A stretch of 64,000 nt of DNA from Larkinella soli (GTDB lineage: Bacteria > Bacteroidota > Bacteroidia > Cytophagales > Spirosomataceae), in the NCBI RefSeq assembly GCF_003703975.1, contig NZ_ML112622.1, positions 1,971 to 65,970 on the forward strand, in the 5' to 3' direction. The translations under genes were made by a program, and so were the position numbers. Positions 1 through 64,000 of the stretch are shown here, one piece after another (the stretch's first letter is position 1; each line of letters starts with the position of its first letter). The notes under the pieces were generated by a model. It had not been told where the DNA came from and did no database searches. It saw only the letters and a list, made by a program, of their open reading frames with translations.

Positions 1-53
1 TAATCGTGTCTATCATTCTAATCGATGAGCCGGCGGGGCGGATAAACGGTCTT

Positions 54-1100
54 TCAGGCCACCGATGTTCCGGATTCTTTTTTGGACTTTTCTTCGAGCT
101 TCTGTTGCCAGCGCCAGGCGTCGCGCAGGCTGTCGGCCAGCGATTTTTCGGCCCGCCAACCCATGACCTGGTTCACCTTGTCGACCTGGGCGTAGATTTT
201 TTCGACATCGCCCGGACGGCGGGGCCCAATGCTGTAGTTCAGTTTAAGGTGGTTGACCTCCTCGAACGTTTTGATCAGTTCCAGAACCGTATGGCCGTCG
301 CCGGTGCCGACGTTGAAGACGTCGTAATAGCTGGTTTCCTGGCGGCCGTCGAGCAGTTTCAGCGCCTGAACGTGGGCCTTTGCCAGGTCGACCACGTGGA
401 TGAAATCCCGCATGCAGGTACCGTCGGGGGTGTTATAGTCGCTTCCGAATACGGTCAGTTTCTCACGAATACCGGCGGCCGTCTGCGTAATGTAGGGTAC
501 GAGGTTGCCCGGCACTCCCGAGGGAAGTTCGCCGATCAGGGCCGAGGGATGCGCTCCGACCGGGTTGAAATACCGCAGGGAAATGCCTTTGACGGGGGCT
601 TTCGACCGGACGGTATCCCGGATAATGTCCTCACAGATGGATTTGGTATTGCCGTAAGGCGATTCGGCCGGCAGGCGCGGGGTCTGTTCCGTCACCGGAA
701 GCTGTTCAGGTTGCCCGTAGACCGTACAGGAAGAGGAGAACACCAGGTGCGGAACCCCGTATTTAATCATGGTCTGCAGCAGCAGAACGGTCGAACCGAG
801 GTTGTTGTCATAATAATTGAGCGGTTTTTCGACCGATTCCCCAACGGCTTTATAGGCGGCAAAGTGAATGACGCCGTCGAATTTCTCTTTCTCAAAAATG
901 GCGTTCAGGCTCCCGGCGTCGTTACAGTCGGCTTCGTAGAACGGAACTTCCTCGCCCAGGATCTGTTTCAGTCCGTCGAGCACCGACCGGTTCGAATTGG
1001 AAAAGTTATCGATAATAACAGGTTCATAGCCGGCGTTGCGTAGTTCGACAACCGTATGCGAACCAATAAACCCGGCTCCGCCAGTGACTAAAATTCTCAT
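54..1100 (-). CDS. galE: UDP-glucose 4-epimerase
   Basis: Interconverts UDP-glucose and UDP-galactose in the cytoplasm, feeding the Leloir pathway and sugar-nucleotide supply for surface glycans. The 348 residues match the usual family length. An N-terminal Rossmann motif GGAGFIG (residues 7-13) binds NAD, the serine cluster SSS is at 122-124, and the catalytic YxxxK pair is Y149/K153. The start ATG directly precedes RILVTGGAGF, the expected N-terminus. The gene is transcribed alone, divergent from the SirB1-like gene. Function is assigned from conserved short-chain dehydrogenase/epimerase features; a related epimerase specificity (for example UDP-GlcNAc) cannot be excluded. Confidence 0.95.
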   Translation of the reverse strand: MRILVTGGAGFIGSHTVVELRNAGYEPVIIDNFSNSNRSVLDGLKQILGEEVPFYEADCNDAGSLNAIFEKEKFDGVIHFAAYKAVGESVEKPLNYYDNNLGSTVLLLQTMIKYGVPHLVFSSSCTVYGQPEQLPVTEQTPRLPAESPYGNTKSICEDIIRDTVRSKAPVKGISLRYFNPVGAHPSALIGELPSGVPGNLVPYITQTAAGIREKLTVFGSDYNTPDGTCMRDFIHVVDLAKAHVQALKLLDGRQETSYYDVFNVGTGDGHTVLELIKTFEEVNHLKLNYSIGPRRPGDVEKIYAQVDKVNQVMGWRAEKSLADSLRDAWRWQQKLEEKSKKESGTSVA

Positions 1101-1375
1101 CGGAATGATTGGATTAAGGTAGTTGTTTCAAACGTTGAGGCCATTCCGGCCGATACGGATGGTCTGCTTTGAACCGGGAAAATTTATCTTTGCGGGGTAG
1201 CGGAATGCCAAATCCTTTTTTTGTAAAATTTTGTTAAGAATTCGAAACCAGCCCTTTCCTTATCGGGCAAAAGTATAAAATTCAGTAGGTTTCTAAAAAT
1301 AGTTTTTATCTTGGGGTTATTATCGAATCGTGAACGCTTTTACACGGTGTTCGAAGGCAACCCCGCTTGAGTAGC

Positions 1376-2251
1376 ATGATGAACGACAGCGAAATAAAAG
1401 CGTTGATCTCGTTGCTGGACGACGAGGATCGCGAAATTACTGACCACGTAGAACAGAGAATCCGTGAAATGGGCGGTCAGTTGATTCCTTACCTCGAAAG
1501 TGAGTGGGAAGGCAGTTTTAACCCGATCCATCAGAAGAAAATCGAAGAGCTGATCCATGACCTCCAGTACCAGTCGGTGCTGGAACGGATCACCGCCTGG
1601 AAGGACGCCGGAGCCCAGGATCTGCTCGAAGGCCTCTGGATCGTGGCGACCTACCAGTATCCGGACCTGTCACTGGACAAGCTGCGGCAGGACCTCAATC
1701 AGCTGTATATCGACGTCTGGCTGGAGGGCCGCAACGAGATGCACCCCATCGACCAGATCAAATCCCTGAACCACGTCTTCTTCAATAAACTGAAGTTTGC
1801 GGCCAACACCAAGCATTTCCATTCTCCGTCGAACTCGATGATCAATGTGGTGCTGGAAAGCCGTCGCGGGAATCCGATCTCCCTCTGCGTCATTTACATG
1901 CTTATCGCCCAGCAGCTCGGACTGCCGGTGTATGGCGTGAACCTGCCGAGCCTGTTCGTGCTGACCTACAAGAAGGACCACACGCAGTTCTACATCAACG
2001 TCTTCAACCGCGGACTGGTCTTTTCCAAATCCGACATCGACCATTACATCGGTCAGCTGAACCTTAAACCGGCCGATACCTTCTACCAGCCCTGTTCCAA
2101 CCTCGACATCATCCGTCGGGTGCTGAGAAACCTGATGCTGGCCTTTGAAAAGATCGGCGACGCCGGCCGCGTGAAGGAGGTTGAGCAGCTAATGGATGCC
2201 GTTTTCGACGAAGACGCCACCCCTCCCCTGTCGGATTATACCAATAAATAA
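1376..2251 (+). CDS. SirB1-like transglutaminase-core family protein
   Basis: A 291-residue cytoplasmic protein with the SirB1/transglutaminase-like fold. The recognisable block is RRGNPISLCVIYMLIAQQLG around residues 164-183, carrying the family's conserved Cys. The N-terminal ~130 residues are a charged helical region. The family's biochemical role is unknown; it is common as a single gene in Bacteroidota. A TTG at 1367 would extend it by three codons; ATG at 1376 or 1379 is more likely. The 266-bp upstream gap contains a TATCTTTG box at 1185-1192 that fits the -7 element, but a good -33 TTG is not well placed. Confidence 0.8.
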   Translation: MMNDSEIKALISLLDDEDREITDHVEQRIREMGGQLIPYLESEWEGSFNPIHQKKIEELIHDLQYQSVLERITAWKDAGAQDLLEGLWIVATYQYPDLSLDKLRQDLNQLYIDVWLEGRNEMHPIDQIKSLNHVFFNKLKFAANTKHFHSPSNSMINVVLESRRGNPISLCVIYMLIAQQLGLPVYGVNLPSLFVLTYKKDHTQFYINVFNRGLVFSKSDIDHYIGQLNLKPADTFYQPCSNLDIIRRVLRNLMLAFEKIGDAGRVKEVEQLMDAVFDEDATPPLSDYTNK

Positions 2252-2266
2252 AGACGGTATTCCGAT

Positions 2267-2896
2267 TTAAAACGCAATGGCCATCAGCCCCGGACCGGTC
2301 CGGAAGCAGTGGATGTGCAGTTCACGCACGTCGTCGGGCAGCCGGACATGGCCGGTCAGGCGGTCGGGGGCATCCGGGAAAGGCTCGATGTGGAGGTGTT
2401 CGCGGAAGGTGAGATTTCGTTTGCCGTAGAGCTTGTACAGCGCTTCCTTGGCGCACCAGTAAACCGCCAGCCGGGCCGGATCACCGTCGGCATGAGCAAT
2501 CTCCCCTTCCGACAGCACCCGCGGCACCACCCGTGTAAACTGCTCGCGGAACGGTTCGATGTCGATGCCGACCGGCCGGGAATGGTGCAGCACGGCCGCG
2601 GCCCATCCCTGCGTGTGCGAAATCGAGACGTGGGCGTCCATTCCGATCAGGTGCGGCTTTCCGAAGGAGTCCTTGAACAGGCCGGGATAAGGCCCGAGCG
2701 GTTCCGTCAGGGTCGCCAGAGCCGCCCGACAGGCCAGCCATTCGACCCGTTGGGCCGGGTGGGTGATCTCATGGAGTTCGAACTGTTCGGGGGCCGTCAG
2801 CGTCAGCATCGGCCGTAACGCCGGCTCCTCTTCTTCTATTTTCCACAACACCGCCGTGCATTCTGCACTCAGCCGGAGCGTCTGATACAGGGACAT
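2267..2896 (-). CDS. 4'-phosphopantetheinyl transferase superfamily protein
   Basis: Transfers the phosphopantetheine arm of CoA to a carrier-protein serine. The 209-residue Sfp/AcpT-like protein shows the two magnesium/CoA-binding signatures: VGIDIEPFREQF in the middle and WCAKEALYKLYGK nearer the C-terminus. The ORF extends upstream to 2974, but the added residues are not conserved-looking and would overlap the divergent WD40 gene, so ATG at 2896 (MSLYQTLRLS) is chosen. No polyketide or nonribosomal peptide genes are nearby, so it may serve fatty-acid ACP; the partner is inferred only. Confidence 0.88.
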   Translation of the reverse strand: MSLYQTLRLSAECTAVLWKIEEEEPALRPMLTLTAPEQFELHEITHPAQRVEWLACRAALATLTEPLGPYPGLFKDSFGKPHLIGMDAHVSISHTQGWAAAVLHHSRPVGIDIEPFREQFTRVVPRVLSEGEIAHADGDPARLAVYWCAKEALYKLYGKRNLTFREHLHIEPFPDAPDRLTGHVRLPDDVRELHIHCFRTGPGLMAIAF

Positions 2897-2951
2897 ATCC
2901 CGATTCCGATTATTTTTGACGCGAAAATAAGGAATCGAACCGAGGGTGGGT

Positions 2952-3854
2952 ATGCAGGTAAAAAAAATCGACACCTTCGCCGGGCATCGCGATGGTGTTT
3001 ATACGCTCGAAGAAGGCGGGTCGCCGACGGAGTTTTTTTCGGCCGGAGCCGACGGTCTGGTGGTCCGATGGCAGCTCGACAAGCCGGATCTCGGCACCCT
3101 GCTGGCCCGCGTGCCGGCTTCCGTGTATGCCATAGCGTTCGATCCGGAACAGAAACAGCTCTGGGTTGGACAGAATTATGACGGCATCCATGTGCTGACC
3201 CCGTCCGATAAGCAGGAAATCCGGTCGGCGCAGATCACCCCGGCCGCCATCTTCGACATTCGTTTTCATGAGGATACCGCCTGGGTTGCCCTCTCCGACG
3301 GGGTCGTCGTGGTAATGGACAAAGCCGCCTTTGCGGTAAAAAAACACCTCAAGGCGTCCGATAAAAGCGCCCGCTGCATTGCCGTCAACCCCGGCGGCCG
3401 TGAGGTGGCGGTCGGTTACAGCGACCACGGGGTCCGGATTTTCGACCTGGACAGCCTCGTCCTCAAACGGGTCATTCCGGCTCACAGCAACTCGGTTTTC
3501 ACGGTGCAGTATTCGCCGGACGGCCGGTTTCTGCTCACGGCAGGCCGGGACGCCCACCTGAAAGTCTGGAACGCGGCCGGGGGCTACACACTGCACCAGG
3601 ACATCGTCGCCCACCTGTTTGCCGTCAACCACATCTGCTACAGCCCGGATGGCGCGTTATTTGCTACATGCAGTATGGATAAGTCCGTGAAAGTCTGGGA
3701 TGCCGAAACCTTCCGGCTGCTGAAAGTCATCGACCGCGCCCGGCACGCCGGCCACGGCACCTCGGTGAACCGGCTCTGGTGGAGTTCGTACCGGCAGCAG
3801 CTGGTATCGTGCAGCGACGACCGGCTCATCTCGGTTTGGGAGATTCTCCGGTAA
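2952..3854 (+). CDS. WD40 repeat protein
   Basis: A 300-residue protein made almost entirely of WD40 repeats, predicted to form a seven-bladed beta-propeller scaffold for protein-protein contacts. Repeat ends such as LKVWNA, VKVWDAETFRLL and ISVWEILR are spaced about 40 residues apart, each preceded by a GH/AH dipeptide (for example AHSNSVFTVQYSPDGRFLL). No signal peptide or membrane segment is visible, so it is probably cytoplasmic. The ATG at 2952 follows an in-frame GTG at 2946; the ATG is preferred. It is divergent from the phosphopantetheinyl transferase with only 55 bp between starts. The binding partner is unknown. Confidence 0.9.
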   Translation: MQVKKIDTFAGHRDGVYTLEEGGSPTEFFSAGADGLVVRWQLDKPDLGTLLARVPASVYAIAFDPEQKQLWVGQNYDGIHVLTPSDKQEIRSAQITPAAIFDIRFHEDTAWVALSDGVVVVMDKAAFAVKKHLKASDKSARCIAVNPGGREVAVGYSDHGVRIFDLDSLVLKRVIPAHSNSVFTVQYSPDGRFLLTAGRDAHLKVWNAAGGYTLHQDIVAHLFAVNHICYSPDGALFATCSMDKSVKVWDAETFRLLKVIDRARHAGHGTSVNRLWWSSYRQQLVSCSDDRLISVWEILR

Positions 3855-3979
3855 ATAGAATCGCGCCCTACTTTTTTCCGGTGAAAAGAAAAATTCGGAT
3901 TAATTAATTGATATTTTCAACCTGATCCCTTTATTTTTAGCCAAAACGGTGAAAGCCCTTCACCAAAACCCATTCAATC

Positions 3980-4876
3980 ATGAAGATAACGCCCATTGAA
4001 ATACGTCAGCATACATTTGAGAAAAAGGGCTTCGGTGGTTACCGCCCCGATGAAGTGGACGCTTTTCTGGCTTCATTATCACAGGAGTGGGAACGTGTAA
4101 TCAGCGAAAGCAAAATGCTGAAAATGCAGCTTGAACTGGCTGAAAAGGAACTCGGCAAGTTCAAGGAAATTGAACTGACGCTTTTCAAAACGTTGAAAAC
4201 CGCCGACGAAACCAGCTCACAGATCACCGAGCAGGCCAACAAGGCTGCCGAAAAATACCTGAATGAGTCGAAACAGAAAGCGGACGAAGTGCTGGCCGAC
4301 GCCCGCAAACGCTCGACGCTCATGGTGCAGGATGCCGAGAATCAGGCGCGATACATCAAAGAAAATATCCTGAACGACCTGAAAGCCATGGAGCACGACT
4401 TCAAGGCCATGGAAAAGTTCAAAGAAAGCCTCATCAAACAGATCCGGACCCTCGCTACCAGCGCCATAGACAGTGTCGACCGGTTCGAGAAAAAATTCAA
4501 CCAGCAGTCGCTCCAGGCCAAAATCGACGAGGTCACCGCCCAGAATAACGAAGCGGAAGCCGCAGCGACGGCCGCCGACATCGACCCTAACGAGCCTCTG
4601 ATCGGGCAGGAAGAAACCGCAGCCGAAACCACCGAGGACGTTCAGGCCGCTACCGAAGCCCCCGCTGAAGAGACCGCCGTCATCGACCCCGTAGCCGCCC
4701 AGGGCGAAGAAGCCGCCGAAGCCGGGCTGCCGGTTACCGAGCCGGTCGCGGAAGAGGAGCCGGTTGCCGAACCGCAGGCCTTGCACGAAGCGGCCGTTTC
4801 GGACGAGAAACCCAAAGAAGCCGGAACCCCAACCGCCGGAACACCCGCCGGAGGCTCCTTCTTCGACCAAATTTAA
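3980..4876 (+). CDS. DivIVA domain-containing protein
   Basis: The 298-residue protein opens with a DivIVA-type membrane-binding motif (FEKKGFGGYRPDEVDAFL, residues ~13-30), followed by a coiled coil to about residue 190. The last ~100 residues are an acidic Ala/Glu/Pro-rich tail ending in GGSFFDQI. In Firmicutes and Actinobacteria such proteins sense membrane curvature and organise division or polar growth; the role in Bacteroidota is not established. It stands alone and ends in a hairpin terminator at 4881-4911. The disordered tail is long and low in complexity. Domain assignment is secure, cellular role is not. Confidence 0.88.
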   Translation: MKITPIEIRQHTFEKKGFGGYRPDEVDAFLASLSQEWERVISESKMLKMQLELAEKELGKFKEIELTLFKTLKTADETSSQITEQANKAAEKYLNESKQKADEVLADARKRSTLMVQDAENQARYIKENILNDLKAMEHDFKAMEKFKESLIKQIRTLATSAIDSVDRFEKKFNQQSLQAKIDEVTAQNNEAEAAATAADIDPNEPLIGQEETAAETTEDVQAATEAPAEETAVIDPVAAQGEEAAEAGLPVTEPVAEEEPVAEPQALHEAAVSDEKPKEAGTPTAGTPAGGSFFDQI

Positions 4877-4880
4877 TCGG

Positions 4881-4911
4881 AGGCCGGGTTTCAAATCCGG
4901 CCTTTTCCTTT
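4881..4911 (+). terminator. Rho-independent terminator after the DivIVA-domain gene
   Basis: Seven-bp stem AGGCCGG (4881-4887) / CCGGCCT (4897-4903) with a 9-nt loop, followed by a T-rich tract (TTTCCTTT). It lies 5 bp after the DivIVA-domain stop codon. Confidence 0.75.
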
Positions 4912-4960
4912 ACTTTTGGGCGTTTTTTACGTAAAAAGGCGGTCGAATAGCCGCCCTCCT

Positions 4961-5311
4961 ATGGGAACGATCACGCTCGAAGGACTGGAATTCTTTGCCT
5001 ACCACGGCTTTTACGACGAAGAACAGAAAATCGGCAACAAATACTCCGTCGATATCACCGTCACCGCCGATTTTACCGAAGCCGCCCGTCGCGACCGCCT
5101 GAGTGCCACGGTCAACTACGAAGAGCTGTACCGCATCACGCACGAGGCCATGCAGCGGCCGGCCCGCCTGCTCGAACACCTCGCCCATACCATCATCGAG
5201 GAAATCCGGAAACGCTACCCGGCCGTCGAATCGGTCGAAGTAAGCGTGTCGAAGTTCAATCCGCCGGTGGGCGGAGTCTGCCACCGCGCCAAAATCACCC
5301 TGAAGGAATAA
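4961..5311 (+). CDS. folB: dihydroneopterin aldolase
   Basis: Converts 7,8-dihydroneopterin to 6-hydroxymethyl-dihydropterin plus glycolaldehyde in folate synthesis. The 116-residue length is typical. The family signature EFFAYHGFYDEEQKIGN lies near the N-terminus (residues ~8-24), the mid-protein VNYEELY segment aligns with the substrate-binding region, and the C-terminus ends VSKFNPPVGG..., also typical. ATG at 4961 gives MGTITLEGLEFF, the expected start; a TTG extension to 4916 is rejected. A TACTTTTG box (4911-4918) could be its -7 element, overlapping the preceding terminator tract. Confidence 0.92.
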   Translation: MGTITLEGLEFFAYHGFYDEEQKIGNKYSVDITVTADFTEAARRDRLSATVNYEELYRITHEAMQRPARLLEHLAHTIIEEIRKRYPAVESVEVSVSKFNPPVGGVCHRAKITLKE

Positions 5312-5315
5312 TCGT

Positions 5316-7637
5316 CTACCGGGCCTCCAGCGTCAGGCTGCCCCCGGGTTTCATCGTGATCTGCACTAGTCCGTCGGACGCCGGACCCACCTCGGCCTGC
5401 TGCCGGGTTTTCACGGTATAAGCCCTGAACGGCAGTTTTACGCGGGCGGTTCCTCCCTTCTCCGATTTGACCGTCACGCGGTCCGGAATACCGGGCGCTC
5501 GTTCCGCGCTGACCAGAAAAGCGCCTTCCGCCCGCAGATCCCGGAACGACAGGCTCGTCCAGTCGGCCGGAACCGCCGGAAATACCTCGATGCGGCCGGC
5601 ATACGACTGCAACAGCATTTCCTGCAATCCGGCGGCAAAGGCAAAATTCCCCTCCAGCGTAAACGGCCGGTAAGTGAATCTGGACAGGCCGGATTTGGTC
5701 TGATCGCCGTTGAGGTGGAACGAGTTGGTGGAGCAGAACGCCCGCGCAAACGTCCGGAGGGCTTCGGCGGCTCCGGCCCCGTCTTTGGCCCTCGCCTTCA
5801 GGCCGGCCGCCCAGGCGTAGGAATACCCGCACCACCAGTCCGGCCCGATCCGGTCGAGCAGGGAAAGCGAGTTGCGGATGATCTGCTGCGCCTTTTCGCC
5901 GTCTTCCCAGCGAATCAGGCCCAGCGGGTGGATCGCCATCAGGTGGGAAAAATGCCGGTGTGATTCGTTGTAGGGAGCGCCCGGCGCAAACAACAGCTCC
6001 TGCCGGTCGCTCAGCGAAAAATCCGGCAGTTCTTTCCCGATCGCTTCCCAGTGCCAGGCTTCGTCGGCACGGCCCAGAGCACCGGCCATCTCCGCAGCCG
6101 CCGAAAAGACGAATTTCATCAGGGCCAGGTCGTAGTTGGTCGTGTTCAGAAACCAGGCTTCCAGCTTGTTATTGTTGATTTCCGGGCTGGAGCTGATGGG
6201 CAGCTTCCGGCGGCCGTCTTCTTCCCGCACCGTCACCTGCTCCAGATGCCGGGCCACCCCCGACACCCAGGGATAGGCCCGCCGGCTCAGAAAACCGGCA
6301 TCCCGGCTATACTGCCAGTGGAGGTAGTAATGATGGGCCAGCCAGGCCGAGACCGTCGGCGACAGTGAATACTGAATCCAGCCGCCCATCTCCTTGCCGG
6401 TCAGGGTCGTTACGCCCGGCACGGCGATTCCGTCCGTTCCGAAATACCGCCGGGTATAGTCGCGGTAGACCGGCAGGTTTTCCTCCAGGTGGTTGAAATA
6501 GCCCAGCCCTTCTTCGAGATGATTTCCGCTGTAGCAGGGCCAGTAACTCAGCTGGGTGTTCAGGTCGTGGTGATAGTCGCCTTTCCAGGGCGGAATGCGT
6601 CCGTTGTCGGCGGTCCAGACGGCCTGGAGGGAAATCGGCGGGGCGTCGGCCCGGGCGGCCGAGCCCCACTTGTACTGTTCCAGATACCACTGTTTGCGAA
6701 GCAGGGGGTCCGGGACGTTCAGATCGGATTTCGACCAGAACGTTTTCCACCAGGCCCGGTGGCTCTCGAGGTCCCGGGTGAACGAAGCGGCAGCGGCCTG
6801 CGGTTTTTCAGGCGACTTCACCCCGTTGGCCAGGGATTTGGGAAAGTGGGAAACGATGGTCCAGTGGCCTTCCAGCACATTTCCCTGCCGCTTCCACCCG
6901 ACCCGTACTTCGTAGGAAAAGCCGCCCCACCCCTCCTGCCTGTACGTGATCCCGTCCTTCTGCCGGACCAGCTGGCCCTGCGGGTACCCGAGCCGGACGA
7001 GATTGTCGCCTTCCACCACCGCATTGCCGACCGAATCCTTCCCGGCTTTCCCGTAAATGGGCGGAATCAGGTCGATGGCCGGGTCGGAAGGAAGGTTCTC
7101 GAACCGGAACCAGCCGACGGGCCGCGTCGCATGCACGAACGACCGCAGCACCACCCCGTTTCGCCAGCGGACCTCCCCCACGGCCTCCTGCACCGACACC
7201 CGCGCCGACTCGACCGGCCCGAAAGCCGCCATATCGAATTCCAGGGCCGCGCCCGGTATTTTGGTCGGGCCGGGTTCGCGGTCATAGGGCGCGTCGAAAT
7301 AATCCTGCACTACCTTGTATTCCTTTTTCCGGACCTGCTGCTGCACCCAGCGAAAGCTGAATTCCGGCCGGTCGAGCCCCTTCATCGGGCGAAGGTCCCA
7401 GAGGTCGGCGCGGTCCAGTGAAACCCGCAGACGGCCGTCTTTCTGCCAGATCAGGGCGCCCAGCGTGCCGTTCCCCAACGGCAGTGCCTCATCCCAGCGC
7501 GTCGGCAGGGCGGAAAATTTCAGATCGAAATCACCTGACGAAAGGGTCTGTGACCAAACCGGGTGCAGCAGAACCAGCCAACCGATCAGAACATGGAAAG
7601 CAAGCACTGGGCATCGGCGAAATCCGGTGCGGGACAT
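5316..7637 (-). CDS. GH95-like glycoside hydrolase, secreted
   Basis: A 773-residue secreted enzyme with an N-terminal signal peptide (hydrophobic stretch residues ~11-28 ending in VWSQ). The N-terminal domain has PLGNGTLGALIW, matching the PxGNGxxGAM-type motif of GH95 enzymes. The central (alpha/alpha)6 barrel carries LNTQLSYWPCYSGNHLEEGL, the equivalent of the GH95 NxQMNYWP region, and the C-terminal beta domain follows. GH95 members cleave alpha-L-fucosides or L-galactosides; the substrate here is uncertain because the motifs diverge. No SusC/SusD pair is adjacent, so it is not in a canonical polysaccharide utilisation locus. Confidence 0.75.
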   Translation of the reverse strand: MSRTGFRRCPVLAFHVLIGWLVLLHPVWSQTLSSGDFDLKFSALPTRWDEALPLGNGTLGALIWQKDGRLRVSLDRADLWDLRPMKGLDRPEFSFRWVQQQVRKKEYKVVQDYFDAPYDREPGPTKIPGAALEFDMAAFGPVESARVSVQEAVGEVRWRNGVVLRSFVHATRPVGWFRFENLPSDPAIDLIPPIYGKAGKDSVGNAVVEGDNLVRLGYPQGQLVRQKDGITYRQEGWGGFSYEVRVGWKRQGNVLEGHWTIVSHFPKSLANGVKSPEKPQAAAASFTRDLESHRAWWKTFWSKSDLNVPDPLLRKQWYLEQYKWGSAARADAPPISLQAVWTADNGRIPPWKGDYHHDLNTQLSYWPCYSGNHLEEGLGYFNHLEENLPVYRDYTRRYFGTDGIAVPGVTTLTGKEMGGWIQYSLSPTVSAWLAHHYYLHWQYSRDAGFLSRRAYPWVSGVARHLEQVTVREEDGRRKLPISSSPEINNNKLEAWFLNTTNYDLALMKFVFSAAAEMAGALGRADEAWHWEAIGKELPDFSLSDRQELLFAPGAPYNESHRHFSHLMAIHPLGLIRWEDGEKAQQIIRNSLSLLDRIGPDWWCGYSYAWAAGLKARAKDGAGAAEALRTFARAFCSTNSFHLNGDQTKSGLSRFTYRPFTLEGNFAFAAGLQEMLLQSYAGRIEVFPAVPADWTSLSFRDLRAEGAFLVSAERAPGIPDRVTVKSEKGGTARVKLPFRAYTVKTRQQAEVGPASDGLVQITMKPGGSLTLEAR

Positions 7638-7688
7638 AGAGGTCCAGGAGTTAAAAGTTGAAGGGTTTAGGGGTTGGGGAGTTGGGGG

Positions 7689-8855
7689 TCAGGTCTGGGA
7701 ATTGAGTTCGGGGCGTTCCTGTTGTTCGGAGCCGAGAAGTTCCTTCTGGTTGATCGGGATCAGGTTGACGCTGAATTGACGGACAATCAAACGCATGATC
7801 GGATCATTCTCGATCTTTCGCAGCATTCTCCGGGTCTGTTCCTCGTCGTAGCCCATCACCAGCTGGTCGGTCAGCTTCAGGTATTTGACCGCATAGTAAA
7901 AGCCGGTAATGACATAGGGGCCGAAAGGCGTCGAGGGTACGTCGAAGGAGGTGCTGGTGATGTTGAAGATCGTATTCGGCAGATACCGGTTTCCGACGTC
8001 GATTCCCCTCTCGTTCAGGTAGTATCTGGCGGCCAGAGCCCGGGACGTCATGAACTGGTTGGGCGTGCAGAGCAGGCCGGCGTAGGGCTGCTGTTTCTGG
8101 GACTGGCTCGTCAGGATGTCGAGCATGCTCGACGCCCGGCGCCGGATTTCCGCCTGCACCTCATCCCACCAGGGTACGGGCGGCTGGCCGCCGTCGAGCC
8201 GGATCAGGGCGTGAATCGAGTAATCGAGGATGCCGGCGGTTATCCGGATGCCGAGCCGGTTGAGGTCCGCGTCGCGGTCGATCATCTGCTGAAGCCGGGC
8301 GCGCTGGGCGCGGGGGTGCGTCCTGAGGTAGTCGATGCTCTGGACCCAGTCGCCGGCCAGGTACCCGTCATGGGCGTAAACCTCCTTCAGCAGGTGCCGG
8401 ATGTCTTCGTCGTTCCGGATTTTGAATTTTCCGGCGGGGGTGTCGTATTCCAGCTGGTTTTCCACCAGCATCTGTTCGATCTCGACGGCCACACCGGTAG
8501 CGCCCAGCATCCCGCAGTTCAGCGCCGACCCTTCCACAATGCCCATTTTGTAGATATGGCTGACATACGATTTATCCGACTGGTCGTGCAGGTGCCCGTG
8601 GGTCTGGATATGAACGAAATGGTCGATCCGGTCGTATTTCAGGGCGTTGCGCTTCTGGTTTTCCCGGATGATGTGGTTGATGTCCTCGAATACGTCCTGG
8701 GTAACGAAGGAGCCGGCGGCCCGGATCACCTGGAGTTCGACGTGGATGTCTTTCGTGCGGTATTCGTTGATCTTGTCGTTTACGACATCCAGTTGAAGCT
8801 GGCTCAGGTCGCGCGCATCGGCACAACCAATGAGAATGTGAAGTTCCTGTCTCAA
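7689..8855 (-). CDS. conserved protein with beta-carbonic-anhydrase-like Cys/His motifs
   Basis: I do not recognise an established function. The ~388-residue protein opens ILIGCADARDLSQLQLDVV, resembling the beta-carbonic anhydrase GCxDSR loop, and later shows HIQTHGHLHD and NCGMLGATG, reminiscent of the second zinc ligand pair. The rest is helical and charged, ending in a conserved-looking QFSVNLIPINQKELL segment. The open frame continues to 9035, but that part contains the ytxJ terminator hairpin, so TTG at 8855 is chosen; the start is uncertain. It is downstream of and co-directional with ytxJ but separated by that terminator. Any metal binding is inference from motifs. Confidence 0.6.
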   Translation of the reverse strand: MRQELHILIGCADARDLSQLQLDVVNDKINEYRTKDIHVELQVIRAAGSFVTQDVFEDINHIIRENQKRNALKYDRIDHFVHIQTHGHLHDQSDKSYVSHIYKMGIVEGSALNCGMLGATGVAVEIEQMLVENQLEYDTPAGKFKIRNDEDIRHLLKEVYAHDGYLAGDWVQSIDYLRTHPRAQRARLQQMIDRDADLNRLGIRITAGILDYSIHALIRLDGGQPPVPWWDEVQAEIRRRASSMLDILTSQSQKQQPYAGLLCTPNQFMTSRALAARYYLNERGIDVGNRYLPNTIFNITSTSFDVPSTPFGPYVITGFYYAVKYLKLTDQLVMGYDEEQTRRMLRKIENDPIMRLIVRQFSVNLIPINQKELLGSEQQERPELNSQT

Positions 8856-8883
8856 GATAGTGATGGATTGGATTCGGGCGAAG

Positions 8884-8926
8884 ATAAAAAAAGCGCGACA
8901 TTCCGGTTGCCGGGAATGTCGCGCTT
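8884..8926 (-). terminator. Terminator after ytxJ
   Basis: A perfect 14-bp inverted repeat (8891-8904 with 8913-8926, 8-nt loop) followed on the minus strand by a run of seven T. It sits 40 bp downstream of the ytxJ stop codon and just upstream of the next gene's start. Confidence 0.9.
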
Positions 8927-8965
8927 CTGCAAAAAAGTCTTGTACGGGCCGCCTTATACCACAAA

Positions 8966-9304
8966 TCAGGCGGAAGCAAGCTGCTGTTTCAGGGCGTCTA
9001 CCGAGATGTCGAAATGCGAAGCATCGAAAACACATTCCCCGTTCTGGATCAGCAGAATCTGGGGTGACTGGTGGTAAACGGCAAACTCTTCCGCAATTTT
9101 GTTCGATACCGGGCGATACGAAATCAGGTCCAGATAATAGGGTTTGATTCCGAGAGAGTCGCTCCAGTTGCGTTCGAGCCGACTGAGGGCCGTCGAACTG
9201 ATGGAGCAGCGCGTGCTGTGCTTAAAAATCAATACCGGTTGCCCGGCAGACTCTTTTTTAAGGGCTTCTAATTGGGCTTCGTTTTGCAGTTTGTTCCAGT
9301 TCAT
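8966..9304 (-). CDS. ytxJ: bacillithiol-system redox-active protein
   Basis: A 112-residue monothiol thioredoxin-fold protein proposed to reduce bacillithiol-mixed disulfides in the cytoplasm. The active-site region is HSTRCSISSTAL, with the single-Cys CSIS motif typical of YtxJ, preceded by the VLIF beta strand. The cis-Pro region is SPQILLIQNG. Length and motif fit the family well. It implies that this organism uses bacillithiol as its low-molecular-weight thiol, as many Bacteroidota do, although no bsh genes are in the window. The gene ends in a strong terminator. Confidence 0.88.
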   Translation of the reverse strand: MNWNKLQNEAQLEALKKESAGQPVLIFKHSTRCSISSTALSRLERNWSDSLGIKPYYLDLISYRPVSNKIAEEFAVYHQSPQILLIQNGECVFDASHFDISVDALKQQLASA

Positions 9305-9363
9305 GTTCCGTGTTCACAGGTAACTACGAGCATATAAGACATTTCCGGCCGGAAAAGTTTCGA

Positions 9364-9669
9364 TCAGCCCCGGTGTACCTTCAATTTTTCGACCATCTCA
9401 TCGGAGATCTCATCGGCATAGGTTCCGTAGGCGTTGACCAGCGTTCCCTTCAACCCGTCCTTCGACGCGATAGCGTACAGAATGGAGTTGTCGTCGGGGT
9501 TGCTCATGCCCTCGAACCGGTACGTTTCCACGATTTCAAAATCGTCGGGCTGCAGCCGCAGGTTGGGGCTATGGCAGACGAGGCAGTCCTGCGCCAGATT
9601 GAAATCGTAAGTGTAGCCCTTCTGTTTCAGGTCGTTCAGGGCCTCGACGAGCGTATCGTAGCTTTCCAT
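9364..9669 (-). CDS. small conserved Bacteroidota protein
   Basis: A 101-residue acidic protein of unknown function. The visible features are a CLVCHSPNLRL segment with two Cys and an adjacent His, and a C-terminal AYGTYADEISDEMVEKL helix. Homologues in Bacteroidota are often labelled phosphoribosylpyrophosphate synthetase, but nothing here resembles that enzyme (no PRPP-binding loop, far too short), so the label is not used. It has no signal peptide and stands between ytxJ (same strand) and the divergent KDO transferase gene. Confidence 0.7.
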   Translation of the reverse strand: MESYDTLVEALNDLKQKGYTYDFNLAQDCLVCHSPNLRLQPDDFEIVETYRFEGMSNPDDNSILYAIASKDGLKGTLVNAYGTYADEISDEMVEKLKVHRG

Positions 9670-9736
9670 GGGACGTGTTGTTAAAAGATAGCGATCCTGT
9701 GTGTAGTTTTACCGACTAATATCAACGCACCTTCGT

Positions 9737-11014
9737 TTGCTTTCCGTTTTTTACAACCTCTCACTCCGGCTCTACCAGGCTGCCCTGCAGGCTGCGGCTC
9801 CCTTTCATACCAAAGCCCGGCTGGCGGTGGCCGGCCGTCGGGACTGGAATCGGCAAATTAGCGCAAAACTCTCCGGCAATCAAACGCCGGTGGCCTGGTT
9901 TCATGCCGCTTCCCTCGGCGAATTCGAGCAGGGACGGCCGGTGATGGAAGCCTTTCGCCGGCAATATCCCGGTTATAAAATCCTGCTGACCTTCTTTTCG
10001 CCCTCGGGGTTTGAAGTCCGGAAAACGTACGGCGGGGCGGATTATATTTTCTACCTGCCCATCGACACCCCCGCCAACGCCCGCGCCTTCCTCGACCTCG
10101 TCCGGCCGAAGATCGCCTTTTTTATCAAGTATGAATTCTGGTACAACTATCTCCGGGAACTGAAGCGCCGGTCGGTGCCGGTCGTTTCGTTCTCGACCAT
10201 CTTCCGCCCGGAACAGGCGTTCTTCAAACCGTATGGCGGTTTTTACCGGAATTTTCTCCATTTCTTCGATCATCTGCTGGTCCAGAACCGCCAGTCGGTG
10301 GAGCTGCTGGCCGGCATCGGCATCACGCAGGTGACGCTGGCGGGCGACACCCGTTTTGACCGGGTACGTCAGGTAGTGGAGGCCAAAAAGGAAATACCGG
10401 TGGCGGCCGCCTTCAAACAGGGAAATCCGCTCCTGGTGGTGGGCAGCGCCTGGCAGGCCGACATGGACCTGCTGATCCCGTTCCTGAACGGCTTCGGCAA
10501 ACCGCTGAAAGTGATCATCGCCCCGCACGAAATTCATGGGGAGGAGATCGAACGCTGGCGGGGTCAGTTGAAAGGCGGGTCGGTCCGGTTTTCGGAAACA
10601 CAGTCGGATGCGTTCAGGCAGACCGCGCTGGAGGAGGCCGATTACCTGATCATCGACAACGTCGGCATGCTGTCGTCTTTGTACCAGTACGGCGAATTTG
10701 CCTACATCGGCGGTGCCTTCGGGAAAGGGCTGCACAACATCCTGGAAGCTGCCACCTTTGGGATGCCGTTGTTTTTCGGGCCGAATTATACCAAATTTCA
10801 GGAGGCCGTCGATCTGGTCCGGCAGGGCGCGGCTTTCACCGTCACCAACGAAGCCGGGTTCCGGGCGGTTTTCGGGAAGCTGTATGACAGCGAACCGGCC
10901 CGCCGGGAGGCAGCCCGCATTACGGCCGACTACGTCCGGGCCAATACCGGCGCCACGGAAAAGGTGATGGAGGTAGCCGGGCGTTTACTCCCTCCGGCCG
11001 AAAAAGCGGGGTAA
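9737..11014 (+). CDS. waaA: 3-deoxy-D-manno-octulosonic acid transferase
   Basis: GT30 enzyme that adds KDO from CMP-KDO to lipid IV-A at the inner membrane, an essential step of LPS core assembly. The 425 residues match the family. The N-terminal segment WFHAASLGEFEQGRPVMEAF carries the catalytic-base Glu, IIAPHEIH and YIGGAFGKGLHNILEAATFG are the characteristic C-terminal donor-site motifs, and a membrane-associating N-terminal helix is present. No ATG is available near the N-terminus; TTG at 9737 (MLSVFYNLSLRLY) is used. A TAGTTTTA near-match to the -7 box lies at 9704-9711, with TTG 23 bp upstream. Confidence 0.93.
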   Translation: MLSVFYNLSLRLYQAALQAAAPFHTKARLAVAGRRDWNRQISAKLSGNQTPVAWFHAASLGEFEQGRPVMEAFRRQYPGYKILLTFFSPSGFEVRKTYGGADYIFYLPIDTPANARAFLDLVRPKIAFFIKYEFWYNYLRELKRRSVPVVSFSTIFRPEQAFFKPYGGFYRNFLHFFDHLLVQNRQSVELLAGIGITQVTLAGDTRFDRVRQVVEAKKEIPVAAAFKQGNPLLVVGSAWQADMDLLIPFLNGFGKPLKVIIAPHEIHGEEIERWRGQLKGGSVRFSETQSDAFRQTALEEADYLIIDNVGMLSSLYQYGEFAYIGGAFGKGLHNILEAATFGMPLFFGPNYTKFQEAVDLVRQGAAFTVTNEAGFRAVFGKLYDSEPARREAARITADYVRANTGATEKVMEVAGRLLPPAEKAG

Positions 11015-11081
11015 CCAATTCCGGTTTTAGCTTGTTAAAAGAACACGTCCGAAGAAATTCAGATTTTGCGTTGAACAACCC

Positions 11082-12014
11082 ATGCCACTGAAACCCGGCC
11101 TCGTCATCCGCTCCACCGGCTCGTGGTACGATCTTCGTACCGAGGACGGTCATACCTTCCGCGCCCGACTGAAGGGTAAATTCAAAATCAAGGGGCTGAA
11201 GGTCACCAACCCCATCGCCGTGGGCGACCGCGTGCAGTATGAGGTCGAAGACGAAACCGAGAATACGGCCGTCATCACCGACATCGAGCCCCGCGAGAAC
11301 TACATCATCCGGCAGTCGGTCCATAAAACCGCCCACGGGCATATTCTGGCGGCCAATATCGACCAGGCCGTTCTGATCGTCACGCTGACTTTTCCCCGCA
11401 CGTCGCTGGGTTTCATCGACCGCTTTCTGGTCACGGCCGAGTCGTTCCGGATTCCCTCTACGCTGGTGTTCAACAAATCGGACATCCTGGGCGAGGAAGG
11501 CATCGCCTACCAGAACGAGATCATCGAGCTCTACGAACGGATCGGCTACGGCAGCATGGCCACCTCGGCCCTGGAGGGCAAGGGCGTGGAAGGGTTCCGG
11601 GAGTTGCTCGATCAGAAAATTACGCTGCTCTCCGGCCACTCGGGCGTCGGGAAGTCCTCGCTGGTCAACGCCATTGCGCCGGACCTGAAGCTTCGGACGA
11701 GCGAAGTATCCACCTTCGCCAATAAGGGCGTTCATACCACCACCTTTGCCGAAATGTTCGAAATCGGACCGGGAACGTTCATCATCGACACGCCCGGCAT
11801 CAAGGAACTGGGCCTGGCCGACATGGAAAAGGAAGAAATCAGCCACTATTTCCCCGAAATGCGCGACCGGCTGAACCAGTGCCGCTACCACAACTGCCTC
11901 CATATCAACGAACCCGGCTGCGCCATCAAGGAGGCCGTCGGAACCGGTGAGATTGCCGAGAGCCGCTACTGGAGCTATCTCGGTATGGTTTCGGGAGAAG
12001 ACAACCGAAGGTAA
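11082..12014 (+). CDS. rsgA: ribosome small subunit-dependent GTPase A
   Basis: Circularly permuted GTPase that assists late 30S subunit maturation. The order of motifs shows the permutation: NKSD (G4) comes before GHSGVGKSSLVNAI (G1, near residue 186) and DTPGIKELG (G3). An OB-fold occupies the first ~80 residues, and the C-terminal zinc knuckle is CRYHNCLHINEPGC. Length 310 is typical. The gene ends in a strong bidirectional terminator shared with convergent cbs. Confidence 0.96.
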   Translation: MPLKPGLVIRSTGSWYDLRTEDGHTFRARLKGKFKIKGLKVTNPIAVGDRVQYEVEDETENTAVITDIEPRENYIIRQSVHKTAHGHILAANIDQAVLIVTLTFPRTSLGFIDRFLVTAESFRIPSTLVFNKSDILGEEGIAYQNEIIELYERIGYGSMATSALEGKGVEGFRELLDQKITLLSGHSGVGKSSLVNAIAPDLKLRTSEVSTFANKGVHTTTFAEMFEIGPGTFIIDTPGIKELGLADMEKEEISHYFPEMRDRLNQCRYHNCLHINEPGCAIKEAVGTGEIAESRYWSYLGMVSGEDNRR

Positions 12015-12019
12015 AACAC

Positions 12020-12054
12020 AACGAAAAAAGGGCCTCCGAGGCCCTTTTTTCGTT
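12020..12054. terminator. Bidirectional terminator between rsgA and cbs
   Basis: A perfect 16-bp inverted repeat with a 3-nt loop, A-rich on the left flank and T-rich on the right (six T), so it can terminate both convergent genes. Confidence 0.92.
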
Positions 12055-12067
12055 GAAAGTCAGTTAT

Positions 12068-13444
12068 CTAAATTGTCAGGGCCGCCAGCAGGTCGGCCTG
12101 GGTGATGATGTGGACCTGCTGGTTTTCGTCGCGGACCAGCAACGCCTTGTTTTCCCGGTCGATCAGCGACGACAGCACATCGACGGTATTGTCCAGCGCC
12201 ACGAACTTGAACGGTTTGTCCATCACCTGCCCGATGGGGGCGTCCTTGATGGTCGGGTCTTCGATGAGTTTGCCGAGAATGTCCGAGTCGGTCAGGCTGC
12301 CGACGATGAGGCCGTTTTCGTCCGTCACCGGGATCTGGGAGATGCTGTGCTGATTGAGCAGCCGGATGGCCTCCCCAACCCGCATGGTCTGTCCTACCGT
12401 CGTCAGTTGGGCTTTGCCGTTCTTGCTTCGAATGATGTCGCGGGCGGTGGAGAACTCGCGGGACTCCAGAAAACCGTGGTCCTTCATCCAGGTGTCGTTA
12501 TAGATTTTGGCGAGGTAGCGCGTTCCGTGGTCGGGCAGCAGAATGACCATGACGTCCTCCTCCTTCAGGTTCTCGCGGGCCCATTCCAGTGCCCCATGGA
12601 CCGCCGACCCGCAAGACCAGCCCACAAACAGCCCTTCCTCCTTTGAAAGCCGCCGGGCCATGATGGCTGAGTCCTTGTCGGTCACCTTCACGAAATGATC
12701 GATCAGGTTGAAGTCGACGTTTTTGGGCAGAATGTCCTCCCCGATGCCTTCCGTCAGGTACGGATAGATTTCGCCCTCGTCGAAAACGCCGGTTTCCTTG
12801 TACTTCTTGAACACCGAACCGTAGGTGTCGATGCCGACCGTGACGACGCCCGACTTCTGCTCCTTCAGGTATTTGGCCGTCCCGCAGATGGTTCCGCCGG
12901 TGCCGACGCCCGACGCAAAATGGGTGATCCGGCCGGTGGTATCGCGCCAGATCTCCGGGCCGGTGGTGTCGTAGTGCGCGGCCGTGTTGGACAGGTTGTC
13001 GTACTGGTTCGGGTAGAACGAGTTGGGAATCTCCTGGTTGAGCCGTTTGGCGACGGAGTAGTATGAGCGTGGGTCTTCCGGTTCGACGTTCGTAGGGCAC
13101 ACCACCACGTCGGCCCCGACGGCCCGCAGGATGTCGATCTTCTCCTTCGACTGCTTGTCGGCCATGGTGAAGATGCATTTGTAGCCTTTGGCGATGGCGG
13201 CCAGGGCCAGCCCGAAGCCGGTGTTGCCGCTGGTACCCTCGATGATGGTGCCGCCGGGTTTGATGACGCCGGCTTTTTCGGCGTCCTCGATCATCCGGAC
13301 GGCGATGCGATCCTTGACGGAGTTGCCGGGGTTGAAGTATTCGACTTTCGCCAGAATGGTGCCGGGAATGCCCTTGGTCACCTTGTTGAGTTTGACTAAG
13401 GGCGTGTCGCCGATGGTATCTATGATGGAATTATAGTATTTCAT
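12068..13444 (-). CDS. cystathionine beta-synthase with CBS domain pair
   Basis: PLP enzyme of the beta-family that condenses homocysteine with serine (or makes cysteine from O-acetylserine). The N-terminal ~340 residues carry the PLP-lysine motif NPGNSVKDRIA, the substrate loop EGTSGNTGFGLA and a phosphate-binding GTGGTICG. The last ~110 residues form two CBS repeats (SQIPVTDENGLIVGSLTD). Length 458 matches bacterial enzymes lacking the haem N-terminus of the human form. With metF and metH in the same window it fits sulfur amino-acid metabolism. The exact reaction, CBS versus cysteine synthase, cannot be decided from sequence alone. Confidence 0.88.
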   Translation of the reverse strand: MKYYNSIIDTIGDTPLVKLNKVTKGIPGTILAKVEYFNPGNSVKDRIAVRMIEDAEKAGVIKPGGTIIEGTSGNTGFGLALAAIAKGYKCIFTMADKQSKEKIDILRAVGADVVVCPTNVEPEDPRSYYSVAKRLNQEIPNSFYPNQYDNLSNTAAHYDTTGPEIWRDTTGRITHFASGVGTGGTICGTAKYLKEQKSGVVTVGIDTYGSVFKKYKETGVFDEGEIYPYLTEGIGEDILPKNVDFNLIDHFVKVTDKDSAIMARRLSKEEGLFVGWSCGSAVHGALEWARENLKEEDVMVILLPDHGTRYLAKIYNDTWMKDHGFLESREFSTARDIIRSKNGKAQLTTVGQTMRVGEAIRLLNQHSISQIPVTDENGLIVGSLTDSDILGKLIEDPTIKDAPIGQVMDKPFKFVALDNTVDVLSSLIDRENKALLVRDENQQVHIITQADLLAALTI

Positions 13445-13471
13445 GGGGTTGTGGTTTTACTGATCAATTCA

Positions 13472-13876
13472 TTAATCGGTAATCTCCTGACAAAGTTCGA
13501 CCAGGACGCCGTTGGTGGTTTTGGGGTGCAGGAAGCAGACGAGCTTGTTGTCGGCTCCGCGTTTGGGCGTTTCACTGAGCAGGGTGAATCCTTCTCCGCG
13601 CAGCCGTTCCATTTCGGCCCGGATGTCGGAAACCTCGTAGGCGATGTGGTGGATGCCTTCGCCTTTTTTCTCCAGAAACTTTGCGATCGGGCTGCCGGGG
13701 TCGGTGGCTTCCAGCAGTTCGATCTTGGTCTGGTTGACCCGGAAGAACGAGGTCGTCACGCCTTCCGAAGCCACGGTTTCGGATTTGTACGGCGGGGTGT
13801 TCAACAGCTTCGTAAACAGGGCGTTCGAGGCTTCCAGGCTCTTTACTGCAATACCGATATGTTCGACGTTTGTCAT
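13472..13876 (-). CDS. mce: methylmalonyl-CoA epimerase
   Basis: Interconverts (R)- and (S)-methylmalonyl-CoA in propionate metabolism. The 134-residue vicinal-oxygen-chelate protein begins VEHIGIAVKSLEAS with the first metal His, then has GEGIHHIAYEVSDI in the middle and LVELCQE near the end carrying the metal Glu. Length is typical. It lies 27 bp upstream of cbs on the same strand and may share its transcript, though the functions are not obviously linked. The mutase genes are not in the window. Confidence 0.93.
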   Translation of the reverse strand: MTNVEHIGIAVKSLEASNALFTKLLNTPPYKSETVASEGVTTSFFRVNQTKIELLEATDPGSPIAKFLEKKGEGIHHIAYEVSDIRAEMERLRGEGFTLLSETPKRGADNKLVCFLHPKTTNGVLVELCQEITD

Positions 13877-14038
13877 CCTCTGGTTCGCATTTTACCCAAA
13901 ATATCTCCTTTTTCGGCGTAAGAAAAAAAGATACCGCCCAAGTCGAGTTAAAGGAAACCCGGGCCGCCGACCCTATAAACGAAACTTTTCTTTTTGGACG
14001 AGGGTTTTTACTTTAGCATTCAAATTACTTGCACTGCC

Positions 14039-14365
14039 ATGGTATCGGTAACTGACAAAGCCAAAGATAAAATTGTGGAACTGCGCCAGAAAGAAGGCCT
14101 GACCGACAACTACGCCATCCGTGTAGCGGTTCAGGGCGGGGGCTGTTCCGGTCTGATGTATGATCTTCAGTTCGATACGGCCCAGCAGCCGAACGACCAC
14201 ATTGTGGAAGATAAAGGCATCAAAATCTACGTAGACCGCAAAAGTCTGCTTTATCTGGCCGGCACCGAACTCGATTTTTCCGACGGACTGAACGGGAAGG
14301 GATTTCAGTTCAAAAACCCCAACGCCAGCCGGACCTGCGGCTGCGGGGAGAGTTTCTCGGTATAG
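14039..14365 (+). CDS. A-type iron-sulfur cluster carrier (HesB/IscA family)
   Basis: A 108-residue carrier that delivers Fe-S clusters to apoproteins. The three invariant cysteines are visible: GGGCSGL in the middle and CGCGESF at the extreme C-terminus. The start at ATG 14039 gives MVSVTDKAKDKI, the usual N-terminus; the upstream extension to 13994 is not conserved-like. It is a single gene ending in a terminator hairpin at 14391-14424. Whether it is IscA, SufA or ErpA cannot be told without the neighbouring isc/suf genes, which are absent here. Confidence 0.93.
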   Translation: MVSVTDKAKDKIVELRQKEGLTDNYAIRVAVQGGGCSGLMYDLQFDTAQQPNDHIVEDKGIKIYVDRKSLLYLAGTELDFSDGLNGKGFQFKNPNASRTCGCGESFSV

Positions 14366-14390
14366 ATATATTCTTGATTATAGGTTGTTA

Positions 14391-14424
14391 AAGGCATCGT
14401 CGCTTCCAGACGGTGCCTTTTTTT
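14391..14424 (+). terminator. Terminator after the Fe-S carrier gene
   Basis: An 11-bp stem (14391-14401 with 14409-14419, one G-T pair) closed by a 7-nt loop and followed by a run of T. Confidence 0.85.
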
Positions 14425-14463
14425 GTACCTTCCCGCGTCCAATGGATTGCAAAACCGCCCTCT

Positions 14464-15018
14464 ATGACTCCCAAATCCGTCGATGTCTCCCGCGTTACCC
14501 TGACCGAGCTGATGATTCCCTCCTACGCCAATTTCGGCGGGAAGATTCACGGCGGTATTCTCCTGTCGCTGATGGACAAGGCCGCGTATGCCTGCGCGTC
14601 GAAGCACTCCGGAACCTATTGCGTCACCGTCTCGGTGGATGGGGTCAATTTCCGGCAACCCGTCGAGGTCGGCGAGCTGGTTTCCCTGATGGCCTCCGTC
14701 AATTATGTAGGCAAAACCTCGCTGGTAATCGGCATCAAGGTGATTGCGGAAAACGTGAAAACCGGCATCGTGAAGCATACCAACACCTCCTACTTCACGA
14801 TGGTGGCCAAGGGCGACGACGATCACCCGACGGAAGTGCCTCCCCTCCTGCTCGAATCCGACGACGACATCCGGCGGTTTCTGGAAGCCATGAAACGCAA
14901 GGAACTGAAGGAGATGTACAAGGTTCATTTCGACAATGAAAGAACCCGGATGCTCGTGAGGGACGGCGGTCTGGAATTGCTGAAAAACGAGCGGTGCGTG
15001 ATCCGGCCGGAAACCTAA
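14464..15018 (+). CDS. acyl-CoA thioesterase, hotdog fold
   Basis: Hydrolyses acyl-CoA to free acid and CoA. The 184-residue protein has a hotdog domain with the family block NFGGKIHGGILLSLMDKAAY (residues ~19-38), containing the helix and Gly-rich turn of the YciA/BACH group, followed by VDGVNFRQPVEVGELV. A charged helical C-terminal extension of about 50 residues follows the hotdog domain. ATG at 14464 is chosen over an extension to 14413, which overlaps the preceding terminator. Chain-length specificity is unknown. Confidence 0.88.
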   Translation: MTPKSVDVSRVTLTELMIPSYANFGGKIHGGILLSLMDKAAYACASKHSGTYCVTVSVDGVNFRQPVEVGELVSLMASVNYVGKTSLVIGIKVIAENVKTGIVKHTNTSYFTMVAKGDDDHPTEVPPLLLESDDDIRRFLEAMKRKELKEMYKVHFDNERTRMLVRDGGLELLKNERCVIRPET

Positions 15019-15051
15019 AGGCGGGAAACCCGGCAGCTCCCTGCATGGAAA

Positions 15052-15483
15052 TCAGTTGGCCAGCCGCAGCGATTGCCAGGCCACCATCTGCCATTGCCTG
15101 CCTTTTTTGACGTAAACGTCCGTATACCGCAGCCGGGTGTTGATCGTTTCCCCGTTGTTGGTGGCCCTGACCTGGCAAATTCCGCTCACCACGGCCGTAT
15201 TGCCGTACACCCGGACTTTCTGTTCCTGCACGTTGACATCCTCGTAACTCTGTTTGCCTTCCCGCAGCGACTGGATGTACGATTGTTTGCCGTCCTGGTG
15301 GCCGTTCGAATGGGTGTAGACCAGGTCTTCGGCCAGCACTTTCTCCAGAAATTCGTAATTTCTGGACACCTGAGCGTCGAACCGTTTTTTCTCAAGCTCC
15401 ATCACCGCGTTCTCGACGGATTTGGTCTGGCCGTAGACAAGAGAGGCCGAAAACAGAAGGCAACACGCAAAAAATACTTTCAT
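15052..15483 (-). CDS. exported SnoaL/NTF2-like protein (DUF4440 type)
   Basis: A 143-residue protein with an N-terminal signal peptide (MKVFFACCLLFSASLVYGQ) and an NTF2-like cone fold: an N-terminal helix VENAVMELEKKRFDAQ, then strands ending in RLRYTDVYVKKGRQWQMVAW. This fold hosts diverse enzymes and binding proteins, so no activity is assigned. Start at ATG 15483; the longer frame to 15516 would put residues before the signal peptide. It lies 20 bp downstream of the GH32 gene on the same strand and may be co-transcribed. Confidence 0.82.
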   Translation of the reverse strand: MKVFFACCLLFSASLVYGQTKSVENAVMELEKKRFDAQVSRNYEFLEKVLAEDLVYTHSNGHQDGKQSYIQSLREGKQSYEDVNVQEQKVRVYGNTAVVSGICQVRATNNGETINTRLRYTDVYVKKGRQWQMVAWQSLRLAN

Positions 15484-15503
15484 ATATCTTTTTAGGTTGG
15501 TGA

Positions 15504-17018
15504 TTACTGCGGCCACACCGGCTCGACATTCCGGATCGTAACCGCGCGGAGTCCGTCGCCGGTAAAGGAAATGCCCCGGCTTTCGGGCTTCGGAAAAATG
15601 AGATTGGTCAGCGTCACCTGGCCGTCGTTGACGAAGACTTCCACCGACGACCGGTCCACATATATTTCCAGCCGGATGCCGGCCGGGGCGCCGGTGGCCG
15701 TCACTCCCGGATCGACGGGAGCGGAAAACCGGCCCGCAAAATCCTTGCTGAAAGCCGTCTGCCCGGAGCGGGTCCGATCCACAAAGACCTCCTTCCGGAC
15801 CGGGTCATACCCGACCACGGTTTCTTCGCCGGCTCCCCTGCGAACGACCGCACTGAATTCCCTGCCGGGTTCGGCTTCGAGCCGCATGACGTAGGCATCG
15901 CCCTGGACCTTATTCTTTTCGACGCTTTTGTTCAGCTCGGCGGTATCGAACCCACGCCACTGGAAGCTGTCGGAGGTCAGCGGCCGAAGCTCCCGGGCCA
16001 CGGTTTGACGGAGGGCGTAGCTTTTTCCGCTGCGGACGATTTTCAGCTCGCGTGGGAGCGTCATGGCGCCCCGGAAGGGCGTCGTCGGTATTTCGTTGGC
16101 ATACTGCCAGTTGTTGAGCCAGCCGAGGCTGAGCGGGCGGGCCGTCTGGTTGAAGGTGATGGCCGCGTAGTAGTCCTTGCCGTAATCGACCAGACGAACG
16201 TCGTCGGTGCTGAGGTCGCTACGGAATCGTTTGCCGTCGAAGTCGCCGATGAAATACCGCATCCCGGTGCCGCCGGCGGGCATACCGCTACCGAGCGAGA
16301 GCAGCAGCAGCCATTTGGTCTGCCGGGTCCCTTCCACCGGAATTTCACGCAGCGCGGGGCATTCCCAAATGCCGTCCGGCCCGCCCGGCGAGGAAAACTC
16401 CCCGTTGCGGGTCCACTGCTTCAGGTCCTTCGAGCTGTAAAACAGAGCTTTCCGCTCCTTCGCCAGGACGACCGTCATCACCCAGCTTTGGGTCGGTTCG
16501 TGCCAGAATACGTTCGGATCCCGGAAGTCCTTCTCTTTCAGGTCGATCACCGGGTTGCCTTCGTATTTGGTCCAGGTCCGGCCCCGGTCGAGGCTGAAGG
16601 CGAGGTGCTGGCTCTGGTTATCTTCGCGGTGATTGGTGTAGACGGCCACCATCGGCACCTTGCCGTCGCGGCCGAAACCGCTCGTATTTTTCGTGTCGAC
16701 CACGCAGCTTCCCGAAAACACCATGCCTTTGTCGTCTTCGTGCAGCGCCGGGGGCAGTTCCTTCCAGTGAAAGAGGTCCGGGCTGACGGCATGACCCCAG
16801 GTCATGTGCCCCCAGCGGATTCCGTACGGATTATATTGGAAGAACAGGTGGTATTCGCCGTCATGATAGACGAGCCCGTTGGGGTCATTGGTCCAGTTGA
16901 CCCGGGGCGAAAAGTGGTATTGCGGCCGGAACGCCTGCCGGTAGGTGGTGTCGGCGGGCCGGCCCAGCAGGACCAATGCATTCAGCATCAGCAGGATCGA
17001 CAGAAGTGATGTCTTCAT
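15504..17018 (-). CDS. GH32 fructan/sucrose hydrolase, secreted
   Basis: Cleaves beta-fructofuranosides such as levan, inulin or sucrose. The 504-residue enzyme has a signal peptide (~residues 1-21), a five-bladed propeller with the nucleophile in WTNDPNG (D45), the transition-state stabiliser in RDPNVF (D167) and the acid/base in ECPAL (E219), then a C-terminal beta-sandwich with IYVDRSSVEVFVNDG. All three catalytic residues are intact. Its closest-looking relatives are exo-levanases/inulinases, but substrate cannot be fixed. There are no fructokinase or SusCD genes nearby. Confidence 0.93.
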   Translation of the reverse strand: MKTSLLSILLMLNALVLLGRPADTTYRQAFRPQYHFSPRVNWTNDPNGLVYHDGEYHLFFQYNPYGIRWGHMTWGHAVSPDLFHWKELPPALHEDDKGMVFSGSCVVDTKNTSGFGRDGKVPMVAVYTNHREDNQSQHLAFSLDRGRTWTKYEGNPVIDLKEKDFRDPNVFWHEPTQSWVMTVVLAKERKALFYSSKDLKQWTRNGEFSSPGGPDGIWECPALREIPVEGTRQTKWLLLLSLGSGMPAGGTGMRYFIGDFDGKRFRSDLSTDDVRLVDYGKDYYAAITFNQTARPLSLGWLNNWQYANEIPTTPFRGAMTLPRELKIVRSGKSYALRQTVARELRPLTSDSFQWRGFDTAELNKSVEKNKVQGDAYVMRLEAEPGREFSAVVRRGAGEETVVGYDPVRKEVFVDRTRSGQTAFSKDFAGRFSAPVDPGVTATGAPAGIRLEIYVDRSSVEVFVNDGQVTLTNLIFPKPESRGISFTGDGLRAVTIRNVEPVWPQ

Positions 17019-17024
17019 AACAGC

Positions 17025-17984
17025 TTAGAAAACCTGTTCGGCGATTTTACGAATATTATCCGATTTCCCCATCGTGTAAAAATGAAGCACCGGAACGCCG
17101 GCCTTCATCAGTTCGCGGCATTGCTGCACGCTCCACTCGATCCCGACCTCCCGCGCCTGGGTGTCGTTTTCACAGGCTTCGACCGCGCGGACGAGGTCTT
17201 CCGGCATATTCAGGTGGAAAATGCTGGGCAGCACCTGAAGCTGTTTGCGCGTACTGAGCGGCTTCAGACCTGGGATGATCGGCACGTTGATACCGGCTTT
17301 TCGGCAGCGATCGACGAAATCAAAATATTTCTGATTGTCGAAAAACATCTGCGTGACCACGTAGTCGGCGCCCTTGTCGATCTTGAGTTTCAGATAGTTC
17401 AGGTCCTCATCCGGATCGGCGGCCTCGAAGTGTTTTTCGGGGTAGGCCGCCACCCCGATGCAGAACCGGCTGGGGGTCAAGGTGTGCTCGCTGTCATGCA
17501 GATACACCCCCCGGTTCATGTTGGCGACCTGCTCGACGAGTTCGCTGGCGTAGGAGTACCCGTTGGTTTTAGGCTTGAAGGTATGGTACGGCTTGGCCGG
17601 GTCACCGCGCAGCACCAGCACGTTGTCGATGCCGAGGTAGTGCAGATCGATCAGAAAGTCTTCGGTTTCGTCTCTCGTAAAACCACCGCAGAGCACATGC
17701 GGCACCGGATCGACACCGAACCGGTGCATGATGGCCGAACAGATGCCGACCGTTCCGGGGCGTTTGCGCGTCACGATCTTCCGGATCGTGCCGTCGGGCT
17801 CAGGCCGTTCGATGTATTCCTCCCGATGATAGGTCACGTCGATGAACGGCGGTTTGAACTCCATCAGCGGTTCGATATTGTCTAACAGGTTTTTAAGATT
17901 GTCTCCTTTGATGGGCGGGATTACTTCAATGGAAAAGATCGTCTTACCGTCGGCATTACGGATATGATCACAGACTCTGGCCAT
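17025..17984 (-). CDS. metF: methylenetetrahydrofolate reductase
   Basis: Reduces 5,10-methylene-THF to 5-methyl-THF, the methyl donor used by MetH encoded 3 kb away. The 319-residue TIM-barrel protein shows FSIEVIPP near the N-terminus (catalytic Glu), VLRGDPAKP for FAD binding, and DYVVTQMFFDNQKYF late in the protein. ATG at 17984 gives MARVCDHI; the longer frame to 18047 runs through the preceding terminator hairpin and is rejected. Spacing to the GH32 gene downstream is 6 bp, so the two could be co-transcribed. Confidence 0.95.
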   Translation of the reverse strand: MARVCDHIRNADGKTIFSIEVIPPIKGDNLKNLLDNIEPLMEFKPPFIDVTYHREEYIERPEPDGTIRKIVTRKRPGTVGICSAIMHRFGVDPVPHVLCGGFTRDETEDFLIDLHYLGIDNVLVLRGDPAKPYHTFKPKTNGYSYASELVEQVANMNRGVYLHDSEHTLTPSRFCIGVAAYPEKHFEAADPDEDLNYLKLKIDKGADYVVTQMFFDNQKYFDFVDRCRKAGINVPIIPGLKPLSTRKQLQVLPSIFHLNMPEDLVRAVEACENDTQAREVGIEWSVQQCRELMKAGVPVLHFYTMGKSDNIRKIAEQVF

Positions 17985-18010
17985 AAGTGGAAAAAAGTTG
18001 GAACAATAAT

Positions 18011-18047
18011 GGATAAAAATGCCCTGGCAGTTACCACTCCAGGGCAT
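18011..18047 (-). terminator. Terminator after the response-regulator gene
   Basis: A 9-bp stem ATGCCCTGG (18019-18027) / CCAGGGCAT (18039-18047) followed on the minus strand by TTTT. It separates the two-component operon from metF. Confidence 0.75.
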
Positions 18048-18086
18048 AACTCTACAAAAATACCGGAAAAAACCGAGATTCTGTGA

Positions 18087-18734
18087 TCAGGGGTCGATCA
18101 GCCCCCAGCGGATGGCTTCCATAACCATGCCCACCCGGGTTTTGACGTTCATTTTCTGGAAAACCGACTCCCGGTAACCGTCGACGGTGCGGGAGCTGAC
18201 GCACATCCTGTCGGCGATTTCGTTATAGGTGAGTTCACTACAGGCTTTTTTCAGAAACTCGAACTCGCGGTCGCTGAAGTTGAAAAAGGCAGCCGGATTC
18301 GAGCCTCCGTCCGGGTTCAGGCTGCGGATGAGTTTGTCGGTGAAGAAATCGGAGTAGTGATAGCCCTTCGTGCGGAGGTCGTCGAGGGCCTGGCGCAGTT
18401 CGGACGGGCGGCAGCCTTTCAGCAGGTACCCTTTGGCACCCTGGCGCACCATCCGGACGATGTGTTCTTCCCGGTCCATCATGGACAGCACCATCACCTT
18501 GATTCCGGGGTGATGCTGCTTCAGATAGGCGGCCGTCTCAAAACCGTCCATCTCCGGCATACTGACGTCAAGCAGCACAATATCAGGCTTTTCCCCCCGG
18601 TTCAGATACCGGATCAGATCCCGCCCGTTTTCGGCGACAAACAGCACTTCGTAATCATCGAACTTCTGGATCAAGTCCGACAACGCCTGCGCTAACAACC
18701 GATGATCATCGGCAATGGCGATAGAGGTTTTCAC
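18087..18734 (-). CDS. NarL/FixJ-family response regulator
   Basis: DNA-binding regulator paired with the histidine kinase just upstream. The ~215-residue protein has a receiver domain (SIAIADDHRLL acidic pocket, phosphoacceptor in IVLLDVSMPEMDGFE, conserved K in KGYLLKGC) and a C-terminal LuxR HTH (LTYNEIADRMCVSSRTVDGY). GTG at 18734 starts VKTSIAIADDHR, the expected N-terminus; an in-frame ATG at 18788 would add 18 residues and cannot be excluded. Followed by a terminator. Target genes are unknown. Confidence 0.92.
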   Translation of the reverse strand: MKTSIAIADDHRLLAQALSDLIQKFDDYEVLFVAENGRDLIRYLNRGEKPDIVLLDVSMPEMDGFETAAYLKQHHPGIKVMVLSMMDREEHIVRMVRQGAKGYLLKGCRPSELRQALDDLRTKGYHYSDFFTDKLIRSLNPDGGSNPAAFFNFSDREFEFLKKACSELTYNEIADRMCVSSRTVDGYRESVFQKMNVKTRVGMVMEAIRWGLIDP

Positions 18735-18797
18735 TGGGGTAGGATTTTTGAGTGATGGTGAAATGTAGGATATGTATACCCCAAACACAAAATCCGG

Positions 18798-19652
18798 TTA
18801 CATATTTTCAGACAATCGCCCGCTCATTTTATCTTCCGGCGATTCCGCCTTCGGCATCGGCACTCTGATTTCGACCCGCGTGCCGGTATCGGGCCGGCTG
18901 GTCAGCAGACAGTCGCCCCCGAGCATTCGGGCGCGTTGCCGGAGGTTGAGCAGTCCGGAGCCGGAAAGTTCGGCCCCGCGCCGGGAAGTTTCCTCCGGGT
19001 TGAAGCCGGCGCCGTCGTCGGTAATAATTAGAATGAAGAAGTCGGCATGATATTCCGCGGTCAGGGTGAGTTGCTTGCCTCCGGAGTGCTTCATAGCGTT
19101 GGTGAGTGACTCCTGCGCCATGCGAAACAAAACGGTTTCCGCCTGTTCTCCAAGAGGATACGGCGCCCCGGCCACCAGGAACTGCGTCTGGAAACGGCCC
19201 GTCCGCCGGATGCGATCCATTTCCAGCGACAGGCTTTCCTTTAGCCCGAACCGCTGGACGGTCCCGTTGTCAAGGGTTTTGGAGAGGGCCCGGACATCCT
19301 GCAGCGTCCGTTCGACGGTTTCGATGGCGTGCCGGACGGCGGGACGGTGGGCGGTGCCGCTGAGGTCATCCTCCAGCACGCTCAGCTGGATCATGGTCAG
19401 CGAGAGCATCTGCCCGACGTGGTCGTGCAGTTCCTGCCCGATCTGCTGAAGCGTATGGTTTTGAATCTCGATCTGGGTTTGAAGAATTTCGCGTTGGTAA
19501 GTCTCAGTGAGGGTTTGTTTTTCCAAAAGTGTTTGTTTCCTCCGCCGGTGATAATAAAGGATGAAACTCACACCAAACAGGGCCATGAGCAACAAGGCAA
19601 TGGTGCCTGTTACAAGTACAATGAGGACGTCTCCGACCGAATTGTTATTCAT
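18798..19652 (-). CDS. membrane sensor histidine kinase, HisKA_3 type
   Basis: A 284-residue kinase with a single N-terminal membrane helix (~residues 8-31) and almost no periplasmic sensor, so it may sense membrane state or a partner protein. A coiled coil leads to the HisKA_3 box IGQELHDHVGQMLSL with the phosphorylated His, then an HATPase_c domain (MAQESLTNAMKHSG N-box, DDGAGFN G1, GSGLLNLRQRARMLGG). It overlaps the upstream membrane gene by 8 bp and precedes its response regulator, giving a likely three-gene operon. Confidence 0.92.
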   Translation of the reverse strand: MNNNSVGDVLIVLVTGTIALLLMALFGVSFILYYHRRRKQTLLEKQTLTETYQREILQTQIEIQNHTLQQIGQELHDHVGQMLSLTMIQLSVLEDDLSGTAHRPAVRHAIETVERTLQDVRALSKTLDNGTVQRFGLKESLSLEMDRIRRTGRFQTQFLVAGAPYPLGEQAETVLFRMAQESLTNAMKHSGGKQLTLTAEYHADFFILIITDDGAGFNPEETSRRGAELSGSGLLNLRQRARMLGGDCLLTSRPDTGTRVEIRVPMPKAESPEDKMSGRLSENM

Positions 19653-20316
19653 GGGTTTGGGCGAGACGAAACCTTACTAAAGAAGTAAGGCTTATAATTA
19701 AATACAGCAAATAATTAAATGCGTATCCTGCATAATATATTTTTCCACCAAGGGCTACGTCCTTCTCAATGAAATAATCGAGGGTTCCGAGGATGAAAAA
19801 ATTACCAAGGAAGTAAAACAGAATTCCGATTAAAACCCAAAACGTTTGATCTTTTTCCGGCTGATAACCATCTTCCCGATCAAGTAAGCCTCTAAAAAAT
19901 AAAAAACACCAGCTAACTACCAATATGGTTTCCGTCATAATGGCAAGTGAATTATTATGATTTGGAGGCTCCAGGAAGTACTCGAAAATGCCAACCAGAA
20001 AAACAAATATGGGAACCGATAGTAAAACCGCCCTCCGAAAAGCCGGTTTATTTAACGACCGATAAAAAATTATACTAACGATGATGTACTCAATAGGAGA
20101 AAGAAAATGATAAACGATAATATTATTCTGTTTAAGAGAAAAGTGGATATAGTCGGCTATTAATTCAGTAATCAGATGAACAGCCGCCAGAAAAAGAAGC
20201 GGCCTAAGGTTTTTTGGAACCCTTTTATAGTTGACGGTAAGAATAATAGCTGTTGCCGTTAAAAGTAAAAGATAAATTTTATCCGCAACAGATAATTTTA
20301 CTAACCACTCGGGCAT
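19645..20316 (-). CDS. multi-pass membrane protein of unknown function
   Basis: A 223-residue integral membrane protein with about seven predicted helices (for example IYLLLLTATAIILTV and YIIVSIIFY), short loops and a basic C-terminus. I recognise no family. Its stop overlaps the start of the histidine kinase by 8 bp, suggesting translational coupling and a possible sensory-input role for the kinase, which lacks its own sensor domain. The gene is clearly more AT-rich than its neighbours, hinting at separate origin. Confidence 0.75.
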   Translation of the reverse strand: MPEWLVKLSVADKIYLLLLTATAIILTVNYKRVPKNLRPLLFLAAVHLITELIADYIHFSLKQNNIIVYHFLSPIEYIIVSIIFYRSLNKPAFRRAVLLSVPIFVFLVGIFEYFLEPPNHNNSLAIMTETILVVSWCFLFFRGLLDREDGYQPEKDQTFWVLIGILFYFLGNFFILGTLDYFIEKDVALGGKIYYAGYAFNYLLYLIISLTSLVRFRLAQTHE

Positions 20317-20365
20317 AAGTAATGAGATAAATGGATTTCAATAGTGCATTCGTCTGCATGCCAAC

Positions 20366-20836
20366 TCAGGGAAATAAATTGTCTGGCAATAACTTAGCGG
20401 TTTCACGTGTTGTTCCGCAATGAGGGCTACGGCAATCAATCTGAAAAACGAAAGCATTCTTTGAAGGATCACCGTCCTCCGAAACCAAATCAGAAAACGG
20501 ATCAGTGGTGGTACTCCGGTTTACCGGCACGATCAGAAACGAGACGTCGTCATGGGTATCATCTGAGGAGTTCTCTTTGGTCAGATAAATTCGCAGGCCA
20601 TTGATAGTGGGATTACTGGAGAGCATGTTTTGCAGGACGTCTGAATCGATCGTACCCGCCAGTATGACTTCACCGGGGGGAACATTACTTCTGTTCGAAA
20701 CGAAGGTTTGATAATTCGTAACCTTCTCTTTTAGCAAACTCATACTTACATTCTGTCCGCCATAATTCGTCATTAAAGGGGAATTTAGCGGAACTTCCGA
20801 AGGCTGGGCGTTGGTCTTTCTTATTAAAACTGCCAT
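20366..20836 (-). CDS. hypothetical protein
   Basis: A 156-residue protein with no recognisable family, signal peptide or membrane segment. It is rich in Ser, Thr, Asn and Asp, with two Cys near the C-terminus in DCRSPHCGTT. An N-terminal SPLMTNYGGQNVSMSLLKEK block precedes a region with predicted strands (GLRIYLTKENSS). Codon use and low GC differ from the housekeeping neighbours. It lies 49 bp upstream of the membrane gene on the same strand and could be the first gene of that operon. Confidence 0.55.
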   Translation of the reverse strand: MAVLIRKTNAQPSEVPLNSPLMTNYGGQNVSMSLLKEKVTNYQTFVSNRSNVPPGEVILAGTIDSDVLQNMLSSNPTINGLRIYLTKENSSDDTHDDVSFLIVPVNRSTTTDPFSDLVSEDGDPSKNAFVFQIDCRSPHCGTTRETAKLLPDNLFP

Positions 20837-21146
20837 AGTCTGAAATTTTTGAATTTTTTGTTACAACCAGCCGAACCTAAAAAATTCTGAACTCAGTACC
20901 AACACCAAAATATTCAGGGTAACGCCTTCTATTATCTAAACGCCTTTTTTGATATTATTTTAAAGAGATCATGAATTATTATTAATTCCATCTATAAAAA
21001 AACGGGAAATTTCCCGGGTATTAAACCGGTGTTTTCCCCTCTTCATCTCCGGTATTTTTCCCGGCATATTTTAAAGTATTATCTAAAAGCAAACAGGCCC
21101 GGTCTCAATGACCGGGCCTGTTTGCTTTTAGATTCAACGGACCTTT
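20837..21146. other. AT-rich intergenic region
   Basis: About 310 bp with no credible ORF. It is strongly AT-rich between 20840 and 21000 and contains the metH terminator at 21081-21133. It includes the upstream region of the hypothetical gene at 20836, but no clear TAnnTTTG box on the minus strand was found there. Confidence 0.6.
21081..21133. terminator. Strong terminator downstream of metH
   Basis: A perfect 23-bp inverted repeat (21081-21103 with 21111-21133) with a 7-nt loop; GC-rich core, AT-rich base. It is 14 bp past the metH stop and is symmetric enough to act on both strands. Confidence 0.93.
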
Positions 21147-24100
21147 TTACGCATCATACCCCAGCACCGGCGCCAGCCAGCGCTCCACGTCCCCGACGCT
21201 CATGTTCTTTCGCTGGGCGTAGTCGAAAACCTGGTCTTTCGTAATCTTGCCGACAGCGAAATACCGGGATTCGGGGTGTGAGAAATAGAAACCACTGACC
21301 GACGAGGCCGGATACATGGCAAAACTTTCGGTCAGTTCGATACCGGCCTGACCCGCATCCAGCAGGTCGAACAGGATGCCCTTTTCGGTGTGATCCGGGC
21401 AGGCGGGATAACCCGGTGCCGGCCGGATGCCCCGGTATTCCTCCTTGATCAGTTCGTCGTTGCTCAGCTTTTCTTCGGGCGCATACGGCCAGAACTCCTT
21501 CCGGACGCGCTGGTGCATCAGCTCGGCGAAGGCTTCCGCCAGCCGGTCGGCGATGGCCTTGATCATGATGCTGTTGTAATCGTCGTGGTCGCGCTCGTAT
21601 TTTTCGATCAGGGCTTCGATCCCCACCCCGGCCGTTACCGCAAACCCGCCGAGGTAGTCTTCCCGACCCGATTCGAGCGGGGCAACGAAGTCGGAGAGGC
21701 AGTAGTTGGGCAGCCCCGGCGCCTTCTGGTTCTGCTGACGCAGAAAATGGAAGACGGCCTTCGTATCGTACAGCAGCGTACCGGCCGGCTTTTTCCGGCC
21801 GTCCGGATTGGCAATTCCAATGGAAGCGGTGGCGGATTGCAGATCCGCATCAGTCGGCGTCGGGATTGCCAATCCGGACGAGCGTTCGGCCGAGCGCTCC
21901 GCGGAGCGGCTTAGTTTGTATTCCAGGTGCAGGTGCGAACCGTGCCGCTCGCAGGGTATCTCGCGGGCGATCTCCTCGAAATCGTGCAGAATGATGTCGT
22001 CATCGGTGGAGTTGGCCGGAAAGAATCCGACCACGGCATGGGCTTTCAGCAGCTTTTGATCGATCACCTCCTGCAGGAGCCGGCTGGCGTCGTCGAACAG
22101 CTTCCGGGCCTCGGCACCGACGACGGCGTCCTCGAAAATCTTCGGGTATTTGCCGTGAAGCTGCCAGGTCTGGAAGAACGGCGTCCAGTCGATGTACTTC
22201 GCAATTTCTTCGAGTGGGTAATCCTTAAAATACCGGTTGCCCAGGAAGGTCGGCTTCACCGGCTCGAAGTCGGACCAGTCGATGGCCGTGCGGTTGTGCC
22301 GGGCCTGGCCGATGGTCAGGTAGTTCTTATCCTGCCGGCGTCTGGCGTGGTCTTCCCGGAGTTTCGCATATTCGGCCTTGATTTCCCGGAAAATATCCTC
22401 CCGGGTCGCATCCGTTTCGCTCGTCAGCCGCCCGGCTACCGGAACGCTCCGGCTGGCGTCCAGCACGTGGATCACCGGCCCTGAGTAGTGCGGGTCGATT
22501 TTCACGGCGGTATGAATCCGGGAGGTCGTCGCCCCGCCGATCAGCAGCGGGATGGTGAAGCCCTGGCGCTCCATCTCCTTCGCCACCCCGACCATTTCGT
22601 CGAGAGAAGGCGTAATCAGACCGCTCAGGCCAATGATGTCGACGTTATGCTTCCGGGCTTCATCCAGGATTTTCTGGGTCGGCACCATCACGCCCAGGTC
22701 GACGATCTGGTAGTTATTGCATCCGAGCACCACCCCGACGATGTTCTTTCCGATGTCGTGCACGTCGCCCTTCACGGTCGCCATCAGGATTTTTCCGGCG
22801 GCCCGGGAGTCGGCCGTTTTTTCGGCTTCGATGAAAGGCAGCAGATAGGCCACGGCTTTTTTCATGACCCGGGCCGACTTCACCACCTGCGGCAGAAACA
22901 TCTTGCCTTCTCCGAACAGGTCACCGACCACGTTCATACCGTCCATCAGCGGCCCTTCGATCACCTGGAGCGGTCGGTCGTACTGCTGCCGGGCTTCCTC
23001 CACATCTGCGTCGATGTAGTCGGTAATGCCTTTCACGAGGGCGTGTTTCAGCCGCTGCTGAACCGGTTCGAGCCGCCAGCTTTCGTCCTGAACCACCTCC
23101 TTGCCTTTCGCCTTGACGGTTTCGGCAAACTCGACCAGCCGTTCGGTGGCGTCGGGCCGCCGGTTGAGCAGCACGTCCTCGCAGCGTTCAAGCAGGTCTT
23201 TCGGAATTTCGTCGTAAACCGCCAGCTGACCGGCATTGACGATGCCCATGTCCATGCCGGCCCGGATGGCGTGGTACAGGAAAGCCGAGTGCATGGCTTC
23301 CCGCACCACCTCGTTTCCGCGGAAACTGAACGAAATATTGGAAACGCCCCCGCTTACCTTCGCCAGCGGCAGGTTTTCCTTGATCCAGCGGACGGCGTTG
23401 ATATAGTCGACGGCGTAGTTGTTGTGTTCCTCGATTCCGGTCGCCACCGTCAGGATGTTGGGGTCGAAAATAATGTCCTGGGGCGGAAAACCGACTTTGT
23501 CGACCATGATGCGGTAGGCCCGCTCACAGATTTCCGTGCGTCGTTCGTAATTGTCGGCCTGGCCGGTTTCGTCGAACGCCATCACCACCGCAGCCGCGCC
23601 GTAGCGTTTGATGAGCCGGGCGCGTTCGATGAAGGCGGCTTCTCCTTCCTTGAGGGAGATGGAGTTGACGATGGCCTTGCCCTGTACGCATTTCAGCCCG
23701 GCCTCGATCACCTCCCACTTCGAGGAGTCGATCATGACGGGAACGCGGGCGATGTCCGGTTCCGACGCGATCAGGTTCAGGAAGGTGGTCATGGCCTCGA
23801 CCGAATCGAGCATGCCCTCGTCCATGTTCACGTCGATGACCTGTGCCCCGTTCTCGACCTGCTGCCGGGCCACGGCCAGGGCCGACTCGTAATCGCCGGA
23901 TTTGATCATCCGTGCGAACGCCTTGGAGCCGGTTACGTTGGTCCGCTCCCCGACGTTGACAAAATTGGTCGTTTCGGTGATTTTCAGCGGTTCCAGCCCG
24001 GAGAGCTTCTGGTAGGGTTCGGCGGCCGGTTTCGGGCGGGGCGGGTATTTGGCCGCGGCTGCGGCAATGGCCCGGATGTGGTCCGGGGTGGAGCCGCAGC

Positions 24101-25019
24101 ACCCCCCGACGATGTTGACGAAACCGTCGCGCACGAAGCCCTCGATTTCGGCCGCCATCTGTTCCGGCGTCTGGTCGTACTCGCCGAACTCGTTCGGCAG
24201 GCCGGCATTCGGGTAGGCGGAGGTGAAAAATGGAGACTCTTTCGCCAGGGTCTGCACGTAAGGACGCAGCAGTTCGGCACCGAGCGCACAGTTCAGGCCG
24301 ACACTCAGCAGCGGCAGGTGCGATACCGAATAGAGGAAGGCCTCGGTCGTCTGGCCCGACAGCGTCCGGCCCGAGGCATCGGTGATCGTACCGGAAACCA
24401 TGATGGGCAGCGGCTCCCGGCCTGTATCCGTAAAATATTTGTCGATGGCGAACAGCGCGGCTTTGGCGTTGAGCGTATCGGTGATGGTCTCGATCAGCAG
24501 CAGATCGGCCCCGCCCTCCACCAGACCGCTGACCTGGGTGTAGAAGGCCTCCACCAGCTGATCGAAGTTGATGGAGCGATACCCCGGGTTATTGACGTCG
24601 GGCGAAAGCGAGGCCAGCCGGGTAGTGGGGCCCATAGCGCCGGCCACGAACCGGGGTTTGTCGGGCGTCAGGCGGGTTACCTCGTCGGCCACCTCGCGGG
24701 CGATCTTTGCCGACTGATAGTTGAGTTCGTAAACCAGATCCTCCATATGGTAGTCGGCCATGGCGACCCAGGTACCGCTGAAGGTGTTGGTTTCGATGAT
24801 GTCTGAACCGGCATCCAGATACTGCCGGTGAATTTCCTTAATGATTTCCGGCTTCGTAATCGAGAGCAGGTCGTTATTTCCCTTCAGTTCGTGCGGCCAG
24901 TCGGCAAAACGTTCTCCGCGGTAATCGGCATCGGTGAGTTTATACCGCTGGATCATGGTCCCCATCGCGCCGTCGAGGATGAGGATGCGCTGTTGAAGAA
25001 GGTCGGTCAGCTTTTTCAA
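21147..25019 (-). CDS. metH: cobalamin-dependent methionine synthase
   Basis: Transfers the methyl group of 5-methyl-THF to homocysteine through methylcobalamin. About 1290 residues with all modules in order: homocysteine-binding barrel with zinc-ligand segment [11 protein letters not shown], pterin-binding domain ([16 protein letters not shown]), B12 cap and B12-binding domain with the lower-ligand motif [11 protein letters not shown], and a reactivation domain ([17 protein letters not shown]-like segment and [13 protein letters not shown]). Start is uncertain: TTG at 25019 gives [13 protein letters not shown], matching the family N-terminus; a GTG at 25070 lies within a leader hairpin. A palindromic in-frame insertion occupies residues ~1038-1073 of the reactivation domain. 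Controlled by a SAM-I riboswitch. Confidence 0.95.
21801..21907. repeat. Palindromic repeat inserted in frame in metH
   Basis: Nested inverted repeats: an outer 18-bp pair (21801-21818 with 21862-21879, one mismatch), an inner GCGGAT/ATCCGC hairpin (21832-21848), and an adjoining perfect palindrome GCTCCGCGGAGC (21896-21907). It encodes a Ser/Ala/Glu/Arg-rich segment between two conserved parts of the reactivation domain and keeps the frame open. The E. coli protein, as I recall its sequence, has no counterpart here. Confidence 0.75.
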
Positions 25020-25156
25020 GTACTGTGTAGATTTAGCTTCTGAATCCCGCAGTCTTCCGCCTGCGGGCACGCGTTTCCGGCCCGATCAGATCGGGTGACG
25101 GGCAAACATACGTTGGTGGCTTATCGAAGAAAGGCAGGCCGGGAGCAGGCTTTCAA

Positions 25157-25256
25157 CTTATCTTTCCCCGATTTGGGGGTGGAAAGTGGCACCTTTTTCC
25201 TAAAGAATGGTTGCCAAGACATCGTCGGGTCCAATCCCTCCGTCTTTCTGGATAAG
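25157..25256 (-). promoter_or_regulatory. SAM-I (S-box) riboswitch controlling metH
   Basis: Read on the minus strand, the element starts CTTATC and ends GATAAG (P1 pairing). Inside are the conserved core GACGGAGGGATTGGACCC and GATGTCTTGGCAACC, followed by the P3/P4 half GGTGCCACTTTCCACCC. These match the S-box consensus closely. SAM binding should lower metH expression. Downstream hairpins CCCGATCTGATCGGG (25081-25095) and CCCGCAG/CTGCGGG (25046-25067) may form the expression platform; neither has a T-run, suggesting translational control. Confidence 0.93.
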
Positions 25257-25263
25257 CGTCTTA

Positions 25264-25294
25264 CAAAAATACAAATAAGGCCGGTCTTCGCCAA
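25264..25294 (-). promoter_or_regulatory. Promoter of metH
   Basis: Minus-strand TTG (25292-25294), 20-nt spacer and TATTTTTG (25264-25271) match the Bacteroidota sigma consensus. It sits inside the terminator hairpin of the upstream operon and ends 7 bp before the riboswitch. Confidence 0.7.
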
Positions 25295-25327
25295 AACAAT
25301 TTCTTGCGGGCGAAAACCGGCCTTATT
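25274..25327 (-). terminator. Terminator of the carbamoyltransferase/SxtJ cassette
   Basis: A 12-bp stem (25274-25285 with 25316-25327), extended by an inner TTCGCC/GGCGAA pairing, 16 bp after the SxtJ-like stop. It overlaps the metH promoter. Confidence 0.8.
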
Positions 25328-25342
25328 ATTCGGCAGTCGGGG

Positions 25343-25705
25343 TTACCAGGTCTGTTCCAGGTCCTCCTTGGTGTAGGTATGATTCCGCTCGTGGTACAGA
25401 GAGGCTCCGTTGTTCCGCTTTACGGACATCGGGTTTTTAGCCGTCAGGCGGTAGAGGAGGGCAATCGGGAACAGGAACACCCAGAACAGAATGGTCAGGA
25501 TGATCTTCCCGTTGATGGTTCCCAGCACCTCGGCGATTTTGAACCAGACCCAGACGATGCCGTTGCCGACGGCCGGGATCATCAGACTCAGAACGCCCAC
25601 GGCCGCGGCCGCATACAGCCAGTACACCGATTTGAAGATAAAATACAGGACCAGCAGACCGGTGACGATCACCAGCTGGGCCTTGACACGATCCAGAGCA
25701 CTCAT
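25343..25705 (-). CDS. SxtJ-like membrane protein
   Basis: A 120-residue protein with two hydrophobic regions (residues ~10-45, probably two helices, and ~68-86), then a polar basic C-terminus ending YTKEDLEQTW. It resembles the small SxtJ family found beside carbamoyltransferases in bacterial glycan and natural-product loci. Its role is unknown; the constant linkage suggests it helps carbamoylation or handling of the carbamoylated product at the membrane. It is the last gene of a four-gene unit, 15 bp after the DUF5989 gene. Confidence 0.8.
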   Translation of the reverse strand: MSALDRVKAQLVIVTGLLVLYFIFKSVYWLYAAAAVGVLSLMIPAVGNGIVWVWFKIAEVLGTINGKIILTILFWVFLFPIALLYRLTAKNPMSVKRNNGASLYHERNHTYTKEDLEQTW

Positions 25706-25720
25706 AGCCAGACGATTTCT

Positions 25721-25870
25721 TTAAAACAGGGTATAGATAAACGGTGCAACGGCCGACCCACCGCCGATGACGATGATGACGCCGATCAGCAGCAGCAGCA
25801 GAATGACCGGGGCCAACCACCACTTTTTACGCTGCTGCAGAAAACCGAAGATGTCTCTGAGAAAGTCCAT
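25721..25870 (-). CDS. DUF5989-like small membrane protein
   Basis: A 49-residue protein, MDFLRDIFGFLQQRKKWWLA at its start, followed by one hydrophobic helix and a Gly-rich turn ending APFIYTLF. The pattern (amphipathic helix, RKKWW, single membrane segment) matches the DUF5989/SxtK-type proteins that accompany SxtJ and carbamoyltransferase. The ATG is at 25870 and the TAA at 25721. It sits 19 bp after the SGNH hydrolase and 15 bp before the SxtJ-like gene. Function unknown. Confidence 0.85.
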   Translation of the reverse strand: MDFLRDIFGFLQQRKKWWLAPVILLLLLIGVIIVIGGGSAVAPFIYTLF

Positions 25871-25889
25871 GATTCTTTTGATTAAAACT

Positions 25890-27032
25890 TCATTGCTGTG
25901 ATTTGGTAAAACGGGACGTCATCATCCGGGAAAGCTGCTCACCCACCCGTTGATTGACGACGGCGCTGGCGTGAAAGTCATTCCGCCCCACGATGCGGTC
26001 GGCGGGGTCGATGTCTTTCACCAGCGAGCTGACGAGCAGCACCGGAACCTGGTTTTTCTGAAAAAACTCTACCACCGGACGGGTGTACTGCGTCGTTTTC
26101 TCCAGATTGTGGGAGAACGGAAACAGCACCACATACAGCGGGATCGAATTTGTCCGGCAATATGTAACGAACTGGTTCAGGTCGCTCAGGTGCGCCCCCA
26201 GAATGGCCGGGTCCGTATAGACTTTCCGGGCGTAATCCTCGAAGGGCGTGGCGCCACTGCCGTGGGGCAGCTGCCAGTAAATGTAATTCAGGAGGTACGA
26301 CTTCTGGAACAGAACGCGAAGCCTCCCCGGCAAATCGCTGTAGGGCTGAAAAGCCGCCGGCGTCACTCCCTTTTCCCTCGCCACCTTCTCGATGTCGTTT
26401 GGAAAATACTGGAGTACGACCGCGTCCGGCTTCACCCCGAACTTCTCGAACCGCCGGTATTCATCCCGGGTATCGGAACCCGACACCCCGAGGTTATACA
26501 CAACATACTGCCGGTTGCCCAGGCCTTTCGCCAGGATGTTGGAATACCGCTCTTCCACCTGCTTCAGACCGTGGCCGGCGGTATAGGAATCGCCGACGAC
26601 GATGATCTTTTTCTTGCCGGTGGTGTCGACATGCTCCGCGTCGCGGTAGCCGAGCGAGTTGACCGGCGGCCAGTACCGCTCGAACCAGATGTGGGAAGCC
26701 AGCGTCAGGCCCCCCTCGTGGCTCTGGGAAACGAACATAAAGGCTATTTCCAACACCACCAGCAGCATGATCATCGGAATGAGCAGCGTGGCGCCGTTGG
26801 CCAGCCATTTCGGCGCCTTCTGGTTCTTGATGACCCCGTAATAGAACAGCCGCAGCACTTCGATGAGCAGCAGCAGCAGCAGACTGGCTTTCGCCAGCCG
26901 GACGTAAATATTGTCAAATAATTCGTAATAAGGATATTCGAACGTAATCTTCAGCCGTTCGCTGAAATAAATGAAAACGACCAGGAAGCTAAGAAAAACA
27001 AGCCTGATCAGACTACTGACGACCTTCGACAT
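25890..27032 (-). CDS. membrane-anchored SGNH/GDSL hydrolase
   Basis: A 380-residue protein with three N-terminal membrane helices (to about residue 105) and an extracytoplasmic SGNH domain. The catalytic block is VVGDSYTAGHG (Ser near residue 148), block II Gly is in NLGVSGSDTRDEY, the Asn of block III in QYFPNDIEK, and the Asp/His pair in NDFHASAVVN near the C-terminus. Such enzymes add or remove acyl groups on glycans. Its place between a carbamoyltransferase and DUF5989/SxtJ suggests glycan or lipid-linked sugar modification; the substrate is unknown. Confidence 0.88.
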   Translation of the reverse strand: MSKVVSSLIRLVFLSFLVVFIYFSERLKITFEYPYYELFDNIYVRLAKASLLLLLLIEVLRLFYYGVIKNQKAPKWLANGATLLIPMIMLLVVLEIAFMFVSQSHEGGLTLASHIWFERYWPPVNSLGYRDAEHVDTTGKKKIIVVGDSYTAGHGLKQVEERYSNILAKGLGNRQYVVYNLGVSGSDTRDEYRRFEKFGVKPDAVVLQYFPNDIEKVAREKGVTPAAFQPYSDLPGRLRVLFQKSYLLNYIYWQLPHGSGATPFEDYARKVYTDPAILGAHLSDLNQFVTYCRTNSIPLYVVLFPFSHNLEKTTQYTRPVVEFFQKNQVPVLLVSSLVKDIDPADRIVGRNDFHASAVVNQRVGEQLSRMMTSRFTKSQQ

Positions 27033-27064
27033 TGCAGTTCAGATGTTGATAAAAGGTAGCAGGT

Positions 27065-28927
27065 TCAATCCAGCACGAACTCCTCTTTCCAGTTGTCCTT
27101 CTCCTTCCACTCCGGCTGCTCAACCTTGTTAAACAGGTAGTTACCGATAACCAGATAATCCATTTCCGTCCGCATGAAACACCGGTAGGCGTCGTTGGGG
27201 GTGCAGACGATGGGTTCACCCCGGACGTTGAAGCTGGTGTTGACGATCACCCCGTATCCGGTCAGCTTCTTGAACGAATCGATCAGCTGCCAGTAGCGAG
27301 GGTTGGTGTCGCGGTGAACCGTCTGGATCCGGGCCGAAAAGTCGATGTGCGTAATGGAAGGCAGGTCCGACCGCAGGTGGTATAGCTTGTCGCGCAGCGG
27401 CAGGCTGTCGTAATTGTCCGGAAGAGGTTTCCGGCGATTTTTCACGACCGGATGAACCAGCAGCATGTAGGGCGAAATGCCGTCGTATTCGAAGTATTCG
27501 GCACAGTCTTCCGCCAGGACCGAGGGCGCGAACGGCCGGAACGATTCCCGGTATTTGATCTTGAGATTCAGCTTTTTCTGCATTTCGGCGCTGCGGGGGT
27601 CACCGAGGATACTGCGTCCACCGAGCGCCCGGGGTCCGAACTCCATGCGGCCCTGTACCCAGCCGACCACGTTTTCGCTCGCCAGAATCCGGGCCACCTC
27701 CTCGCTCAGCAGGCAGAAATCGTCAAACCGTTTGTAGGTTGCCTTGTAGCGTTTCGCCATCAGCTCGACGTCCAGATCGGAGAACGTCGGCCCGAGATAA
27801 GAGCCGCTCATGGCATCCTGCTGGTAGTCGATGATCCGTTCCTTTTCATAATAGATATGATAGGCCGCCAGGGCCGCACCCAGCGCCCCGCCCGCATCTC
27901 CGGCGGCCGGCTGGATGAACAGGTTCCTGAACACCTCCGACTTCTGGAGTTTACCGTTCGCGACGCAGTTAAGAGCCACACCACCGGCCAGCACCAGGTT
28001 TTCGGACCCGGTCAGCCGGCGGGCTTCCTTCGCCATCGTGATAACGATGTCTTCGGTTACGTATTGAATGGCCAGGCCCAGGTTGCAGTGGATCGGCAGC
28101 AGTTCGTCCTCCGGGTTGCGTTTCGGAAACCCGAACAGTTCCTCCCACTTTTTCTCGTGCACCATCCGCAGGCCGGTCGCGTAATCGAAATAGTCCTGAT
28201 TCAGCCACACGGAACCGTCCTCCTTGCAATCGATGAGCTTGTCTTTGATGATGCTCACATAGCGGGCGATGTCGGGCGACTGGGGGTCGCCGTAGGGTGC
28301 CAGCCCCATGAGTTTATACTCGCCGGAATTGACCTTGAAGCCCAGAAAATAGGTAAAGGCCGAATACAGCAGACCGAGCGAGTGCGGAAAATGAAGTTCT
28401 TTCAGGATGGTGATCTGGCGGCCTTCACCCAGGCCGATGGAAGCCGTGGCCCACTCCCCGACCCCGTCGATGGTCAGGATGGCCGATTTTTCAAAAGGCG
28501 AGGGGTAATAGGCGCTGGCCGAATGCGAAAGATGGTGCTCCGGAAACAATAGCTTCACCTTCTTCTTCGGATCATACCCCAGTTTCTCCAGTTCCTCCCG
28601 GATCAGCCGCTTCAGAAACAGCTTGTCTTTCATCCAGACGGGCATGGCCGTCAGGAACGATGCCAGACCACGGGGGGCAAAGGTGTAATAGGTCTCCAGC
28701 AAACGTTCGAACTTCAGCAGCGGTTTGTCGTAGAAAACGATGGCATCCAGCTGATTGAGAGTCGTTCCGCCATATTCGAGGCAAAACTTCACGGCATTGG
28801 AGGGAAAGCCGGGATCGTGTTTTTTTCGGGTAAATCGTTCTTCCTGTGCTGCCGCGACAATCCGTCCATCTTCAATTAAAGCCGCAGCAGAATCGTGATA
28901 AAAAGCTGAAATTCCTAAAATCGTCAT
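27065..28927 (-). CDS. carbamoyltransferase (NodU/TobZ family)
   Basis: Transfers a carbamoyl group from carbamoyl phosphate, through carbamoyl-AMP, to a sugar or other hydroxyl. The 620-residue protein has the two-domain family structure: Kae1-like N-terminal domain (ISAFYHDSAAALIEDG, HHLSHSASAYYPSPF with metal-binding His, LAGGVALNCVANGKL) and C-terminal YrdC-like domain (GRMEFGPRALGGRSIL, RPFAPSVL, NTSFNVRGEPIV). ATG at 28927 gives MTILGISAFYHDS, the normal start. It is the first gene of the SGNH/DUF5989/SxtJ cassette. Substrate is probably a surface glycan, by context. Confidence 0.93.
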   Translation of the reverse strand: MTILGISAFYHDSAAALIEDGRIVAAAQEERFTRKKHDPGFPSNAVKFCLEYGGTTLNQLDAIVFYDKPLLKFERLLETYYTFAPRGLASFLTAMPVWMKDKLFLKRLIREELEKLGYDPKKKVKLLFPEHHLSHSASAYYPSPFEKSAILTIDGVGEWATASIGLGEGRQITILKELHFPHSLGLLYSAFTYFLGFKVNSGEYKLMGLAPYGDPQSPDIARYVSIIKDKLIDCKEDGSVWLNQDYFDYATGLRMVHEKKWEELFGFPKRNPEDELLPIHCNLGLAIQYVTEDIVITMAKEARRLTGSENLVLAGGVALNCVANGKLQKSEVFRNLFIQPAAGDAGGALGAALAAYHIYYEKERIIDYQQDAMSGSYLGPTFSDLDVELMAKRYKATYKRFDDFCLLSEEVARILASENVVGWVQGRMEFGPRALGGRSILGDPRSAEMQKKLNLKIKYRESFRPFAPSVLAEDCAEYFEYDGISPYMLLVHPVVKNRRKPLPDNYDSLPLRDKLYHLRSDLPSITHIDFSARIQTVHRDTNPRYWQLIDSFKKLTGYGVIVNTSFNVRGEPIVCTPNDAYRCFMRTEMDYLVIGNYLFNKVEQPEWKEKDNWKEEFVLD

Positions 28928-29116
28928 TGTTGTGAATACAAGCGGGGTCGGCAAATTAGTGACACTTGGGTAGATTTTCTGGAACAGCGATTAAAATTTT
29001 AATAAATTTTATTGTAAGGAAACCATTAGTGAGAGTACGGTAACAAAACCTTCTATACGTCAGGGTCAGTAAATAGAAATCAGACGCGAATAGGGGCCGG
29101 GCCGGAAACCGGTTCA

Positions 29117-29147
29117 TTGTTTTGCGCGTCCCAATATGGTATCTTTG
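29117..29147 (+). promoter_or_regulatory. Promoter of the Ppx/GppA gene
   Basis: TTG (29117-29119), 20-nt spacer, TATCTTTG (29140-29147): a full match to the Bacteroidota promoter. Predicted transcript start is about 30 nt before the TTG start codon. Confidence 0.75.
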
Positions 29148-29182
29148 GCCGCTTTGTAACATCCATAGCTTCTCCTGCAACC

Positions 29183-30073
29183 TTGAAAATTGCTGCTATC
29201 GATATCGGCTCCAACGCAGCCCGTCTTCAGATTTCCACCGTTCTCCAGGTCGACGAACTGGTGAGTTTCAAACGCGTCGAATACGTTCGGTTTCCGCTCC
29301 GGCTGGGCCACGACGTGTTCAATTTCAACCGTCTGACGCCCGAAAGCGAAGAACGGACCACCAAACTCATGCAGGTCTACAAGCTGTTGATGGAACTGCA
29401 CGAAGTGGAAGACTATATGGCCTGCGCCACCTCGGCCATGCGGGAATCGGCCAACGGACCCGAGGTAGCCGCCCGCATCAAGGCCGCCACCGGCATCGAG
29501 ATTCACATCATCGACGGCCAGAAAGAAGCCGAACTGATCAACAACGTGGTGGTCCAGGCCCTCGACGGCGCTCAGCACCTGCACATCGACGTGGGGGGCG
29601 GCAGCACCGAACTCAACCTCTACATCGACCGCCGGAAGGTCAATTCCCGGTCGTTCAAGATCGGCTCGGTGCGACTCCTGGAAGGCAAGGAAACCAAAGG
29701 AGCCTGGAAAAAGATGGAGGAATGGATCGCCGAAAACGTCGATACGACCCAGGAGGTGATGGCCGTCGGGACCGGGGGCAACATCAACAAAATCTTCAAC
29801 CTGGTCTCCAAAACCTCCGATAACACCGCTACCCTCGAAGAGATCGAGCGGATGCGGGCCTACATCGACGGCTTCAGCCTCGACGACCGGATCAACAAAC
29901 TCCGCCTGAACGCCGACCGCGCCGACGTCATCGTTCCGGCCGCCGACATCTATATTTCCGTCATGAAATGGGCCGGCGCCCACTGCATCAAAGTACCCGA
30001 TCTGGGCCTGAAAGACGGAATCATCCAGCTCGTCTACGAACGCTGGGCCAAAAAGCACCGGAAGAAAAAGTGA
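29183..30073 (+). CDS. Ppx/GppA-family exopolyphosphatase
   Basis: Hydrolyses inorganic polyphosphate or pppGpp. The 296-residue protein is the two-lobed actin-like Ppx-GppA domain only, without the C-terminal HD domain of E. coli PPX. Motifs: AIDIGSNAARLQ (phosphate 1), ATSAMRESANG, LHIDVGGGSTEL (phosphate 2) and AVGTGGNINKI. TTG at 29183 gives LKIAAIDIGSN, the family N-terminus; it is supported by the promoter immediately upstream. The stop overlaps the next gene's GTG, giving translational coupling. Confidence 0.88.
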   Translation: MKIAAIDIGSNAARLQISTVLQVDELVSFKRVEYVRFPLRLGHDVFNFNRLTPESEERTTKLMQVYKLLMELHEVEDYMACATSAMRESANGPEVAARIKAATGIEIHIIDGQKEAELINNVVVQALDGAQHLHIDVGGGSTELNLYIDRRKVNSRSFKIGSVRLLEGKETKGAWKKMEEWIAENVDTTQEVMAVGTGGNINKIFNLVSKTSDNTATLEEIERMRAYIDGFSLDDRINKLRLNADRADVIVPAADIYISVMKWAGAHCIKVPDLGLKDGIIQLVYERWAKKHRKKK

Positions 30074-31038
30074 CGAAACCGACCGACCGGCAAGACAGCC
30101 ACGAAATCATCCACCTTACGAACCCCCTCCCCGACCGGTTTCCGCCGTTTTTCCGCGACGGCTACCTGTTTCTGCGCCCCGACCACCTGCTCGGCCAGCC
30201 CGGTCGGCCCCTCCACTTTTTTGCCCTCCTGAACCGAACGACCGGACAGGCCGACGCCCGCTTTGCCTTCTTCGAAAAGGACGGTATGGCCCTCAGCCCG
30301 TCGGCGGCTTCATTCGGTTCGGTCGAATTTGCCGAAACGGTGTCGGACGAGATGTTGCGGGTGTTGATGCATTATGTTACCGAAATTGGTAAAAAGTTAC
30401 TAAGCCGGGGAATCAGAATAGTGAGTTATCCCGATTGCTATGAATCCGCCCGGGCCGAGCAGCTTCGACAACTGCTGGTTTCGCTGGGTTATTATCAAAA
30501 AGTCATAGAGCTGAACCAGCATGTACACGTTTCGGACCAGGATTTTGAAGCCGGCCTTCACCCTGCCGAACGAAGGCGGCTTCGGAAAGGCCGCGAAGCC
30601 GGTTTTTCGGCCGGGGTATGGGAGAAGCCGGAGATCGGGGCGTTTTTTGACCTGCTGAAAACCGCCCGGGCCAGAAAGGGACATCCGCTGACGATGAGCC
30701 GGGAGGGCCTGGAGGATTTACTGACCCGGTTTCCGGAAGAGTGCCCGGTTTTCGGCGTCTGGGATCAGGACCAGCTGATTGCCGCGTGCCTCGGCATCCG
30801 GGTTTCCGCCGGGATTCTGTATTATTTCCAGCCGGCCGACCATTCGGACTATCTGAGGTTCAGCCCTTCGGTAATGCTGATCGAAAGCCTTTATGCCTAT
30901 TGCCGGGAACAGGGCGTTCCGCTCCTCGATCTGGGCATCTCCACCAGCGGGGGCATCCGCAACGAAGGGTTGATCCGCTTCAAGCAGCGACTGGGCGCCC
31001 GGGAATCCGCCAAATCCATTTTTGAGATTACTTTCTGA
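30070..31038 (+). CDS. GNAT-superfamily / FemAB-like acyltransferase
   Basis: A 322-residue protein with a C-terminal GNAT-type domain. The block ELNQHVHVSDQDFEAGLHPA and the helix LHPAERRRLRKGREAGF resemble BioF2/FemAB-like proteins that act on peptidoglycan or glycan precursors. The C-terminal part (AACLGIRVSAGILYYFQPA, LLDLGISTSGGIRNEGLIRF) carries the acyl-CoA-binding strand and the LGIS-type finish. GTG at 30070 overlaps the TGA of the phosphatase gene. Substrate unknown; context suggests surface polymer biosynthesis. Confidence 0.75.
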   Translation: MTKPTDRQDSHEIIHLTNPLPDRFPPFFRDGYLFLRPDHLLGQPGRPLHFFALLNRTTGQADARFAFFEKDGMALSPSAASFGSVEFAETVSDEMLRVLMHYVTEIGKKLLSRGIRIVSYPDCYESARAEQLRQLLVSLGYYQKVIELNQHVHVSDQDFEAGLHPAERRRLRKGREAGFSAGVWEKPEIGAFFDLLKTARARKGHPLTMSREGLEDLLTRFPEECPVFGVWDQDQLIAACLGIRVSAGILYYFQPADHSDYLRFSPSVMLIESLYAYCREQGVPLLDLGISTSGGIRNEGLIRFKQRLGARESAKSIFEITF

Positions 31039-31040
31039 AC

Positions 31041-32546
31041 CTATCGGCCCAGCGAACGCGCCCGCGCCCACATCGCCGATACCGTATAATTGACGTCCTC
31101 CGACACCCGCATTCCGAGGACCAGCCCCGTAAAAAGGAGCGTCAGAACGGCGCTCCGGACAGAGATCCCGAGCAGGATTTCGAACCAGTTTCCGTTCCAC
31201 TCGGGCAGGACCAGCGACACGCCGTAGACCCCCGCCAGAATCAGGAACGCCTTCGCCCCCGACAAGGTAAAAGGCAGCATCCGGAAGAAGATCCACACCA
31301 GCCCGACTTTGCCGAGTGCAAACAGCAGGGTCGTCAGGGCGGTCGCCAGAGCCGCCCCATTATAACCGTACAGCGGAATAAAATACGCGTTGGTCCCCAC
31401 GGCCGTCAGGGCCATCAGAATCATCAGGTACGTGGCAAACCGGAAATATTTCGAGTAATTGATGATTTCGCCGTTGAGGCCGGTCGCCATATCGAACAGC
31501 TTCGAGAGCGCGATCAGCAGCACCACCAGCTTGCCCTGCCGGTAAATGTCGGCTTTCGGCAGCAGGCTGAAAATGCCGTCGATATTCGTCCAGATCAGCA
31601 GAAAGACCAGACCGCCGACCAGCAGCTGGTTCAGCGACGATTTATGATACAGCTCCCGAACGTGCCGCAGGTCGTTGGTACGCAGGGAGTTGGCCAGCAG
31701 GGGCGTTGAAATCTGGGTGATGGCTTTCCGGGGAATTTCGATGATGCTGCCGATGTAGGTGGCGATGATGAAAATGGCCGTGCTCGTTAGCCCTTCGTTG
31801 TGGGAGAGCATGGTCCGGTCGATGAAATACACCACCTGCACCCCGACGCCCCCCAGCACCACGAACAACCCGAAATAGGCCATCTGCCGCAGCAGCCCTT
31901 CTTTCAGGCTGTTGAAGTCGAATCGCAGCGAAAACTTTCCAAGTTTGTAAATATAGATCAGCAGAATCACCACGGCCAGCCCGTAACACGCCACCATCAG
32001 ATACAGCATCCAGTCGAAACTGACCCAGCCCAGCCCGAACAGCAGCACGACCAGAATGTTGGCGAGCTTCAGGTAGACCTCCCGGATAAAGGTCGGGATG
32101 GCGATGCGGGAATTGTTGCGGCAGTATGCCTCCAGGACGGTGATGTAAATCCAGAAGATCGTCAGCGGAACGACCAGCACGTGATACGGGACCAGCTTGG
32201 CGGACTCCTTGGCGAAGTAACTCTGAATCTGGTGTTCGAACCCGAAATAGAGGGCCGCAAACAGCCCGATGCCGAGGATCGGATAGAGCAGCAGAAAGCC
32301 CAGAAAGCCCCGGTTCCGGCTGTGGTGGTCGCGGTAATAGCCGAAAAACCGGTCGGCGATGAAGGGCGTGCCGAGGTGGGCGAAAGCCGCGAACACGAGG
32401 CTGTTCTCCAGCAAAAGCCGTGAAATAGCCAGCTGGTCGGTCGTCAGAAGCTTGACCGAGACGAACAACTGGTTGATGATCCCGATGCCGACGCCGATGT
32501 AGGAACCGAGGCTGGCTTTCAGGCTTTGGCGGATGATGATACCCAT
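31041..32546 (-). CDS. oligosaccharide flippase (Wzx/MVF type)
   Basis: A 501-residue membrane transporter with about 12-14 helices that flips lipid-linked oligosaccharide units across the inner membrane. N-terminal IGVGIGIINQLFVSVKLLTTD region and the mid-protein pattern of paired helices with short charged loops (ITQISTPLLANSLRTNDL) are typical of polysaccharide-synthesis flippases. It is convergent with the GNAT-like gene and 36 bp downstream of a methyltransferase on the same strand. No Wzy-like polymerase is visible in the window. Confidence 0.88.
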   Translation of the reverse strand: MGIIIRQSLKASLGSYIGVGIGIINQLFVSVKLLTTDQLAISRLLLENSLVFAAFAHLGTPFIADRFFGYYRDHHSRNRGFLGFLLLYPILGIGLFAALYFGFEHQIQSYFAKESAKLVPYHVLVVPLTIFWIYITVLEAYCRNNSRIAIPTFIREVYLKLANILVVLLFGLGWVSFDWMLYLMVACYGLAVVILLIYIYKLGKFSLRFDFNSLKEGLLRQMAYFGLFVVLGGVGVQVVYFIDRTMLSHNEGLTSTAIFIIATYIGSIIEIPRKAITQISTPLLANSLRTNDLRHVRELYHKSSLNQLLVGGLVFLLIWTNIDGIFSLLPKADIYRQGKLVVLLIALSKLFDMATGLNGEIINYSKYFRFATYLMILMALTAVGTNAYFIPLYGYNGAALATALTTLLFALGKVGLVWIFFRMLPFTLSGAKAFLILAGVYGVSLVLPEWNGNWFEILLGISVRSAVLTLLFTGLVLGMRVSEDVNYTVSAMWARARSLGR

Positions 32547-32582
32547 TCGTTACAACGATTCCCGCAGATCAGTCCGGGCGGG

Positions 32583-33479
32583 TTACGGTTTTCGATAAAT
32601 CGCCACGACGGTGGCCCCTTCTTTCAGCACCGGCAGCGCCTTGACGGCAAAGCGGGTGGCGGTATGCAAAAGCCGGCTTAAGCCGTTGGTTCCGAGAAGT
32701 TTCTCCAGCCACAACCGGTAGCCGACGCTCCGGTGCGTGGCCGAAGCAGGTTCGACCCGGACATCCACGGTCTCCAGCCCTATCAGCGTTCCGGCGTTCC
32801 GGAGCGAAACCGGGTCCCAGAGCAGGGTATGGTGGGGCGGCAGGTTCAGCGTGTGGTACGGGTCCTCCCGGAAATAATAGGAAGCGTTGTTGGGCACCCC
32901 GATCGCCATCAGGCCGCCCGGTTTGACGCACTGCACCGCCTGCCGGAAAAACGTCCCCACGTCGTTGACATGCTCGAAGACCTGAAACGCACAGACCAGA
33001 TCATACTGGCCGGCAAACTGTTCGGCATGTTCGCCGAGGTCCTGCCCGATGAGGTTCACCCCGATCTCTTTTCCGTAAGCGATGGCGTCCTCGTTCAGTT
33101 CCAGCCCCAGCCCGACGGCCCCTTTCTCCGGCAGCTTTTTCAGAAAAAAGCCGTTTCCGGAACCGATCTCCAGCACCCGGTCGCCTTTCTTCAGGGCTTG
33201 AAAGACCTGTTCGTGTTCCCACTTCCAGGGGCTGTAATAGCCTTTGTACTGCCGGGCCAGTTCGGCGTAGAAACTGCCGTCGCCGGCGAGGGTAAACGGG
33301 TAATAGAACCGGAGCTGCGACTGGTTGCAGCGGTAGATCGTGACGGCTTCCAGACCGCTGAAAAACCGGCTCACGTCCATGCCGAAATCGGAACGGTACC
33401 GCTGAACGATGGTCGGAATGTTCAGGGTCCGGACCGGCGACACGTCCGGCGAGTGGGTCAGGGGAGAAAGTACGGTCAT
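32583..33479 (-). CDS. class I SAM-dependent methyltransferase
   Basis: A 298-residue methyltransferase. The SAM-binding motif I is VLEIGSGNGFFLKKLPEKGA (residues ~95-114), motif II follows in VNLIGQDLGEHA, and post-motif residues include VCAFQVFEHVNDV and LMAIGVPNNASYY. The N-terminal ~80 residues form a separate cap containing several aromatic residues. Its start codon overlaps the stop of the upstream glycosyltransferase (TGATG), so it is translationally coupled. It is likely to methylate a sugar of the surface glycan; target unknown. Confidence 0.88.
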   Translation of the reverse strand: MTVLSPLTHSPDVSPVRTLNIPTIVQRYRSDFGMDVSRFFSGLEAVTIYRCNQSQLRFYYPFTLAGDGSFYAELARQYKGYYSPWKWEHEQVFQALKKGDRVLEIGSGNGFFLKKLPEKGAVGLGLELNEDAIAYGKEIGVNLIGQDLGEHAEQFAGQYDLVCAFQVFEHVNDVGTFFRQAVQCVKPGGLMAIGVPNNASYYFREDPYHTLNLPPHHTLLWDPVSLRNAGTLIGLETVDVRVEPASATHRSVGYRLWLEKLLGTNGLSRLLHTATRFAVKALPVLKEGATVVAIYRKP

Positions 33480-34576
33480 GCTTGCAGGATGCGGGCCAGT
33501 TCCGCCGTTCGGTCGCTCATTTCGTATTCACGGATCATTTTCTGCCGGGCATTCCGGCCCAGTTCTCCGGCCTTTTTCGGATCGCTCAGCAGCAGGTGGA
33601 TATAATTCGCCATGCCCTCCACGTCGCCCTCCTCCACCAGAAAGCCGGTCACTTCGTGATCGACGGCTTCCTTGATGCCGGCATGGCGGGTGCTGACGAT
33701 GGGCAGGCCCGAAGCCGAAGCTTCCAGCACGGTATTAGGCGTTCCCTCCGAATCGCCGTTGGCCGGATTCACCACCGAATGCTGGACAAAAAGCCGGGCC
33801 TTCCGGTGCCAGGCTGCAATTTCCTCCGCTTTTTTCACACCTTCAAATGAAACGGCATGTTTCAGCTCCAACTCCCCGACCAGCTTCCGGGAAGCCTCCA
33901 GCAGTTCTCCGTTGCCGATCATCACCAGCCGCGCGTCGGGATGCCGCTCCAGCACCTTGTCGAATGCCCGGATGGTCAGGTGCGGAGCTTTTTTCCCCGT
34001 GAACCGCCCGACGGCCAGCACGATCTTGTCGGCGGTTTCGGGCCGGGCACCCTGAAAAAAGCCGGTATCTACCCCATAGGGGTTACGGTGTATCTTCTCC
34101 GGGTCGGCCCCCAGCCGGATGAGCTGCTGTGCCATGTCGGCCGATACCGCCACGACCGCTTTGGCGTAGGCAAAAAGGGCCTGGTAGCCCCTGCGGTATT
34201 TCTCGATGGACACCTGGTCGGAGGCATCGAAGCCGTGGAAATGCACCACCAGCGGCACCCCGGTTTTCCGGCAGGCGTCGAGTACGGCCGTTCCGGTCGG
34301 GCCGTACTCGGCCAGAACCACCTCGGGCCGGTTCTCTTTCAGATACCGCGAGAGGTAATAGGTATAAAAAGCCGGATAGAGCCAGGGCAGGCCCCGCTTC
34401 ACGCCCACCCGAAGCGCTTCGGCCAGCGGCAGCCGGATGAGGTTCTCCCCGTCCTGCGTGCGGTAGGGCCGCCAGCCGCCCGAGAGCGACAGGGCCGGCT
34501 TCAGGTAGTGTAAGTGATTGTAAATGAAGGTCTCCGAATAATTGTTCCGGTTCGGATACGCGATGCACAGCTTCAT
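33476..34576 (-). CDS. glycosyltransferase family 4 protein
   Basis: A 366-residue GT-B glycosyltransferase acting at the cytoplasmic face of the membrane. The C-terminal donor-binding half has VGRFTGKKAPHLTIRAF and the E-x7-E-like motif EGTPNTVLEASASGLPIVST. ATG at 34576 gives MKLCIAYPNRNNYSETF; the reading frame happens to stay open to 35386, overlapping the upstream methyltransferase out of frame, but that part is not coding. It overlaps both neighbours by 4 bp, indicating a tight operon. Confidence 0.9.
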   Translation of the reverse strand: MKLCIAYPNRNNYSETFIYNHLHYLKPALSLSGGWRPYRTQDGENLIRLPLAEALRVGVKRGLPWLYPAFYTYYLSRYLKENRPEVVLAEYGPTGTAVLDACRKTGVPLVVHFHGFDASDQVSIEKYRRGYQALFAYAKAVVAVSADMAQQLIRLGADPEKIHRNPYGVDTGFFQGARPETADKIVLAVGRFTGKKAPHLTIRAFDKVLERHPDARLVMIGNGELLEASRKLVGELELKHAVSFEGVKKAEEIAAWHRKARLFVQHSVVNPANGDSEGTPNTVLEASASGLPIVSTRHAGIKEAVDHEVTGFLVEEGDVEGMANYIHLLLSDPKKAGELGRNARQKMIREYEMSDRTAELARILQA

Positions 34577-35304
34577 ACTTTCCTTCCTACGACCAGATAC
34601 GTACAGGCGTCCCGGTCTTTCGTCTGCTGGGAGGTGGTTTTGTCGAAAAGGCTCACCAGCGCCTGCATCACCAGCGCAAAGGGCGGCCAGAGCCATTTCG
34701 GAATCTTGAACAGAAAACCATCCTGGAACAGTTGCAGCCCCATCGCCGACCGCCCGATGATGCCCCGGAACGCCACGATCTCGAAGCCGTTGCGGGCCAC
34801 GATCTTCTGCAAACCGGCCGAGGTCCAGCGCCAGTAGTCGGTCGGGTCGGGGTGGTACATCCAGTAGCCGTGGGTGGTCAGCAGCAGCAGACCGCCGGGT
34901 TTCAGGATGCGGCAGGCTTCCTGGAGGTATCCTTCCGGGTCCTCGACGTGTTCGAGGACCTGCGTCGACAGCACGACATCCACCTGCGCGTCGGCCATCT
35001 CGATGCGGCTGTCGGAGCCGATATGGACTTCGGCGTGGGGGTTCCAGGCCAGATCGATGCCGAGGTAGTTCACCTGTTCGGACGGAAACAGCGTCACGTA
35101 GGGCTTGGTCCCGCAGCCGTAGTCGGCCAGCGTCACCCGCTCGCTCCGGGTCAGCGGATCGACGAAGGCGGTTTTGGCGTACTGCACCAGTTCCCGCAGT
35201 TTGGTCAGGTAATAGCGCCGGGGGTTGGTCAGGGAGGGCCTGATCCGGTAATGCTCGGACGGGTCGTCGGGCATCGCTTCCGTGCGCAGAGTCGAGTCGG
35301 TCAT
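34573..35304 (-). CDS. class I SAM-dependent methyltransferase
   Basis: A 243-residue methyltransferase. Motif I is LADYGCGTKPYVTLFP, acidic loop LGIDLAWNPHAEVHIG, motif VVLSTQVLEHVEDPEGYLQE and GGLLLLTTHGYWMYHPDP in the catalytic face. A hydrophobic C-terminal helix (residues ~215-230) may associate with the membrane. It overlaps the glycosyltransferase by 4 bp downstream and lies 18 bp after the UDP-GlcNAc 2-epimerase. A role in glycan methylation is inferred from context. Confidence 0.87.
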   Translation of the reverse strand: MTDSTLRTEAMPDDPSEHYRIRPSLTNPRRYYLTKLRELVQYAKTAFVDPLTRSERVTLADYGCGTKPYVTLFPSEQVNYLGIDLAWNPHAEVHIGSDSRIEMADAQVDVVLSTQVLEHVEDPEGYLQEACRILKPGGLLLLTTHGYWMYHPDPTDYWRWTSAGLQKIVARNGFEIVAFRGIIGRSAMGLQLFQDGFLFKIPKWLWPPFALVMQALVSLFDKTTSQQTKDRDACTYLVVGRKV

Positions 35305-35322
35305 GATCCGGGGTTCCGGTAG

Positions 35323-36429
35323 TTATTTCCTGGCGTATTTCTCTTTGATGACGGCGGCAATCCGGCCGGCGGCCTGTCCGTCCCACAGGGGCGGAATTAC
35401 GCCTTTTTTCGCTTTCCCTTCCAGAATCTCGACCAGCTTTTCGTGAACCGTCACCGGGTTCAGGTCGGCCAGGAGTTGGTTGGTGCCCAGCTCGACGGTT
35501 ACGGGGCGCTCGGTGCTGTCCCGAAAGGTCAGGCAGGGAACCTGGAGGTAGGTGGTTTCCTCCTGAATGCCGCCCGAGTCGGTAATCAGCACGGCGGCAT
35601 GTTCCATGAGGTCCAGAAATTCCAGATAGCCCTGTGGTTCCATCAGTTGCAGGTTGGCGATGGCGTTCAGCCGGTCGGCCAGCCCGAAGTGTTCGAGGTT
35701 GGTGCGCGTCCGGGGGTGAATCGGAAACAGCACTTTTTTATACCGGGCGGTATCCTCCACGATCTGAAGGATGCTTCGCAGCCCTTCCTCCGCATCCACG
35801 TTGGCCGGGCGGTGCATCGTCATCACCACGTAGCTGCCCGGCTCCAGCCCGAGATTTTTCACGGTGCCGGTTTCGGCGGCTTTCCGGCGGTAATGGACCA
35901 GCGAGTCGATCATGACGTTGCCGACGAAATGGACTTTTTCATTGGGAACACCCTCCCGGCGGAGGTTGTCGATCCCGGCCTGCTCGGTCACGAACAGGTC
36001 GTCGGAGATGCTGTCGGTCAGGATGCGGTTGATTTCCTCCGGCATCCGGCGGTCTCCGCTCCGCAGCCCGGCTTCCACGTGGACCACCGGAATATGCATC
36101 TTCACCGCCACCAGGGCGCAGGCAATCGTGGACGTCACGTCGCCCACCACCAGCACCACCTCCGGCCGCTCGGCCTCCATCACCTTCTCGAACTCCAGCA
36201 TGATGCGGGCCGTCTGCTGGGCATGCGACCCTCCGCCGACGCCCAGAAAATAATCCGGCTGGGGCAGTTCAAGCTGGTTGAAAAACACGTCGCTCATCCG
36301 GGCGTCGTAATGCTGGCCGGTATGGACGATTTTGGATTCAAGGTCCGGGAAGGTCCGGAAGGCGCGGTGCAGCGGAGCCACTTTCATGAAATTCGGCCGG
36401 GCCCCGACGATATTGAGAATCTTGGTCAT
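35323..36429 (-). CDS. wecB: UDP-N-acetylglucosamine 2-epimerase (non-hydrolysing)
   Basis: Converts UDP-GlcNAc to UDP-ManNAc, a precursor for many surface glycans. The 368 residues show N-terminal GARPNFMKVAPLHRAF, HTGQHYDARMSDVFF, VVVGDVTSTIACALVA-like segment, HVEAGLRSGDRRMPEEINR, and the C-terminal TDSGGIQEETTYL, all diagnostic. It lies inside the glycan operon between a glycosyltransferase (2 bp away) and a methyltransferase. A UDP-ManNAc dehydrogenase is not present in the window. Confidence 0.95.
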   Translation of the reverse strand: MTKILNIVGARPNFMKVAPLHRAFRTFPDLESKIVHTGQHYDARMSDVFFNQLELPQPDYFLGVGGGSHAQQTARIMLEFEKVMEAERPEVVLVVGDVTSTIACALVAVKMHIPVVHVEAGLRSGDRRMPEEINRILTDSISDDLFVTEQAGIDNLRREGVPNEKVHFVGNVMIDSLVHYRRKAAETGTVKNLGLEPGSYVVMTMHRPANVDAEEGLRSILQIVEDTARYKKVLFPIHPRTRTNLEHFGLADRLNAIANLQLMEPQGYLEFLDLMEHAAVLITDSGGIQEETTYLQVPCLTFRDSTERPVTVELGTNQLLADLNPVTVHEKLVEILEGKAKKGVIPPLWDGQAAGRIAAVIKEKYARK

Positions 36430-36431
36430 AT

Positions 36432-37664
36432 TCAGACGTTGGAAACCGCCCGGCGGCTTTTCAGGACGTATTCGAAAGCCCGGACGTATTCCCTTAGGAC
36501 GGCGTGGATATTCACTTCGTCACGGATGATCCGCAGCGAATGGGCGCCGAAGGCTTCCACCCGGCCCGGTTCGCCCAGCAGGGCGTCGATTTTGGCGGTC
36601 AGGCTGTCGGCGCTTCCGTTTTCGAAATAGCCGCCGTTGTAGCCCTCCCGCACCAGCCGCTTTTCGGTGCCGTCGGCCACCGAGCAGATCACCGGTTTGG
36701 CGAAACACATGGCGTCGTTGATGGACAGGCCGCCCATCCCCGCCAGTACATACACCGCCGACGCATGCAGATACCGCCCCAGCGACACCGAATCATATAC
36801 CCCGCCCACGAACCGCACTCGCCCGGCAACCCCCTGACTCTCGGCCAGTTGCTTCAAAGCCGCTTCTTCGGGGCCGTAGCCGACCACCACCAGTTCGATG
36901 GACGGATACCGGGTTTGCAGCCGACGGACGGCCTCGATGATCAGATCGACGCGCTTCCACTTCACCAGCCGACCGACGTGGATCAGGCGGTGGGGGTTGG
37001 GCGGCAGCACCGGCTGTTCGCTGCGGACCTGTTCGTAGGCCACCAGCAGTTCGTCGGTATCGGGCGAGTTGGAGGTAATAAATATCTTTTCGTTCGGAAT
37101 GCCGTAGCTGCCGATGATCTGCCGGGCTTCGTCGGTGTAATAAATGTGGGCGTCGGACCGGCGCAGGTAAATCCGGCGGGCCACCGTCACGCCTAGAAAC
37201 CACAGATAACCGCCCAGGCTTTTCTTTTTGTTGAGGCTGAAATCCTCGTTCAGGTTATTGCCGCCGAAGTAATATTCCTTCACGCGGCCCCAGGTCGGGA
37301 CGTTGAAGGGGATGTCGCGGTTGATGAGCCGGATGCCGGTCCGGCGGAACCAGCCCCAGAACGAGGGGCTCATGGCAAAGTGCAGAATATACGGCCAGTT
37401 GACGATCAGGATGTCCGGCTTTTCGGCGTCGAGAGTTTCCTTCAGGTTTCTGAAAAACGGTTTGCCGTACCAGGTGCGGTATTCTTCCAGTTCGTGCAGT
37501 CTGAATCGGCGGCCGGACGTGTCTTCATGCACCCCGGAGCCGATGCTGGCGCTCCGCCGGGCCGGCTTGATCAACGCAACTTCCACGCCGTACTCGGAAA
37601 CCAGTTTATTGAGTACCAGGGTAAAATAATGCGGTAACCCCGCCATCATGAAGCAAACTTTCAT
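36432..37664 (-). CDS. glycosyltransferase family 4 protein
   Basis: A 410-residue GT-B enzyme. The N-terminal half binds acceptor, with MKVCFMMAGLPHYFTLVLN; the C-terminal half has HVGRLVKWKRVDLIIEAV and the nucleotide-sugar motif GMGGLSINDAMCFAKPVICS. ATG at 37664 is preferred to 37700. It is the first gene of the minus-strand unit running to the flippase, and a TACTTTTG -7 box lies at 37690-37697, so the leader is only about 20 nt. The divergent FkbM gene has its own box 90 bp away. Confidence 0.9.
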   Translation of the reverse strand: MKVCFMMAGLPHYFTLVLNKLVSEYGVEVALIKPARRSASIGSGVHEDTSGRRFRLHELEEYRTWYGKPFFRNLKETLDAEKPDILIVNWPYILHFAMSPSFWGWFRRTGIRLINRDIPFNVPTWGRVKEYYFGGNNLNEDFSLNKKKSLGGYLWFLGVTVARRIYLRRSDAHIYYTDEARQIIGSYGIPNEKIFITSNSPDTDELLVAYEQVRSEQPVLPPNPHRLIHVGRLVKWKRVDLIIEAVRRLQTRYPSIELVVVGYGPEEAALKQLAESQGVAGRVRFVGGVYDSVSLGRYLHASAVYVLAGMGGLSINDAMCFAKPVICSVADGTEKRLVREGYNGGYFENGSADSLTAKIDALLGEPGRVEAFGAHSLRIIRDEVNIHAVLREYVRAFEYVLKSRRAVSNV

Positions 37665-37689
37665 TGCTGAGGATTCGTCAATCAATCCG

Positions 37690-37697
37690 CAAAAGTA
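37690..37697 (-). promoter_or_regulatory. -7 box for the minus-strand glycan operon
   Basis: TACTTTTG on the minus strand, an exact TAnnTTTG match 26 bp upstream of the first glycosyltransferase start. No -33 TTG is well placed. Confidence 0.5.
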
Positions 37698-37757
37698 CAA
37701 CGAAATACCGGATTTCCGGCGACCGTTTTCCGAACCGCGCCGGGCCGGGCCCTCCCG

Positions 37758-37788
37758 TTGGGCGGTCCGGCCGGAATCCTTACTTTTG
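37758..37788 (+). promoter_or_regulatory. Promoter of the FkbM methyltransferase gene
   Basis: TTG (37758-37760), 20-nt spacer, TACTTTTG (37781-37788). The start codon at 37793 is 5 nt after the box, so the transcript may be leaderless. Confidence 0.7.
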
Positions 37789-37792
37789 CGCC

Positions 37793-38602
37793 ATGCTTCT
37801 TTTTCGCTTTCTGTTTAAAGATGCCTTCCGGTCGCTGACCAGCCCCACGGGCCGCGTCTTTCTCGGTCTGCTGCTGCGGTATGGCGGCCGGCCCCGGTTC
37901 CAATCGACGGAAGTGACCTTCGGGCGGTATCGGTTCACGGTGCCCGACGCGCTCTCGTTCGTCTGGCAGTACAAGGAAATCTTCACCGACGAATCCTATT
38001 ATTTCGAGCCCAAACGGCCCAACCCGATCATTCTCGACTGCGGGGCCAACATCGGCATGAGCGTCACCTATTTCCGGGAGAAATTTCCGAAGGCCCGCAT
38101 CGTCACCTTCGAAGCCGACCCCGCCATCGGCGCCATTCTCCGGAAAAACCTGACGGATAACCGGGTGGCAGAAATCGAAGTGATCAACAAAGCCGTCTGG
38201 ACCGACGACCATGGCGTTTCCTTTGCCAGCGAGGCCGCCGACTCGTCCTCCATTTTCTCGGACAAACCCAAAACGCTGATTCCCTCCGTCCGACTGCGCG
38301 ACTACCTCCTGCGCGAGCCCTACGTCGACCTGCTGAAAATCGACATCGAAGGGGCCGAAACGGCCGTGCTGGAAGACTGCCGGGATGCGCTGTCCCGCGT
38401 GGACCGGCTGTTCGTGGAGTTTCACTCCTACATCGGCCACCCGCAGACGCTCGGTACGGTGGTCCGGATTCTGGAAGAAAACGGTTTCCGGTATTACGTC
38501 GATACCAACCAGCACCGGAAACGGCCGCCCTTCGTCGATTTTCAATACTCCGGCAACGCCGTCATGGACCTCCAGCTGAATATCCACGCCTGGCGGATCT
38601 GA
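37793..38602 (+). CDS. FkbM-family methyltransferase
   Basis: A 269-residue SAM-dependent O-methyltransferase. Motif I LDCGANIGMSVTYFREKFP, VTFEADPAIG, and the hallmark LLKIDIEGAETAVLED are present, with RVDRLFVEFHSYIG further on. ATG at 37793 is chosen because a full promoter lies directly upstream; the frame extends to 37664 but would overlap the divergent gene's start. FkbM relatives methylate hydroxyls of glycans and natural products. Here the target is presumably a surface sugar. Confidence 0.9.
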   Translation: MLLFRFLFKDAFRSLTSPTGRVFLGLLLRYGGRPRFQSTEVTFGRYRFTVPDALSFVWQYKEIFTDESYYFEPKRPNPIILDCGANIGMSVTYFREKFPKARIVTFEADPAIGAILRKNLTDNRVAEIEVINKAVWTDDHGVSFASEAADSSSIFSDKPKTLIPSVRLRDYLLREPYVDLLKIDIEGAETAVLEDCRDALSRVDRLFVEFHSYIGHPQTLGTVVRILEENGFRYYVDTNQHRKRPPFVDFQYSGNAVMDLQLNIHAWRI

Positions 38603-38603
38603 C

Positions 38604-39464
38604 TCAATGTAGATACGGGTTCGGGGGAAAATCGAGCATCCGATAGCCCTGACGCACCAGTTCCTGCACGGTTTCGGCGGTCGGTTTCTCCTTGAAAATC
38701 ACTACTGAAAGGGCTTCGCTCGGCAGCAGGCTCAGGTCCGACAGCAGGGTGCGGAAACGGATTTTCCTGGTTTGCTGCTCAATAGTTTGGGCAGCTCCCA
38801 CATTACCGGGGTTGAATCCTTTGTAGGCGATCATCGGCAGGCCCATGCCGCAGGCCATCTTTTCGAACTCACGTAACGAGATTTTGAACACGTAATTCCC
38901 GACGGTTTCGAACGAATACTGGTTTTTCCAGAGCCGGCGCAGCAGACCGGTATCGAAGCGGTCGAGCAGGTTGCGGATAAACAGCAGCAGCGGCATCTGG
39001 GCGATGGGGTCGAGCGGCTCCTGAATCACGACTGCCCGCCGGCAGACCCGGATCATCTCGTAAAACCCGAGGGCCGGGCGCGGAAAGTGGTGGTAAGCCT
39101 CCTTGCAGTAGACGTAATCGAAGGTCCGGTCCGGAAAGGAAAGCTTCTCGACGTTCTCCACCGAGTAATCACGGATCAGGTTGCCGGCTTTGGTTTTGCT
39201 CAGGATGGCGTCCGAGAGGTCGCTGGCAAGCACGTCGCATCCCCGGCGCTGGAGGTAGGCCGCATCGGCGCCGTAGAGGTCGCCCACGGTCAGCCAGCGG
39301 GTGCCGGGTTTTGCCAGCGCATCGGTCAGCTGCCAGAACTGCCGGTGAATGAAGTAATTGACGTCGCCCTCGCGGAACAGGGATAGATCGGCATCAGTCT
39401 GGAGGTAACTGGCGGCCCGCTGGACGATGTGTTCTTCGTGTGCCTGATAGCTTTCCTGATTCAT
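38604..39464 (-). CDS. class I SAM-dependent methyltransferase
   Basis: A 286-residue protein with a methyltransferase core in its first two thirds: motif I WLTVGDLYGADAAYLQRRG (a degenerate GxGxG loop), VLASDLSDAILSK, and DYVYCKEAYHHFPRPALGFY. The C-terminal third has hydrophobic segments and ends DFPPNPYLH. ATG at 39464; a TACTTTTG box (39516-39523, minus strand) is about 50 bp upstream. Convergent with the FkbM gene (1 bp between stops). Target unknown; glycan methylation or SAM-dependent sugar modification are possible. Confidence 0.82.
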   Translation of the reverse strand: MNQESYQAHEEHIVQRAASYLQTDADLSLFREGDVNYFIHRQFWQLTDALAKPGTRWLTVGDLYGADAAYLQRRGCDVLASDLSDAILSKTKAGNLIRDYSVENVEKLSFPDRTFDYVYCKEAYHHFPRPALGFYEMIRVCRRAVVIQEPLDPIAQMPLLLFIRNLLDRFDTGLLRRLWKNQYSFETVGNYVFKISLREFEKMACGMGLPMIAYKGFNPGNVGAAQTIEQQTRKIRFRTLLSDLSLLPSEALSVVIFKEKPTAETVQELVRQGYRMLDFPPNPYLH

Positions 39465-39631
39465 ATAAATAGTACGATGGCCCCGGAGGCCCACTCACCG
39501 CCCGGCCGATGCCCGCAAAAGTACGGATTCGGCGCCACAATCGAAGCCCGGCCGGACGGGTTCCGGCGTCCCGGATTACGATTTCTGGAAGTTTCGGTGC
39601 AATTTTGCTTCCTGTCAATCAACGCGCCCGC

Positions 39632-40894
39632 ATGCGGATTCTGCATCTCAGCACCTTTCATACCACCGGCGGAGCGGGCATCGCGGCCCGTCGGCTGAAC
39701 GAAGCGCTGGTGCGGAATGGCCTGGATTCGCAGCTGCTGGTGCCGCAGACCGACCGCCCCGAACCGCAGGTGACCGGCCTGGCCGAAACGCCCCTGCAGC
39801 GCAAAACCGCCCTGGCCCGCTTCGCCCTCGACCGGCTGTCCTTCTGGCTCCACGAACGCGACAAAACCGTCCGGTTCGCCTTTTCACCGGCGCGGGTCGG
39901 CAGCGACCTCAGCCGGCATCCGCTGGTCCAGCAGGCGGACGTTCTACATCTGCACTGGACCCAGTTCGGTTTTCTGTCGCTCGACGGGATGCGGAAGCTG
40001 TTCTCGCTCGGCAAACCGGTCGTCTGGACGCTGCACGACATGTGGGCCTTTACGGGCGGCTGTCATTACAGCGGCACCTGCGAACGCTACCGGACCCACT
40101 GTCAGCACTGCCCCTTCCTCCGTCGTCCGGCCGAACACGACCTCTCCTACCGGGTGTTCGAGCGAAAAAAGGCGGTTTTCGCGAATGTTCCGCTGACGTT
40201 CGTCACCCCGAGCCGATGGCTGAGCGACCTGCTGAAAACCAGCGCCCTGGCGGGCGGTTTCCCGGTGGAGGTGCTGCCCAACCCCATCGACACTAAGCGG
40301 TTTCAACCTTCCCCGGACCGCGCCGACATCCGGCGGCAGCTGAACCTGCCCGTCGACCGGCGGCTGCTGCTGTTCGGCAGCTTCAATACCGCCGACCCGC
40401 GCAAAGGCTTCCGGTATGTGCAGGAAGCCCTTCGAAAGGCCAAAAACAACCTGCCCGATACTGAACTGATGGTTTTCGGCAAAACCGGCCCGGAAACCGA
40501 CGCGGCCCTGCCCCTGCCGGTACATTCGCTCGGATCGGTGTCGTCGGAGGAGCAGATGATCCGGATCTATCAGGCGGCCGACGCCTTCGTGATTCCTTCG
40601 CTGGAAGACAACTTTCCGAATACCGTCATCGAGTCGCTGGCCTGCGGCACCCCGGTGGTCGGCTTCGCCACGGGCGGCATTCCCGAACAGATCACCCACC
40701 TCAGGACCGGTTATCTGGCCGAACCGAAATCGTCGGACGACCTGGCCGCGGGCCTGATCTGGCTGCTGAACGAAACCGACCCGGCGATGGTCCGGACGCA
40801 GGCTGCGGATAGTGTAAAACCGCTGGATTATGCGGTAATGGCGGAACGGTTCGGTAGTTTATACCGAAGAACCGGCGGGAACGGGGCGGTTTGA
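39632..40894 (+). CDS. glycosyltransferase family 4 protein
   Basis: A 420-residue GT-B glycosyltransferase. The N-terminal FHTTGGAGIAARRLNEAL and WTLHDMWAFTGGCHYSGTC block resemble the Bacteroidota WcaC-type mannosyl/fucosyl transferases; a CERYRTHCQHCPF Cys-rich loop follows. The donor site is FGSFNTADPRKGFRYVQEAL and LEDNFPNTVIESLACGTPVV. ATG at 39632 follows a GC-rich region; the longer frame to 39509 is not supported. Followed by a large palindromic repeat. Confidence 0.9.
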   Translation: MRILHLSTFHTTGGAGIAARRLNEALVRNGLDSQLLVPQTDRPEPQVTGLAETPLQRKTALARFALDRLSFWLHERDKTVRFAFSPARVGSDLSRHPLVQQADVLHLHWTQFGFLSLDGMRKLFSLGKPVVWTLHDMWAFTGGCHYSGTCERYRTHCQHCPFLRRPAEHDLSYRVFERKKAVFANVPLTFVTPSRWLSDLLKTSALAGGFPVEVLPNPIDTKRFQPSPDRADIRRQLNLPVDRRLLLFGSFNTADPRKGFRYVQEALRKAKNNLPDTELMVFGKTGPETDAALPLPVHSLGSVSSEEQMIRIYQAADAFVIPSLEDNFPNTVIESLACGTPVVGFATGGIPEQITHLRTGYLAEPKSSDDLAAGLIWLLNETDPAMVRTQAADSVKPLDYAVMAERFGSLYRRTGGNGAV

Positions 40895-40917
40895 TTCGGT
40901 CTGTATTACTCCGGCAA

Positions 40918-41020
40918 ACCACCCCCCGGCCCCCTCCTTGGTAAGGAGGGGGTGGCTTCGCCGGTTTCAAAACTGGCAGCGCACTCCCCCTCCTTACCAA
41001 GGAGGGGGCCGGGGGGTGGT
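40918..41020. repeat. 103-bp palindromic (REP/MITE-like) element
   Basis: Two 35-bp arms (about 40918-40952 and 40986-41020), perfectly complementary by eye, around a ~33-bp spacer. The arms contain the smaller palindrome CCTCCTTGGTAAGGAGG and flanking C/G tracts. It lies between the convergent ends of a glycosyltransferase and a methyltransferase, where it could also act as a strong terminator. No transposase is encoded. Confidence 0.88.
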
Positions 41021-41026
41021 CCCACC

Positions 41027-41764
41027 TTAAAAAATCTTCAGGCCGCCCTGGTGCCGGCATAACACGGCATAGGCATTCGGTTTGATCTTCCGCAGGAATG
41101 GAACCGCTTCGATGAGTTTGCTTTTGGCGACGCGCAGAAACCCGGTGAGCCGACTGGGGGCCGACCGGCGCAGGACTTCGGCATCGTAGAAAACGAAGTC
41201 TTCGCGCAGGATTTCGTAGCCTTCCGATTTCAGCAGAAACCTGAACAGCGAAGGCGTGAAAATGTTGATGTGGCCGTAGGAAAGGAAATGGTCGGTTTTC
41301 TGGTCGACGAAGAAACTGAAATCGATCGGCACCTCGAAGAACTGGTAGTCCGCCACCCGGGCGATCTCGCGCAGGAGCAGACGCGGGTGTTCGACGTGCT
41401 CGATGACGTGGGAACAGGTGGCGAGTCGAAACTCCCCGGCCGCATACGGAATGGTGTAGCCGTCGAACAGCCTGACCTCCCGCAGCGACGCCAGATTCCG
41501 CTCGCGGATGCGGCCGACACCACTTTCCGAGATTTCAAGGGAATACATCGCCGGGCAGAACTTCGATCCGTCGAGCTGCTGCAATACCGCCCCGTCGCCC
41601 GAGCCGACGTCGAGCATTTTATCGAACCCGTAGGAGCCACAAAGTTTGCGGATGTCGTCGGCCTTCAACCGGGCGCCCAGATCACGCCAGGAACGGTCAG
41701 AATCAGCGTATTGGGACTTGTAAACTTCCTGAAGCGCGGACGATGTGGACGGATTCGAAGGCAT
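41027..41764 (-). CDS. class I SAM-dependent methyltransferase
   Basis: A 245-residue methyltransferase of the Methyltransf_11/23 type. Motif I MLDVGSGDGAVLQQLDG, MYSLEISESGVGRIRERN, LATCSHVIEHVEHPRLLLRE and a late FVDQKTDHFLSYGHINIFTP segment are visible. ATG at 41764 rather than 41782. A TATTTTTG box (41784-41791, minus strand) is 20 bp upstream. Ends 6 bp from the palindromic element. Probably modifies a glycan made by the neighbouring transferases. Confidence 0.87.
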   Translation of the reverse strand: MPSNPSTSSALQEVYKSQYADSDRSWRDLGARLKADDIRKLCGSYGFDKMLDVGSGDGAVLQQLDGSKFCPAMYSLEISESGVGRIRERNLASLREVRLFDGYTIPYAAGEFRLATCSHVIEHVEHPRLLLREIARVADYQFFEVPIDFSFFVDQKTDHFLSYGHINIFTPSLFRFLLKSEGYEILREDFVFYDAEVLRRSAPSRLTGFLRVAKSKLIEAVPFLRKIKPNAYAVLCRHQGGLKIF

Positions 41765-41821
41765 GGGGCCGTAGGTTAGCATTCAAAAATACCGTTTTTT
41801 TGCGAATTGTCATCCGCAGCC

Positions 41822-42571
41822 ATGCCCCTGCTTTCCATCATCACGGTCACCTACAACGCCGAACGCTTCCTGGAACGCACCCTCCGAAGCCTGATCGCCA
41901 ACCGGCCGGGTGCGGAGGTGGAGTATCTGATCGTCGACGGTAATTCGACCGACCGGACGAAGGAGATCATCCGGCAGAACGAGGCCGTCGTCGCCCACTG
42001 GCTGTCCGAACCGGACCGGGGGCTGTACGACGCCATGAACAAGGGACTGCATCTCGCCACCGGCGAATACGTCTGGTTTCTGAACGCGGGCGACGAAATC
42101 CACGACGGGCAGGTCATCGACCGGCTGCTGGGGCAGATGAAGGCCAACCCGGCTGATATTTATTATAGCGACGCACTTTATGTGGACGAAACCGGCCGGG
42201 CGCTGGGCCTGCGGAGCGAACTTACCCCGCACTCGCTGCCCCGTCACCTGACCTGGCAGGATATGGCCATGGGGATGAAGGTCTGTCATCAGGCGTTTAT
42301 CGCCCGCCGGAGCATCGCTCCCGACTATCCGGCCGACAACCTCAGCGCCGATGTCGACTGGGAAATCCGCTGCCTGAAAGCCTCCCGCCACACCCTATGG
42401 CTCGATTTCATCCTTTGTAAGTACCTGACGGGCGGCCTGTCGGTCCAGCGTCACCGCGAATCGCTCGCCGACCGGTTCAAAGTTCTCCGGGCGCATTTCG
42501 GTCTGGTGCCGACGCTCTGGAACCACCTCCGGATCGTGGCGCGGGCCGTGCGGTTCCGACTCAACTCCTGA
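41822..42571 (+). CDS. glycosyltransferase family 2 protein
   Basis: A 249-residue GT-A transferase. N-terminal LLSIITVTYNAERFLERTL binds the nucleotide; LIVDGNSTDRTKEIIRQ and LSEPDRGLYDAMNKGLHLAT (the base-recognising region) follow, then WFLNAGDEIHD with a DxD-like acidic pair. Family members of this type are colanic/EPS WcaE-like transferases. ATG at 41822 is preferred to TTG at 41807. Followed after 11 bp by a PAP2 phosphatase, possibly co-transcribed. Confidence 0.92.
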   Translation: MPLLSIITVTYNAERFLERTLRSLIANRPGAEVEYLIVDGNSTDRTKEIIRQNEAVVAHWLSEPDRGLYDAMNKGLHLATGEYVWFLNAGDEIHDGQVIDRLLGQMKANPADIYYSDALYVDETGRALGLRSELTPHSLPRHLTWQDMAMGMKVCHQAFIARRSIAPDYPADNLSADVDWEIRCLKASRHTLWLDFILCKYLTGGLSVQRHRESLADRFKVLRAHFGLVPTLWNHLRIVARAVRFRLNS

Positions 42572-42582
42572 AACGCTTTTCC

Positions 42583-43245
42583 ATGAAGTACACCTTTCTT
42601 TGTTTTCTGCTGATCTGGCTGGCCGCCCTCCCGCTCCGGGCGCAGACCGCCGGCGACTCCCTGCCCACCGAGCGACGTTATCCGCTGAAATCCTTTATCG
42701 CCCCGGCCGTGCTGGGGGGCAGTGGGGCGGTTTTGCTGGGTCATCCCACCCGCGAGCCGTTCACCGGCCGGCACCTCTCCTACGCCGACGACTACCTGCG
42801 TTTCGGGCCGTACGGTCTGCGGGCGGCCTTGCAGCTGGCGGGCGTGAAACCGGCCGTCCGGCTGGGCGACGAAATTGCGGTAACTATCCTGTCCAATGTG
42901 GTAATGGCCGGGGTGACGGAGGGCCTGAAGCGGACGGTACAGTCGACGCGGCCCGACGGTTCCGACCGCCGTTCGTTTCCGTCGGGGCACGCGGCTGTGG
43001 CCTTTACCGGTGCCGAACTGCTCCACCAGGCTTATAAACACAGAAGTCCGTGGATCAGTGTGGCGGGCTACGCGATGGCGACGGCAACGGCCGTCTTACG
43101 GGTCGGCAATGCAGATCATCACTGGGCGGATGTGCTGGCCGGGGCGGGCATCGGCATTGCTTCGGTCAAAATCACTTATGCAGTATATCCACTCATCAAA
43201 CGAAAACTCTTTCGGACAGCCGGAACGGCAGGACGCCCGAAATAA
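42583..43245 (+). CDS. PAP2-family phosphatase, exported
   Basis: A 220-residue lipid or undecaprenyl-pyrophosphate phosphatase. A signal peptide (residues 1-20, ending LRAQ) precedes the domain. The three catalytic motifs are KRTVQSTRP, SFPSGHAAVAF and a later RVGNADHHWADVLAG, all intact. Located after a glycosyltransferase, it may recycle lipid carriers in glycan assembly; this is inference, since PAP2 enzymes also act on phosphatidic acid and other lipids. Confidence 0.92.
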   Translation: MKYTFLCFLLIWLAALPLRAQTAGDSLPTERRYPLKSFIAPAVLGGSGAVLLGHPTREPFTGRHLSYADDYLRFGPYGLRAALQLAGVKPAVRLGDEIAVTILSNVVMAGVTEGLKRTVQSTRPDGSDRRSFPSGHAAVAFTGAELLHQAYKHRSPWISVAGYAMATATAVLRVGNADHHWADVLAGAGIGIASVKITYAVYPLIKRKLFRTAGTAGRPK

Positions 43246-43353
43246 AAAGCTCACTTCCAGTCTTTTGCTTCCCGCGAATTTTGCATTTGGGCCGCTTTTT
43301 TCATGAAATTACCGCTTTACCGCTGTATTAAATTCGTTTTTCATTGCCGCGAT

Positions 43354-43386
43354 TTGTCGGTTTGTTAAGAAATGAAAATAAATTTG
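43354..43386 (+). promoter_or_regulatory. Promoter of pfkA
   Basis: TTG (43354-43356), 22-nt spacer, TAAATTTG (43379-43386): matches the Bacteroidota consensus. The start codon is about 66 nt downstream. Confidence 0.65.
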
Positions 43387-43452
43387 CGGTTCGCAAGCGA
43401 AAGACCAACGATTCTTCTTTTGCACTCAGAAAACCTAAAATAGACTTTTATC

Positions 43453-44427
43453 ATGAAGCGCATAGCTGTTTTTACTTCCGGCGGTGATGCACCGGGCATG
43501 AATGCCTGTATCCGGGCGGTGGTCCGGGGTGCGGTTTACCACGGCGTCGAGATTTTCGGCATCCGTCGGGGGTACAGCGGTATGATCAACGGTGATATTT
43601 TCCAAATGACCTCCCACTCGGTGAGCAACATCGTTCAGCGCGGGGGAACCATCCTGAAGTCGGCACGCAGCAGGGAATTCATGACGTCGGAAGGCCGGAA
43701 AAGGGCCTATGACCAATTGATGAATCACGGAATCGAGGGGCTGGTCGCCATCGGCGGGAACGGGACCTTCACGGGTGCCCTTAAATTTTTCGAAGAATTT
43801 CAGATCCCGACCGTCGGCGCGCCGGGAACCATCGATAACGACCTGTACGGAACCGACAATACCATCGGCTACGACACGGCCGTCAATACCGCTCTCGAAG
43901 CCATCGACAAAATCCGGGATACGGCCGACTCCCACGACCGCATTTTCTTCATCGAGGTGATGGGCCGCGATTCGGGTTACATCGCCATCCAGTCCGGGAT
44001 TGCCGGCGGGGCCGAAATGGTGATGGTGCCGGAAGTACTGACCCCGATTTCGGAAGTGGTCGAAACGCTGAAACAGGGCTGGAGCCGCTCGAAATCCTCT
44101 TCCATCATCGTCGTGGCCGAGGGTGACGAGGAAGGCAACGCGGCCGAGGTGGCCGAAAAGATCCGGTCGCAGGTGGGCGTCGACGTCGATATGCGGGTGA
44201 CGACGCTGGGCCACATCCAGCGCGGAGGCATCCCGACGGCTTATGACCGCATTCTCGCCAGCCGCCTGGGTCTGGGCGCCCTCGAAGGCCTCCTGAACGG
44301 CGAAAAGAACGTCATGGCCGGGATCGTCAACAACGAACTGGTCTACACGCCCTTCGTCGACACCATCAAACTCCCCAAACCGATCAGTGAGGACCTGCTC
44401 AGAATGGTCAAGATATTAAGTGTTTAA
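43453..44427 (+). CDS. pfkA: ATP-dependent 6-phosphofructokinase
   Basis: Phosphorylates fructose-6-phosphate in glycolysis. The 324-residue protein has TSGGDAPGMNACIRAVVRG (ATP site), GGNGTFTGA, the catalytic PGTIDNDLYGTD (Asp), and LGHIQRGGIPTAYDR for F6P. Gly rather than a bulky residue after GGD supports ATP use. Its stop codon overlaps the stop of the convergent YdcF gene by 3 bp. Confidence 0.96.
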   Translation: MKRIAVFTSGGDAPGMNACIRAVVRGAVYHGVEIFGIRRGYSGMINGDIFQMTSHSVSNIVQRGGTILKSARSREFMTSEGRKRAYDQLMNHGIEGLVAIGGNGTFTGALKFFEEFQIPTVGAPGTIDNDLYGTDNTIGYDTAVNTALEAIDKIRDTADSHDRIFFIEVMGRDSGYIAIQSGIAGGAEMVMVPEVLTPISEVVETLKQGWSRSKSSSIIVVAEGDEEGNAAEVAEKIRSQVGVDVDMRVTTLGHIQRGGIPTAYDRILASRLGLGALEGLLNGEKNVMAGIVNNELVYTPFVDTIKLPKPISEDLLRMVKILSV

Positions 44428-45194
44428 ACATACCCCGCTCCCCAGTACGCCAGGTACCCGACCCACTCGTGGACGAGCCAGTAAAAGTTGTAGAAGGCTT
44501 TTTCGGTAGGCAGCAGGAGGTGGTTGGGCGCGTACTGGCGGCTTTCGCTGAGGAAGGCCGCCGGGTAGGGAACGACCCGAATCCCCTGCTTCTCGAAACA
44601 GCCGACGGCCCGGCGCATGTGCCAGGCCGAGGTGATCAGTACGTTCGTATAGCCTTTCAGATGCCGCCGGAGGAGGGGGGCGGAATAGAGCGCATTTTCG
44701 TGCGTGTTCCGTGATTTCGGCTCCCGGAGGATGTCTTTTGCCGGAACGCCCGCCAGCCTCAGAAACCGTTCGACCATCGTTCCCTCGTCGGCCACATTCC
44801 GGACGAAGATCGTCCCGATGCCGCCACTGATCAGAATTTTCTGAATCTGCCCGGCTTTATACAGAACCAGCGCCTGCCCGAGCCGGTCGGCCTGGTCGCC
44901 GAGGTAGATGCGGTTTTTCGGCTCCGCATCGACGTCGATCATGCCGCCGGTCAGCACCACACCCACCCGGGGGGCCGGGGAGGCCGGGAGCGTCGCCGGC
45001 GGGTACTCCCACCAGAGCGCCAGCTCATTCGTCAGAAAGCCGTTGCCGCCGATCCAGAGCCAGCCCAGGGCCGCGATCAGAGCCGCCCGGCGTCGGGCAT
45101 GATTTTTGGTAAAAAGGGCAATGAGAAGGGTAAAGGCCAGGATGCCCATCGGCATCACGAGAAATGAAAGCACTTTGGAAAGAAAGTAGAACAT
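44424..45194 (-). CDS. YdcF/ElyC-family (DUF218) membrane protein
   Basis: A 256-residue protein with two N-terminal hydrophobic segments and a DUF218 domain: VGVVLTGGMIDV, GQALVLYKAGQIQKILISGG and LREPKSRNTHENALYSAPLL, with LITSAWHMRRAVGCFEKQGI towards the C-terminus. Family members influence envelope biogenesis (ElyC, SanA) but have no defined enzymatic activity. ATG at 45194 (MFYFLSKVLSF) is preferred; the frame reaches 45263 but would overlap the next gene's promoter. Confidence 0.88.
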   Translation of the reverse strand: MFYFLSKVLSFLVMPMGILAFTLLIALFTKNHARRRAALIAALGWLWIGGNGFLTNELALWWEYPPATLPASPAPRVGVVLTGGMIDVDAEPKNRIYLGDQADRLGQALVLYKAGQIQKILISGGIGTIFVRNVADEGTMVERFLRLAGVPAKDILREPKSRNTHENALYSAPLLRRHLKGYTNVLITSAWHMRRAVGCFEKQGIRVVPYPAAFLSESRQYAPNHLLLPTEKAFYNFYWLVHEWVGYLAYWGAGYV

Positions 45195-45232
45195 CGTGTA
45201 TGCGAAGGCCGCCGGCCCAACGTTATATCTAT

Positions 45233-45240
45233 TAATTTTG
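45233..45240 (+). promoter_or_regulatory. -7 box of the TlpA-like gene
   Basis: TAATTTTG, an exact TAnnTTTG match about 35 bp before the start codon. No suitable -33 TTG was seen. Confidence 0.45.
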
Positions 45241-45274
45241 CAATTCTGATTCCGGTTCACCAACCTATACGCTC

Positions 45275-46711
45275 ATGACCCGCCGATTCTGTTTTGCGGC
45301 CCTCCTGCTGCTCCTTGCCGTCCCGACGCTGTGGGCACAATCGTCCGAAGGCCACAAAATTAACATTCGTATCAAAGGGCTTGCCAACAAGACGGCTTAT
45401 CTGGCCCATTTCTACGGCCCCACGCAGTACATTCCCCGCGACACGGCTAAAGCCGACGCCCAGGATCTGTTCGTCTTCGACGGGCCGAAGGCGCTGCCCG
45501 AAGGACTGTATATGGTGGTGGTCAACAACAAACCGGTGCTGGAACTGGTGATCGGGGAACAGCAGTTTTCCGTTCAGACCGATACCGTCGATGTGGTCGG
45601 CTCCATGCAGGTGACGGGTTCCCGCGAGAATACCACTTTTTACGATTACCAGCGATTCCTGAGTAAAAAATACGGGGAAATGGGCAGCCTGCAACAGCAA
45701 CCCGGCGGTCAGGAGAAAATAGCCGTCCTTCGCCGGGAGGTGGACGCCTTCCGGAAGGATTTTATGGAAAAAAACGCGGGAACGCTGACCGTCAAGCTCT
45801 TTCGGGCCGCCGACGAACCCGAAATACCCGAAGCGCCGAAATTAGCCAATGGCCGCCCCGACTCGAATTTCGTGTTCAATTACTACAAAAGTCACTACTT
45901 CGACGGCTTCGACTTCACCGACGAGCGCCTGCTGCGGACGCCGTTCCTGCAGAAGAAACTGGACCGGTATCTGAAGGAACTGACCGTCCAGACTCCCGAC
46001 TCGATCATCCCGGCGGCCGACTATCTGGTCGGGAAAGCCAAAGCCAACAAGGACATTCTCCAGTATACGATCTGGTACATCACCAACCAGTATGAGGAGC
46101 AGAAGAAAGTCCTGAACACCGACGCCGTGTTTATCCACATGGCCGAAAAATACTGGCTGACAGGCATCATGCCGGTGAGCGACACGGCAACGCTGAAGGG
46201 TATCCGCGAGCGCGTGAAGGTCCTGAAGCCGCTGCTGGCCGGAAAAACCCTGCCGAACGTTTCGCTCCAGGATACCCTGGGCCGCTGGCGGGCGCTGCAC
46301 GATCTGAAGGCGGAATATACGGTGGCCTTCTTCTATGACCCGGAGTGCAGCCATTGCCGGGAATCGGCACCCAGGCTGAAAAAGTTCTATGAGGCCAACA
46401 AGGCGAAGGGTGTGCAGGTCTACGCCGTCGCGATCGGCAAGACGCCGGAAGTCTGGAAGAAATTTATCCGGGAGTTCAGGCTCCAGAATCTGGTGAACGT
46501 CTACGGGCCCAGCTCACCGGTCGATTACAAGAACCAGTACGACGTCTACTCCACCCCGACCGTATACCTCCTCGACCGCAACAAAAAGATCCTGGCCCGG
46601 CGGCTGCCCGTCGAGGATCTCGACGGCTATTTCGACTTCCTGCTCCGCCAGCAGGCCGCCAAAAAGCCCGCCCCGGGACCGGCCGCCAAAGCAAGCGTGA
46701 AGGGGAAGTAG
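45275..46711 (+). CDS. exported TlpA-like thioredoxin with DUF4369/DUF5106-type regions
   Basis: A 478-residue protein with a signal peptide (residues 1-21, ending LWAQ). Residues ~25-130 form a beta-rich DUF4369-like domain, ~140-310 a helical DUF5106-like region, and ~320-465 a thioredoxin domain with the active site DPECSHCRESAPRL (Cys358/Cys361) and cis-Pro YSTPTVYLLDRN. The C-terminus is a Lys/Ala/Pro tail. Family members are periplasmic thiol-disulfide proteins; the target is unknown. Ends in a strong terminator. Confidence 0.88.
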   Translation: MTRRFCFAALLLLLAVPTLWAQSSEGHKINIRIKGLANKTAYLAHFYGPTQYIPRDTAKADAQDLFVFDGPKALPEGLYMVVVNNKPVLELVIGEQQFSVQTDTVDVVGSMQVTGSRENTTFYDYQRFLSKKYGEMGSLQQQPGGQEKIAVLRREVDAFRKDFMEKNAGTLTVKLFRAADEPEIPEAPKLANGRPDSNFVFNYYKSHYFDGFDFTDERLLRTPFLQKKLDRYLKELTVQTPDSIIPAADYLVGKAKANKDILQYTIWYITNQYEEQKKVLNTDAVFIHMAEKYWLTGIMPVSDTATLKGIRERVKVLKPLLAGKTLPNVSLQDTLGRWRALHDLKAEYTVAFFYDPECSHCRESAPRLKKFYEANKAKGVQVYAVAIGKTPEVWKKFIREFRLQNLVNVYGPSSPVDYKNQYDVYSTPTVYLLDRNKKILARRLPVEDLDGYFDFLLRQQAAKKPAPGPAAKASVKGK

Positions 46712-46724
46712 TTACTCCCGGATT

Positions 46725-46775
46725 ATCAAAAGGCTCTTGATTTAATTGTTAAGATTAAATCAAGAGCCTTTTGAT
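46725..46775. terminator. Terminator after the TlpA-like gene
   Basis: A perfect 22-bp inverted repeat (46725-46746 with 46754-46775) and a 7-nt loop, ending in TTTTGATTTTTG. Confidence 0.93.
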
Positions 46776-46806
46776 TTTTGATCCACTCACTTTATAAATC
46801 TATGCG

Positions 46807-47340
46807 ATGACGGCCCAATGTGAGTTGATATTATTAGCTGCCTTTTCCCTTGTTGCTTCCCAGAAACTATTTTGCCAAAAGCCTGAAGAGAAAAAGGGGA
46901 TAATCAAAATTCTGAATGAACGATATAAGGTAGAATCAGTGGCCGGTTTCCACTCTAATCTCTATATATCCAACCTAAAGAACAAGAAATTAGAACCTGA
47001 AGAAATAACAACAAACGCTTCGGCCATCAGTCGGTTGAGCGGATGCATGAAAGAGCATGGACCTATAATTAACACTTTGATAGAAAACTCCTTAAAATTC
47101 AGAACAGGGGATTTAAGTAGACATGGGGAAATGCTTGGCATCGTCCTGTTTCTAAACAGATCCGGAGAGGTCGTTTACGTTAATTTTATGATTAACGAGA
47201 AATCAATAATCAGCTTTAGGGGTCTTTATCTCCTTGAGAAAGCCATTAAAGAGCATTTGAAATGCCCGGTAATTAGTCCTTACCTGTTACCGGAAGAGTA
47301 TATAAGTTGGGGCATGGTTCCCATCAGACCCAATAAATAG
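46807..47340 (+). CDS. hypothetical exported protein
   Basis: A 177-residue protein with no recognisable family. A hydrophobic N-terminus ending LFCQ looks like a signal peptide. The body mixes charged helices with a strand-rich segment (MLGIVLFLNRSGEVVYVNFM), suggesting a small globular exported domain. It is markedly AT-rich compared with both neighbours, which suggests recent acquisition or a rapidly evolving gene. Single gene between a terminator and the DUF58 gene. Confidence 0.6.
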   Translation: MTAQCELILLAAFSLVASQKLFCQKPEEKKGIIKILNERYKVESVAGFHSNLYISNLKNKKLEPEEITTNASAISRLSGCMKEHGPIINTLIENSLKFRTGDLSRHGEMLGIVLFLNRSGEVVYVNFMINEKSIISFRGLYLLEKAIKEHLKCPVISPYLLPEEYISWGMVPIRPNK

Positions 47341-47380
47341 TTTCTTTTCTACCCTAAAATCGGAAGATTAAAATAAACAC

Positions 47381-48292
47381 TCACCGCATCTTGGTGCGCT
47401 TCACGAGGTAGCTCGTCAAAATCTGGTCGAAGCCTTTGGCGATGTCGGCTTCGATGAAGTCGATGCGGTATTGGCCGCAGCGGATTTTCAGCTCCTGGTA
47501 GAAGGTACGGACGGCCTGCCGGTAGGAATCGCGGACCTGGTTGGGCTGCACTTTCACCTTTTCGCCGGTTTCGAGGTCGATGAACTCGTAGGGCCGCTCG
47601 TCGAAGGAGAATTCTTCCTCCGTTTTCTTATCGGTGACGTGAAACAGCAGCACCTCGTGCAGGTTGTGGCGCAGGTGCTGGAGGGCCGAAAAGAGGTGGT
47701 CGACCTCGGAGACATTCTCGAACATATCGCTGAAAATGATCACCAGCGACCGCTTGTTGATCTTCTCCGCCAGCTGGTGAATCACCTCGGCCGCCGACGT
47801 CCTGCGCAGGGGCCGGGGCTGCTGGAGCAGGTTGTTGAGCTGCTGAAATATCTTATGGACGTGCGAGGGCGTCGATTTGGTCTGGGTCTGCACCTCCACT
47901 GCCTCGGAAAAGGTCGTCAGGCTGACGGCGTCCTTCTGCCGCTGAAGCAGGTAGGACAGACAGGCTGCGGCCAGGATGCTGAAGGTAATCTTTCCGTAGC
48001 CCGGTTCGGGGTAATACATCGTCGATGAGGTATCGAGCAGCAGGTGGCAGCGCAGGTTGGTTTCTTCCTCGAACCGCTTGACGAACAGCCGCTCCGACTT
48101 GGCATACACCTTCCAGTCGATGTACCGGGTGCTTTCGCCGGTGTTGTAAAGCCGGTGTTCGGCAAATTCGACCGAAAAGCCGTGAAAGGGAGACTTGTGC
48201 AGACCGGTGATGAACCCCTCCACCAGCTGACGGGCCAGGAATTCGACATTTCCGAATTCACGGACTCTGTGCAGATCGACTTGTGTTGCCAT
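47381..48292 (-). CDS. DUF58 domain-containing protein
   Basis: A 303-residue protein of the DUF58/vWA-like family often paired with MoxR AAA+ ATPases. The N-terminal EFGNVEFLARQLVEGFI and YNTGESTRYIDWKVYAKS blocks are typical, and a MIDAS-like LLLDTSSTMYY follows. ATG at 48292 (MATQVDLHRV). The MoxR partner is not in the window. Function in Bacteroidota (metal-centre insertion or envelope assembly) is not settled. Confidence 0.88.
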   Translation of the reverse strand: MATQVDLHRVREFGNVEFLARQLVEGFITGLHKSPFHGFSVEFAEHRLYNTGESTRYIDWKVYAKSERLFVKRFEEETNLRCHLLLDTSSTMYYPEPGYGKITFSILAAACLSYLLQRQKDAVSLTTFSEAVEVQTQTKSTPSHVHKIFQQLNNLLQQPRPLRRTSAAEVIHQLAEKINKRSLVIIFSDMFENVSEVDHLFSALQHLRHNLHEVLLFHVTDKKTEEEFSFDERPYEFIDLETGEKVKVQPNQVRDSYRQAVRTFYQELKIRCGQYRIDFIEADIAKGFDQILTSYLVKRTKMR

Positions 48293-48413
48293 AGGGATTA
48301 AAATAAGTATCGCGGACTTTCTGATCACACAACCGGGGCATCAAATTTATTCTGTGCCTGAAATGCGCCGGGTGTGCGGGAGAAAGACCGCGATACGAAA
48401 ACGTTTGCTACGC

Positions 48414-48860
48414 TTAATTGTTGCTAACGGGCGTGAGCATGGGCATCAACTGGGTGTTGGTCGGAAACAAGACGGCGGTTTCCTGTTCCGCTACGGAACG
48501 CGCCCGTCCAACCACCCGAATCGCCACGTTGGCAACTCCGGATTTCAACATCCCGATGGTTTTGGCGGCCGAATAGGCCAGATCGATGATTCGACCTTTT
48601 CCGTGGGGGCCCCGGTCGTTGATCCGGACGACCACCGATTGGTTGTTGGCTAAATTGGTCACTTCGACCATGGTATTCATGGGTAGTGAGAGGTGGGCAG
48701 CCGTCAGTTCGTCGTTCTGATAACGTTCTCCTGACGAGGTCTTTTTTCCATGAAACCGCTTGGAGTAGAAAGAAGCCTTGCCTTTCTGTATGAGACCCGA
48801 ATGGGTCTCCGTTGGTTTCATGCTGCTCAGGAGCAGCATGATAGACACGATTACACTCAT
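48414..48860 (-). CDS. RlpA-like septal ring lytic transglycosylase family protein
   Basis: A 148-residue exported protein: short hydrophobic N-terminus, then a double-psi beta-barrel with GKASFYSKRFHGKKTSSGE, NTMVEVTNLANNQSVVVRIND and the catalytic-type RGPHGKGRIIDLAYSAA. No SPOR domain is present, unlike E. coli RlpA. Such proteins cleave or bind peptidoglycan. A full promoter lies upstream (48954-48983), giving a leader of about 85 nt. Confidence 0.9.
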   Translation of the reverse strand: MSVIVSIMLLLSSMKPTETHSGLIQKGKASFYSKRFHGKKTSSGERYQNDELTAAHLSLPMNTMVEVTNLANNQSVVVRINDRGPHGKGRIIDLAYSAAKTIGMLKSGVANVAIRVVGRARSVAEQETAVLFPTNTQLMPMLTPVSNN

Positions 48861-48953
48861 ACAGTTTTAGGTTTGGTGGTAAAACAAAAAACGAGGCTGA
48901 GCGCCAGACACTTACGCCCCACCTCGACTCAGGATTTTCCAATCCCTTTACTA

Positions 48954-48983
48954 CAAAGATAACGGTAACCGGGAAAGAGGCAA
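48954..48983 (-). promoter_or_regulatory. Promoter of the RlpA-like gene
   Basis: Minus-strand TTG (48981-48983), 19-nt spacer, TATCTTTG (48954-48961): one of the best matches to the Bacteroidota promoter in the window. Confidence 0.75.
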
Positions 48984-49130
48984 TATGTTTCCTCAATTTA
49001 TTATAAGATTCTCCTTATTTCGTCTAATTCCAGACCATAGGGTATGAAAATTTATTTCAGGCAAAGTTTTTGCTTGTTATACTAATCCGCTTATTTTAGC
49101 GTTTGAATCACCTCAAACCAATCACCGATT

Positions 49131-49454
49131 GTGGAAGAAAAAGAGAAAGAAAAAATCTTTTCCAAGCGCGTCAGAGCTGGAAAACGAACCTACTTCTTTG
49201 ACGTCAAATCCACCCGCGCCAACGATTATTATCTGACCATCACCGAAAGCCGCCGGCATCCGCAGGGCGATGGTTTCATTTACGAGAAACACAAAATGTT
49301 CCTCTACAAAGAAGATTTCGACAAATTTTCCGAAGCCCTTCAGGAAACCATCCAGTACGTTAAAACGGAACTGATGCCGGAATTTGACTTCTCACAGTTT
49401 ACGGCTAAAGATGAACTGGAAGACATTGGCGGCAGCGAACTGAAATGGGATTAG
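49131..49454 (+). CDS. DUF3276 / PUR-family nucleic-acid-binding protein
   Basis: A 107-residue protein with the bacterial PUR-alpha-like fold: KRVRAGKRTYFFDVKSTRAN then DYYLTITESRR and a helix FDKFSEALQETIQYVKTEL. Such proteins bind single-stranded DNA or RNA; function in Bacteroidota is little studied. Start GTG at 49131. The acidic C-terminus ends GGSELKWD. A terminator (49484-49516) follows. Confidence 0.9.
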   Translation: MEEKEKEKIFSKRVRAGKRTYFFDVKSTRANDYYLTITESRRHPQGDGFIYEKHKMFLYKEDFDKFSEALQETIQYVKTELMPEFDFSQFTAKDELEDIGGSELKWD

Positions 49455-49483
49455 CCCCCGATGGGTGCTTCCAGCTGATCTTC

Positions 49484-49516
49484 AGCCTCTGATTGCCTCG
49501 GAGGCTTTTTTGTTTT
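49484..49516 (+). terminator. Terminator after DUF3276 gene
   Basis: Stem AGCCTC (49484-49489) / GAGGCT (49501-49506), followed by a T-rich run. Confidence 0.7.
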
Positions 49517-49591
49517 TCACCGCCCGAAGGGCGAACTTTGCCGTTGAGAACGAGCGCGTGCCTCGTTCAGCAACGCTTTTATCATTTCAAA

Positions 49592-50695
49592 ATGAGTTTA
49601 CAATGCGGTATTGTCGGGCTGCCCAACGTCGGGAAGTCCACTTTGTTTAATGCCATATCGAGCGGAAAGGCCGAAGCCGCCAACTACCCGTTCTGTACCA
49701 TAGATCCCAACGTCGGCGTCGTAACCGTCCCGGACGAGCGGCTCGACACCCTCGAAGGCCTGGTCAAACCCCAGAAAGTCGTGCCGACCATCATCGAATT
49801 CGTCGACATCGCCGGTCTGGTGAAAGGGGCCAGCCAGGGGCAGGGCCTCGGTAACAAGTTTCTGGCCAACATCCGGGAAGTCGACGCCGTCGTTCACGTC
49901 ATCCGCTGCTTCGAAGACGACAACATCGTCCATGTCGAAGGCCGCGTCAACCCGAGTTTCGATAAGGACATCATCGATACCGAACTCCAGCTCAAAGACC
50001 TGGAATCGGTCGACCGGAAGCTTCAGCGCATCGAGAAAGCCGCCCGCACCAGCGGTGACGCCAAAGCGAAGGCCGAACTCGAAATCCTGCTCCGCTATAA
50101 AAACGCGCTGGAAGACGGCCGCAACGCCCGCACCGTGGAGGCCACGCCCGAAGAACGGATGGCCGCCGTCGGCGAACTTCAGCTCCTGACCGTCAAACCG
50201 GTCATCTACGTCGCCAACGTCGACGAAAAATCACTTCCCGACGGCAACGCCTATTCCGACAAACTGAAGGAAATCGCCAAAGCCGAAGGCGCCGAAGTGG
50301 TGGTCATCTGCGCGGCCATCGAAGCCCAGATTTCGGAAATGGAAGACCCCGACGAGCGGCAGCTGTTCCTGGAAGAGTACGGCCTGAAGGAATCCGGTCT
50401 GGATCAGCTCATTAAAGCCTCTTACCGTCTGCTCAACCTCATCACCTACTTTACGGCGGGTGTCAAGGAAGTGCGGGCCTGGACCATTCAGCGCGGCTGG
50501 AAAGCCCCGCAGGCCGCCGGCGTCATTCACTCCGATTTCGAGAAAGGCTTCATCCGGGCCGAGGTGATCAAACTGCCCGACTACGTTCAGTATAAAACCG
50601 AAGCCGCCATCAAGGATGCCGGTAGAATGGCCGTCGAAGGCAAGGAGTACGTCGTGGAAGACGGCGACATCATGCACTTCCGGTTCAACGTGTAA
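49592..50695 (+). CDS. ychF: redox-regulated ATPase/GTPase YchF
   Basis: A conserved TRAFAC P-loop protein (OLA1 family) that hydrolyses ATP preferentially and associates with ribosomes. The 367 residues show G1 [15 protein letters not shown]3 [12 protein letters not shown], and the atypical G4 NVDE in [11 protein letters not shown]. The C-terminal TGS domain contains [19 protein letters not shown] and the final [14 protein letters not shown] at 49592 (MSLQCGIVG) matches the family start; the frame to 49493 overlaps the preceding terminator. Confidence 0.96.
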
Positions 50696-51018
50696 CGCCC
50701 ACGGCCTTCCCGGCTCCGAAAACCGGCTTCCCTCCGGCCGGGGTATGCAGGAGACGAAACGCCGGGTAACCGTCTTTTCCGGTTACCTCATCCACGGCAT
50801 GGGCCTGAATTACACCTGTTGACGGAGGGGCCGTTCGCCGGAAAAGCCGAAAGGTGCCGCGATGAAATCCTGAAGGTTTTGCTGCCATAACCGGTGCCGT
50901 TTCAAACAGTCGGGTAATCATTTTAACCCGCTTTCCGGCCGGTTCGAACACCGGGGCAGTCCGGGTTCGGTTTTATTTGCTGAAATTCGCCTTACCCGGT
51001 AACATTCGGGGACCCGGT
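50696..51018. other. Intergenic region with one hairpin
   Basis: About 320 bp without a convincing gene (an 88-codon minus-strand frame is rejected). It contains a perfect GGTAACCG/CGGTTACC hairpin (50765-50787, 7-nt loop) with no T-run, so it is probably a structured leader or mRNA feature rather than a terminator. No TAnnTTTG box was found for the following kinase gene. Confidence 0.5.
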
Positions 51019-52056
51019 ATGGCGAATTCCTACGAAAAACAACTGAGACTCATCGGCATTCCGCTGTTCATGGTGGCGAGCTGGCTCGGCAATCAGTATT
51101 ACCTCCGGCCTCTCGACTGGACGCTGATCGAAGCCAACCTGCAAAGCCTGGTCTGGGTCGTACTGCACTGGGAAGTCATCCGGCTGATTCTGCATTTCTT
51201 CCGCCGGCGCCTGCCCCGGCATGCACAGCTGGTGATCCGGCTCTCCGTGACGCTGCTGGCCTGCGGTCTGGCCGGGATGGTGGTCGGGGGCATCCTGTTC
51301 CTGCTTTATCAGGGACTGACCGGGCGGGAGACGCTGTTAGCCGTTTTTGCGGGACAGTTCGGACCTTCGTTCTTCTTCTCCGGTCTGGTCGTGGGCGCCC
51401 ACGAAATCATGTATACGTTCGGGGAACTGCGCCGGATGGAGCGGGAACAGGAGGAACTGAAGAAAGCGCACCTGCAAAGTCAGCTGGATTCGCTGAAAAG
51501 CCAGGTCAACCCGCATTTTCTGTTCAACAGCCTCAACTCGCTCCTATCCCTGATTTCGACCTCGCCCGAACGGGCCGAGCGTTTCGTGGAAGAACTCTCG
51601 TCGGTGTATCGCTACCTGCTCCAGACGAACGAAAAGGAACTGAGCACCCTGCGGCAGGAACTGGGCTTTCTGCACTCCTACTTTCACCTGCTGAAAACCC
51701 GCTTCGGCTCCGGTATCCTGCTGACGCTCCGGATTGACCCGGGCCTGCAGGAACACCGGCTGCCCTCGCTCACGCTCCAGTTGCTGATCGAGAATGCCGT
51801 CAAACACAACGTCATCTCGACCTCACGCCCGCTGACCATCGAACTGATCACCGAAGGCGGACCGGCCGGCGGGCCTCCCCGGCTGACGGTCCGGAACAAC
51901 CTCCAGCGCCGGGAACAGGCCGTGGCCTCCAGCCGTATGGGGTTGAACAATATTCTTTCCAAGTTCCAGCTGCTCAATCAGGCCGACGTCAGCATCACCG
52001 ACGCCGACGGATTCTTTACCGTGAGCCTGCCGCTCCTAAACCCCCTGACCGCATGA
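51019..52056 (+). CDS. LytS/YehU-type sensor histidine kinase
   Basis: A 345-residue membrane kinase. Four hydrophobic segments occupy residues ~8-135, followed by a coiled coil and the His_kinase domain with LKSQVNPHFLFNSLNSLLSL (phosphorylated His), then an ATPase part with LTLQLLIENAVKHN (N-box) and SSRMGLNNILSKFQLL. ATG at 51019. Its stop overlaps the response-regulator start by 4 bp, so the two form a coupled LytS/LytR-type pair. Signal unknown. Confidence 0.92.
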   Translation: MANSYEKQLRLIGIPLFMVASWLGNQYYLRPLDWTLIEANLQSLVWVVLHWEVIRLILHFFRRRLPRHAQLVIRLSVTLLACGLAGMVVGGILFLLYQGLTGRETLLAVFAGQFGPSFFFSGLVVGAHEIMYTFGELRRMEREQEELKKAHLQSQLDSLKSQVNPHFLFNSLNSLLSLISTSPERAERFVEELSSVYRYLLQTNEKELSTLRQELGFLHSYFHLLKTRFGSGILLTLRIDPGLQEHRLPSLTLQLLIENAVKHNVISTSRPLTIELITEGGPAGGPPRLTVRNNLQRREQAVASSRMGLNNILSKFQLLNQADVSITDADGFFTVSLPLLNPLTA

Positions 52057-52826
52057 ACGTGCTGATTGTCGAAGACGAAGAACTGGCCGTCGAACGGCTG
52101 CAGAAACTGCTTTCGGAAGTGGAACCGGCCGCCCGGGTGGCCGGCATCACCGACAGCATCGCCGACTCAACCCGCTGGCTCGAAACCCACCCGGCACCGG
52201 ACCTGATCCTGATGGACATCGAACTGGCCGATGGCCAGAGCTTCGAGATTTTCAACCGCGTCCGGGTGCAAAGCCCGGTGGTATTCACCACTTCCTACGA
52301 CGAGTTTGCCATCCGCGCCTTCCGGGTCAACAGCATCGACTACCTCCTGAAACCCATCAAACGGGAAGAACTGAGAGCCAGCCTGGATAAGCTGAACGAT
52401 CTGAAACGGCAGTTTGCCACGCCCGCCGAACCGGCTTCGGGCCGCATCGAGCAACTTATCCGCGAACTGGCGCAGCCCAGAAAAGAATACCGCGACCGCT
52501 TTCTGGTTAAAACCGGCTCCCGCTACGTGTCCGTCGAAGTCACCGACATTGCCTATTTCTGCTACCTCGACCGACTGACGTTCCTGAAAACCTGGAAAAA
52601 TGAGCGGTATGTAGTGGATTACACCCTCGACGAACTGGAAGAACTGGTTCCGCCCAAACTCTTTTTCCGGGCCAACCGGCAGTTCATCGTCCATATCAAA
52701 TCCGTCCAGACCATCCACAGCTATTTCAACCACAAGCTGAAGCTCACCCTGCAGCCGGCCGCCGAAGCCGAACTCCTCGTCAGCCGGGAGCGGGCCACCG
52801 ACTTCAAAATCTGGATGGGGAAATAA
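52053..52826 (+). CDS. LytTR-family response regulator
   Basis: Transcriptional regulator partner of the preceding kinase. The 257-residue protein has a receiver domain (VLIVEDEELAVERL, phosphoacceptor in LILMDIELADGQSFE, K in DYLLKPIKREEL) and a C-terminal LytTR DNA-binding domain (FLVKTGSRYVSVEVTDIAYF, FRANRQFIVHIKSVQTIHSY). Overlap of 4 bp with the kinase. Direct targets are unknown; the next membrane gene follows after 24 bp and may be one. Confidence 0.93.
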   Translation: MNVLIVEDEELAVERLQKLLSEVEPAARVAGITDSIADSTRWLETHPAPDLILMDIELADGQSFEIFNRVRVQSPVVFTTSYDEFAIRAFRVNSIDYLLKPIKREELRASLDKLNDLKRQFATPAEPASGRIEQLIRELAQPRKEYRDRFLVKTGSRYVSVEVTDIAYFCYLDRLTFLKTWKNERYVVDYTLDELEELVPPKLFFRANRQFIVHIKSVQTIHSYFNHKLKLTLQPAAEAELLVSRERATDFKIWMGK

Positions 52827-52850
52827 ACGCAGCCATACATACAAATACGA

Positions 52851-53501
52851 ATGAACATGACAACTCACCTCTCTCCCCAACGGCGCCGGCAGGTTCTGGT
52901 CGGCCTCTGCCTGATTGCGGCCCCGGTCGCCCAGCTCGTCGGCGACAGTTACTACGTCATCGGCGATTTTCCGTTTGCCTTCTCCCTCTGGCGGTGGGTC
53001 GGCCACCTGCTTTTCATCCCGGCCCTCCTCGGCCTGTCCCACTACTGGCTGCGCGGTCGGGCGGACTGGCTGGGCCTGATCGGAACCGCCCTGGTGGTGA
53101 TCGGCAGCATGGGCGCGGCCAGCCTCTTCAGAATCATGCGGCTCAGTTCGGTGCTGGAAGTGGGTCAGAACGGATTCCCGCTGGTGGCCGAGCAGGCTTT
53201 CGGAAGAAGTCCGGGCATTGCGGCCAGCCTGTTTCTGGGTTCGCTCCAGTTTCCGGTCGGGCTGGTCGTGCTGGGTGCGGGAGTCCTGCGGGAGCGCAGC
53301 CTGCCGGGCTTTGCCGGTATTCTGCTGATGGCCTGCGGGTTACTGTTCTGGCTGGGCAACGCCATGGAGATCGATGCCTGCCTGCTGGCCGGCGACACCC
53401 TCACGCTAAGCCTGCTGGGCTGGCTGGGAAGCCGGCTCCTGGAGGGTTCGGACCACCGACCGCCGGTGGTGGAGGTGCGCGCCGGGCGGATTTCGGAATA
53501 A
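52851..53501 (+). CDS. multi-pass membrane protein of unknown function
   Basis: A 216-residue protein with about six predicted helices (for example LLFIPALLGLSHYWL, LIGTALVVIGSMG and FLGSLQFPVGLVVLGAGVL) and a short polar C-terminus. It has no family I can name with confidence; it resembles DUF4386-like integral membrane proteins. Located 24 bp downstream of the LytTR regulator, possibly in the same transcript and under its control. Confidence 0.7.
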   Translation: MNMTTHLSPQRRRQVLVGLCLIAAPVAQLVGDSYYVIGDFPFAFSLWRWVGHLLFIPALLGLSHYWLRGRADWLGLIGTALVVIGSMGAASLFRIMRLSSVLEVGQNGFPLVAEQAFGRSPGIAASLFLGSLQFPVGLVVLGAGVLRERSLPGFAGILLMACGLLFWLGNAMEIDACLLAGDTLTLSLLGWLGSRLLEGSDHRPPVVEVRAGRISE

Positions 53502-53519
53502 GCCGGTCTTTCGGTACGG

Positions 53520-54851
53520 TTACCGCCGTTTGTTGATACCGAACCGCCGGTAACCGATCAGCTGGTCGGCGCGGGAGGCCGGGGGGCGGTGGTAGACGAA
53601 GATCTCGTAATCGTTCTCCGTCGTCGAATAAGTCCCTTCGATCAGGATTTCGTTTCCGTCGGTTTTCAGGCCCGAGCGCGTCACCGGCGGGGCGATGCCT
53701 TTCACGGAATAATTATAGTTGTAAACGCCCTGCTTCAGCGGTATTTCGACCTGATAGGCCCGAAGGTCGGGTTTGAAGGTCATCCGGTTCCGGTCGTCGA
53801 GCCGCCAGAACTGAAACCCGCCGTTGACATACACCTCCGCGTTCGGAATTTCGTCCATCCGCAGAGTGAACACGGTATTGATATAATCGGCCTGGGTGGC
53901 GCCCACGTGGGTTTCGAGAATGTCGATCACGTTCATACCGTTGAAGTCATCGGTCTGGACGTAGGCGCCCACGCTCCGGGGCCCGTCGGTCTGCACAAAA
54001 GCCGAGTTGCCTTCATCACGCCGGACCACCCGCTCCACGTAGTTTCCGCGCGAAATCACCGTCCGGATGTCGAAATACCGGTATTCGTTGCCGCCGGGAA
54101 AGGTATTTTTGAGATCGAACAGGCGGTATTCGAGCAGGTTGTCGAAAGCGCGGAGGTTGGTCGGGCGCAGGCCCGTGATGACGAGGTCGTCGCGGAAGTT
54201 CTGGCGGATCACGATTTTGAGGTCTTCCTGCGGAGCGATGAGCTGGTACCCCCGGTAGCTGATGTCGAAGTCGACCTGCTGGGCCGTGAACCGCAGCTGC
54301 GGGTCGTTGGCGAACTGAACCGTCGGCGCAACCGTCACCCGGTTATTATAGACCATGAACCGCCGGCTGAAAAAGACCTCCCTCGGATTCCGCTCATTAT
54401 ACACCACCAGCACGTAATTTCCCGGCAGCTTCAGTTTCGGCAGCGCATACCGGTAATGATAATACGGCACCTTCGTGTTGAGGGAGATCTGGTAATCCTG
54501 AATCGGAAAGTCGTTGTATTCGTAGGTAAACTCGATATCGTTCAGGACGGACTGCCGCCAGTCGGCATTACAGTGTACGAATTTGGCCCGGAAGGGGCGG
54601 TAATTGGCCGTCAGATCGTCGAATTCCAGCACCAGCTGCGTGCCGGCCGCCTGGTCGATCACGGGCGGGTTGAGCGTCAGGGCCGGGTCGGTGAGGTCGC
54701 TGCCGAGCAGCGGGTACAGCAGGACGGTTTTGATGGACGCGTCGAAAATCCGGTCTTCGGCCGGCTGGTTCTGGGCCCGGGCGGACAGGGCCGTCAAGCC
54801 GAGAAGCACCCCAACCTTCAGGAGATAAAAAGCCAGTCTGAAATGGTACAT
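53520..54851 (-). CDS. type IX secretion system plug protein (DUF5103)
   Basis: A 443-residue exported protein with a signal peptide (ends ARAQ) and two beta-rich regions. The pattern (IKTVLLYPLLGSDLTDPALT; LVLEFDDLTANYRPFRAKFV; NADWRQSVLNDIEFTYEYND) matches the DUF5103 family, identified as the T9SS translocon plug in Flavobacterium. It supports assignment of this genome to Bacteroidota with a type IX system, the rest of which lies outside the window. Plug function is family knowledge, not shown here. Confidence 0.9.
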   Translation of the reverse strand: MYHFRLAFYLLKVGVLLGLTALSARAQNQPAEDRIFDASIKTVLLYPLLGSDLTDPALTLNPPVIDQAAGTQLVLEFDDLTANYRPFRAKFVHCNADWRQSVLNDIEFTYEYNDFPIQDYQISLNTKVPYYHYRYALPKLKLPGNYVLVVYNERNPREVFFSRRFMVYNNRVTVAPTVQFANDPQLRFTAQQVDFDISYRGYQLIAPQEDLKIVIRQNFRDDLVITGLRPTNLRAFDNLLEYRLFDLKNTFPGGNEYRYFDIRTVISRGNYVERVVRRDEGNSAFVQTDGPRSVGAYVQTDDFNGMNVIDILETHVGATQADYINTVFTLRMDEIPNAEVYVNGGFQFWRLDDRNRMTFKPDLRAYQVEIPLKQGVYNYNYSVKGIAPPVTRSGLKTDGNEILIEGTYSTTENDYEIFVYHRPPASRADQLIGYRRFGINKRR

Positions 54852-54947
54852 AATCAGGTATTAAAACGAAAATACAGGGAAGCCGGTATACAATTATGTA
54901 TTTCATCCGTATACTTCCGGTGGTTTAGCCGCCAGTCCGATACGATC

Positions 54948-55871
54948 ATGATCAATTACAACCCGAAAGAGTGGCTTCGGTTTCTGATTTCTTTCCCGAA
55001 GGCGGATACGGTTCGAAAGCTGCTGCCGTTCCTGATCGGCATGGGCGTTTATACGTCGGCCATCGCCTTCATCATTCTGGAGGTATTTCACATGAAAGAC
55101 AATTCCGACCTCCGGAACGTCTCCCTGATGCACTCCCTGTTGGGTTTCGTCATCTCGATGCTGCTGGTTTTCCGGACCAATACCGCCTACGACCGCTGGT
55201 GGGAAGGCCGCCGGCAATGGGGGGCGCTGGTCAACAACAGCCGCAACCTGGCCCTCAAGATCGACTCCCTGCTCGACGCAACGGCCACGGCCGAGCGGGC
55301 CTTTTTCAGGGCGATGATCCCGAATTTTGCCTTTGCGATGAAAAACCATCTGCGCAGCCACTTCCTCGAGCGTGAGTTTACGGAAAGCCCCGGGTTTCGG
55401 CTGGGCGATCTCAAACCACAGGAACACGTTCCGGCCCAGATTGCCGCGGCTCTGACCGCCCGGGTATTCGACCTCCAGCGACGGGGCGTGCTGCTGCCCG
55501 AACACCTGCTTTTTCTGAATAGCGAACTTCAGAGCCTGATGGACGTCTGCGGGGCCTGCGAGCGAATTCATAAAACGCCCATCCCCTACTCCTACAGCGC
55601 CTTTCTGAAAAAGTTTATCCTGACCTACTGCCTGACGCTCCCGATCGGATACGTCTTCAACCTGCATTATTTCGTGATCCCGTTCTGCGTGTTCATCTTC
55701 TACGTGCTGGCCAGCCTGGAGGTGATCGCCGAAGAAATCGAAGACCCGTTCGGCCTCGACGCCAACGACCTTCCCGCCGAAACCATCTGTGAGAACATCC
55801 GGATTTCCGTCGGTCAGCTTCTTGCCGTCTCGCCCCCGGTCCAGTCAACTTCTTCAGCTTCAGTTTCCTGA
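54948..55871 (+). CDS. bestrophin-family anion channel
   Basis: A 307-residue membrane protein of the bestrophin/UPF0187 family. Hydrophobic segments flank the conserved LLVFRTNTAYDRWWEGRRQW block (residues ~67-86), and PIPYSYSAFLKKFILTYCL marks the second helical pair. The acidic EIEDPFGLDANDLPAETI segment matches the family's C-terminal ring. ATG at 54948; an extended frame to 53589 runs antisense through the preceding gene and is not coding. Confidence 0.92.
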   Translation: MINYNPKEWLRFLISFPKADTVRKLLPFLIGMGVYTSAIAFIILEVFHMKDNSDLRNVSLMHSLLGFVISMLLVFRTNTAYDRWWEGRRQWGALVNNSRNLALKIDSLLDATATAERAFFRAMIPNFAFAMKNHLRSHFLEREFTESPGFRLGDLKPQEHVPAQIAAALTARVFDLQRRGVLLPEHLLFLNSELQSLMDVCGACERIHKTPIPYSYSAFLKKFILTYCLTLPIGYVFNLHYFVIPFCVFIFYVLASLEVIAEEIEDPFGLDANDLPAETICENIRISVGQLLAVSPPVQSTSSASVS

Positions 55872-55929
55872 GTTTTTGGATCTCGGAGGAAACCGTTATT
55901 TTGCGGAGGTGCCCTGAAACCGTAAAACG

Positions 55930-56730
55930 ATGAGTCTGACCTTAGTGAAACAATGTCCCAACTGCCGCACCGGCCTGGAAAGTGAATACAACTACTGCCC
56001 GGCCTGCGGGCAGACGACCCACCTCCATCGTTTCAACCTCCATCATATCTTTCATGAGGTATTTCACGCCCTGACCCACGCCGACAAAGGGGTTATCCAT
56101 TTGGTGAAGGAGCTTACAATTCGGCCGGGGGTTGTGGCCCGTGAGTATATTCTGGAAGGAAAACGAAAGAAGTACTTCAATCCTTTCACGTTTCTCGTGC
56201 TGATCGTGGGCCTGACCATTTTCGTCAATTCCATCGTTCATCCCTACACCCGGAGCAGCGATCCGGTCGGTCAGGCCGCCGGTCGGGAATACCGGACGGA
56301 GCAGGAACGGCAGCAGAAGCTGAAAGTAGCCGAACGGATCCGGACCTCCCAGCAGTTTCTGGAAAAGCGGGGCAACGTGATCATTTTCCTGGCGATTCCG
56401 ATCGTGACGCTGACCTTCTGGCTGCTGTTCTTCCGGTCGGGCGTCAACTACGCCGAACATCTGGTGGCCCAAGTGTTCTTTACCGGGTATTACTCCCTCA
56501 TCACCTCGCTGGTTTTCACCCCCTTACGGCCGCTTTTCCCTAATGCAAACGCCTTCGCCGGTACGCAGATTCTGTTTCAGCTGGTCTATATTACCTTCGC
56601 CTATTATCAGTTTCTGCCCCCGAACCGACCCAAATCCGTGTTCCGCGTCGCCCTGGCCACGCTGGCGGCCCTGATGACCTGGGCGGTCGTGTCGTTTGCG
56701 GCTATGTACCTTTATATCCGCTTCGGCTGA
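55930..56730 (+). CDS. DUF3667 membrane protein
   Basis: A 266-residue protein with an N-terminal zinc ribbon (CPNCRTGLESEYNYCPACGQ, four Cys) and three to four membrane helices. The central motif RPGVVAREYILEGKRKKYFN is the family hallmark. Function unknown; single gene convergent with the ABC-F gene, 2 bp between stops. Confidence 0.88.
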   Translation: MSLTLVKQCPNCRTGLESEYNYCPACGQTTHLHRFNLHHIFHEVFHALTHADKGVIHLVKELTIRPGVVAREYILEGKRKKYFNPFTFLVLIVGLTIFVNSIVHPYTRSSDPVGQAAGREYRTEQERQQKLKVAERIRTSQQFLEKRGNVIIFLAIPIVTLTFWLLFFRSGVNYAEHLVAQVFFTGYYSLITSLVFTPLRPLFPNANAFAGTQILFQLVYITFAYYQFLPPNRPKSVFRVALATLAALMTWAVVSFAAMYLYIRFG

Positions 56731-56732
56731 TT

Positions 56733-58721
56733 TCAGGCCAGTTTCTTTTCCAGTTCCTCGGCTTCGAGCATGGCTTCTTCCCACTGCTCCTGCAGGTCGT
56801 TCAGCTTTGCCGAAAGCCGCTGGTATTCGGCGGTTTTTTCCTGAAGTTTCCGGCTGTCGGCCATCAGGGCGGGTTCGGCCATTTCGGCTTCGAGCCGCTT
56901 TTTGGACTTCTCCAGGTCAGCGATCTGCTGTTCGGTTTCGCCGGCCTGCTGGGTGGCTTTTTTCAGAGCACGCTGCCATTCCTTCCGTTCGTCGTCGGTG
57001 GCGCTGCGGCTCTGGCCGTTGGTTTTCTGCCCGTTGACCGGGGTGCCGTTGCCGTTCAGGGCGGCCGGTTTTCCGTTGGAGGAGCCGGTATTGGCGCCGG
57101 AAGAGGTTCCGTTCGGCTTTTCGGCCTTCCGTTCCTCCATCCACCACTCATACTCCTCATAGGTGCCGGGGTATTCCTTGATCTGCTCGTCTTCGATGTA
57201 CCAGATTTTGTTGGCGATCTGCGAGACGAAATACCGGTCGTGCGAAACGACCACATACGTCCCTTCGTACTGCTCCAGCGCCTGGATGAGGATATTCACC
57301 GACTGCATATCGAGGTGGTTGGTCGGTTCGTCGAGCAGCAGGAAGTTGGCCTGTGACAGCAGCACTTTCGCCAGCGCCACGCGGGATTTCTCTCCCCCGG
57401 ACAGCACCTTGATTTTTTTGAAGACGTCGTCGCCCGAAAACAGGAAGCAGCCCAATACCGTCCGCAGTTCGGATTCGGACTTGGTCGGGTTGGAGCTTTT
57501 CAGTTCCTCCAGCATGTTGTCCTCGACGTTCAGCGACTCCAGCTGGTGCTGGGCATAGAAACTGAACGAGACGTTATGGCCCAGACGACGCTGGCCCTGA
57601 ATGGGTTCGGTGCCGGCGATAATCCGCAGCAGCGTGGACTTTCCGCGTCCGTTAGCCCCGATGAGCGCCACCTTGTCGCCCCGTTCGAGCCGGGCGTTGG
57701 CGTGGGTCAGGATTTTCTTTTCGCCGTAGGCTTTGGTGGCGTCTTCCAGGTGCAGGATGTGGCGGCCCGGCTGGGTCGAGAAGTTGAACCGGAAGTTGAC
57801 CCGGGCATTCTCGTCGATTACCGCGTCGACCAGTTCCATCCTGGACAGCATTTTCATGCGGCTCTGGGCCTGTTTGGCCTTGGTGGCCTTGGCCTTGAAG
57901 CGTTCGATGAAACGCTCGGTCTGCCGGATTTTGGCCTGCTGGTTTTCGTAGGCCCCCTGCTGAATTTCGTTCCGCAGGGATTTTTCTTCCACGTAGAACG
58001 AGTAATTACCGGGATAGTAATTCAGTTTGGCGCCCGACACTTCCACGATCGTATCGACGACGTTGTCGAGGAATTCGCGGTCGTGGGAGACCACCATGAC
58101 GGCACCTTCGTAGTTCTGGATGTATTTTTCAACCCACTGGATGGAGGGAAGGTCCAGGTGGTTGGTCGGTTCGTCGAGCATCAGCAGCGAGGGGCGCTGA
58201 AGGAGCAGTTTGGCGAGCATGACGCGCATCCGCCAGCCGCCGGAAAACTGCCGCAGGGGTTTGTGGAGGTCGTCGGTGGAGAAGCCGAGCCCTTCGAGGA
58301 TTTCCTCCGCTTTCGACTGGATGGTATAGCCGTCGAGGGCGGCAAATTCGTCCTGAGCCCTGGCGAGCTTATCGATCAGTTCGTCGCGGTAGTTAACCTC
58401 CATTTCGTGCAGCAGACTATCGATACGCCGTTGCAGGACGTTCTGCCGTTCGAAGGCCTGCATGGCCACGGACAGGATCGAGTCGTCGGTCTGGTACGAG
58501 AGCAGGTCCTGATTCAGGAAACCCAGGGTGACGTCGCCGGCTTTGGAGATGGTGCCCCCGTCGGTCTGGTATTCACCGATGATGAGCCGGAGCAGGGTCG
58601 ATTTACCGGTTCCGTTAAGACCGATGAGGCCGATTTTCTGACCCGGTTTGATGTGCAGGGACGCATTTTCGTACAACGGCCGGCTGCCGAGATAATAGGA
58701 GAGGTTGGTAATGGAAATCAT
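56733..58721 (-). CDS. ABC-F family ATPase
   Basis: A 662-residue cytoplasmic protein with two ABC domains and no membrane domain, of the group that acts on ribosomes. First Walker A GLNGTGKSTLLRLI and signature SGGWRMR; second GANGRGKSTLLRII and LSGGEKSRVAL; the inter-domain linker (KATKAKQAQSRMKMLS) is highly basic. The C-terminal extension is a Ser/Gly/Asn-rich linker plus a long coiled coil. A TAAATTTG box (58726-58733, minus strand) lies 5 bp before the start codon. Subfamily and antibiotic-resistance role are uncertain. Confidence 0.92.
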   Translation of the reverse strand: MISITNLSYYLGSRPLYENASLHIKPGQKIGLIGLNGTGKSTLLRLIIGEYQTDGGTISKAGDVTLGFLNQDLLSYQTDDSILSVAMQAFERQNVLQRRIDSLLHEMEVNYRDELIDKLARAQDEFAALDGYTIQSKAEEILEGLGFSTDDLHKPLRQFSGGWRMRVMLAKLLLQRPSLLMLDEPTNHLDLPSIQWVEKYIQNYEGAVMVVSHDREFLDNVVDTIVEVSGAKLNYYPGNYSFYVEEKSLRNEIQQGAYENQQAKIRQTERFIERFKAKATKAKQAQSRMKMLSRMELVDAVIDENARVNFRFNFSTQPGRHILHLEDATKAYGEKKILTHANARLERGDKVALIGANGRGKSTLLRIIAGTEPIQGQRRLGHNVSFSFYAQHQLESLNVEDNMLEELKSSNPTKSESELRTVLGCFLFSGDDVFKKIKVLSGGEKSRVALAKVLLSQANFLLLDEPTNHLDMQSVNILIQALEQYEGTYVVVSHDRYFVSQIANKIWYIEDEQIKEYPGTYEEYEWWMEERKAEKPNGTSSGANTGSSNGKPAALNGNGTPVNGQKTNGQSRSATDDERKEWQRALKKATQQAGETEQQIADLEKSKKRLEAEMAEPALMADSRKLQEKTAEYQRLSAKLNDLQEQWEEAMLEAEELEKKLA

Positions 58722-58753
58722 ACCGCAAATTTACGCAAAATTGTCCCGTTTGC

Positions 58754-58785
58754 TTGCATGAATTATTACGAACCCGTTATATTTG
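58754..58785 (+). promoter_or_regulatory. Promoter of tRNA-Thr
   Basis: TTG (58754-58756), 21-nt spacer, TATATTTG (58778-58785), about 60 bp before the mature tRNA. Divergent from the ABC-F gene. Confidence 0.7.
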
Positions 58786-58847
58786 CACCCACAATTTGGC
58801 AGGCAGTTATCCCGGCTCAGGTCTGGAAGGCAAAAATGCCGAAAAAA

Positions 58848-58921
<74 letters not shown>

Positions 58922-58932
58922 ATTTTTCAGAT

Positions 58933-58989
58933 AAGGGTTAATCAGTTTTCGAGCGTAAAACCTCAAAATCAACTGATTAGCCCTTTTTG
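58933..58989 (+). terminator. Terminator after tRNA-Thr
   Basis: A 15-bp inverted repeat (58933-58947 with 58971-58985, one G-T pair) with a 23-nt loop, followed by TTTT. Confidence 0.65.
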
Positions 58990-59102
58990 CTTTATCGGAC
59001 TTTATCGAAAGAAGTACGGAATAATCAAGTAAATCCGTCCCCTATTCCGTCCCCCGTATTTAGAATATTTGTAACTTGGAACTGACCAAACCAAGTTTAC
59101 CA

Positions 59103-60434
59103 ATGAAAACCATATCGGATAAGGACATTAAGTTCTTACTCAAAGACGCCCGCGCCGACCGGCCAACGCTCATTAACCTTGTTTTCCGCTACGATAACGC
59201 CCGGTTCAAGACTTCTACCGGCCTCACGATTGAACCTTACCAGTGGGACATTTCCAACCAACGGGCGTACACCAATCAAAAGAGCCGGGCCGCTCGTGAA
59301 CCGTTTGAAACAATTAACGCTCACCTCGACCGTTGGCGGTCTGCCACGAAAAAGGTATTGAACGCGCTGCAACTGGCTCAAATCCCTTTTGACAATGAAA
59401 CGATCAAACAGCACCTCGACACAGAGTTAGGCCGGGCCAAAAAAGTCAAAGTAGTTGAGGAAAAAACGGAATCGTTTACTGAATACATTGAGCGGTTTGT
59501 GAAAGAGGCTGAGGCCGGAAAACGGCTAAACTCAAAAAGTATGCGGTATGCCCGTTACACATTGGCCGGGTACATGAAGTTAAAACGAATCCTAGAGCGC
59601 TACCAGGCCGAAACCCGTAACGGCATTGATTACAATGACTTTTCACTCGATTATTACCACGCCTTCAAACTTTGGTTAACCGGCCGTGGCCTGACGCTCA
59701 ATTACGTTGGTACATTGCTCAAAGACCTTAAAGTAATGTTGAAACAGGCTCATGCCGACGGACTGCACAGCAATAACGTTTATCAGCATCGGGATTTTAA
59801 AAAGTTGGTGGAGGACGTAGATAATGTGTACCTCACCGATGAGGAATTAACAAGACTCTACAACCTCGACCTATCCGCTAACGCCCGACTAGACCGGGTT
59901 CGTGACCTGTTTCTGATTGGCTGTTACACTGGCCTTCGGTTTTCCGACTTCTCAGAGTTACGACCTGAAAATATTACCCACAACGGGCGTATCCTGACGC
60001 GTAAGACGCTCAAAACCTCTGAACGAGTTTCTATACCCCTCAACCCTAAAGTCCTTTCTATCCTCAACAAATACGAAGGTATTCCCCCGCGCACGATTAC
60101 AAACCAGAAAATGAACGATTATCTGAAAGAGTTGTGCCGATGTGCCGGGCTGACAGACTCTGTAGAGGTGAGCCGGACCAAAGGAGGCAGGAAGGAAACG
60201 CGTTACATTGAAAAGTGTGAGATGGTAACAACTCACACCGCCCGCCGGTCTTTTGCCACCAATGCGTATTTGGCAAAGGTTCCGACCGTTGCTATTATGA
60301 AGATTACCGGGCACCGCTCGGAGGCTGTGTTTTTACGGTACATCAAAATTTCATCGGAGCAAAACGCACTATTGATGCTCGAACATCCACACTTTAACGG
60401 CTCGGCTGTACTTGTAGCGGGTAATTCGTATTAA
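59103..60434 (+). CDS. tyrosine-type site-specific integrase
   Basis: A 443-residue phage-type integrase of the Bacteroidota family. N-terminal Arm-binding region, then a SAM-like core-binding domain (~residues 120-230), then the catalytic domain with the active-site Arg in GCYTGLRFSDFSEL, HTARRSFATN (HxxR), GHRSEAVFLRY (His and the nucleophile Tyr near residue 411). All catalytic residues are present. ATG at 59103; TTG at 59076 is a possible longer start. Adjacent to a tRNA, it defines one end of a mobile element. Confidence 0.94.
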   Translation: MKTISDKDIKFLLKDARADRPTLINLVFRYDNARFKTSTGLTIEPYQWDISNQRAYTNQKSRAAREPFETINAHLDRWRSATKKVLNALQLAQIPFDNETIKQHLDTELGRAKKVKVVEEKTESFTEYIERFVKEAEAGKRLNSKSMRYARYTLAGYMKLKRILERYQAETRNGIDYNDFSLDYYHAFKLWLTGRGLTLNYVGTLLKDLKVMLKQAHADGLHSNNVYQHRDFKKLVEDVDNVYLTDEELTRLYNLDLSANARLDRVRDLFLIGCYTGLRFSDFSELRPENITHNGRILTRKTLKTSERVSIPLNPKVLSILNKYEGIPPRTITNQKMNDYLKELCRCAGLTDSVEVSRTKGGRKETRYIEKCEMVTTHTARRSFATNAYLAKVPTVAIMKITGHRSEAVFLRYIKISSEQNALLMLEHPHFNGSAVLVAGNSY

Positions 60435-60581
60435 ACCAAACAAACGGCTATGCAAGGCATATCGGCTAAATACATATTCACAGGGGCAAACTAAAACGCT
60501 GACCATTGAGCCACTGCTGAAAACCGACTGACCATCGGGGTTAAGGAATTATTAACCAATGACCAAACCAGGGTAGGACCT

Positions 60582-61385
60582 ATGTTTTCTACTATGATCA
60601 CAGTCAGTAATTTGTTAAGGAGAGCAATCAATGGAATTGATTATTTAATAAGAAATAATAGCGACTTAATTTCTTCTCCTTATGAGATTGAAGTCTATGT
60701 GAAAAAGGCGAAAAGTTCAATTATGAGTCTAGAGCGTTTGGACGATGATGATCTACTAGATCTATTTAAAAATGAATTAGCTACTAACTATTTGAATAAT
60801 AATAAAAGAACTGAACAGTTTCAGGTAATCAATAAAATCCACAGTCAGGTGTTTATGCTATGGGACACTTTAGGTGTATATCAAAATACAGACCTATCGC
60901 ATTTAAGTAAAATAGTACCCGATGCTGATATTTACGTCTTTGAGCGAATTAGGCATTACGCAAATGAAGCATCTTCCGAAAATATATGGGAGCGGGCCTA
61001 CTTTACAATTCACGAAATAATAGATATATATTTTAGCGAATCTGAACGAACTAACCACTTGTTATCAACTTTTAATGCAGAAGCCATACAAGTAGCACTG
61101 TCTCAGAGGCCAAACACAAAATTTAAGTGGAGAGGGAGTAAAACGGATTTTGCAGAACTGGTCTGGGCATTAGCAAAGTCACAAAGAATTATTGATAATA
61201 CAACAAACAAACCGGTGACCATAGATATGCTAGCCAACCAACTAGGTTCACTGTTTGGAATGTCTATAAGTAATCCAAAGCAATTAATGCAGGCGCGTAA
61301 AGACTCTTTTAAGGCTTCTGAAGATGGTATAACGTTTATTACCTCCCTATCTGAATTGGTGGAACAATACATAGGTAGTAAGTGA
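60582..61385 (+). CDS. RteC-like protein
   Basis: A 267-residue protein. The C-terminal part, FKWRGSKTDFAELVWALAKS followed by a helical segment, resembles the RteC domain of Bacteroides conjugative transposons, where RteC stimulates excision genes. The N-terminus (residues 1-100) is a poorly conserved helical region. It is very AT-rich compared with the integrase and the downstream genes, suggesting a separate source. Located between int and xis, it could control excision; this is inference from position. Confidence 0.65.
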   Translation: MFSTMITVSNLLRRAINGIDYLIRNNSDLISSPYEIEVYVKKAKSSIMSLERLDDDDLLDLFKNELATNYLNNNKRTEQFQVINKIHSQVFMLWDTLGVYQNTDLSHLSKIVPDADIYVFERIRHYANEASSENIWERAYFTIHEIIDIYFSESERTNHLLSTFNAEAIQVALSQRPNTKFKWRGSKTDFAELVWALAKSQRIIDNTTNKPVTIDMLANQLGSLFGMSISNPKQLMQARKDSFKASEDGITFITSLSELVEQYIGSK

Positions 61386-61477
61386 TTTAATTATACTTGG
61401 TTATAGTCAAAGTTATAGTATAACTCTGAACAGAACTGTTCCTGCCAACTTTGGGCCGTACCAAATCAGATACGGCC

Positions 61478-61813
61478 ATGTACGGCACAGTAACACAAAT
61501 CCAGATTACACCCGACCAGTTGACCGAACTGGTACAAAAGGCGGTTCGCTCTGAGCTAGCGAATTATACCCCGCCCGCCCCCGAAGGATTCGACCTTCCT
61601 GAACTGTTGACGCGCCGACAAACAGCCGACGTTCTGCAAGTGAGCCTAACCACCTTGCACGATTGGGCAACGGATACCGACGACCGCCCGGCCGTACTAG
61701 TTCCACGCAAAATCAACGGGCGCGTACGCTACCAAAAAACGGATGTATTGGCCGCGCTCAAACAACCGCGCCGGTTTAAACCCAGTAAGGCCAGGGAGGG
61801 CCAAGGTTTATGA
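61478..61813 (+). CDS. excisionase-type helix-turn-helix protein
   Basis: A 111-residue protein with a winged-helix MerR-like domain of the excisionase family: LLTRRQTADVLQVSLTTLHD (HTH) and the wing INGRVRYQKTDVLAAL. A coiled N-terminal region (LTELVQKAVRSELA) may dimerise. ATG at 61478 is used; the frame reaches 61451. It overlaps the next small gene by 4 bp (ATGA). It probably directs the integrase towards excision or represses element genes. Confidence 0.85.
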   Translation: MYGTVTQIQITPDQLTELVQKAVRSELANYTPPAPEGFDLPELLTRRQTADVLQVSLTTLHDWATDTDDRPAVLVPRKINGRVRYQKTDVLAALKQPRRFKPSKAREGQGL

Positions 61814-62046
61814 ATATGGTTTTAAACCTATCTGACCAGCATCATACCAAATACACCCGTATTTCTGAAGTTGGCGTAACACTAAAGGCACTATTACAGG
61901 CATGCAGTGAATACGAAAATGAGATAACTCAAACGAGTGACCCCGAGCGGGTAATGATTTTGCGGCTTGAACAAGCAAAGACAAGAGAAGTGTTTCAAAA
62001 ATTAATGGATACTATTGATGAGGCTAGGGAGGGCCGGAACCAATGA
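61810..62046 (+). CDS. small hypothetical protein
   Basis: A 78-residue acidic, largely helical protein. It has no recognisable motif. It overlaps both neighbours with ATGA-type junctions, so it is translated with the excisionase-type gene and the following one. Confidence 0.6.
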   Translation: MNMVLNLSDQHHTKYTRISEVGVTLKALLQACSEYENEITQTSDPERVMILRLEQAKTREVFQKLMDTIDEAREGRNQ

Positions 62047-62483
62047 CGTATCTACCTACCTCCCACCATCTGACGTACCGGCTTGATGTTGACCGGGGCC
62101 GGTACATTGTCAAAGAATGTGAGCCGGGGTTTTGCAAGGTTCCGCGTGAATTGATTGTTGAGGAACGGCGATTTAATGACAACATAGACGCCGAATTTAT
62201 CCTACGTGGTCCCGAAACCAAGAAAAAGGAAACAGGTACGGGTAAAATGTCAGCACGAAAGATTACGTTCTTTACCGGGCTGCAACGGACCGACTACGCG
62301 GGCGTTTACATCGGTAATGTGGTAACGTTCGGGCAGGGAGGTAGTAAAGTCCGCAACGGGGTTATCGTTCAATTCTCGACCGATGCCGGGCGTATGACTC
62401 TCCGCTACTTCCCGGCTTATTATCCATTCCCTAAAGACCGGGCCGCCTTTGTAGCGTCCATTGTAGGCCGGGGGCTTCTTTAA
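62043..62483 (+). CDS. hypothetical protein of the mobile element
   Basis: A 146-residue protein. The N-terminus (RYIVKECEPGFCKVPRELIV) has two Cys; the C-terminal half is beta-rich with Tyr/Gly and ends SIVGRGLL. No family is recognised. It is coupled by a 4-bp overlap to the preceding small gene and followed after 75 bp by the replication-like gene, so it may act in replication or its control. Confidence 0.6.
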   Translation: MTYLPTSHHLTYRLDVDRGRYIVKECEPGFCKVPRELIVEERRFNDNIDAEFILRGPETKKKETGTGKMSARKITFFTGLQRTDYAGVYIGNVVTFGQGGSKVRNGVIVQFSTDAGRMTLRYFPAYYPFPKDRAAFVASIVGRGLL

Positions 62484-62500
62484 ATCTTTCCTCATGTAAC

Positions 62501-62550
62501 GAACCGCCCCGCGCGGGCACTTACCACACGTTGACCGTGGGGGCGGGTTC
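62501..62550 (+). repeat. Inverted repeat before the replication-like gene
   Basis: Arms GAACCGCCCC (62501-62510) and GGGGCGGGTTC (62540-62550, one extra base) with a smaller CCAC/GTGG hairpin inside. It occupies most of the 75-bp gap before the start codon at 62559 and could be a regulatory stem-loop or part of an origin. Confidence 0.6.
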
Positions 62551-62558
62551 ACTTTGCC

Positions 62559-64000
62559 ATGTTCGACGGAATCACCATACTTGACGTTTCGGTAAACGTT
62601 GATGCACTGCTGACAAACGAACGTTTGACGTTTGGAACGTTGGTTGATGAGCAAAACGGGGTCATTCTTAATCCTGTCAGAAAGACACATGACCGGGGGC
62701 TAACCTTTCGGCTCGTTCCCCGCCGAACCGGGCAGGGGTATCGGGTTGAGGTAAAAGGGAGTCTGCACAAATTCCACAACAACGGGTTGCATAATGCCGA
62801 TCAATACACTGTCAACGATCTATTGCTGACGCTGGATCAGTTGTCAACTGAATACGGTTTTAACCTGGTTGATTCGGTCATCAATAACATAGAGTTTGGC
62901 GTAAACGTTGAATTGCCGTTTCCAGTTGCCAAAGTCTTAGAAAACCTCATCTGTTACAAAAACCAGCCGTTTGAGGTGGATAGCCATAGCCCGATCCCGT
63001 ATTACGTCTGTGATCGACAACGCTACGTCGTAAAAATGTATGACAAAGGCAAACAGAAAGGGCTAGCCGCTAACGTGCTACGGTTTGAGATTCGGGTTAG
63101 AAAGATGAGGTACTTTGACGGTACGGGGGTTCGACTGCACACCCTGGCCGATTTACTAAACGTAGTTAACTACGGACCGTTAGGCCTTCTACTGGTCGAT
63201 ACGTTCAGTAATATTCTGTTTGACGACCCGGCTATTGATCCAAAAGGCATGAGCAACGATCAGCGGCATATCTACCAGCAAGGCCGGAACCCGCGTTACT
63301 GGCATACGCCCGACAATCTAACGCCAAAACAGGCCGCAACACACCGCCAACGTTTGAGCCGGAACAAAAACCGTTTCCGGGCCTTGCTCGATCAGTACGG
63401 TAGTAACTGGCAAGGTGAGGTTGCCGCGCTCATCCGTCAAACGTGGGACCAATTAACTAGCGTTGACGACCACTTACTGACACGCATTAATCAACACAAA
63501 ACAGCCTGGCAAAATCTAACAAAACCTAACATTTGGAACGGTTTCACGGGGAGAGAATACAGTGAGGAAACAGTGATAAACGAGGGGGAAACCTGTCACA
63601 AATTAACCGGTTTTACCCCGCCTGTCTGTCACGAATTAACCGACTCCCCAACACCCCCACTGTCACAAATTAACCCTTTATATTCCGGGGTACCTTGTGA
63701 CAGCAGGAAATCCGACCAGCCGCGCCTGGTAGTGTGCCCTGTAACGGGCGTCATGATCGAACAGCCACGGCCGGGGCAAAGGTTTGTTTCAAGTGTCGTT
63801 TTGCGGAATGACGACGACTTATTGCTGACGCTCAACCGCCAACATCGGAAATACGCCAAAGGCTCGAAAGAGGACCAATACAGCCGGGCGGCTCACAATG
63901 TCCGCAACCGGGAGAGTAACGAGCGCAACAACCTGGCCCGGCGATTGCGTCGTGTACTCGACACGCCCGGTTTGTTTCCACCTGCTGAGGGAATCCGCCT
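62559..64000 (+). CDS. putative replication initiator protein (partial, runs off window)
   Basis: An open frame of at least 480 codons starting at ATG 62559 and still open at the window end. The first ~300 residues resemble phage/plasmid II/X-type replication proteins of Bacteroidota (VVKMYDKGKQKG and LRFEIRVRKMRYFDG are the recognisable stretches). Residues ~325-385 are a Ser/Thr/Pro-rich linker carrying the DNA repeats described separately. The C-terminal part has CPVTGVMIEQPRPGQRFVS and a basic helix. Function is inferred from similarity and from the origin-like repeats inside it. Confidence 0.6.
   Translation, partial: MFDGITILDVSVNVDALLTNERLTFGTLVDEQNGVILNPVRKTHDRGLTFRLVPRRTGQGYRVEVKGSLHKFHNNGLHNADQYTVNDLLLTLDQLSTEYGFNLVDSVINNIEFGVNVELPFPVAKVLENLICYKNQPFEVDSHSPIPYYVCDRQRYVVKMYDKGKQKGLAANVLRFEIRVRKMRYFDGTGVRLHTLADLLNVVNYGPLGLLLVDTFSNILFDDPAIDPKGMSNDQRHIYQQGRNPRYWHTPDNLTPKQAATHRQRLSRNKNRFRALLDQYGSNWQGEVAALIRQTWDQLTSVDDHLLTRINQHKTAWQNLTKPNIWNGFTGREYSEETVINEGETCHKLTGFTPPVCHELTDSPTPPLSQINPLYSGVPCDSRKSDQPRLVVCPVTGVMIEQPRPGQRFVSSVVLRNDDDLLLTLNRQHRKYAKGSKEDQYSRAAHNVRNRESNERNNLARRLRRVLDTPGLFPPAEGIR
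63593..63703. repeat. Iteron-like direct repeats inside the replication-like ORF
   Basis: Three copies of CTGTCACAAATTAACC (63593-63608, 63626-63641 with one change, 63660-63675), start-to-start spacing 33 and 34 bp, plus an inverted TTGTGACAG at 63695-63703. The first two share a reading frame; the third is shifted, so the protein does not repeat in the same way while the DNA does. This pattern suggests binding sites for an initiator. Confidence 0.82.

Follow-up and report, generated by a model that had tools for sequence, protein, structure and literature searches.

Plasmids of the pT181 family keep their double-strand origin (dso) within the rep gene (PMC5703833), and the active site of Rep_trans initiators is characterized by the motifs RxD, T/SxY/ExG, YxKxxE, and W/LxRxE (PMC4797284, PMC5714925); similar motifs occur in M13 (PMC5714925). 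The substrate nicked by MOBT relaxases is a hairpin. In ICEBs1 and Tn916, these enzymes are responsible for transfer and, after excision, also for replication of the circular element (PMC5714925, PMC9371924, PMC5704250), which is of the rolling-circle type (PMC5704250). The MOBT nick motif is given as CT'AA (PMC9371924). The few IMEs known from Bacteroidetes in 2017 were counted among those with canonical relaxases (PMC5704250).

We analyzed a 64,000-nucleotide stretch of DNA from Larkinella soli (Bacteroidota), hereafter the window, in which a first-pass annotation had described an iteron-like array inside a putative replication gene. Nick-site motifs of phiX174, M13, and pT181 guided our first idea of this site. 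The array is likely to be the rolling-circle double-strand origin of an integrative element, located inside the element's own initiator gene, and many relatives among the Bacteroidota appear to keep this origin-in-rep layout and to change the recognition sequence.

An integrative element at a tRNA-Thr gene

The rep gene that contains the array belongs to an element with the following features in the window:

58848..58921, + strand: tRNA-Thr (cgt), the integration site, attL side (ARAGORN)
59076..60434, + strand: tyrosine integrase (PF00589, E 1.6e-12; PF13102, E 1.4e-07; phrog_1, E 2.8e-33)
60582..61385, + strand: RteC-like regulator gene (PF09357 RteC, 29.5 bits, cut-off 25.3)
61451..61813, + strand: helix-turn-helix (HTH), excisionase/regulator-like gene (PF12728 at 24.2 bits, below the cut-off of 27; phrog_668 and phrog_66)
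61810..62046, + strand: small ORF of 78 amino acids, without a confident family match
62043..62483, + strand: small ORF before rep, without a confident family match; 24 of 54 loci have a homologue upstream of rep
62559..64000, + strand: rep gene, encoding 502 amino acids, with its stop codon at 64065-64067, past the window end

The gene order is therefore tRNA-Thr, integrase, RteC-like gene, HTH gene, two small ORFs, and rep, and the genes behind rep include those for MmeI-type restriction-modification, CMD proteins, MFS and TonB-dependent transporters, and a response regulator. Integration at a tRNA had been proposed from the first pass, and the tRNA-Thr gene with its neighboring integrase bears this out, the far end of the element being located outside the window at ~77.1 kb. 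There, a repeat of the tRNA-Thr 3′ end (AGGTTCAACTCCCGTAGGAGGCTC, two mismatches in 24; 77084-77187 on the window scale) continues with ~96 bases of terminator region that are 75%–81% alike in most comparisons. An exact search for the 3′-end repeat up to position 77,030 found none, because the far copy starts just past that position and carries mismatches. Measured from tRNA-Thr to this second tRNA 3′ end, the element spans 18.2 kb, and its sequence combines an integrase with att-like repeats at a specific site, as is characteristic of integrative mobilizable elements.

Two genomes of the same genus (G002 and G001) carry elements of ~12.8 and ~10.8 kb, respectively, at the same tRNA. The MmeI-type gene (64060-67505 on the window scale) is split between two overlapping frames in L. 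soli, whereas G002, taken to be Larkinella sp. C7, has it as a single long ORF. Another locus in the genus (L140, G008:C12:1-7000) holds only pieces of the 3′ part of rep and of the MmeI region beside the same tRNA-Thr, and is probably a decayed element.

Of 54 loci, 40 have an integrase gene that starts 2.3-5.7 kb ahead of rep in the same orientation, 3 have one elsewhere, and in 11 none was found (several of them on short contigs); a homologue of the HTH gene precedes rep in 47. A tRNA or tmRNA gene was present in 26 of the 35 loci scanned, and 16 of the 25 loci tested, the window's own apart, have a copy of at least 15 nt of the tRNA or tmRNA 3′ end across rep. Searches of a plasmid collection (72,556 records) gave no match, pattern searches of IMG/VR gave no match in one case and one contig in the other, and phage records yielded one clear, distant, and unannotated match, such that no extrachromosomal form was seen in the plasmid, IMG/VR, or phage records, a point against the origin reading.

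Direct repeats and a hairpin unit inside rep

The array consists of the following parts:

63593..63608, + strand: direct repeat 1, CTGTCACAAATTAACC, a putative Rep binding repeat; 16/16 identical in G002
63626..63641, + strand: direct repeat 2, with one mismatch (G for A); 16/16 identical in G002
63661..63675, + strand: direct repeat 3, which is the left arm of the 42-nt hairpin unit; the 16-bp copy at 63660-63675 is exact
63676..63687, + strand: 12-nt centre CTTTATATTCCG, a putative nick region; the family consensus is near nTT[T/G]AnATATAG
63688..63702, + strand: right arm of the hairpin unit (inverted repeat copy); the inverted copy ends at 63703

The three 16-bp copies, CTGTCAC(A/G)AATTAACC, start at 63593, 63626, and 63660, in steps of 33 and 34 bp, just as the first-pass annotation had described them; copy two has a single mismatch. 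The inverted partial copy that it reported beyond them is also present (63688-63703), although it begins 12 bp past the end of the third copy (28 bp start to start) and not 20 bp; nor is it an extra, since it supplies the second arm of a hairpin and is hence a main part of the structure. Together, the third repeat, the centre, and the inverted copy make up a 42-nt unit (63661-63702) in which two 15-nt arms flank 12 nt. As single-stranded DNA, this unit has a predicted folding energy of -8.2 kcal/mol (z -3.9), and 1 of 200 shuffles was as good. A terminator reading of the hairpin was set aside given its 12-nt loop and its position within an ORF.

Exact copies of TGTCACRAATTAACC occur three times in the L. 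soli genome (6.9 Mb, 82 contigs), all of them in the array (63593-63703), and the reversed control pattern had 0 matches in the same contigs. When up to three mismatches were allowed over the whole window, the repeat scan returned five matches against 1.13 expected, four of which fall within the array's 110 bp. The 34-bp step places copy three in a different reading frame from the others, as had been noted, and the three repeats are read as CHKLT, CHELT, and LSQIN.

Conservation of the unit across relatives

From 88 placed loci, 65 distinct ones were retained by dropping those with an identical N-domain stretch, and at each the stretch after the conserved N-terminal part was compared with one control stretch within the same gene. 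Judged by pairing alone, a significant inverted repeat was found in 33 of the 65 linkers and in 5 of the 65 controls; direct repeats were found in 35 and 2, respectively. With the 15-12-15 geometry combined with a centre matrix, 52 of the 65 loci scored above the best of the 65 controls, a result that is partly circular given that the matrix was seeded from these same loci. The method and the cut were therefore fixed and applied to 15 fresh loci (21 minus 6 duplicates of the 65), 10 of which passed, including a distant phage record (MT835707.1). The five below the cut were L157, L164, L167, L168, and L170, and three of these (L157, L167, and L170) still pair at 12-14 of 15 arm positions; L161 passed the cut with just eight arm pairs.

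Related genes without the repeats would speak against an origin, as the first-pass annotation had pointed out; most relatives examined keep the unit, although 13 of the 65 loci fall below the control-derived cut (14.7). Among four further loci outside the 65, L020 scored 19.2 with 15/15 pairs, L021 scored 11.6 with 11/15 pairs and one upstream copy, and L037 had no unit. The genome that contains the window also has another, distant rep-like gene (L023, G000:C16:673-1518), whose unit is weak (13.0 against the cut of 14.7; 10/15 pairs) and whose layout resembles that of L167 and L170.

Unit length is nearly constant (48 of the 52 loci have 42 nt, and the other 4 have 41 or 43 nt), and the centre consensus across loci resembles nTT(T/G)AnATATAG. 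Within three mismatches, CTTNAATATAG was found in 23 of the 33 hairpins detected by pairing alone, against 4.7 expected. Arm pairing reached 578 of 720 cells, compared with 370 ± 13 after arms were swapped between loci, a figure that is inflated because the units were picked partly for pairing. The loci also share ancestry and are not independent samples. In 5 of the 52 loci (L051, L052, L055, L067, and L095), the 12-nt centre scores better on the opposite strand with the arms unmoved; the origin may be flipped in these elements.

Conservation at the DNA level, as proposed earlier, is borne out in relatives with as little as ~30% protein identity. Selection acts on the DNA, because the repeat copies of 43 of 45 loci are spread over two or more reading frames, because the unit lies outside the Rep reading frame in two loci and across its stop codon in two (L093, L121, L082, and L067; the other 48 of 52 are wholly inside), and because the repeats and unit are fully identical between the window and G002 (76/76), compared with 28/35 for the two spacers and 1327/1503 for the gene.

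Two loci have unusual gene structures. In a Spirosoma MAG (L025, the same gene as L047), rep is split into two frames after ~140 codons, and two repeats and the unit remain. In Dyadobacter alkalitolerans (L061:10001-12517, the same gene as L031), the Rep ORF passes five repeats and the unit and continues, in one frame of 839 amino acids, into a complete tyrosine-integrase domain; the two genes look as though they had been joined by the origin.

Repeat word, polarity, and spacing

Arm sequences vary by element, e.g., TGTCACAAATTAACC in the window, TGTCCCGTTTTAACC in Spirosoma fluviale (L044), TGTCAGCAATTAACC in L123, TGTCCACTTTTAACC in Fibrella (L049), and TGTAGCAAATTTACC in Runella zeae (L052), but the two arms and the direct copies of any one element are largely alike. 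The window repeat begins with TGTCAC, which is also the six-base binding-site consensus of ICESt3-type MOBT relaxases (PMC9371924) and may be a coincidence; other elements of the family have different bases after TGTC. At least one same-strand upstream copy accompanies the unit in 45 of the 52 loci, and 7 keep the hairpin without such a copy. Copies of the arm sequence, counted with up to 3 mismatches in 13 such that a few may be due to chance, number 78 upstream (11.1 expected) and 9 downstream (9.7 expected). The array is therefore polar. Repeat divergence tracks Rep divergence over 36 loci (r 0.56 for the catalytic, 0.45 for the helical, and 0.23 for the C-terminal part), and shared ancestry alone could explain part of this.

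In 39 of 45 loci, the copy nearest to the unit lies at a distance that falls into one of four classes (33-34, 45-47, 55-57, and 66-69 bp); the six exceptions are 100 bp (three times), 43, 32, and 31 bp, and 13 of all 71 spacings lie outside the classes. Among the fresh loci, an upstream copy is present in 12 of 15, and in each of these the nearest one lies at a distance within the classes (34, 45, 46, 55, 56, 57, and 67 bp). The best period for the 42 nearest spacings of up to 75 bp is 11.4 bp (R 0.90), a value that is poorly fixed, in that 10.5 (0.82), 11.0 (0.88), and 12 bp (0.87) fit nearly equally. Using distinct spacing values only, the best fit was reached by 6 of 300 random sets. Supercoiled bacterial DNA has ~11 bp per turn (PMC8501960), and hence binding of the repeats on one face of the helix is a natural reading.

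Predicted fold and motifs of Rep

Rep is predicted to comprise a sheet-rich catalytic part (to about residue 220), a helical part (to about residue 321), a disordered linker (324-386), and a C-terminal part (from about residue 390). The AlphaFold model, which covers 480 residues, has a mean pLDDT of 85.8, with values below 50 in the linker, and the N-terminal 322 residues modeled alone reached 96.0. In a VIA-align comparison, which re-aligned the matches of Foldseek, the best matches were the rolling-circle initiators 4cwe, 4cij, and 4cwc. The predicted structure has the fold of Rep_trans initiators, and Rep probably shares their mode of action. K159-Y161-K163 and R175-E177 are invariant and spaced like the R189-Y191-K193 and R212-E214 described in PMC4797284 and PMC5714925. 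Compared with the reference motifs in the same sources, motif I is N110xE112 (E invariant) and not RxD, Q166 replaces the glutamate of YxKxxE, and motif II has no clear counterpart.

Profile searches with PF02486 (Rep_trans) matched neither the window Rep nor any of 45 members, and 0 of 19 genomes, that of L. soli included, with a positive B. subtilis control; profile searches of the PDB with Rep gave no believable relative. Rep was not filed under PF02486, because this profile fails and motif I differs. A likeness to filamentous-phage gene II is suggested by a PF05144 (Phage_CRI) match in 1 of the 45 members (E 5e-4), but the window Rep has no such match and no phage structural family was found among the element proteins scanned. 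Rep ORFs that lack the C-terminal domain, e.g., L121 and L088 (the genes of L026 and L040), keep the unit, and therefore the N-terminal half may suffice for origin recognition.

A likely rolling-circle origin and its alternatives

The locus resembles pT181 and pC221 (RepC/RepD; PMC5703833, PMC4797284) in its predicted initiator fold, the spacing of active-site residues, a putative nick hairpin, an origin that in 48 of 52 loci is wholly inside the rep coding region, and an element-specific recognition sequence. It differs from them in being part of an integrative element, in the Bacteroidota, with no PF02486 match; moreover, the putative binding sites are direct upstream copies that share the sequence of the hairpin stem, whereas pT181 has a separate inverted repeat (ICRIII) downstream (PMC5703833, PMC4797284). 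Rolling-circle replication is proposed on account of this dso-like anatomy and the pT181 and MOBT precedents (PMC5703833, PMC5714925, PMC9371924, PMC5704250). The first-pass reading of origin iterons bound by an initiator from the same gene was thus correct as to an origin-like architecture and an initiator-like protein, but the anatomy (a putative nick hairpin with putative binding repeats) is that of a rolling-circle origin and not of theta-type iterons.

In the mechanism envisaged, Rep would bind the direct repeats and the identical sequence in the hairpin stem, and this binding would favor extrusion of the 42-nt inverted unit as a cruciform, exposing the 12-nt centre. The centre would then be nicked by the catalytic tyrosine, probably Tyr161, leaving a free 3′ end from which the leading strand of the excised circle would be primed; transfer, and possibly also mobilization, could begin at this nick as well. 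The repeat sequence, which varies from element to element, would act as a specificity code. The origin DNA can fit inside the gene because it encodes the predicted disordered linker between Rep domains.

We consider it unlikely that the site is instead an origin of transfer only, at which a MOBT-like relaxase nicks the hairpin and a co-resident conjugative helper mobilizes the element without vegetative replication. Rep_trans-type proteins of Tn916, ICEBs1, and IMEs also function as relaxases (PMC5714925, PMC7563843, PMC5704250), MOBT nic sites lie in a hairpin loop, and the ICESt3-type consensus matches the start of the window repeat (PMC9371924). The finding that none of 16 element proteins scanned belongs to a transfer-apparatus family (the ORF at 74748-75179 and short ORFs being outside the scan) is also consistent with this alternative. 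The MOBT proteins of Tn916 and ICEBs1, however, initiate replication of the excised element as well (PMC5704250). More generally, the element is like ICEBs1, Tn916, ICESt3, and Rep_trans IMEs (PMC9371924, PMC7563843, PMC5704250) in being integrative and in having a Rep_trans-related protein, a putative nick hairpin, and TGTCAC as in their binding sites. It is unlike the systems described in these sources, which are in Firmicutes and in which most ICE MOBT proteins have an N-terminal HTH, and it is unlike RelSt3 in that the binding site of the latter is an inverted repeat 68 nt downstream of nic (PMC9371924), whereas the excess of copies here is upstream.

It is quite improbable that the inverted unit serves the element's integrase as a site-specific recombination site, with a tyrosine-recombinase core and arm sites. 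A 15-12-15 arrangement with direct copies does resemble a recombinase core plus arm sites, an integrase lies upstream of rep on the same strand in most loci, and the Rep ORF of D. alkalitolerans continues through the unit into an integrase domain. Nonetheless, the att-like repeats coincide with tRNA 3′ ends rather than with the unit (16 of the 25 loci tested), and a complete attachment core would be split once integrated.

Slightly less probable again is that the repeats are only operators or theta-type iterons, involved in autoregulation or copy control, and that the hairpin is incidental. Iterons often serve control, and Rep or the HTH protein could bind the repeats; however, the hairpin has a near-constant length and a recurrent centre and is kept in the loci without an upstream copy, and the window unit lies >1 kb downstream of the rep start codon. 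The greater constancy of the hairpin makes plain theta iterons less likely. RepA_N plasmids such as pSK41 are similar to the locus in that the middle of their rep gene, where the DNA codes for a linker, houses an origin with several Rep boxes, but they differ in their RepA_N initiator and in theta replication, which proceeds without strand nicking (PMC5703833). Finally, a protein-level repeat or chance similarity can be dismissed, since, although two copies read CHKLT and CHELT in frame, they lie in a predicted disordered linker and keep full DNA identity with G002 within a variable gene, and the use of more than one frame (43/45 loci) together with the units outside or across the stop codon (4/52) rules it out.

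Implications for Bacteroidota elements

Building on the rolling-circle reading, we tentatively suggest, with more doubt than confidence, that these loci represent a large, unnamed class of Bacteroidota rolling-circle integrative elements (integrase, HTH gene, small ORF, rep) that carry a self-contained origin cassette in the rep linker. The hairpin stem would itself be the binding repeat, and therefore one 15-bp word would set the specificity of both binding and nicking; extra upstream copies would stand at whole helical turns (~11.4 bp steps), and the word would diversify with Rep into many compatible types. The origin might also act as a joint for swaps of C-terminal domains, including an integrase. 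No published description of these elements was found in the open-licence PMC literature.

On the rolling-circle reading, the array offers a likely replication mechanism for a common group of tRNA-integrated islands of Bacteroidota, with an origin that is recognizable by its geometry although Rep has no family name in the libraries searched. It would also be an example of an origin within a gene where the DNA encodes a predicted disordered linker. Natural repeat variants, each paired with its own Rep, make initiator-origin recognition and helical phasing directly testable.
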